Virus record (IMG/VR): IMGVR_UViG_3300017776_000218 | Span: 1 to 22,467 of that record | DNA length: 22,467 nucleotides | Reading direction: 5' to 3' (one strand) | From: a virus | Part shown: positions 1-22,467 of the stretch, in pieces | Layout: each line of letters starts with the position of its first letter | How positions within the stretch are numbered: the first letter of the stretch is position 1 | Notes under the pieces: generated by a model | Seen by the model: only the letters and a program-made list of their open reading frames with translations | Databases searched by the model: none | Told to the model about the DNA's origin: nothing | Translations under genes and position numbers: made by a program

Positions 1-30
1 CGCGATGAAAGGTATAGAATACTCAGATGA
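1..30 (+). CDS. 3' end of an upstream gene (partial)
   Basis: Frame 1 is open from the first base and ends at TGA 28-30, giving a tail of nine residues (RDERYRILR). The stop overlaps the ATG of the next gene as ATGA, the same coupling seen at many junctions in this window, which supports a real upstream gene. The product cannot be identified from nine residues. By gene order a portal protein is possible, but that is only inference. Confidence 0.45.
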   Translation, partial: RDERYRILR

Positions 31-515
31 CTAAAAAGTTGTTTGTGCCTGAACACGTTGCTAAAGCAGCGCAAAAGGCCATAAAGGAAAATTCAACAGT
101 TCCTAAGCCAATTGAAAACGCCTTTGGCAAAGGTGGTAAACATAAAAACGAAGACGATCCTTCTGAACTGGAACAGTCTTCTCTGGAGAGATTGCCGCAG
201 CCAACAGGCTACCGCGTACTCATAATTCCCTACTATCCTAGCGAAAAAACAAAAGGCGGTTTAATCGTACCTGATCAGGTTCGTGACCGTGAATCTTTTG
301 CAACAGTTGCGGCTTATGTCGTTAAACTGGGTCCTGATGCTTACACAGACTCCCAAAAGTTCCCAAGTGGTGCGTGGTGTCGTGAGAAAGATTGGGTACT
401 TATAGGAAGATATAGTGGAAATAGGTTCAAAGTGGAAGGACTTGAGGTTAGAATCATAAATGACGATAATATTATCTCAACAATCCTTGACCCGAAGGAC
501 ATTTCATATGTATAA
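27..515 (+). CDS. GroES-like co-chaperonin
   Basis: This 162-residue protein has a GroES-like domain at about residues 57-153. It starts with PTGYRVLIIPYYPSEKTKGG and ends with the typical close of the fold (GNRFKVEGLEVRIINDDNII). The mobile loop at about 72-83 keeps GGLIV, matching the GGIVL hydrophobic segment with which GroES contacts GroEL. The first roughly 55 residues are a polar, Lys/Glu-rich extension absent from bacterial GroES, which is about 95 residues. Phage co-chaperonins such as T4 gp31 replace GroES so that host GroEL folds the capsid protein. Its place just before the scaffold and capsid genes fits that role. The family assignment is strong; the capsid-folding role is inferred. 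Confidence 0.85.
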   Translation: MTKKLFVPEHVAKAAQKAIKENSTVPKPIENAFGKGGKHKNEDDPSELEQSSLERLPQPTGYRVLIIPYYPSEKTKGGLIVPDQVRDRESFATVAAYVVKLGPDAYTDSQKFPSGAWCREKDWVLIGRYSGNRFKVEGLEVRIINDDNIISTILDPKDISYV

Positions 516-541
516 CTTAGTAGAGAACAAGGAAAATTACT

Positions 542-1474
542 ATGTCTGAAGATATTCGTGAAGACGATGACTTTGAAAATGGTGCATCTATAGATGTTGA
601 AGACGATCAGGATCAAGACCAAGAAGAAGGTGTTGAAGTAAGTTCTGATGATGAAGAAGAAACCCGAACAAAAGTTCGTAAAAAATCTTCTGGAGATGAT
701 GAGCTAGAAAATTATAGCGAATCCGTACAACGTCGAATTAATCAATTAACAGCAAAACGTAAGCAAGCTTCTGAAGAAGCTCAAGCCGCTGTTCAGTATG
801 CTCAAACAATTCAGCAAGAAAACGCTCAAATGAAACAGCGTTTACAGCAAATGAGTGCAGGGTATAACACAGAAGCTGAAGGTCGCTTGAAAGCTCAAGA
901 AGCTCAAGCTACTCGCGCTTACGCAGAAGCAAGTGAGGCTGGCGACTATGATCGTGCGGCTAAAGCTCAACAAGCATTAGCACAAATAGCTGTAGCTAAA
1001 GATAAAGTTCAAGCTAGAAAAGCTAATGTCGATAGGCAAAGAGCGCAAGAGCAACAACCTGATCAGGTTCAGCAACAACAAGCTCCTCCACAAAGACAAG
1101 CTCCGGCTCAACGTGATCCGAAGTTAGAAAGTTGGTTAGATAAGAATAGTTGGTTTGGAACTGATCGAGTTATGACTCGTGCTGCTCAAGCTATTCATGA
1201 ACAGTTAGTTTTAGAAGAGGATTTCGATCCTACGTCAAGCGATTATTATAAAGAAATTGATTCTCGTATGCGTAGAGAAATGCCTCAAAGGTTTAAGGAA
1301 ACACGGTCCAACGCCCAGACTGTTGCTCCCACGTCCAATGGACGGTCTATAAAATCAGGGCGGAAAAAATCGGTTGAGTTATCACCGGGTCAAGTTGCTT
1401 TTGCGAAAAAAATGAGAATACCACTCGAAAAATATGCGCAAGAAGTAGCAAAATTAAACAAACGGAGTGAATAA
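542..1474 (+). CDS. Capsid scaffolding protein
   Basis: This 310-residue protein has the usual scaffold make-up: a very acidic N-terminus (residues 1-57), a long predicted coiled coil rich in Gln, Ala and Lys (about 58-175), a Gln/Pro-rich linker (about 170-192), and a basic C-terminus. The C-terminal segment SPGQVAFAKKMRIPLEKYAQ (281-300) is amphipathic and could be the capsid-binding helix. A conserved-looking block, LESWLDKNSWFGTD, lies at 195-208. It sits two genes before the major capsid gene, where scaffolds normally are. It should line the procapsid and leave during DNA packaging. No protease motif is seen. The assignment rests on composition, position and remembered similarity to marine phage scaffolds. 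Confidence 0.8.
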   Translation: MSEDIREDDDFENGASIDVEDDQDQDQEEGVEVSSDDEEETRTKVRKKSSGDDELENYSESVQRRINQLTAKRKQASEEAQAAVQYAQTIQQENAQMKQRLQQMSAGYNTEAEGRLKAQEAQATRAYAEASEAGDYDRAAKAQQALAQIAVAKDKVQARKANVDRQRAQEQQPDQVQQQQAPPQRQAPAQRDPKLESWLDKNSWFGTDRVMTRAAQAIHEQLVLEEDFDPTSSDYYKEIDSRMRREMPQRFKETRSNAQTVAPTSNGRSIKSGRKKSVELSPGQVAFAKKMRIPLEKYAQEVAKLNKRSE

Positions 1475-1476
1475 TC

Positions 1477-1956
1477 ATGGGAAATGATCAAAACAGGAAG
1501 TCACGCGATGCAAATACGCGGGAACACTCAGAACGTGTTCAAGAATGGCGTCCGGGTTCAGCTTTGGAAGCTCCAGAGCCACCCATTGGTTTTAAACACC
1601 GCTGGATACGTGAATCTGTAATGGAATTCGACGATAAAACTAACGTACATAAAAAACGGCAAGAAGGTTGGGACCTCGTTCGCGCTGAGGAATATACCGA
1701 TTATTATGGCCCTGTTGTAGACGAAGGAAGAAACGCTGGCATTATTGGTGTTGGTGGTCTTGTTCTCGCAAGAATCCCCGTCGAAGTAGCAGAGCAGCGG
1801 AGTAAACACTATCAAGGTGTATCACAAAATCAAATGGATGCAGTGGATCGTGATTGGATGCGTGAAAACAATCCAGCCATGCCTAAGCTAAATCCGCAAC
1901 GTAAATCATCCGTTTCCTTTGGTCAAAAAGGACGCGGAAACTCTGAAGGAGAGTAA
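1477..1956 (+). CDS. Conserved unknown protein between scaffold and capsid genes
   Basis: This 159-residue hydrophilic protein has no signal peptide or membrane segment. The most structured-looking part is about residues 37-100, with GFKHRWIRESVMEFDD and then a charged helix KKRQEGWDLVRAEEY and a Gly/Val-rich strand region. The C-terminus is polar and probably disordered. GGAG at 1464-1467 gives a well-spaced ribosome site. I do not recognise a family with known function. Its position between the scaffold and a decoration-like protein suggests a role in head assembly or a minor head protein. Similar sequences occur, as I recall, at the same place in uncultured marine phages. Confidence 0.75.
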   Translation: MGNDQNRKSRDANTREHSERVQEWRPGSALEAPEPPIGFKHRWIRESVMEFDDKTNVHKKRQEGWDLVRAEEYTDYYGPVVDEGRNAGIIGVGGLVLARIPVEVAEQRSKHYQGVSQNQMDAVDRDWMRENNPAMPKLNPQRKSSVSFGQKGRGNSEGE

Positions 1957-1958
1957 AG

Positions 1959-2531
1959 ATGTCTAATCAAGACGCTGCTTTCGGCCTTCGCCCTCTTAGA
2001 ACTTCCACAAGTTCACAAAGACAAAATCGTTATCGTATTGCTTCTGGCTATGCTACAAGTATTTTCCAAGGTGACTTAGTTATAGTCGCTACTGATGGAA
2101 CAATTACTCGTGCGCCAGCAGGTGCTACTAATCTGATTTTGGGCGTATTTAATGGCTGTTCATATGTAAACGCTAGTGGTGAAATAACATATTCTAACTA
2201 CTGGCCTGCAAGCGCAACTGGGACAGATATTTTCGCAAATGTCATTGATGACCCAAGTGCAACTTTCGAAATTCAAGCAGATGCAGCTATGCCTGTAGCT
2301 GACTTGTTCGGAAACTTTGACATCGTTGATGCAACGGCAGGAAGTACCGTAAGTGGTAATTCTCGCACTGAGCTAGATGTTACAACAGGCGCGACGACTG
2401 CTGGTCTTCCGCTTAAAGCAATCGACATTTCTCAAGACCCTGAGAATAGCGATGTTTCCACCGCGAACACTAATGTGATCGTAAAAATCAACAACCACCT
2501 GTTCAGTGCTGGCACTGCGGGTCTAGCATAA
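1959..2531 (+). CDS. Probable capsid decoration or minor head protein
   Basis: This 190-residue, mostly beta protein begins with SNQDAAFGLRPLRTSTSS and is rich in Ala, Thr, Ser and Gly. The strand-turn pattern (for example GDLVIVATDGTITRAPAGAT) and lack of membrane or signal segments fit a virion surface protein. It lies directly before the major capsid gene, 12 bases away, the usual place for decoration or head-stabilising proteins. Its ribosome site is AGGAGAG inside the end of the upstream gene, two bases after whose stop it starts. Function is inferred from position and fold-like composition; no enzymatic motif is visible. A head fibre subunit is an alternative. Confidence 0.65.
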   Translation: MSNQDAAFGLRPLRTSTSSQRQNRYRIASGYATSIFQGDLVIVATDGTITRAPAGATNLILGVFNGCSYVNASGEITYSNYWPASATGTDIFANVIDDPSATFEIQADAAMPVADLFGNFDIVDATAGSTVSGNSRTELDVTTGATTAGLPLKAIDISQDPENSDVSTANTNVIVKINNHLFSAGTAGLA

Positions 2532-2543
2532 GGAGTCTGTGTA

Positions 2544-3452
2544 ATGGCTATTTCACGTTCCCAGCTCGTCAAAGAGCTAGAACCGGGCCTCAACGCTCTG
2601 TTCGGTATGGAGTATGATCGCTATGAGGGCGAACATGCTGAAATCTTCGATACTGAATCTTCAGACCGTGCGTTTGAAGAAGAAGTAATGCTTGTAGGAT
2701 TTGGGAATGCTCCCACAAAATCCGAAGGCGCAGGAGTCGATTTTGATAATGCAAATGAAGCATATACTGCTCGTTATTCACACGAGACAGTTGCGCTTGC
2801 ATTCGCATTGACTGAAGAGGCAATCGAAGACAACTTGTATGACCGCTTAGGCGCTCGTTATACAAAAGCACTTGCGCGCTCAATGGCGCACACTAAGCAA
2901 GTCAAAGCTGCATCTGTATTAAACAATGCGTTTAATGCGGCTTTTGCAGGTGGTGACGGTGTTGAGCTTTGTTCAACAGCACACCCATTGTCAGGCGGCG
3001 GTACTTTCCGCAATGAGCCATCAACAGCAGCAGACCTTAACGAAACTTCGTTAGAAAACGCTCTGATTGACATCTCAACGTTTGTAGATGAACGCAACAT
3101 GATTATTGCTCTTCGCGGAGCAAAAATGGTTATTCCACCACAACTGCAATTCGTTGCAGATCGCTTGTTGGAATCAACTTTACGTGTTGGCACAGCAGAC
3201 AATGATATTAACGCAGTAAAGAACATGGGTATGCTTCCAGAAGGTTACACTGTGAACCATTTCTTGACAGACCCAGATGCGTTTTTCATTAAAACTGATG
3301 CACCTAACGGATTTAAGCACTTTGAGCGTTCGCCTATGCGCACGAACATGGAAGCTGACTTCGATACAGGTAACATGCGTTTCAAAGCGCGTGAGCGTTA
3401 CAGCTTTGGCTATTCTGACCCACGTTGTGTATTCGGTTCTCCGGGCGCATAA
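2544..3452 (+). CDS. Major capsid protein (HK97-like fold expected)
   Basis: At 302 residues it has the length of a compact HK97-fold capsid protein. Features typical of the group are the N-terminal helix (SRSQLVKELEPGLNALFG), the ARYSHETVALAFALTEEAIE strand-helix block at about 76-95, HPLSGGG at 147-153, and a C-terminal GNMRFKARERYSFGYSDPR strand region. The pattern recalls the Mu gpT-like capsid group. It should form the icosahedral shell with the scaffold encoded two genes upstream. AAGGAG precedes the start, and a strong terminator follows the stop, as expected for a gene made in large amounts. No N-terminal delta-domain or protease site is obvious, so maturation cleavage is not indicated. 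Confidence 0.88.
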   Translation: MAISRSQLVKELEPGLNALFGMEYDRYEGEHAEIFDTESSDRAFEEEVMLVGFGNAPTKSEGAGVDFDNANEAYTARYSHETVALAFALTEEAIEDNLYDRLGARYTKALARSMAHTKQVKAASVLNNAFNAAFAGGDGVELCSTAHPLSGGGTFRNEPSTAADLNETSLENALIDISTFVDERNMIIALRGAKMVIPPQLQFVADRLLESTLRVGTADNDINAVKNMGMLPEGYTVNHFLTDPDAFFIKTDAPNGFKHFERSPMRTNMEADFDTGNMRFKARERYSFGYSDPRCVFGSPGA

Positions 3453-3474
3453 TAATAAGTCTTTTAGTTTTGAT

Positions 3475-3504
3475 AGGGGTGACTTCGGTTGCCCCTTTCT
3501 TTTT
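3475..3504 (+). terminator. Rho-independent terminator after the capsid gene
   Basis: A 9-bp stem (AGGGGTGAC, 3475-3483, with GTTGCCCCT, 3488-3496, including two G-U pairs) closes on a TTCG tetraloop in the very stable C(UUCG)G context. It is followed by TTTCTTTTT through 3504. It lies 23 bases after the capsid stop codon. Confidence 0.9.
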
Positions 3505-3510
3505 GAAAAA

Positions 3511-3530
3511 TACTGTGTATTATAATGTTA
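3511..3530 (+). promoter_or_regulatory. Candidate promoter (-10 element)
   Basis: A perfect TATAAT lies at 3521-3526 in the context TGTGTATTATAATG, just after the terminator and 54 bases before the next start codon. There is no convincing -35 at 16-18 bases; TTGAAA at 3503-3508 is too close. A promoter here would restart transcription for the downstream structural genes. A small 7-bp hairpin (3538-3556) lies in the expected leader. Confidence 0.4.
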
Positions 3531-3580
3531 TCCCTGACAGTGGCATTCCGCTACTGACTTAACCCAGACAGGAGATAGAC

Positions 3581-4042
3581 ATGGGTATTACTACTTTCTC
3601 TGGCCCAATAAAGGCTGGCACAATTAAAGATACTACTGGCACAACGCTTGGCTCTGATATTGCAAACGTTGGTCAAGTTGTTATGACGCAGACTTTTTCA
3701 GCAGATTTATCTGGCGGTGCATTAGCTGCATCTGTTACTAACGTTGTTATTCCTGCAAATTCTCAGATTATTGACTGTGTAATTGATGTAATTACTGCGG
3801 CGAATGCTACAACCAACTTGAGTGTTGGTGATACCGTAGGTGGTGCAGCTACTATTTTAAACACATTCGCAAGCGGAACAACTGCTGGACGTAAATATCC
3901 AACTACAGAAGCGGGTGCTGCGCTGGCATGGCAAGACACAGGAACAGCAGACATTCGTTTGACTGTTACTGCTTCGGCTGCAACAAATGCGGGTTTAGTT
4001 CGTTTTACTATCCTATACGCTCAAAACAACAACTTAGCGTGA
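3581..4042 (+). CDS. Putative virion structural protein
   Basis: This 153-residue protein is rich in Ala, Thr, Val and Gly with a regular beta pattern. It starts MGITTFSGPIKAGTIKD, a fibre- or head-surface-like opening, and ends with RFTILYAQNNNLA. It has no signal peptide, membrane segment or catalytic motif. It is the first gene after the capsid terminator and carries a good ribosome site (AGGAGA). Twelve bases separate it from the next small structural gene. I recall homologues in marine phages beside capsid genes, but no proven function. A head fibre or decoration protein is the best guess. Confidence 0.6.
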   Translation: MGITTFSGPIKAGTIKDTTGTTLGSDIANVGQVVMTQTFSADLSGGALAASVTNVVIPANSQIIDCVIDVITAANATTNLSVGDTVGGAATILNTFASGTTAGRKYPTTEAGAALAWQDTGTADIRLTVTASAATNAGLVRFTILYAQNNNLA

Positions 4043-4054
4043 TAGGAGCTTAAC

Positions 4055-4336
4055 ATGGCAGGTCCAGTAAAGGCATATAATTGGGCGCAGGGTACATCTG
4101 CGGCTGTTGTCGGTCCTGCTCGTTCTCGTATTCGTCAAATTGTAATTTATGCAGCCGCAGCGGGTGCTTTTACAATTAAAGATGGTAGCGGTTCGGGCGA
4201 TACACTGATTACGCAAACTTTTCCAGCAGGGATTCACCATTTAAACATTCCTGATGATGGTATTCTCGCTAAAAGCGGTGCGTATGTTAGTGCTTTCACA
4301 GGATCAAGCAACGAACTGACAGTGTTTTTGTCTTAA
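4055..4336 (+). CDS. Small putative virion protein
   Basis: This 93-residue, beta-rich protein starts MAGPVKAYNWAQGTSAAVVG and reads as a single small beta-sandwich, with strands such as SRIRQIVIYAAAAGAFTIKD and a closing NELTVFLS. It has no Cys, signal or membrane segment. GGAG lies nine bases before the start. It forms a pair with the preceding gene and is followed by a hairpin. The likely role is a small surface or accessory structural protein, inferred only from position and composition. Confidence 0.6.
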   Translation: MAGPVKAYNWAQGTSAAVVGPARSRIRQIVIYAAAAGAFTIKDGSGSGDTLITQTFPAGIHHLNIPDDGILAKSGAYVSAFTGSSNELTVFLS

Positions 4337-4341
4337 AATAT

Positions 4342-4368
4342 GGTGGGAGAGTGCCTTATTCTCCCATC
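4342..4368 (+). terminator. Hairpin, possible weak terminator or attenuator
   Basis: A 9-bp stem pairs GGTGGGAGA (4342-4350) with TCTCCCATC (4360-4368), including one G-U pair, around a 9-base loop. What follows is TAAAATTTT rather than a clean T run, so termination may be partial. It sits between a structural gene and the lysine-rich small genes and could lower their expression. Confidence 0.5.
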
Positions 4369-4389
4369 TAAAATTTTAATAGGTGATTA

Positions 4390-4683
4390 ATGCCTCGTAA
4401 AAAAGAAAATCCAATACGCAAAACCACCGGCAAAGGTGGTAACTACCGAAAGACTAAGGCCGGTGCGGGTATGACCAAAAAGGGTGTTGCCGCTTATCGT
4501 AAGAAAAACCCCGGCTCTAAGCTCAAAACTGCCGTTACTGGCAAGGTTAAAAAAGGTAGTGCCGCAGCTAAACGCCGTAAATCTTATTGCGCACGTTCAG
4601 CAGGACAAATGAAACAATTTCCGAAAGCTGCAAAAGATCCGAATAGTCGATTGCGACAAGCTAGAAAAAGGTGGAAGTGCTAA
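4390..4683 (+). CDS. Lysine-rich small protein, DUF6321-like
   Basis: This 97-residue, strongly basic protein has blocks MTKKGVAAYRKKNPGSKLKT (28-47) and KRRKSYCARSAGQMK, ending in KRWKC. From memory these match a phage and giant-virus family of unknown function annotated DUF6321. Lys and Arg make up about a third of the protein, with few hydrophobic residues and two Cys, so nucleic-acid binding is plausible. It is the first of a run of basic small genes (4390-5301). Its stop TAA touches the next ATG directly (TAAATG). Role unknown; packaging or packing of DNA in the head is inference. Confidence 0.75.
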   Translation: MPRKKENPIRKTTGKGGNYRKTKAGAGMTKKGVAAYRKKNPGSKLKTAVTGKVKKGSAAAKRRKSYCARSAGQMKQFPKAAKDPNSRLRQARKRWKC

Positions 4684-4830
4684 ATGGCTATGAGCCGTTC
4701 ACAGATGGGGCAACAAGTTACTAAATCGCCCATGAAAAGGAAGAAGAATGCCAAAAGACGCGTGCTACAAAAAGGTAAAAGCAAGGTACAAGGTGTTTCC
4801 AAGCGCATACGCAAGCGGAGCAATCGCTAA
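4684..4830 (+). CDS. 48-residue basic ORF overlapping the next gene
   Basis: An ATG immediately after the preceding stop opens a 48-residue frame: it starts MAMSRSQMGQQVTKSPMKRK and ends KRIRKRSNR. Its last 83 bases overlap the next gene in another frame. The first 21 codons fill a stretch that would otherwise be non-coding and contain the ribosome site AGGAAG for the next start at 4748. It may be a real small protein, a coupled leader, or the 5' part of a frameshifted product joined to the next frame at the A-rich GCCAAAAGA. Only the opening part looks protein-like; the rest may reflect lysine codons read in a second frame. Confidence 0.45.
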   Translation: MAMSRSQMGQQVTKSPMKRKKNAKRRVLQKGKSKVQGVSKRIRKRSNR

Positions 4831-5023
4831 GTGTAGAAAAAAAGGCGCTAAAAACTGGGGAAACAGCAAAAAAAAGCCTGTTAAGAAGGCTATGGGTGGC
4901 GTTATTGAGCCATCTAATGAGTTTCGCAAGCGTCCAGTACGTCGAATGATTAGCGGTGGAGCTGTAGCAAACGGTTGCGGTAAAGTTTTGTCAAATAGAA
5001 GAAAAGTTACAAAGTATTCATAA
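4748..5023 (+). CDS. Lysine-rich small protein with conserved Cys
   Basis: This 91-residue basic protein has the motif KDACYKKVKARYKVFPSAYA near its N-terminus, then SGAIAKCRKKGAKNWG, which I recall as a recurring block in marine and cyanobacterial phages with no known function. The C-terminal half carries GGAVANGCGKVLSNRRKVTK, another recurring phage tail motif. Cys at residues 6 and 29 could bind metal or form a disulfide. AGGAAG four to five bases upstream supports the ATG at 4748. The last base of its stop TAA (5021-5023) is the first base of the next ATG. The function is unknown; it is probably a nucleic-acid-associated head or core component. Confidence 0.75.
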   Translation: MPKDACYKKVKARYKVFPSAYASGAIAKCRKKGAKNWGNSKKKPVKKAMGGVIEPSNEFRKRPVRRMISGGAVANGCGKVLSNRRKVTKYS

Positions 5024-5301
5024 TGGCTGTAAGAAAAACAAAAAAAGGTGCTGCTTTAAAGCGTTGGTTTAAAGAAGACTGGAAAGATGTTAAAACAGGT
5101 AAGCCTTGTGGACGTAAAAAGGGCGAAAAACGCTCAACTCCTTATTGTCGCCCCACTAAGCGCGTAAGCTCTAAGACACCAAAAACAAGATCAGAGATGA
5201 CAGCGAGCGAAAAGCGTAGTAGAGTAGCCCAAAAGAAGCGTATTGGTCAACCTGCGGGCAAGCCTCGTAGAGTAAAGGCTTTAAAAAGGAAAAAGAAATG
5301 A
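5023..5301 (+). CDS. Lysine-rich small protein, DUF5872-like
   Basis: This 92-residue basic protein contains KKGAALKRWFKEDWKDVKTG, then KPCGRKKGEKRSTPYCRPTK and RVSSKTPKTRSEM. From memory this pattern is the family annotated DUF5872 in cyanophages and giant viruses, function unknown. Two Cys (CGRKKGE and YCRP) flank a basic loop. The C-terminus (KRIGQPAGKPRRVKALKRKK) is almost purely basic. It overlaps the preceding gene by one base (TAATG) and the next by four (ATGA), so it is coupled to the adaptor gene that follows. Nucleic-acid binding is inferred from charge alone. Confidence 0.78.
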   Translation: MAVRKTKKGAALKRWFKEDWKDVKTGKPCGRKKGEKRSTPYCRPTKRVSSKTPKTRSEMTASEKRSRVAQKKRIGQPAGKPRRVKALKRKKK

Positions 5302-5966
5302 CTGTATCAGGCTCTAAGGACTTTGAATTAGACGTAGCAGACTATATTGAGGAAGCTTTTGAGCGATGTGGCTTAGAGGTTCGTACTGGATATGATTTAA
5401 AGACTGCAAAGCGCTCTATGAACCTAATGTTTGCTGATTGGGCGAATAGAGGCTTAAATCAATGGACTATAGCACAAAGAAACTTCACAGTTACTCAAGG
5501 AGACGGTGATCAGCCTCTTGGAACTGATGTAATTGACATATTATCTTTAGTTATACGTCGAGATGGAACAGATTATGCTTTAAATCGCATAAGTAGAGAC
5601 GAATACCTCAATATTCCAACAAAATCTACAGTTGCAAGGCCAACACAGTTTTTTGTTGATAGGCAAATAAATCCAGTTCTTCAAATGTGGCCTTTGCCTG
5701 ATAATAGCACTGATGTGGTGTATTATGACGCTTTAATACGCATGGATGACGCTGATACTTACACTAATACAGCGCAAGTTCCCTTCCGTTTTTACCCTGC
5801 TTTAGCGGCTGGATTAGCCTATTATATCTCTATGAAACGCGCTCCAGATCGCTCACAGATGCTAAAAGCGGTGTATGAAGAAGAAATAAACCGCGCAATG
5901 GATGAAGATAGAGATAGAGCATCTTTCCGTGTGGCTCCAGATTTAAGGAGCTATGGCTATGTCTAA
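5298..5966 (+). CDS. Head-tail adaptor (P22 gp4-like candidate)
   Basis: This 222-residue protein opens with a helical block at residues 16-58 (DYIEEAFERCGLEVRTGYDL, then MNLMFADWANRGLNQWTI). That pattern of two helices before a beta core is typical of adaptor proteins binding under the portal, such as P22 gp4. A beta region with PTQFFVDRQINPVLQMWPLP follows, and the C-terminus is helical. It should extend the portal ring and join it to the tail. A second adaptor-like protein is encoded two genes downstream, so the pair may act as two stacked rings. The assignment comes from remembered marine phage homologues and the pattern; T7 gp11-like function is the alternative. Confidence 0.7.
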   Translation: MTVSGSKDFELDVADYIEEAFERCGLEVRTGYDLKTAKRSMNLMFADWANRGLNQWTIAQRNFTVTQGDGDQPLGTDVIDILSLVIRRDGTDYALNRISRDEYLNIPTKSTVARPTQFFVDRQINPVLQMWPLPDNSTDVVYYDALIRMDDADTYTNTAQVPFRFYPALAAGLAYYISMKRAPDRSQMLKAVYEEEINRAMDEDRDRASFRVAPDLRSYGYV

Positions 5967-6285
5967 ATATGCCACTGGAAAATGGGCATATGGTATATCT
6001 GACCGTTCTGGCTTCCGTTATCGCTTGAGAGACATGCGAAAAGAGTGGAATGGTTTATTGGTTGGAAAGGATGAATGGGAAGCAAAACAACCTCAATTAG
6101 AGCCATTACGAGCTACTCCAGACCCACAAGCGTTGCGAAATCCACGTCCTGAACAGAACGTTGCGCAACAAGACAATATACAATGGGGATGGAATCCAGT
6201 AGGAATGGCATACGATGGGGGCTTAACCCCTAATAATTTAGTTGCTACTGGTGCAGTAGGTGGAGTTACGGTGACAATATCATGA
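5959..6285 (+). CDS. Small conserved virion-module protein
   Basis: I place the start at ATG 5959 (MSKYATGKWAYGISDRSGFR) rather than at 5953, because AAGGAG at 5945-5950 is eight bases from 5959 but only two from 5953. The 108-residue protein has an aromatic, charged N-terminal half (SDRSGFRYRLRDMRKEWNGL, then KQPQLEP) and a Pro-rich, low-complexity second half. It ends TGAVGGVTVTIS, nearly the same tail as the protein ending at 20883. It overlaps the genes on both sides (eight bases upstream, ATGA downstream). Similar proteins lie beside connector genes in marine phages as I recall; function unknown. Confidence 0.7.
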   Translation: MSKYATGKWAYGISDRSGFRYRLRDMRKEWNGLLVGKDEWEAKQPQLEPLRATPDPQALRNPRPEQNVAQQDNIQWGWNPVGMAYDGGLTPNNLVATGAVGGVTVTIS

Positions 6286-6947
6286 GTTTTACATACGCAG
6301 AAATGAAAACAGCAATTCAAGACTACACTGAGAACACAGAAACAACTTTTGTGAATAATATCAATGTATTTATCAAGAATGCAGAAGAACGTATCTTAAA
6401 AATAGCTCAATTAGAGGTTTTTAGGAAGAATAAGACAGGAAATCTAACAGCATACGCTACAGATGCAAATAATGCTCAATATCTTGCCTTACCGACTGAT
6501 TATTTGGCTCCATTTAGCCTTTCTTATACAACCAACAATTCAAAAGAATTTGTTATGTTTAAGGACGTAAACTTTGTTCAGTCTTTTAATCCCAATAAAT
6601 CTACAACTGGTGGGCCTCGTTATTATGCTCAATTCGACATAAATAACTTTATATTAGCTCCCAGTCCAGATCAGGCATATGAAGTAGAGCTACATTACTT
6701 CTATAGACCTCCAAGTCTAACGTCTGTAGGCGATAACAATACTACATGGTTAAGTACAAATGCTTCTGTGGCTTTATTGTATGGAACTCTTATTGAGGCT
6801 TATACATTTATGAAGGGTGAAGCTGACTTAGTTGCAAACTATACTCAGCGGTTTACTGAAGCCATGTCTAGGGTCAAAAACTTTGGGGAATCTCAAGAAG
6901 TTACCGATGCTTATCGCACTGGTTTAATTATGAGAGAAAAAACATGA
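6282..6947 (+). CDS. Adaptor / tail tubular protein A-like
   Basis: This 221-residue protein begins with helices (MSFTYAEMKTAIQDYTENTE, then FIKNAEERILKIAQ), a beta core with YLALPTDYLAPFSLSYTT, the strand block GPRYYAQFDINNFILAPSPD, and a final helix (LLYGTLIEAYTFMKGEADL). This helix-beta-helix layout fits the T7 gp11 (tail tubular protein A) and phage adaptor group that seats the nozzle under the portal. The start is coupled by ATGA to the preceding gene. The nozzle-like partner is far downstream at 18464. The family is recalled rather than computed. Confidence 0.72.
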   Translation: MSFTYAEMKTAIQDYTENTETTFVNNINVFIKNAEERILKIAQLEVFRKNKTGNLTAYATDANNAQYLALPTDYLAPFSLSYTTNNSKEFVMFKDVNFVQSFNPNKSTTGGPRYYAQFDINNFILAPSPDQAYEVELHYFYRPPSLTSVGDNNTTWLSTNASVALLYGTLIEAYTFMKGEADLVANYTQRFTEAMSRVKNFGESQEVTDAYRTGLIMREKT

Positions 6948-6960
6948 CAATCGGCATAAA

Positions 6961-6974
6961 TAATTATAATATAC
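6961..6974 (+). promoter_or_regulatory. Candidate -10 element in intergenic gap
   Basis: The 56-base gap between 6948 and 7003 is AT-rich and contains TATAAT at 6965-6970, with no recognisable -35. It could be an internal promoter for the 7004-7438 gene. The evidence is a single hexamer in AT-rich DNA. Confidence 0.25.
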
Positions 6975-7003
6975 TAACATTAGATTCATAAGGAGATTAT
7001 GAC

Positions 7004-7438
7004 ATGGCCTTTTCAGGTAATTTTATGTGTACGAGCTTTAAGAAAGAGCTTCTTGAGGCCGTGCATAACTTTAAAAACTCAGGTGGAGACACCTTTAAGA
7101 TAGCTCTATATACAAATAGTGCTTCTTTTAACGCTGCAACTACAGCTTACACTACTTCTAATGAAGTTACAGGCACCAATTATACGGCAGGTGGAAATAC
7201 ACTAACTCGTGTTGATCCGACAAGCTCAGGAACTACAGCCTTTACTGATTTTGCAGATACAACTTGGTCTTCATCGACTATAACTGCTCGTGGTGCTATG
7301 ATATACAATGATACAGCAGCAGGAAATCCAGCAGTTGTGATCTTGGACTTTGGTTCAGATAAAACATCTACAAATGGTGATTTTACAGTTGTATTCCCAG
7401 CAGCAGACGCAAGTAACGCGATTATTCGCATCGCATAA
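7004..7438 (+). CDS. Putative virion structural protein
   Basis: This 144-residue, Thr/Ser/Ala-rich beta protein starts MAFSGNFMCTSFKKELLEAV, then GGDTFKIALYTNSASFNAAT and a strand-rich C-terminus (ATTWSS-like turns, GNPAVVILDFGSDKTSTNGD). I recall this protein as widespread in phage structural regions and annotated only as structural or hypothetical. A good ribosome site (AAGGAG) precedes it. No signal or membrane segment is present. It sits between the adaptor and the repeat and fibre genes, so it may be a tail or fibre-base protein; the exact role is not known. Confidence 0.65.
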   Translation: MAFSGNFMCTSFKKELLEAVHNFKNSGGDTFKIALYTNSASFNAATTAYTTSNEVTGTNYTAGGNTLTRVDPTSSGTTAFTDFADTTWSSSTITARGAMIYNDTAAGNPAVVILDFGSDKTSTNGDFTVVFPAADASNAIIRIA

Positions 7439-7451
7439 GGAGTAACATCCG

Positions 7452-8222
7452 ATGGCGACAATAACGGGATGGGGTCGAGGTTCTTGGTCTGAAGCGGCTT
7501 GGAATACCGCCATTCCTGTTACTGTTTCGGGTGTTGCAGGCACAGGCTCTATTGGCTCAGTAAGTATTATTGGTGAAGCCAATGTTCCAACAACTGGACT
7601 GCAAGCAAATGCTTCAGTTACATCTGTATTGGTAAATGCAGATGCAAATGTTAATGTAACAGGTGTATCATCAACAGGCGTAGTAGGTTCCGTTACTGTA
7701 GTTGAGGGTGTTGGTGTCAATGTAAACGTCACTGGCGTTGCCGCTACAGGATCACCCGGATCACTAACTGTAATTGCAGAAGCTGTTGTTAATCCTACTG
7801 GAGTAGCTGGCACAGGCTCTGTAGGCTCTGTCGTTGTTACTGCTGACGCAATAACTTCTGTTACTGGCCTTGAATCAACTGCATCTGTAGGTGCGGTTTC
7901 TGTTATTGCTGAAGCAGTTGTTAATCCAACTGGCATTGCAGCTACAGGTTCTGTTGGTTCTGTTGATGTAGGTATTTTTGTTACAGTAAACGTAACAGGT
8001 TCACAAGGAACAGGCCAAGTAGGCACTGTTGATACAGAATCAGACGCAATTGTTAATATTACAGGAGTTTCTGCTACAGCAGACACTGCTCAAGTTTTAG
8101 TTTGGGGAGGTATTGTGCCAAATCAAAATCCAAGCTATAATCCAATTAATCCATCTTCTACCCCATCGTGGACTGACGAATCTCCGTCTCAAAGCCCCGG
8201 ATGGGACGATATAGCAGCATAG
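7452..8222 (+). CDS. Structural protein with nine 22-residue repeats
   Basis: The 256-residue protein has an N-terminal block ATITGWGRGSWSEAAWN, nine tandem repeats at about residues 21-220, and a Pro/Ser/Trp-rich tail (PSWTDESPSQSPGWDD). Each repeat is about 22 residues (one is 24) with the core VTGVxATGSVGSVxV and then an acidic Ala-rich turn, suggesting paired beta strands stacked into an elongated sheet or shaft. There are no Cys, signal or membrane segments. AAGGAG lies upstream and the giant fibre gene follows after nine bases. It is probably a fibre-associated or virion surface protein. The repeat count is read directly; function is inferred. Confidence 0.7.
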   Translation: MATITGWGRGSWSEAAWNTAIPVTVSGVAGTGSIGSVSIIGEANVPTTGLQANASVTSVLVNADANVNVTGVSSTGVVGSVTVVEGVGVNVNVTGVAATGSPGSLTVIAEAVVNPTGVAGTGSVGSVVVTADAITSVTGLESTASVGAVSVIAEAVVNPTGIAATGSVGSVDVGIFVTVNVTGSQGTGQVGTVDTESDAIVNITGVSATADTAQVLVWGGIVPNQNPSYNPINPSSTPSWTDESPSQSPGWDDIAA

Positions 8223-8231
8223 GAACGCAAA

Positions 8232-11200
8232 ATGGCTAGTACATATACGTTAAATAATGGGATCGAACTCATAGGAACTGGCGAACAGTCAGGTACATGG
8301 GGCGATACAACAAATACAAATTTAGAACTAATTGATACCGCGCTAGACGGTCAAATTAGCTTAACATTATCATCAGCAGGCTCTTCTGGATCGCCAAACG
8401 CGCTTCCAGTTTCAGATGGAGCATCATCTAATGGCAGAAATCGTTTAATTTCTTATGTAGATAGTGGTGATCTTGGGGCAACAGCTTATGTTCAATTAAC
8501 ACCAAATGATGCTGAAAAAATTATTTACATTCGAAACGCCTTATCTGGCTCACGCAGTATTATTGTCTTTCAAGGTACATATAACGCATCTAATGACTAT
8601 GAAATTCCAGCGGGTACAACAGCAGTTGTTTACTTTAATGGTGGCGGCACAGGTGCTGTAGCCGCAAACGTATTTAACAATGCTTACTTTGATGGTTTAA
8701 GATTAGGTAGCGTTTCTGTTACAGCAATTCTTGATGAAGATAACATGGCATCTAATAGTGCTACAGCTCTTTCTACACAACAGTCTATTAAAGCGTATGT
8801 GGATAGTCAGGTTGGCACGGTTGATACGCTTGCAGAGATACTTGCTAACGGAAACACGACTGGCGGTACTGATCTTGCGGTATCTACAGGCGACGACATT
8901 ACATTTGCGGACAACTCAAAAGCCATATTCGGTGCTGGGTCTGACCTACAGATTTATCATGATGGGGCGAATAACTACATTGAGGGTCAAACTGGTAGTA
9001 TAATTATTCAAAACACCCTTGATGATTACAATGTAATTATAAAATCAGATAACGGTTCTGGTGGAATGGCTGACTATTTTAGAGCAAACGGAAACACTGG
9101 TGCAGCTTTGATGTACAACTACGGCTCTGAAAAACTAGCCACAACATCAACAGGCATTGACGTAACAGGCACAGCCGTAACAGACGGCCTTACAGTTGCT
9201 GGTAATGTTTCAGTAGACGGCGGCACAATCAAGCTAGACGGGAATTATCCTGTTGGTACAGCCAATGTGGCGTTGGGTGATACTGCATTAGATAGTGTGC
9301 AATCTGGTGGTAACTATAATGTAGCTATAGGTTCAAGTGCAGGTACTGCGATTACAAATGGTGAAGCTAATGTAGCTCTTGGTTGGGAAGCATTAAAAAC
9401 AGAAGATACAGGTAACTTTTCTACTGCTATTGGTTATCGTGCGCTACTTACACAAAATAATAATGCGAGCAATTATAACACCGCTGTTGGTGCATTAGCA
9501 GGGTCGCAAATAGGCACAGGCGTAAGAAACACTATTATCGGTGGAATTGCAGGAGATGCTTTAACTAATGCTAATTACAACGTAGCTATTGGGTTTGACG
9601 CTTTGGGGACAGATACGCTTGGTAGTGGTTCTGTTGCTATTGGATACCAAGCACTTGAAAGACAAAACTTCACTTCTGCGACAACAAACTACAATGTAGC
9701 TGTTGGTTACAATACGGGTGAAAATATCACCACAGGCGTTCAAAACACCCTCATAGGTGCATTAGCAGGAGATTCTTTAACCGATGCTGATTATAATGTG
9801 GCTGTTGGTTATAACGCTTTAACATCAGATACGTTAGGTAGTTATTCTACTGCTATAGGCAGAAACGCTTTATATAGTCAAAACTTTACCTCTGCTACGC
9901 AATCTCATAATACTGCAATTGGATATGCCGCAGGTGAGTCAGTAACGACAGGCGTTAATATTACACTTATGGGTAGCGGTGCAGGTGATAGTGTTACTAC
10001 AGGTAATTCAAGTGCCGCCTTTGGTTACGGGGCTTTGTCTTCTGTGACAACGAATGATAATAATACTGCTATCGGCACGTTATCAATGCAAAACTCAACA
10101 GGTGCTAATAATACAGCAGTTGGTTACACTTCTCTTCGTGCCGCAGGGTCAGGAAGTAATAACGTGGCTGTTGGCTACGAAGCATTAGTCTCAAATACCA
10201 CAGGTTCTAATAACGTAGCTATAGGTAAAGACGCTTTAGATTCAAACACTACAGCTTCAAATAATGTGGCTATAGGTGTTGATGCTTTACAAACAAATAC
10301 TGTAGGTGCTGAAAGTGTAGCGATTGGTACATTTGCTTTAAATGCTCAAAATCCTGCTTCAGCTACAAGTATGTATAACGTAGCTGTAGGACACAACGCA
10401 GGAGCCGCAGTCACCACAGGCACTCGAAATACCCTTATCGGTGGCATTGCAGGTGATGCTTTGACAACTGGTGGTGATAATACTGTACTAGGATACAACG
10501 CACTAACTTCTGATACTTTAGGAAGTAAAACTGTTGCAATAGGACGATCAGTTTTAAGCAGTCAAAACTTTACATCTGCTACAGACACTTACAACACAGC
10601 AGTAGGTTATGGTGCAGGTGGTCAAGTCACAACAGGCGTAAACAACACCCTCATTGGTGGACTAGCTGGTGATGCCCTTTCTGATGCTGATTATAATGTG
10701 GCGATTGGTTCTGGTGCTTTAGGCAGTGACACTTTAGGAAGTAGAAGCGTAGCTATTGGCTATCAAGCCTTAGTTGCACAAAACTTTACTTCAGCCACTG
10801 AAACCTATAATACCGCTGTTGGTATGTTTGCAGGTGGCTCAGTAACCACAGGTCGATTTAATAACCTCATCGGTGGATTAGCAGGAGATGCTCTTACAGA
10901 TGGTAGTGCTAACGTGGCTATCGGGTACGGCGCTTTAAGCTCAGACACTAGGGGGCAAAGCAGTGTTGCTATTGGTCATGCCGCCTTAGAATCACAGAAC
11001 TTTACATCTAGTGCTGATTCATTCAACACAGCAGTTGGTAAGAGTGCAGGTAATCAAGTAACCACAGGCACAAGAGATACCCTCATTGGTGGTTTAGCTG
11101 GTGATGCTCTTACTACTGGAAGTTATAACGTAGCGGTTGGTTATACTTCATTGGGCGCAACGACAGAGGGTAACTCCAATGTAGCAGTAGGAGATGCCTC

Positions 11201-13214
11201 TTTAACTCAGAACATCACAGGTTCGGAAAACACAGCAGTGGGGCAAGGCGCTTTATCTAGTGCGACTGCATCTAAAAATACCGCTGTTGGTTCGCAGGCA
11301 GGAATAAATGTAACCTCAGGCACAGAAAACACACTCATAGGTGCATTAGCTGGTGATGCACTAACAGATGCAGACTATAATATAGTAGTAGGTACAGCCT
11401 CTTTAAGTACAGATACATTAGGTAGTCGGTCTATTGCGATTGGTTATAAGGCACTTGAAAAGCAAAACTTTACATCAGCAACAGATAGTTACAACACGGC
11501 AGTAGGACACGCCGCAGGTAATCAAGTAACCACAAGCATAAGAAATACCCTCATTGGCGGTCTTGCTGGTGATGCTCTTACTACAGGTCAAGAGAACACT
11601 GCACTTGGTTATTTTGCACTTAGTAGTGATACTTTAGGTAAAAAGTCTGTAGCGATTGGCGCAGGTGCATTAGGTCTACAAAACTTTACATCAACTACAG
11701 ATGCTTACAACACAGCAGTTGGTTTTGATGCAGGTCTATCAGTAACCACAGGCAGAGAGAACACCCTCATTGGTGGTGAGGCTGGTGACTCATTAACGGA
11801 CGCTGATTATAACGTGGCTATTGGTGTTTCAGCTTTAGGTGCTGATACAAAAGGTAGTAGAGCAATAGCTATTGGACATGGTGCTTTAGGCGCACAAAAC
11901 TTTACGTCTGCTACTAATAATTATAACGTAGCTATAGGTTTTCAGGCAGGTAATGATGTAACCACAGGTATAAACAACACCATTATCGGCGGACTTGCAG
12001 GTGATGCACTCACTGACGCTGACCACAATGTTGCAATTGGTCAGAGTGCTTTAACGACTGATACTAAAGGAAGTAAAAATACAGCAGTCGGTCATTCGGC
12101 TCTTGAAGCTCAAAACTTTACTACATCTACAAGTAGTTACAACACAGCCATTGGGTCTGACTCTGCTAAAGCAATCACAACAGGCATACGGAATACAATA
12201 ATTGGTAGTTCGGCAGGTGATTCTCTTACTGATGCTGATAAAAACGTAGTTGTAGGGTATGCCGCACTATCTGGCGATACTTTAGGTTCTAAATCTACAG
12301 CTATAGGTGATGGTGCTTTAGCTACACAAAATTTCACATCCGCTACAGATAGTTTCAACGTAGCTATTGGCGCAAGTGCTGGTTATAATTCAACCACAGG
12401 TAGATTTAATACTTTAATTGGTGCAAATGCGGGGGATGGACTTACATCATCAAACAGTAATACAGCCGTTGGCAAAGATGCTCTTGGTTCAGATACTCTA
12501 GGCGAGAACTCAGTTGCAATAGGTGAAAAAGCACTATTTACACAAAACTTTACTTCAAGTGTAGATAGCTTCAATACCGCCGTAGGTACTGGTGCAGGGT
12601 ACGCAGTAACCACAGGTGACAGAAATACCTTAATTGGTATGCAAGCAGGTGATGCAATCACGACAGGATCAAACAACACCCTTGTTGGGAATGGGACTGA
12701 GACAAGTGCTGTCGATGGTACTAGCCAAATTGTTTTGGGTAAAGCTACAATAGGTGTTGGAAATAGTACATTTACTTTTGGTAAAGATAATGGCTCTGAT
12801 CGTGTTTATAATCAGTTTACCTCTAATGCCACTTTTACTAGGGTGTCGGATGAACGATATAAAAAAGAGATTCAGACCAACACTGATTGTGGTTTAGATT
12901 TTATTAACGATTTACGCACTGTAACATTTAAGTTTAGAGCAAAATCTGAAATACCTAATACCTTACCTGACTATGACGCAGAAAAAACAACCGCAGAGCA
13001 TACGAATAAGTTGTACGGTTTAATTGCCCAAGAAGTTAAAGCGGCTTTAGATACACATAACATTACAGATTTTGGTGGTCACTCTGAAGAAGAAAATAGT
13101 GGAATACAAGGTGTAGCACAGTCTATGTTTGTCTACCCACTTATTAAAGCAGTACAAGAATTATCAGCAAAGAACGATGCACTAGAAGCACGTATCGCAA
13201 CACTAGAAGGATAA
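8232..13214 (+). CDS. Giant repetitive tail fibre with S74 chaperone domain
   Basis: This 1660-residue protein has four parts. Residues 1 to about 170 are a virion-attachment-like N-terminus starting MASTYTLNNGIELIGTGEQS. Residues 170-350 are linker and beta modules, including DLQIYHDGANNYIEG. Residues 380-1481 (1102 residues) are 15 tandem units built of subunits with the core N(T/V)A(V/I)G, resembling YadA-head or Hep_Hag repeats that form trimeric beta-rolls. The end holds a peptidase S74 intramolecular chaperone with SDERYKKEI: Ser1539 and Lys1544 match the Ser/+5-Lys dyad of endosialidase tailspikes, so self-cleavage before Ser1539 would release about 122 residues. It ends in a trimeric coiled coil (LSAKNDALEARIATLE). 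It is the host-binding fibre, receptor unknown. Confidence 0.9.
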   Translation: MASTYTLNNGIELIGTGEQSGTWGDTTNTNLELIDTALDGQISLTLSSAGSSGSPNALPVSDGASSNGRNRLISYVDSGDLGATAYVQLTPNDAEKIIYIRNALSGSRSIIVFQGTYNASNDYEIPAGTTAVVYFNGGGTGAVAANVFNNAYFDGLRLGSVSVTAILDEDNMASNSATALSTQQSIKAYVDSQVGTVDTLAEILANGNTTGGTDLAVSTGDDITFADNSKAIFGAGSDLQIYHDGANNYIEGQTGSIIIQNTLDDYNVIIKSDNGSGGMADYFRANGNTGAALMYNYGSEKLATTSTGIDVTGTAVTDGLTVAGNVSVDGGTIKLDGNYPVGTANVALGDTALDSVQSGGNYNVAIGSSAGTAITNGEANVALGWEALKTEDTGNFSTAIGYRALLTQNNNASNYNTAVGALAGSQIGTGVRNTIIGGIAGDALTNANYNVAIGFDALGTDTLGSGSVAIGYQALERQNFTSATTNYNVAVGYNTGENITTGVQNTLIGALAGDSLTDADYNVAVGYNALTSDTLGSYSTAIGRNALYSQNFTSATQSHNTAIGYAAGESVTTGVNITLMGSGAGDSVTTGNSSAAFGYGALSSVTTNDNNTAIGTLSMQNSTGANNTAVGYTSLRAAGSGSNNVAVGYEALVSNTTGSNNVAIGKDALDSNTTASNNVAIGVDALQTNTVGAESVAIGTFALNAQNPASATSMYNVAVGHNAGAAVTTGTRNTLIGGIAGDALTTGGDNTVLGYNALTSDTLGSKTVAIGRSVLSSQNFTSATDTYNTAVGYGAGGQVTTGVNNTLIGGLAGDALSDADYNVAIGSGALGSDTLGSRSVAIGYQALVAQNFTSATETYNTAVGMFAGGSVTTGRFNNLIGGLAGDALTDGSANVAIGYGALSSDTRGQSSVAIGHAALESQNFTSSADSFNTAVGKSAGNQVTTGTRDTLIGGLAGDALTTGSYNVAVGYTSLGATTEGNSNVAVGDASLTQNITGSENTAVGQGALSSATASKNTAVGSQAGINVTSGTENTLIGALAGDALTDADYNIVVGTASLSTDTLGSRSIAIGYKALEKQNFTSATDSYNTAVGHAAGNQVTTSIRNTLIGGLAGDALTTGQENTALGYFALSSDTLGKKSVAIGAGALGLQNFTSTTDAYNTAVGFDAGLSVTTGRENTLIGGEAGDSLTDADYNVAIGVSALGADTKGSRAIAIGHGALGAQNFTSATNNYNVAIGFQAGNDVTTGINNTIIGGLAGDALTDADHNVAIGQSALTTDTKGSKNTAVGHSALEAQNFTTSTSSYNTAIGSDSAKAITTGIRNTIIGSSAGDSLTDADKNVVVGYAALSGDTLGSKSTAIGDGALATQNFTSATDSFNVAIGASAGYNSTTGRFNTLIGANAGDGLTSSNSNTAVGKDALGSDTLGENSVAIGEKALFTQNFTSSVDSFNTAVGTGAGYAVTTGDRNTLIGMQAGDAITTGSNNTLVGNGTETSAVDGTSQIVLGKATIGVGNSTFTFGKDNGSDRVYNQFTSNATFTRVSDERYKKEIQTNTDCGLDFINDLRTVTFKFRAKSEIPNTLPDYDAEKTTAEHTNKLYGLIAQEVKAALDTHNITDFGGHSEEENSGIQGVAQSMFVYPLIKAVQELSAKNDALEARIATLEG
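9369..12674 (+). repeat. Fifteen tandem units of about 216 bp in the fibre gene
   Basis: Twelve units are 72 residues, the first is 70, and the fourth and ninth are 84; these sum exactly to 1102 residues. The common unit has four subunits beginning NVAIG, SVAIG, NTAVG and NTLIG, spaced 17, 21, 17 and 17, with QNFTSAT in the second. The 84-residue units have five subunits and lack QNFTSAT. Two more subunits precede the array. Confidence 0.92.
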
Positions 13215-13218
13215 AACA

Positions 13219-13470
13219 ATGACAGATCGAACAGATGAACGAATCGCACAGGACTACTCAGCAATGCTTGGTAGTGTAAGTGTAATCACTAACGTCTTAG
13301 ATGACGATAATGATTTTGGTAGCGACATGACTACCGATGAGAAAAAAGAACGTGTGGGACGTAGCATGGGCTACTTGGTTCACATGAAAGCATTGAGCGA
13401 TTGGGGAAGTGAAGATATGACTTCTGTTGATAGCGCAATAACTGCGGCTACTAATTTTATAGACGCATAA
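13219..13470 (+). CDS. Small acidic protein after the fibre gene
   Basis: This 83-residue acidic, helical protein reads MTDRTDERIAQDYSAMLGSV and then TNVLDDDNDFGSDMTTDEKK, with a further helix VGRSMGYLVHMKALSDW. It has no signal, membrane segment or Cys. It starts four bases after the fibre stop, so it is made with the fibre. Small proteins in this spot can be fibre assembly chaperones, but nothing in the sequence proves it. I recall relatives in marine phages at the same place without known function. Confidence 0.65.
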   Translation: MTDRTDERIAQDYSAMLGSVSVITNVLDDDNDFGSDMTTDEKKERVGRSMGYLVHMKALSDWGSEDMTSVDSAITAATNFIDA

Positions 13471-13495
13471 ATTAACTTAACCATAGGAGACTACA

Positions 13496-13735
13496 ATGGG
13501 AAAAAATGAAAAGACCCCAATTACAGTCAACGATAAAGAATACATTATTGAAGACATGACAGACGGGCAAAAAGCTTTGCTTAATCACGTTAATGATCTA
13601 GGGCGTAAAATGGACAATGCTCGATTTAACTTAGATCAACTTTCCGTGGGTCGTGACGCTTTTGTTGCACGTTTGGCTGACTCTCTGGAGAACCCAGAAG
13701 AAGCTGAAGCAGAAGAAGCGGAAGTTGTAAACTAA
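13496..13735 (+). CDS. Small coiled-coil protein, DUF6447-like
   Basis: This 79-residue acidic protein opens with a beta hairpin (KTPITVNDKEYIIEDMTDGQ), followed by a helix NHVNDLGRKMDNARFNLDQL and an Glu/Ala-rich tail. The TVN(G/D)KEY opening then helix is, from memory, the small phage family annotated DUF6447, function unknown. AGGAGA lies upstream. Its TAA overlaps the next ATG (TAATG). The helix would readily form a dimeric or trimeric coiled coil. Found near fibres and lysis genes in cyanophages as I recall. Confidence 0.65.
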   Translation: MGKNEKTPITVNDKEYIIEDMTDGQKALLNHVNDLGRKMDNARFNLDQLSVGRDAFVARLADSLENPEEAEAEEAEVVN

Positions 13736-13971
13736 TGCAAATGGACGCGCTTTGGAACTTCGCTTTAACCGCAGGATTTGGTTTTTTGATATGGTGGATT
13801 AAATCCCACCACGAAGAACTAAAGCGTGTCACCATTCTGCTTAACAGAACTAGAGAGGAGTTGGCTAAAGAATACGTCACTAAAGCTGACTCATCTCAAG
13901 TATTAGGTCAAATAATGAGTAAATTTGATCGTATTGAAGAAAAGCTAGACAGGCTGGTAGAAAGAAAATGA
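13735..13971 (+). CDS. Small membrane protein with coiled coil
   Basis: This 78-residue protein has one membrane segment at about residues 6-22 (LWNFALTAGFGFLIWWI) followed by a charged coiled coil to the end (VTKADSSQVLGQIMSKFDRI, EEKLDRLVERK). It overlaps both neighbours (TAATG upstream, ATGA downstream). The layout of a single N-terminal membrane helix and a soluble coiled coil is that of an inner-membrane spanin (Rz-like), and it opens the membrane and lysis half of the window, but it is short for a spanin and the topology is not known. An accessory holin or anti-holin is the alternative. Confidence 0.6.
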   Translation: MQMDALWNFALTAGFGFLIWWIKSHHEELKRVTILLNRTREELAKEYVTKADSSQVLGQIMSKFDRIEEKLDRLVERK

Positions 13972-14534
13972 TACGCTCACTTGTAATATTGTTCTTCTTT
14001 ATTGCAGGTCTTACTATTGGTAATACTGTTTTTGCTGATGATGACGATACGATTAAGTCTGAAAGCACAGTAAGGTCGGATGGTACAATGGACACTACTA
14101 TCAACAGTCCACCGCCCTCTGCAATTTCCCCACAGATCAGCGCAAGTAACTCTGACTTATGTACTGTCGGGGTTGCTGGTGCAGTACAAACACAAATACT
14201 TGGTATCTCTGCTGGTCGTACTGTTAGAGATATGAACTGTGAAAAGCTCAAAAATGCTAAAACCATGTACGATATGGGCATGAAGGTAGCTGCCGTATCT
14301 GTAATGTGTCAGGACGAAAGAGTGTTTGAAGCCATGCTCAACGCGGGGACGCCCTGTCCCAAGGATGGGTTGGTGGGCGACAAAGCTAGACTGGCATGGG
14401 AAATGGAAGCCGTAAAAGAAGAAATACAAAGAGATCAGAACAATCCTATGAGAAAGATGTTCAATGAAAACGTTGAAACAAAAACGGGTCTTAGTGTTAT
14501 TATTAGCACTTTGGCCTTCTTACTCTTCTTGTGA
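13968..14534 (+). CDS. Secreted or membrane-anchored phage protein
   Basis: This 188-residue protein has a clear Sec signal peptide (MIRSLVILFFFIAGLTIGNT, then VFA|DDDD, cut near residue 23) and a second hydrophobic stretch at the extreme C-terminus (GLSVIISTLAFLLFL). Four Cys (65, 91, 114, 130) in the mature part could form two disulfides in the periplasm. The central block CTVGVAGAVQTQILGISAGR and the MGMKVAAVSVMCQDERVFEA segment are recalled as conserved in marine phages, function unknown. It overlaps the previous gene by ATGA and the next by 71 bases. It is the first of five consecutive exported proteins. Confidence 0.7.
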   Translation: MIRSLVILFFFIAGLTIGNTVFADDDDTIKSESTVRSDGTMDTTINSPPPSAISPQISASNSDLCTVGVAGAVQTQILGISAGRTVRDMNCEKLKNAKTMYDMGMKVAAVSVMCQDERVFEAMLNAGTPCPKDGLVGDKARLAWEMEAVKEEIQRDQNNPMRKMFNENVETKTGLSVIISTLAFLLFL

Positions 14535-15336
14535 CCCTTATAGTTATGGGACAACAGGGAATGCCGCGTCTACAGCACTAAGCTGGAGCATGAGTTCTGT
14601 TTTGCCTGATATTCCGGGTATTGATATTAACGGCTTACTATACAAATACACAACAGTAAAAGACCCTGACGCTGATATGAAAGTGCATATTGGCAATAAG
14701 AATGTTGACGCAGATGGCTATATCTTTCGAAAAACAGACGATTGGTCAGGAGTTCCCGGAAACACTATTGTTAGATCGTTTCCCCTTTCGAACATTCCAG
14801 CTCCGCAATGGGGTGCGGGTTCGATTGATGTTGAAGGGGAAGGTTCGGTCAAAGATGCTATGGTTATATATAGTTATAGATTAGACGAATGTTATGATGA
14901 GCAATCTAACCCTGCATGTCCGGGATATGTCAAACCTATACCTGTAATACCTGTAGTTGAACTGTATGACGTACTAGAAGATGATGACGCTATGGCTGCT
15001 ATAGACGCGGATACAGACTTTCAGTATGATGAAGATGGCAATCTGATACTTTCTGAAGAAGAGGAAGAGGAAGAAAATAGAATTGAGATGGGTCTAACAG
15101 CGTCTGCCAATGCACTGACCCTGTTTAAGACACAAGGACAAGATGATATTATCATGGCTATTAACCAACAAACAAACTTAGCTATGTACTATAACGCATC
15201 TATTAATGGCGGTGTGTATGCTGACGCCCCCGGTCTTGCTGATTCAGAGATAGCTGACAACAAGAAAGCCTTGCGTAACAATCTAGCACAACAGATTCTG
15301 CATGAGAAAATGGTCGATATGCAGTACAACAAATGA
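14464..15336 (+). CDS. Exported protein, possible lipoprotein
   Basis: This 290-residue protein begins MKTLKQKRVLVLLLALWPSY and then SSC, a signal peptide ending at Cys23. YSSC is an imperfect lipobox (Tyr at -3), so lipid attachment is possible but uncertain; Asp follows the Cys. The mature part is acidic and beta-rich, with a Cys pair at 143 and 152 in DECYDEQSNPACPGY, a run of seven Glu near residues 198-204, and a helical C-terminus. The signal peptide supports the start at 14464, although this lies inside the preceding gene. I recall unnamed homologues in marine phages. It is too large for a typical outer-membrane spanin, and the function is unknown. Confidence 0.7.
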   Translation: MKTLKQKRVLVLLLALWPSYSSCDPYSYGTTGNAASTALSWSMSSVLPDIPGIDINGLLYKYTTVKDPDADMKVHIGNKNVDADGYIFRKTDDWSGVPGNTIVRSFPLSNIPAPQWGAGSIDVEGEGSVKDAMVIYSYRLDECYDEQSNPACPGYVKPIPVIPVVELYDVLEDDDAMAAIDADTDFQYDEDGNLILSEEEEEEENRIEMGLTASANALTLFKTQGQDDIIMAINQQTNLAMYYNASINGGVYADAPGLADSEIADNKKALRNNLAQQILHEKMVDMQYNK

Positions 15337-15344
15337 GGTTTAAT

Positions 15345-15833
15345 ATGAAGTATTTAATAGCAACACTTTCTCTCGTTGCACTGCCAGCTTTCGCAACTGT
15401 AAATATTACAGGGAGTGTAGAAGCCAAATGTGTGATACAAACAGACAAAGCTGGTGTGTATGGAAACCCTATTGCCAGTAAGTTAAGCACAACACCTGCG
15501 GATGGTGGTATATTACCTGTAATTAGAATTGATGTATCTATTGCAGATGCCTACACAGCTAACATAACGCACCCAACATCGTTTAGTTCTTCACCTACCT
15601 TAACAGATACATTGGTATGGACAGGTAGCACTACTGTAACAAAGATGTCTGCGTCAGGTATGTCTGCATATAATGGTGCTAAAGCAGTGGTAGGCAGCAC
15701 ATCTAAATTTAATCTTACCCTTGCAGGGTCGGCATGGTTCTCTACTGCATCCAGCGCAGTTTACGGTTCAGCAAAACCGTTTCCCGGTGGCACTTACACC
15801 GCAGTTGTACAGGCTACCTGTATTGCTAAGTAG
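15345..15833 (+). CDS. Exported fimbrial-subunit-like protein (hypothesis)
   Basis: I choose ATG 15345 over 15333 because GAGG (15335-15338) is six bases upstream and the signal peptide then reads MKYLIATLSLVALPAFA. The 145-residue mature protein is almost all beta, with two Cys. Its start, VNITGSVEAKCVIQTD, and its last strand, GGTYTAVVQATC, recall fimbrial subunits: an N-terminal strand before a conserved Gly-x-Val and a closing strand with alternating hydrophobic residues. The middle (TLTDTLVWTGSTTV) resembles, by eye, class 5 fimbrins such as CfaB. The likeness is from memory and not aligned. The next gene looks like a small beta-sandwich chaperone. No usher is seen, so a virion or cell-surface role remains possible. 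Confidence 0.7.
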   Translation: MKYLIATLSLVALPAFATVNITGSVEAKCVIQTDKAGVYGNPIASKLSTTPADGGILPVIRIDVSIADAYTANITHPTSFSSSPTLTDTLVWTGSTTVTKMSASGMSAYNGAKAVVGSTSKFNLTLAGSAWFSTASSAVYGSAKPFPGGTYTAVVQATCIAK

Positions 15834-16209
15834 GATAATCACGATAGGTACGTTAGTTACTTTTGGTGCGTCTGCGCACGAGATGACCCCAGCCTATCCA
15901 GAAGTAAAGATGTCCCACGTTAAAAACGTAGTTAAGGTAGAGATGTCTCTTTTTAATTCAAGAGAAGAGATACAGTATTATCAGGTTGATTTGTTTGATT
16001 TAAACTGGATGCCTATACCTTTTTCTACGCCATATAAAATTATGAAAGTTGACTATAAAGAACATAAATCTTTTGATGTCTACATAAGAAAGAGAGATTT
16101 ACCCGAAGCAGTCTTTCTATGCACAACCTCAAAAGTAAGAAAGACTAATGTATCTAGGACACTTGTTTCTTCTACGATATGCTCAAGGCTAGATGGAGAA
16201 CCTGCATGA
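15823..16209 (+). CDS. Exported single-domain beta protein, chaperone-like
   Basis: An open frame runs through here, but its first ATG (15721) lies deep in the preceding gene. A TTG at 15823 gives 128 residues with a textbook signal peptide, MLSRIITIGTLVTFGASA|HE, so I use it; AGG about ten bases upstream is a modest ribosome site. The mature protein has strands VVKVEMSLFNSREEIQYYQV and DLFDLNWMPIPFSTPYKIMK, then a KSFDVYIRKRDLP edge strand and two Cys. That order recalls the first immunoglobulin-like domain of periplasmic fimbrial chaperones, including the Pro-rich middle and the late leucine-proline turn. It follows the fimbrin-like gene with overlap. The chaperone function is inference. 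Confidence 0.65.
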   Translation: MLSRIITIGTLVTFGASAHEMTPAYPEVKMSHVKNVVKVEMSLFNSREEIQYYQVDLFDLNWMPIPFSTPYKIMKVDYKEHKSFDVYIRKRDLPEAVFLCTTSKVRKTNVSRTLVSSTICSRLDGEPA

Positions 16210-16604
16210 GATTAGTAGTAGCTCTTTGTTTGTTATCTAGTTCTGTTGTAGCCGACAACAGCTCACTTTCTCTTGCTTTGCCCAACCCGCCCATGAACTA
16301 TCAGTCGGATTCGTTTTCTACAGGTAATACGCGTTGCAGTAACGCTGTGGGTGGAGGTGTAAACCTAGAGTATGGCGTAACGGGTGTTCTTTCTGGATTG
16401 AATACAATGAATAAAGGTAAGGATATAGGTGTGTATGCTCGTATTGTTATACCGCTTGATAAACCAAAGGCTCGTATTAACTGTGATGATCTTTACCAGA
16501 TAGAGTTAACACAGCGTCGTTTAGAGATACAAAAGTTACGAGACGAGCTAGAAGCACTGAAGAACTTACAAAATGCTGGCGGCGAGATGGAGTTTGAAAA
16601 CTAA
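16206..16604 (+). CDS. Exported protein with C-terminal coiled coil
   Basis: ATG 16206 is preferred over 16179 because it has GGAG seven bases upstream, overlaps the previous stop as ATGA, and starts a signal peptide MRLVVALCLLSSSVVA|DNSS. The 132-residue product has a central block FSTGNTRCSNAVGGGVNLEY and then KDIGVYARIVIPL, two Cys (in TRCSN and INCDD) that may pair, and a C-terminal helix IELTQRRLEIQKLRDELEAL. A periplasmic coiled coil could give oligomers. I recall the family in many marine phages close to lysis genes; function unknown. It could be a cell-envelope disrupting protein, an outer spanin-like partner, or a structural protein. Confidence 0.68.
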   Translation: MRLVVALCLLSSSVVADNSSLSLALPNPPMNYQSDSFSTGNTRCSNAVGGGVNLEYGVTGVLSGLNTMNKGKDIGVYARIVIPLDKPKARINCDDLYQIELTQRRLEIQKLRDELEALKNLQNAGGEMEFEN

Positions 16605-17113
16605 TGGATACTACCAAGATAGCAGATAATATAGATGGGCTTGCAGATCGTGAGTTTAAGACAGGTGGCATGAAGTTGTCGTTTGGCTCTATCGTAGCTA
16701 TATTTGCGTTCTTATCTACAGTTGTAGGTGGGCTATATGGTGGGTTTGTTATGTACCAAAAGATAGAAGAGGTCGCGGGGCTAGACCTAGGTGCTTACCA
16801 ACAAGCGATGGATGTTATGGATGCAAAAGTCACGGGTATTGCGGAAAAGGTAGAAGAATCCGTAGAATATAGTCGTGACATTAAGAACGGATTACGTTCG
16901 GACATATTGAGCATTGAGAAGCAGACGGATCGTGTGGAGGACATGGTACGTGAATCTGAAGACAAAGTGCGTAAGATGATAGACAACGCAGAAGTTCGCT
17001 TTGAAAATCAACGAGAACGTGTTAGAGTTTCGCAAAGTGGCGATATGAAAGAACTTGAAGATAAGTTAATGGATAAACTACAAAGGGCGTTAGACAACCC
17101 CCTTGCTGATTAG
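16604..17113 (+). CDS. Membrane-anchored coiled-coil protein
   Basis: This 169-residue protein has a soluble N-terminus (1-24), one membrane segment at about 25-50 (MKLSFGSIVAIFAFLSTVVG then GLYGGFVMY), and a long charged coiled coil to the end (EKVEESVEYSRDIKNGLRSD onward). Its start overlaps the preceding stop (TAATG). An inner-membrane spanin has this layout when the coiled coil faces the periplasm, and the gene is close to the holin and endolysin. Against that, it has an unusually long cytoplasmic lead, and no clear outer spanin lipoprotein is encoded nearby. I call it lysis-region membrane protein of unknown function. Confidence 0.65.
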   Translation: MDTTKIADNIDGLADREFKTGGMKLSFGSIVAIFAFLSTVVGGLYGGFVMYQKIEEVAGLDLGAYQQAMDVMDAKVTGIAEKVEESVEYSRDIKNGLRSDILSIEKQTDRVEDMVRESEDKVRKMIDNAEVRFENQRERVRVSQSGDMKELEDKLMDKLQRALDNPLAD

Positions 17114-17122
17114 GAGACTAAT

Positions 17123-17446
17123 ATGACTGAGTTTGAAAAAGCTGATGTAGACGGTAACGGTTCGATAGATCAAGCCGAATGGGATCGCATGGCGTTCGAA
17201 GATAAACGTTTAAAAATGCTAGATGACGATGCGCAAAGAGACGCTCAACGCAAGATGGCATGGTTCGCTTTGTTTGGTATGCTACTATACCCACTGTCTA
17301 TAATTATTTGTAACTTGGCTAATCTTGATGAAGCCATGAACTCACTAGCTTCTATTGCTGGTGTGTATTTTGTTTCTGTAGCTGCTATCGTTGCCGCCTT
17401 CTATGGTAAGGAAGCCTACACAAAAGGAAAGGCGAATAACGAATGA
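17123..17446 (+). CDS. EF-hand membrane protein in the lysis module
   Basis: This 107-residue protein carries a canonical EF-hand loop at residues 8-19 (DVDGNGSIDQAE): Asp8, Asp10, Asn12, Ser14, Asp16 and Glu19 are the expected calcium ligands. After a charged helix come two membrane segments at about 45-64 (MAWFALFGMLLYPLSIIICN) and 75-94. AGGAG sits upstream, and the gene overlaps the holin gene by ATGA. A calcium-binding domain joined to a holin-sized membrane protein suggests a possible holin partner or an ion-sensing regulator, but a single EF-hand without a partner is unusual. I recall such EF-hand membrane genes in marine phages; function unproven. Confidence 0.72.
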   Translation: MTEFEKADVDGNGSIDQAEWDRMAFEDKRLKMLDDDAQRDAQRKMAWFALFGMLLYPLSIIICNLANLDEAMNSLASIAGVYFVSVAAIVAAFYGKEAYTKGKANNE

Positions 17447-17847
17447 TGAGTCTTGTAAGCAATCTAGTAGGACCTGTTACTGGGCTATTAGACAAAGTTA
17501 TTGAGGACAAAGATCAAAAGGCTAAGTTAGCCCATGAGATTGCTACGATGTCCGATAATCATGCCCAGCAGGCGCTAATGGGGCAATTAGAAATAAACAA
17601 AGCTGAAGCTGCATCAGGTTCTTTATTTAAAGGCGGATGGCGACCATTTATAGGTTGGGTGTGCGGTGTTGCTTTTGCTTATCATTTTGTATTGCAGCCA
17701 CTAATTGTTTTTGGTGTAACTGCCGCTGGTGTTGATATACCTGCTTTGCCAGAGTTTGATATGGGCAGTTTGATGACTGTGATGATGGGAATGCTCGGTT
17801 TGGGCGGACTCCGCAGCTACGAGAAAAAACAAGGAATTACGAAATGA
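17443..17847 (+). CDS. Holin (three-TM family)
   Basis: This 134-residue protein matches, from memory, the phage and gene-transfer-agent holin family called Holin of 3TMs. It has an N-terminal amphipathic helix with a hydrophobic start (MSLVSNLVGPVTGLLDKVIE), a long charged helix, the signature block GSLFKGGWRPFIGWVCGVAF, a second segment (FVLQPLIVFGVTAAGV), and a third (LMTVMMGMLGLGGLRSYEKK). The arrangement next to the endolysin gene, overlapping it by ATGA, supports the call. It should form the pore that times lysis and lets the muramidase reach the wall. Confidence 0.88.
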   Translation: MMSLVSNLVGPVTGLLDKVIEDKDQKAKLAHEIATMSDNHAQQALMGQLEINKAEAASGSLFKGGWRPFIGWVCGVAFAYHFVLQPLIVFGVTAAGVDIPALPEFDMGSLMTVMMGMLGLGGLRSYEKKQGITK

Positions 17848-18353
17848 AAGAGAACTTTGATAAATGCTTAAAAATGCTTCTTGCTCACGAAGGAGGATTC
17901 GTAAATCATCCCAAAGATCCCGGAGGTATCACAAATTTGGGAGTTACCAAAAAAGTGTACGATGAGTGGACTGGTCGTGAGTCTACAGAGCAAGAAATGC
18001 GTGACTTAACACCCGAAGATGTGGCTCCTATATATAAAAAGAACTACTGGGATCGAGTCAAAGGAGATTCACTTCCATCTGGTTTGGACTGGGCCTGTTT
18101 CGATTGGGCCGTGAATTCCGGATCGGGTAGACCTGCAAAAGCTGTGCAACGTGCAGTTGGAGCTACGGCAGATGGGGCTATAGGGCCAGCTACGCTAGGG
18201 CTTATTATGGAAAAAGACCCTAAATTTATTATTGAGTATGTTCATGATGTAAGGCAAGATTTCTATAAAAGTTTAAAAACATTTGAAACGTTTGGACGTG
18301 GATGGACTCGTAGAAATAAAGAGACTTTGCATCAAGCTTTAGAGATGTTGTAA
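17844..18353 (+). CDS. Endolysin, GH108 N-acetylmuramidase
   Basis: This 169-residue protein has the N-terminal signature of glycoside hydrolase family 108: EGGFVNHPKDPGGITNLGVT at residues 16-35, with Glu16 as the expected catalytic residue. A second block with NYWDRVKGDSLPSGLDWACF follows, then DGAIGPATLGLI and a C-terminal peptidoglycan-binding-3-like segment. The length matches the short lysozymes of this family. It hydrolyses the beta-1,4 bond between N-acetylmuramic acid and N-acetylglucosamine in the cell wall at the end of infection. It has no signal peptide, so it depends on the holin just upstream. A terminator hairpin follows. Confidence 0.92.
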   Translation: MKENFDKCLKMLLAHEGGFVNHPKDPGGITNLGVTKKVYDEWTGRESTEQEMRDLTPEDVAPIYKKNYWDRVKGDSLPSGLDWACFDWAVNSGSGRPAKAVQRAVGATADGAIGPATLGLIMEKDPKFIIEYVHDVRQDFYKSLKTFETFGRGWTRRNKETLHQALEML

Positions 18354-18395
18354 TTTGTTCGGATTATTTTTAAAAAATTAATTAAAAAAACAATT

Positions 18396-18434
18396 GTTCG
18401 GTTTAAAGCTTACTCTAGCATAAGCCGAACTTTT
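18396..18434 (+). terminator. Terminator-like hairpin after the endolysin gene
   Basis: A 10-bp stem pairs GTTCGGTTTA (18396-18405) with TAAGCCGAAC (18421-18430), with one G-U pair and a 15-base loop, followed by TTTT. TTGTTCGG also occurs just after the endolysin stop (18355-18362), so an alternative, longer pairing with CCGAAC is possible. The spacer between the two copies is A/T only over about 28 bases. Confidence 0.7.
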
Positions 18435-18443
18435 GTGTATAAT
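18435..18443 (+). promoter_or_regulatory. Candidate promoter before the nozzle gene
   Basis: TATAAT at 18438-18443, preceded by TGTG, starts four bases after the hairpin's T run and lies about 20 bases before the ATG at 18464. There is no clear -35. The same TGTGTAT then TAAT wording appears at 3514-3526 after the other strong terminator. Confidence 0.4.
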
Positions 18444-18463
18444 CCACCTAACAGGAGCTGCCG

Positions 18464-20587
18464 ATGACGTTACAAAAACTTCAATTTCGCCCCGGTGCAA
18501 ACCGCGAAACTACGTCTTATAGTAACGAAGGCGGTTGGTTCGACATGGACAAGGTTCGTTTTAGGTTTGGTTTTCCAGAAAAAATTGGAGGTTGGATAAA
18601 GCAATCTAGTAATGCTTTTCTTGGAACGTGTCGCGCTCTTCATCCTTGGCTTACTGTAGGTGGTACAAACTATCTTGGAGTTGGAACTCACCTAAAGTAT
18701 TATATAAATCAAGGTGGAGCCTACAACGATATTACGCCTATTAGAGCAACAACTGCTGCTGGCGATGTGACATTTTCAGCTAATGCAACAACACTCAACG
18801 AAACTTTATCAGCTATAGACACAACAATAACTGTAGCTTCAGCTTCAGGATTTCCATCTTTTGGCATTATAAAAATAGATTCTGAACATATTACTTTTGC
18901 GGGTCTTAATGGAAACAACCTTATAGGTTGTGTTAGAGGTGCAGATGGTACTACAGCAACCACTCATTCGTCAGGTGCCGCTGTTACTATGTCTACTATA
19001 ATAGTAACAGATACAAATCATGGCGCTTTAGTTAATGATTTTGTTACAATTTCTGGTGCAGCAAGTCTTGGAGGACTTATAACAGCCAACGTTCTTAACC
19101 AAGAGTATCAAATTACAGGCGTTATAAATGATGATAGCTATCAAATTGATGTTCGTGAAGTTTCTGATATTCAAAGTATTACTACTACAACTGGACTAAA
19201 CCCAACTTATGTATTTTCCAATTCTTCAGATACTGGCAATGGCGGTGGTTCTGTTGTTGGCACTTATCAAATTAATACTGGCCTAGATACAACTATTGCT
19301 GGAAATGGTTGGAGTGCAGGTACTTACAGCCGTGGGACTTGGGGTTCAGGCGCAAACTTATCTGCTTCTGGTCAAACTCTTCGAATATGGTCACATGATA
19401 ACTTTGGTGAAGACTTAATCATTAACGTTCGAGATGGAGATATATTCTATTGGGATAGCTCTACAAGCTCTGGAACTCCATTTTCAAGAGCTGTTGAGCT
19501 TGCTAGTTTAGCTGGATCAAATAAAGCGCCTATAATAGCAAAGCAAGTTCTCGTATCCGACAGAGACAGGCATGTAATTGCATTTGGTTGCGATTCCGAA
19601 ACAAACCCCGGAGTACAAGACCCTCTACTAATTAGGTTCTCTGATCAAGAAAATATTCTTGAATGGCAATCACTTGTAACAAATACTGCTGGTGATTTGC
19701 GTATTGGCTCAGGTTCAAAAATTGTTACTGCTGTAGAGACAAGACAACAAGTTCTAGTATTTACTGACGTTTCTTTACACGCAATGCAATACTTAGGGCC
19801 GCCATTTACATTTGGAATTAACGCTATTTCTGAAAATATTACAATTGCAAGCCCACTTGCAGCTATTGCTGTTGAAGATAATGTATTCTGGATGGGTGCA
19901 GAAGAGTTCTATGTGTACGGCGGTGCCGTTCAAAGACTTCCATGCTCAGTAAGAGATTATGTGTTTTCAAACATTAATAACGATCAGATAGAAAAAGTTA
20001 CCGCTTCCCTTAACTCTGCATTTTCTGAAGTAACTTGGTATTATCCTTCTGCTTCTAGCTCTGAAAATGACAGCTATGTAACATATAATTACGATCAAAA
20101 AATATGGTATTATGGAACTCTATCAAGAACTGTGTGGTTAGATCGCGGTGTAAACGCAGAACCTATAGCTGCTGGTGCAGATCATTATCTATATTTACAC
20201 GAAATTGGCTTTGATGATGGAAGCACAAGCCCAGCTACAGCGATTTCATCATACATTGAAAGCAGTCAAATGGACTTAGGTGATGGTGAGCAGTTTGCGT
20301 TTATGCGTAGATTAATACCAGATATGACCTTTAGAAACTCTACAGCACCAGTACCAAGTGCCACTATGACGCTTAAAGTTAGGAATTTTCCCGGCGGAAA
20401 CTATTTAGACTCTAATGCAAATACAATTACAAAAACAGCCAGTGTTCCCGTAGAGCAATTTACAGAACAGGTATTTGTTCGGCTTAGGGGCAGATCGTTT
20501 GCTTTTAGAATTGAAAGCGAAGATACTGGTGTAGCTTGGAGATTAGGCTCTCCAAGAGTAGACATTAGACCTGATGGGAGACGGTAA
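18464..20587 (+). CDS. Nozzle-like tail structural protein with inserted domains
   Basis: This 707-residue protein begins MTLQKLQFRPGANRETTSYS, then NEGGWFDMDKVRFRFGFPEK and IGGW, a signature I recall as one of the most common structural proteins of marine short-tailed phages. Repeated strand blocks over the rest (for example PAAL-like LLIRFSDQENILEWQ and AVEDNVFWMGAEEFYVYGG) suggest a beta-propeller, as in P22 gp10 and T7 gp12 nozzles. Two modules interrupt it. Residues about 113-177 carry SGFPSFGIIKIDSEHITFAG and GCVRGADGTTATTHSSGAAV, a phage surface module. Residues about 178-250 (TDTNHGALVNDFVTISGAAS) resemble the FCCH-type beta module. It likely closes the tail and carries host-contact decorations. 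Confidence 0.72.
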   Translation: MTLQKLQFRPGANRETTSYSNEGGWFDMDKVRFRFGFPEKIGGWIKQSSNAFLGTCRALHPWLTVGGTNYLGVGTHLKYYINQGGAYNDITPIRATTAAGDVTFSANATTLNETLSAIDTTITVASASGFPSFGIIKIDSEHITFAGLNGNNLIGCVRGADGTTATTHSSGAAVTMSTIIVTDTNHGALVNDFVTISGAASLGGLITANVLNQEYQITGVINDDSYQIDVREVSDIQSITTTTGLNPTYVFSNSSDTGNGGGSVVGTYQINTGLDTTIAGNGWSAGTYSRGTWGSGANLSASGQTLRIWSHDNFGEDLIINVRDGDIFYWDSSTSSGTPFSRAVELASLAGSNKAPIIAKQVLVSDRDRHVIAFGCDSETNPGVQDPLLIRFSDQENILEWQSLVTNTAGDLRIGSGSKIVTAVETRQQVLVFTDVSLHAMQYLGPPFTFGINAISENITIASPLAAIAVEDNVFWMGAEEFYVYGGAVQRLPCSVRDYVFSNINNDQIEKVTASLNSAFSEVTWYYPSASSSENDSYVTYNYDQKIWYYGTLSRTVWLDRGVNAEPIAAGADHYLYLHEIGFDDGSTSPATAISSYIESSQMDLGDGEQFAFMRRLIPDMTFRNSTAPVPSATMTLKVRNFPGGNYLDSNANTITKTASVPVEQFTEQVFVRLRGRSFAFRIESEDTGVAWRLGSPRVDIRPDGRR

Positions 20588-20883
20588 TGTCTCGTAATTT
20601 AAACTTACCATTTTTTCCCATACCACCAGATGAGTATGACCAAAGATATTTTGCAGAAGTTTTACGTTCATACTCTACATACATGCAAAACATGCAAAAT
20701 CCGGGTGAAGGGCGTAATACCTTTACAGTATTTACAAATTTGCAAACAGACGATTCAGGATTAGAAGTTGGAAGTGTCTTTGAACATAATGGGCAATTAC
20801 GTGTTCCTGTAGGAAATATACCTTATGTTAGAGGTTCTTCTGCAACAGGACAAGTAGGAGAGGTAGCGGTGACTATATCATGA
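20587..20883 (+). CDS. Small structural protein, nozzle-adjacent
   Basis: This 98-residue protein starts MSRNLNLPFFPIPPDEYDQR, with an aromatic, Pro-rich N-terminus, then a helix LRSYSTYMQNMQNPGEG and a beta C-terminus (SGLEVGSVFEHNGQLRVPVG) ending TGQVGEVAVTIS. The last 12 residues are close to those of the protein ending at 6285. It overlaps the nozzle gene by one base (TAATG) and the next gene by ATGA, so it is made together with both. Function not known; a tail-tip or nozzle accessory is likely from position. Confidence 0.7.
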   Translation: MSRNLNLPFFPIPPDEYDQRYFAEVLRSYSTYMQNMQNPGEGRNTFTVFTNLQTDDSGLEVGSVFEHNGQLRVPVGNIPYVRGSSATGQVGEVAVTIS

Positions 20884-21110
20884 GCGATACAATTATTACA
20901 ATGGATGACGGTTCAACATGGAAGCCGGCAACTAGCGTAGACGTAGTTTCTTGCGCAAATTGCGAAAATAAGGTAGACACACCTGAAGAGATTGCGTCTT
21001 ACCCAGACGGTAACTGTCCAGATTGCGGTGAAAGCTGGACTGGAACAGAAGAAAGAAGCACAAATATTAAAGTTACGGCCCCTGAAGGAATTTCTGGGTC
21101 AACGCTCTAG
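20880..21110 (+). CDS. Small zinc-ribbon protein
   Basis: This 76-residue acidic protein has two CxxC pairs (Cys25/Cys28 in CANC and Cys46/Cys49 in CPDC) separated by 17 residues, the arrangement of a zinc ribbon. The sequence around them (ENKVDTPEEIASYPDGNCPD) shows the usual loop and knuckle. The rest is flexible. Zinc ribbons of this size bind nucleic acid or protein. It lies in the tail gene block and overlaps the previous gene by ATGA, so it may be a virion or assembly component rather than a regulator. Metal binding is strongly suggested; the partner is unknown. Confidence 0.75.
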   Translation: MSDTIITMDDGSTWKPATSVDVVSCANCENKVDTPEEIASYPDGNCPDCGESWTGTEERSTNIKVTAPEGISGSTL

Positions 21111-21163
21111 TATTTTAAATAAATATTTGGTAACTTATATATATTAAGTATGAGGTTAGTATA

Positions 21164-22162
21164 ATGCAGAACATGGCTAGATACGGTAGAAACGGCGATA
21201 CTACTATGGGACACCTAACTCCGGGTGAAACAATTGTCCCTCAACAGGTACTCCAAAGTAACCCACAATTAGCTCGTGGCCTTGGTCGTGCGTTCAAAGA
21301 TGTAGGTGCTGACCCTCGGAGATACGTTGTTGGATCAGGTCAAAACAGCATAAACCCCGTAACTGGTAAATCTGAATTCTTCTTAGGTAATTTAATTGGC
21401 GCTATCGTAGGAAACCCTGCAATATCAGGCGCGCTTGGTAATTTAGCATTAAGAAAGATACAAGGAAAAGATGTATCCCTTCGTGACGCTTTAATAGGTG
21501 GTGCCGCAGGTGCTGGTCTTGGAGCTTTATCAGGAGGTGGTACAGGAATATCATTTTTGGACAGCATGATGTCTGGAGGCGATGCTGATAAGGGCGGTGG
21601 AATAATGAACTTATTAACCGGCGGCGGAGCTTCTGGTCCAGATGATGCTATTAAGAATTTAGCTTCTAAAGCTGTAGTTTCTGAAAGCCCTGTAGCAAGA
21701 ACAGAAGGTCTTTTAGGTATAGGTGAAATGTTTGGAACAGACCCTACTAAGGGAATTGGAAGATTTCTTAATACAAAAGCAGGTGAAAGCATAGCTTCTG
21801 GTATTGCAGCTCAGTTAATGGATAGTCTATTTAGTGAAGAAGAAGACCCTGATCCATATGGAAATATGGCTAGGTTTAATAGAGGCGCAGGTCAAGCACC
21901 TGTAACTTTAAGAAGACGCGCTCCGCGTCAACAGACAGACCTTTTATACGCCAATAAGGGCGGTGTAGCTCACTACCCTCGTAGAAATGGTGGTATAATG
22001 CCAAGCGAAGGCTCTGGAACTAAAGATGATGTACCTGCAATGTTGACTGCTGGTGAGTTTGTTATGACCCGTGACGCTGTTAAAGGCGCAGGAAACGGAA
22101 ACTTACAAAGCGGTATAAACAAAATGTACGGCATGATGGATAACTTGGAAAGGAAAGCGTAA
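21164..22162 (+). CDS. Glycine-rich virion protein, possible ejection or tail protein
   Basis: This 332-residue protein has related motifs at both ends: GHLTPGETIVPQQVLQ near the N-terminus and PAMLTAGEFVMTRDAVKGAG near the C-terminus. The (T/S)(P/A)GEFV wording is common in phage tape-measure and tail-tip proteins. In between are two glycine/alanine-rich hydrophobic stretches (FFLGNLIGAIVGNPAISGAL and DALIGGAAGAGLGALSGGGT) that could insert in a membrane, and a basic linker (TLRRRAPRQQ). That mix suggests a protein ejected into the cell envelope with the DNA or part of the tail. GAGG eight bases upstream supports the start. Function is inference; the family is recalled from marine phages as unnamed. 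Confidence 0.65.
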   Translation: MQNMARYGRNGDTTMGHLTPGETIVPQQVLQSNPQLARGLGRAFKDVGADPRRYVVGSGQNSINPVTGKSEFFLGNLIGAIVGNPAISGALGNLALRKIQGKDVSLRDALIGGAAGAGLGALSGGGTGISFLDSMMSGGDADKGGGIMNLLTGGGASGPDDAIKNLASKAVVSESPVARTEGLLGIGEMFGTDPTKGIGRFLNTKAGESIASGIAAQLMDSLFSEEEDPDPYGNMARFNRGAGQAPVTLRRRAPRQQTDLLYANKGGVAHYPRRNGGIMPSEGSGTKDDVPAMLTAGEFVMTRDAVKGAGNGNLQSGINKMYGMMDNLERKA

Positions 22163-22467
22163 TGGCTGATAGTGTAACAACCATACGGCAATTGCCAGCT
22201 TATATGCAGGAATACGATGAGGCGTTGCTTCAACGTATTTTTGGCGCTCCTGATGATGAAGGCGTTTTAACAGGTGGGATTATAGATGATCCTGAGCTGT
22301 TTAATATTCCTGATTATGTTCAAGCAGGAAGAAATCCCCTCCAAGAATCTGTAGTTAATTCATTTGGCACTGAAGCACAACGCCAAGCATTTATGGATCG
22401 CTATCAACCATACTTTACAGACGCTTCAGGCAACGCAAGATACTTACCAGAAGCATCTCAAGGATTA
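22162..22467 (+). CDS. 5' part of a probable virion protein (truncated by window)
   Basis: An ATG at 22162 overlaps the preceding stop (TAATG) and the frame stays open for 102 codons to the last base. It begins MADSVTTIRQLPAYMQEYDE, then ALLQRIFGAPDDEGVL, and has no signal or membrane segment in the visible part. The QLPAYMQEY opening is recalled from large marine phage tail or internal virion proteins that follow the gene just upstream. Lack of a stop in 306 bases with phage-like composition supports a real gene. The C-terminus, and so the function, cannot be seen. Confidence 0.7.
   Translation, partial: MADSVTTIRQLPAYMQEYDEALLQRIFGAPDDEGVLTGGIIDDPELFNIPDYVQAGRNPLQESVVNSFGTEAQRQAFMDRYQPYFTDASGNARYLPEASQGL

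Follow-up and report, generated by a model that had tools for sequence, protein, structure and literature searches.

A conserved block of exported proteins adjoining the lysis genes of marine phages, with pilin-like and chaperone-like predicted folds

Introduction

What purpose can a whole set of exported proteins, encoded beside the lysis genes, serve for a marine phage? The question is raised by a locus in IMG/VR virus record IMGVR_UViG_3300017776_000218 (positions 1 to 22,467; the window, i.e. the whole stretch of 22,467 nt that was analysed), for which five consecutive ORFs (P1-P5) with signal-peptide features and paired Cys residues had been predicted between the fibre block and the holin and endolysin genes. 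Phages commonly act on the outer membrane through spanins, which require either a lipoprotein of the outer membrane or a unimolecular form with a lipid anchor, and in a survey of 677 phages no spanin was identified in 91 (PMC6139136).

Results

Genes of the block

The five ORFs span positions 13968-16604 and, as originally predicted, all of them are open (Table 1). They are tightly coupled, with adjacent genes overlapping or nearly abutting: P1 and P2 overlap by 71 nt, P3 and P4 by 11 nt, P2 and P3 are separated by 8 nt, and the junctions of P5 with P4 and with a sixth gene, P6, read ATGA and TAATG, respectively. The start codon of P4 is TTG, at 15823. None of P1-P5 has a Pfam or NCBIfam match (in the case of P2, no significant one); the C-terminus of P2 is conserved ('..HEKMVDMQYNK'). 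The small gene upstream of P1 was found in this place in 57 of 107 loci, and its homologue in phage CRP-810 is also located just upstream of P1.

Table 1. Features of the block and of its flanks in the window
Feature	Position	Strand	Description
Small TM + coil protein	13735..13971	+	Immediately precedes P1; often flanks the block, outside the unit
P1	13968..14534	+	188 aa; signal peptide, Pro-rich linker, hydrophobic C-terminal tail; invariant C65, C91, C114, C130; phrog_20531, E 2e-14
P1 four-Cys domain	residues 63-145		Conserved (homologue alignment)
P2	14464..15336	+	Exported protein, 290 aa; invariant C143 and C152 in N-terminal part; Glu-rich stretch
P3	15345..15833	+	Exported, 162 aa; Ig-like subunit with a predicted fold like that of pilins; invariant C29, C159; phrog_25895
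P4	15823..16209	+	Exported, mature part ~110 residues; one predicted PapD-like domain (domain 1 of chaperones, no domain 2); invariant C100, C120
P5	16206..16604	+	Exported, 132 aa; two invariant Cys (C44, C93), C-terminal helix; phrog_37374, E 2e-8
P6	16604..17113	+	Sixth gene of the unit; single predicted TM helix with ~110-residue periplasmic coiled coil ending '..NPLAD'
EF-hand + two-TM protein	17123..17446	+	Near-constant companion of the block; EF-hand E 3e-4, below curated cut-off
Holin (3-TM, GTA_holin_3TM)	17443..17847	+	PF11351, E 1e-23
Endolysin (GH108)	17844..18353	+	PF05838, E 2e-31

Export signals and cysteines

Alignments were inspected by eye for signal-peptide features, and a simple heuristic was applied as well. 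The N-terminus of each of P1-P5 is basic and is followed by a hydrophobic core and a cleavage-like site of small residues (VFA↓D, SSC↓D, AFA↓T, ASA↓H and VVA↓D, respectively); for each protein these features recur across 21-32 diverged homologues, and the mature part of each contains an even number of invariant Cys residues; the predicted run of exported, Cys-paired products is borne out by this conservation. Because many homologues of P2 have Ser in place of its lipobox-like Cys, the protein is no conserved lipoprotein, and no lipobox was found in P1 or P3-P5. A P1-P5 domain similarity given by hhalign (22% with signal peptides) fell to 1% without them and was discarded as unsupported.

A 55.7-kb contig (G001) contains most of the window at 99.7% identity. 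Eight of its 72 ORFs passed the signal-peptide heuristic, five of them being P1, P2, P3, P5 and P6 and the remaining three short or doubtful; P4 was missed because the ORF list took an upstream start. The exported set of this phage is essentially the P1-P6 block, and the one lipobox ORF that the heuristic returned for the contig (42 aa) is implausible. The original prediction regarded such a set as unusual for a phage, a view tempered by the curli (type VIII secretion) regions of pelagiphages, which comprise up to seven genes and are common to different phage types (PMC9599517). The block resembles these regions (CsgG/CsgF/CsgA-B) in being a multigene exported set of marine podophages and myophages (PMC9599517), but no common component was detected, and the curli blocks have a histidine kinase, FecR and an outer-membrane pore.

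Conservation and spread of the block

In the fetched IMG/VR loci the order P1-P6 is invariant wherever the contig covers the genes, and P6 always directly follows P5. All six genes were found by a profile scan in 234 loci (not deduplicated), and the loci without all six are largely consistent with truncation. The EF-hand two-TM gene follows P6 in 98 of 108 distinct loci; from the constant order and these counts, both P6 and this gene belong to the block neighbourhood. Median dN/dS values of 0.07-0.13 for P1-P5 and 0.06 for P6 reveal strong purifying selection, which indicates that all six genes are maintained.

The whole block, far diverged, is also present in two MAG contigs (C76 and C105 of G014; E about 1e-30 to 1e-80), and C105 carries genes recognised by eye as T4-like replication genes (among them clamp, clamp loader, recombination nuclease, polymerase and a UvsX-like gene). 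The six-gene block is common to at least two unrelated marine phage types, one of them T4-like. Among the gammaproteobacterial genomes sampled, the P3 profile gave a single match, a MAG contig in which P1-P2 lie next to a capsid-like gene, and it was absent from the other 368; a cellular origin was rejected on this ground. The P3 family had no match in plasmids. P2, P3 and P4 of the window had no tblastn match in named phages, and P3 and P4 reach Vibrio phages through profiles only.

Two modules with different distributions

Outside these loci the block splits into two modules, P1(-P2) and P3-P4-P5. P1 has homologues in phages of Pelagibacter and Roseobacter; all 80 pelagiphage-type loci have it without P3-P5, as do the isolates HTVC115P, HTVC033P, HTVC202P, HTVC023P, Mosig and Roseobacter phages. 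The next gene after P1 in pelagiphages encodes a large acidic protein, the N-terminal part of which often looks carbohydrate-binding, and the protein of HTVC115P ends in 'HNELVDMQYR' (cf. 'HEKMVDMQYN' of P2), a weak link to P2 because overall identity is about 20%. A P6-like ending occurs in HTVC115P gp49, HTVC033P gp44 and HTVC202P gp26.

The second module resides in Vibrio phages, in which P3-P4-P5 occur alone and in the same order, unlike the window, where P1, P2 and P6 accompany them. The families concerned are phrog_25895, phrog_25455 and phrog_37374, homologues of P3, P4 and P5, respectively. Within a ten-protein set, the window profiles of P3, P4 and P5 matched pVp-1_0077, pVp-1_0078 and pVp-1_0079 (E 7e-8, 4e-5 and 2e-13), and pVp-1 P3 and P4 each matched 179 Vibrio phage records. 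The carriers include T5-like, Queuovirinae and other genomes. A large homologous gene (phrog_10818), which is probably fibre-like, precedes P3 in 7 of 7 Vibrio phages examined, even at a different genomic place, and in most of them the gene after P5 is small and lipoprotein-like. In the T5-like Vibrio phages the genes immediately downstream of P3-P5 encode a T holin and an M15 endolysin, while in the Vibrio siphoviruses K251 g3 and vB_VhaS-tm the trio is flanked by capsid genes on one side and neck/tail genes on the other instead of lysis genes. Phage D71 has a gene for a PagP-like lipid A enzyme near the trio.

The idea of a single travelling unit between the fibre block and the lysis genes is therefore supported by synteny and neighbourhood among close relatives, whose genes are not scattered, while distant relatives carry the two modules apart. 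P1-P5 are syntenic as proposed, and the five-gene system has to be extended by P6.

Fibre and lysis neighbourhood

Among the 88 distinct loci with 2.5 kb of sequence after P6, holin and endolysin genes lie directly downstream of the block in 78 (76 of them with the EF-hand gene), and an adjacent lysin is absent from ten. Endolysins of at least three unrelated types are exchanged: the best match is of the GH108 type in 31 loci, of GH19-like types in 37 and of the PG_binding type in 10, and at other loci small TM proteins with no relation to the window holin stand in its place. The T4-like contig has genes for a class-3 lipase and a small TM protein at the position otherwise taken by holin and endolysin. 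The C-terminus of the window fibre is kept in only 5 of 81 loci, while P1, P3 and P6 have median identities of 78-85% across these 81 loci. Given this turnover of fibre and lysins and the kept lysis position, the block is tied to the position and not to one lysin or fibre.

The purpose, which had been left open in the original prediction, can therefore be narrowed to some extent. We favour action at the lysis stage, which fits the neighbourhood best; since the block adjoins lysis genes in most of these phages, it probably has a role at the outer membrane late in infection. The main rival is superinfection exclusion or receptor masking, of which Llp of T5 is an example: the exported proteins would cover or modify a receptor in the outer membrane, which would stop progeny from re-adsorbing to debris and keep competitors out. 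The products are envelope-directed, the block follows the fibre block in the window, a large, probably fibre-like gene always precedes P3 in Vibrio phages, and D71 has its PagP-like enzyme nearby. Yet a mask tailored to one receptor should vary along with the fibre, and here the block stays the same when the fibre C-terminus varies; moreover, the conserved position is that beside holin and endolysin. Masking thus fits less well, and we regard it as unlikely. The constant fibre-like gene upstream in Vibrio phages, including those with the trio near capsid and neck genes, would also suit virion accessory proteins, i.e. periplasmic proteins that bind the particle at lysis and extend or protect the fibre, but phages with the block in common differ in the fibre C-terminus, which makes such a function quite improbable.

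Predicted folds of P3 and P4

AlphaFold2 models were obtained for P4 (pLDDT 78) and P3 (pLDDT 62), the latter a poor model of low to moderate confidence. In Foldseek comparisons with the PDB, pilus chaperones made up 33 of the best 50 rows for P4 (best E about 2e-3) and chaperone-usher pilins 18 of the best 50 rows for P3, all E values for the two proteins lying between 1e-3 and 0.2. The best match of P4 in a viral structure library was a 133-aa viral protein (E 7e-5), which was not informative. The models thus place P4 near the pilus chaperones, with domain 1 only, and P3 near the pilins (cf. FimC/FimA, Caf1M/Caf1 and CsuC/CsuA-B), a placement that sequence profiles do not confirm. Profiles of mature P3 and P4 gave no significant match to E. 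coli K-12 pilins and chaperones, the PapD_N model (PF00345) had no match in six contigs, and PDB sequence searches with the P3 and P4 profiles and with Vibrio P4 gave nothing useful. An hhalign match of P3 to E. coli K-12 pilins was rejected as a signal-peptide artefact, because its score of 86% fell to 1.4% on mature sequences.

FGL chaperones possess an F1-G1 disulfide, and in Caf1M the residues Arg20 and Lys139 anchor the subunit (PMC4133393, PMC4654587). P4 may resemble them: its invariant C100 and C120 fall on the strands predicted to be F and G, and residue 122, two after C120, is always Arg or Lys in the P4 family. We liken it, by position only, to Lys139 of Caf1M, which we take to lie two residues past the second Cys of that protein. 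The region of the second Cys reads 'CAK[VL]RLYWP' in Vibrio P4 versus 'SRIKLYYRP' in FimC.

It may be that P3 and P4 are ordinary Ig or beta-sandwich proteins with no link to chaperone-usher systems, a reading compatible with any of the functions considered here and one that we hold to be nearly as probable as not. VIA-align gave Z scores of 8-9 for P4 against chaperones, with GH2 and other unrelated Ig domains scoring equal or better, as did integrins and adhesins for P3, and there is no sequence-profile signal. On the other hand, two adjacent genes independently gave the two partners of one pathway as their dominant Foldseek matches, which lends the fold reading more weight, and the residue pattern of P4 and the equal numbers of Vibrio records for P3 and P4 point in the same direction. 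P3 and P4 may therefore work, as far as predicted folds can suggest, like a chaperone and its subunit, short of a demonstrated chaperone-usher system. No description of a phage pilin/chaperone pair was found in the part of the literature that was covered.

The pair differs from chaperone-usher pili in several respects. P4 ends after domain 1, without a second domain (in Vibrio P4 little sequence is left beyond the hinge-like 'RLYWP'), and its relation to pilus chaperones, like that of P3 to pilins, is without significant sequence similarity. P3 has 12-15 mature residues before its first Cys (cleavage site judged by eye), versus about 21 in FimA, and consequently has no N-terminal donor strand. 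An usher (PF00577) was found in none of 12 long, possibly incomplete contigs, with the E. coli control detected. These features also bear on the possibility that P3 polymerises into a curli-like surface filament on the infected cell, serving aggregation or protection: the predicted folds and the multigene T8SS sets common to podo- and myo-pelagiphages (PMC9599517) would be in keeping with it, but the missing usher, donor strand and second domain make it very unlikely.

Discussion

Taking up the favoured reading, action at the lysis stage, we propose tentatively, and with somewhat less than even confidence, that P1-P6 form a complex with an outer-membrane role in which P3 and P4 are a chaperone-like pair. 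The six genes would constitute one transferable block that builds a periplasmic or envelope complex late in infection. P4 would be a one-domain PapD-like partner, stabilising the pilin-like Ig subunit P3 by lending it a G strand, as the predicted folds suggest; with no usher found and P3 lacking an N-terminal donor strand, the two would more likely make a fixed pair or a short assembly than a pilus. P6 could serve as the inner-membrane anchor, with P1, P2 and P5 as further parts, and the neighbourhood suggests that the complex may act on the outer membrane at lysis, a job done elsewhere by spanins.

Like the spanins (Rz/Rz1, gp11 of T1), the block is a late exported set adjoining holin and endolysin genes. 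P6 has, by eye, an i-spanin-like layout of TM helix and coiled coil, and P1 recalls a u-spanin in its N-terminal export signal and hydrophobic C-terminal tail, but without the lipid. Unlike spanins, the block has no lipoprotein or Rz homology, comprises six genes instead of one or two, and includes Ig-like subunits. The Rz model (PF03245) had no match in 12 related contigs, a lack of homology that is no proof of spanin absence. The location of P3-P5 near capsid and neck genes in Queuovirinae, and the fact that no lipoprotein was found, argue against a plain spanin. A stronger version of the proposal, in which an usherless envelope machine of pilin-like subunit and one-domain PapD-like chaperone replaces spanins and is passed as a cassette among unrelated marine phages, is speculative and, in our estimation, rather improbable.

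The route through the outer membrane is unclear for marine phages without a recognisable spanin, and a concrete candidate is this conserved mobile block, which keeps its place next to the lysis genes while the holin and endolysin themselves are swapped. Since P3-P4-P5 occur in culturable Vibrio phages, the proposal is directly testable. If true, an usherless pair resembling a pilin and its chaperone would extend donor-strand biology to viruses.

Genes neighbouring the block

In the T4-like contig, the block of six genes (P1-P6) is followed by a class-3 lipase gene (PF01764, E 4e-23 in L446), and a protein similar to this lipase is likewise encoded after the block in C76, a MAG contig whose copy of the block is strongly diverged. 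Two further proteins, one of them encoded immediately downstream of an endolysin gene, appear by eye to resemble gp46 of the pelagiphage HTVC115P, which is annotated as a 'toxin-activating lysine-acyltransferase'.

In Vibrio phage D71, where P3 and P4 have homologues, a PagP-like lipid A acyltransferase is annotated within a few kb of these genes. Most of the Vibrio phages (L431-L436) carry a small lipoprotein-like gene (lipobox 'ISGC') downstream of P5. In several of these records the P5 start seems to have been annotated too late, and the ORFs annotated in D71 and D79 are apparently out of frame.

The tail fibre of the window (1660 aa) contains many similar short repeats and ends C-terminally in an S74 endosialidase-type chaperone domain.

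Some podophage loci (L097, L099, L101, L102 and L139) contain P1-P6 with no adjoining EF-hand, holin or lysin gene. In nearly all loci, an EF-hand protein with two TM segments is encoded between P6 and the holin; it is possibly a calcium-linked membrane protein within the lysis region.

Coordinates of the features discussed
Feature	Location
Class-3 lipase / similar protein	L446:18197-18904 and L441:9783-10493
gp46-like protein (L277)	G001 (55.7-kb contig), about 51767-52174
gp46-like protein	L143:11459-11881
PagP-like acyltransferase (D71)	L432:9224-9661
Tail fibre	window 8232-13214
EF-hand protein	window 17123-17446

What the first reader, a model, noticed from the sequence alone, without database searches (positions are those of the whole stretch)
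15345..16209. Fimbrin-like and chaperone-like pair in a phage lysis region
The 15345 product has a signal peptide, an all-beta mature chain starting VNITGSVEAKCV and a closing strand GGTYTAVVQATC, patterns like class 5 fimbrial subunits. The next gene, in a different frame and starting at TTG, encodes an exported single beta-domain resembling the first domain of a fimbrial chaperone. No usher is present. If true, a phage would carry a stripped-down subunit/chaperone system, for example to coat the infected cell, block superinfection or add to the virion. The similarity is judged by eye and memory.
Basis: partly seen in the sequence, partly recalled or inferred. Interest (0 to 1): 0.75.

Follow-up and report, generated by a model that had tools for sequence, protein, structure and literature searches.

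The report
Phage-borne mini chaperone and pilin pair
Several unrelated phages of Gram-negative bacteria carry the same small set of three exported genes, of which two are predicted to fold like a bacterial hair (fimbria) subunit and like half of its folding helper, with no known export gate; viruses seem to have adopted a stripped-down version of a bacterial surface-fibre system whose purpose is untested.

Summary
Gene A (15345-15833) encodes an exported all-beta protein. Gene B (start TTG 15823, not 15721) encodes an exported single beta-domain. AlphaFold2 models searched blind against 350,542 PDB chains gave, for B, pilus chaperones almost throughout (PapD, FaeE, FimC, Caf1M, DraB), and for A, eight fimbrial subunits at ranks 1-8, CfaB (class 5) first, though with weak E-values. 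A also has a type-1-pilin-like donor-strand motif at its mature N-terminus (TVNITGSVEAKC, compare FimA TVHFKGEVVNAAC). The pair is not alone: a third exported protein C (16206-16604) always follows. A-B-C recurs in marine podovirus-like contigs, T5-like, 60-kb and 80-kb Vibrio phages; in a T4-like Vibrio phage, an Erwinia vequintavirus and jumbo phages C is kept with A/B-like neighbours. All are unannotated. No usher, no second chaperone domain and no Pfam match were found. The genes are under purifying selection and accessory. Best reading: a miniature chaperone-subunit module working by donor-strand complementation in the infected cell's envelope, with C as likely membrane partner. Fold identity is well supported; donor-strand mechanism, role of C and purpose (surface coat or superinfection block versus lysis aid) are inference.

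The parts
15345..15833 (+). Gene A: exported pilin-like subunit (signal peptide 1-17; N-terminal donor-strand-like extension TVNITGSVEAK; conserved Cys near mature N-terminus and in last strand)
   Evidence: ORF; AF2 pLDDT 91.2 with first residues outside the fold; Foldseek ranks 1-8 all chaperone-usher pilins, CfaB first; donor-strand motif test
15823..16209 (+). Gene B: exported single-domain PapD-like chaperone (start TTG 15823; signal 1-18; mature 110 aa; invariant Cys in strands F and G)
   Evidence: Start from relatives; AF2 pLDDT 87.5; Foldseek hits mostly pilus chaperones; conservation highest in strands A1, F1, G1
16206..16604 (+). Gene C: third core member; exported, conserved Cys, amphipathic strands (GVYARIVIPL), second Cys, C-terminal coiled-coil-like helix; proposed outer-membrane partner (inference)
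   Evidence: Family linked across all phage groups by jackhmmer and profile search; always next to A and B
13968..14534 (+). Upstream exported protein (signal, invariant core SDLCTVGVAGAVQTQILGISAGRTVRDMNC, C-terminal hydrophobic stretch); travels with the cassette in marine phages, also in pelagiphages without it
   Evidence: accessory to the module, not in the Vibrio or large phages examined
14464..15336 (+). Upstream exported 290-aa protein with an acidic stretch; travels with the cassette in marine phages
16604..17113 (+). Inner-membrane-anchored coiled-coil protein (one hydrophobic segment, long coil) directly after C; travels with the cassette in marine phages
   Evidence: topology read from the sequence

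Best explanation
A-B-C is a miniature, usher-less relative of the chaperone-usher system carried by phages. All three proteins go through Sec into the periplasm of the infected cell. B, a stand-alone version of the first domain of a PapD-like chaperone with a predicted F-G disulfide, caps A, a pilin-like incomplete Ig fold, by lending a strand. A is then passed on so that the free N-terminal strand of one A (TVNITGSVEAK) completes the next A, giving a short polymer or coat held at or moved through the outer membrane with the help of C. Encoded next to tail-fibre and lysis genes and so probably made late, it most likely changes the infected cell's envelope or surface (masking receptors from superinfecting or sister phages, or a coat on the cell). 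Shown: genes, conservation, three-gene linkage, predicted folds, absence of a recognisable usher. Inferred: strand donation, polymer, role of C, timing, purpose.
For: Fold of B: PDB ranks 1-13 all pilus chaperones (PapD E 4e-4). Fold of A: ranks 1-8 all chaperone-usher pilins. The two proteins were matched separately yet hit the two partners of one pathway. N-terminal motif of A: 219/245 A ORFs and 14/17 E. coli K-12 pilins but 15/4010 other ORFs, one of the 15 being the A-like neighbour in jumbo phage D479 found only by synteny. Profile comparison: the best A-pilin match is that motif (1/100 shuffles reach it); Vibrio-type B aligns over 90 columns with chaperone domain 1 (2/100). B is most conserved in strands A1, F1 and G1; A1 and G1 bind subunits in FGL chaperones (PMC3706281). 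A-B-C are linked in 225 loci and in unrelated isolated phages. Purifying selection.
Against: Foldseek E-values for A are weak (best 4.8e-3) and only one of five AF2 models of A was confident (91.2; others 76-58). No Pfam match for A or B even at E 10, and no relatives matched fimbrial or PapD families at E 1. Marine B alone does not beat shuffles against chaperone domain 1 (26/100). B lacks the second chaperone domain and has no clear N-terminal anchoring Arg. Cysteines of A lie in its first and last strands, not strands A and B as in DraE-type pilins. No complex could be modelled. C was not folded. No expression or localisation data.
Confidence: 0.6

Rival explanations
1. The cassette is part of the lysis machinery: A, B and C, with neighbouring membrane-anchored coiled-coil or small lipoprotein genes, disrupt or time the outer-membrane step of lysis, using Ig-like folds without building a fibre.
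For: It sits beside holin and endolysin in the window and in T5-like Vibrio phages; no Rz spanin family over cut-off in 18 records; C has a coiled-coil-like end and is followed by an inner-membrane coiled-coil protein (marine) or a small lipoprotein (Vibrio).
Against: In large myophages the cassette lies away from recognised lysis genes (near tk, rIIAB or tRNA genes); the chaperone and pilin folds have no known lysis role; in some marine contigs the block lies next to head or tail genes.
Confidence: 0.2
2. A and B are ordinary exported Ig-like domains that only look like pilin and chaperone; A acts as a monomeric receptor-masking or inhibitory protein, without strand donation.
For: Ig-like folds are common; no sequence-family match; A's E-values are weak; B also has a few non-chaperone Ig-like hits.
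Against: Both searches put the specific partner families on top; the pilin N-terminal motif is rare elsewhere; two separate families stay paired in unrelated phages.
Confidence: 0.15
3. A and B are decoys that jam the host's own chaperone-usher pili (chain terminator and chaperone mimic) during infection.
For: FimI-type terminators are pilin-like; the first domain of chaperones carries usher contacts (established knowledge, not tested here).
Against: A conserved cognate pair plus C is not needed for a decoy; presence of chaperone-usher pili in the hosts was not shown.
Confidence: 0.05

Closest known systems
Chaperone-usher pathway, FGL chaperones (Caf1M, DraB) with homopolymer or capsule-like fibres
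   Same: PapD-like chaperone domain, Cys pair predicted between strands F1 and G1, one subunit type
   Different: One domain instead of two, no usher, phage-borne, extra protein C; no Pfam PapD_N match
Class 5 fimbriae (CfaA/CfaB)
   Same: A's model matches CfaB best
   Different: Class 5 chaperones lack the F1-G1 disulfide (PMC4133393); A has two conserved cysteines; no usher or adhesin gene
Type 1 pilus subunits (FimA, FimF, FimG)
   Same: N-terminal donor-strand motif hydrophobic-x-hydrophobic-x-G-x-hydrophobic followed by Cys
   Different: Cys spacing 3 instead of 4; second Cys in the last strand; no penultimate Tyr
DraD invasin
   Same: Pilin-like subunit reported to reach the surface independently of the usher (PMC3112383)
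   Different: DraD has a full chaperone-usher operon beside it
Phage receptor-masking proteins such as T5 Llp (from memory)
   Same: Exported phage proteins made in the infected cell; possible purpose similar
   Different: Llp is one lipoprotein with no chaperone; no sequence or fold link tested

Membership tests
PapD-like periplasmic pilus chaperones | Ig-like N-terminal domain of PapD topology | tested here: met
   AF2 pLDDT 87.5; Foldseek ranks 1-13 all pilus chaperones
PapD-like periplasmic pilus chaperones | Two Ig-like domains | tested here: not met
   Mature B is about 110 aa in marine phages and similarly short in the other groups
PapD-like periplasmic pilus chaperones | Sequence match to PF00345 (PapD_N) | tested here: not met
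PapD-like periplasmic pilus chaperones | Basic anchors: N-terminal Arg and Lys in strand G1 | tested here: inconclusive
   R/K two residues after the G-strand Cys in the aligned members; no clear N-terminal Arg
FGL chaperones | Disulfide between strands F1 and G1 | tested here: inconclusive
   Invariant C82 (strand F) and C102 (strand G) in model and alignment; bond itself not shown
FGL chaperones | Long N-terminal extension and five alternating hydrophobics in the donor strand | tested here: not met
   Short N-terminus; G strand VSSTICSRL has weak alternation
Chaperone-usher pilin subunits | Pilin-like Ig fold with free N-terminal extension | tested here: met
   Residues 1-12 outside the fold; Foldseek ranks 1-8 pilins, weak E-values; motif
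Chaperone-usher pilin subunits | Missing G strand, open groove filled by chaperone or next subunit | not testable with these tools
Chaperone-usher system | Outer-membrane usher | tested here: not met
   PF00577 absent in 18 phage records; E. coli control positive
Rz-type spanin (lysis rival) | Match to PF03245 | tested here: not met
   No match over cut-off in 18 records

The most novel reading that the evidence does not exclude
A-B-C is a complete three-gene surface-fibre system in phages: A polymerises by donor-strand exchange, B is a one-domain chaperone, and many copies of the small protein C together form an outer-membrane gate that replaces the 800-residue usher.
Probability: 0.2. Interest if true: 0.92.

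Novelty: new variant of a known kind. Interest (0 to 1): 0.74.

Why it matters
Chaperone-usher fibres are known as bacterial surface organelles; the papers that could be searched here turned up none on phages encoding the subunit-chaperone pair. If true, phages remodel the envelope of infected cells with a borrowed fibre chemistry, and the cassette gives a minimal system in which to ask whether donor-strand assembly needs two chaperone domains and an usher. It also gives testable annotation to PHROG families 25895, 25455 and 37374, now of unknown function, in about 180-200 isolated phages.

Tried and rejected
hhalign between marine B and large-phage B, or marine A and Klebsiella-phage A, gave only matches around the signal peptide, so A/B identity there rests on synteny with C, the motif in D479, and a weak PHROG 25455 match of D479's B. 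C versus the 13968 protein, alike by eye, is not supported. Virion role: the main text of the Kp24 structure paper (PMC9700779) does not mention the gene products. Literature searches for phage-encoded chaperone-usher parts found none. Viral fold library: one good match, A0A482IFC0, unnamed. Bacterial genomes: one hit, a phage-like contig in a Rhodobacteraceae bin. Promoters and terminators not above chance.

Full report
What is in the window. The window is a 22,467-base virus record. Its major capsid protein is 73% identical to that of Pelagibacter phage HTVC023P and 72% to phage DSL-LC04. Between a 1660-aa fibre-like gene and the holin (PF11351, 1e-23) and endolysin (GH108, 2e-31) lies a row of exported or membrane proteins. 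A (15345-15833) and B (TTG 15823-16209) overlap in different frames, and B's stop overlaps C's start (ATGA at 16206), as in a translationally coupled operon. Signal peptides are read from the sequence (cleavage after AFA, ASA, VVA). Medians of dN/dS are 0.12, 0.13 and 0.09 for A, B and C.

A third gene belongs to it. C (16206-16604) follows in every locus long enough to tell: 225 loci hold A, B and C together. C is also the best conserved across distance. A jackhmmer search links the marine C to C of T5-like Vibrio phages, 60-kb and 80-kb Vibrio phages, an Erwinia vequintavirus (SNUABM_56), Klebsiella jumbo phages (Eowyn, Miami) and jumbo Vibrio phage D479. In the Vibrio phages the order is A-B-C, then small genes including a small lipoprotein, then (T5-like) holin and M15 endolysin. 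In the large myophages, including FBKp24, 2.275.O and the T4-like 1.081.O, C lies between a short exported B-like gene and an exported A-like gene. About 180-200 isolated-phage records carry matches to the Vibrio-type proteins. Those examined are annotated 'hypothetical'. HTVC023P and DSL-LC04 lack C, and Vibrio phage douglas 12A4 keeps only a C remnant, so the cassette is accessory. In marine contigs it moves as a block with two upstream exported genes and two downstream membrane genes, next to lysis, head or tail genes in different contigs.

Fold of B. A 33-row alignment gave pLDDT 87.5 and strands in the order of an Ig-like chaperone domain. Foldseek against the PDB put PapD, FaeE, FimC, SfaE, Caf1M and DraB in ranks 1-13, best E 4e-4, TM-score by query length mostly 0.5-0.69. 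Conservation is highest in strands F1, G1 and A1; G1 and A1 are named as the subunit-binding strands of FGL chaperones (PMC3706281). Two invariant cysteines fall in strands F and G; FGL chaperones have a conserved F1-G1 disulfide, whereas FGS and class 5 chaperones lack it (PMC4133393). Vibrio-type B ends CAKVRLYWP, close to the strand-G ending IKLFYRP seen in K-12 chaperones; its profile aligns over 90 columns with K-12 chaperone first domains, 2 of 100 shuffles doing as well, while marine B does not pass (26 of 100). Vibrio and marine B are linked by a weak but end-to-end profile match with both cysteines in register (E 1e-3).

Fold of A. A 30-row alignment gave pLDDT 91.2 for the best model, but 76-58 for the other four. 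The first ten residues are the low-confidence part and carry no strand, as expected of a free N-terminal extension. Foldseek ranks 1-8 are all chaperone-usher pilins: CfaB (five chains), FimF and the PapG pilin domain (two chains), with E 4.8e-3 to 2e-2. The mature N-terminus reads TVNITGSVEAKC; FimA has TVHFKGEVVNAAC and K-12 YcbV has TVNISGSFRRNTC. A regular expression for this motif matches 219 of 245 A ORFs, 14 of 17 K-12 pilins and 15 of 4010 other ORFs; one of those 15 is the A-like neighbour in jumbo phage D479, which the profile had not found. It does not match the A-like neighbours of Kp24, 1.081.O or (at the N-terminus) 2.275.O, so the large-phage A assignments are tentative.

What is missing. 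No usher (PF00577) and no PapD_N Pfam match in 18 records, the E. coli control being positive. B has no second domain.

How it most likely works. Because A and B were matched separately to the two partners of one pathway, and stay paired, I infer that B holds A in the periplasm by donor-strand complementation and that A's N-terminus completes a neighbouring A. C has conserved amphipathic strands (for example GVYARIVIPL, and GLKLTYKF in D479) and a helical tail; an outer-membrane role is a guess from sequence. The coat or exclusion role is favoured over lysis because the cassette is away from recognised lysis genes in the large phages, but this is the weakest step.

Novelty. I call it a new variant of a known kind: chaperone-subunit chemistry without usher or second chaperone domain, in phages. 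It should not be filed as a chaperone-usher system, since two defining features (usher, two-domain chaperone) were tested and not met.

Noticed in passing
13968-14534: Exported protein with a nearly invariant core of about 80 residues (SDLCTVGVAGAVQTQILGISAGRTVRDMNCEKLKNAKTMYDMGMKVAAVSVMCQ) shared with several pelagiphages; PHROG 20531, function unknown.
   Followed up: partly
16604-17113: Protein with one N-terminal hydrophobic segment and a long coiled coil, conserved after C in marine phages; looks like an inner-membrane spanin candidate.
   Followed up: partly
17123-17446: Small protein joining an EF-hand-like stretch (DVDGNGSIDQAEW) to two hydrophobic segments just before the holin.
   Followed up: no
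4390-5301: Three consecutive small, very lysine/arginine-rich proteins (97, 91, 92 aa) in the structural gene region.
   Followed up: no
8232-13214: 1660-aa fibre-like protein with many repeats of the type YNVAIG...ALTTDTLGSxSVAIG and a C-terminal DERYKKEI region like an intramolecular chaperone (by eye).
   Followed up: no
L162:3890-4295: Vibrio phage douglas 12A4 keeps only the last part of C plus the small lipoprotein gene after its large PHROG 10818 gene; A and B are gone.
   Followed up: yes
L157:5056-5259: Small lipoprotein (PHROG 16916) directly after C in Vibrio phages; no equivalent seen in the marine phages.
   Followed up: no
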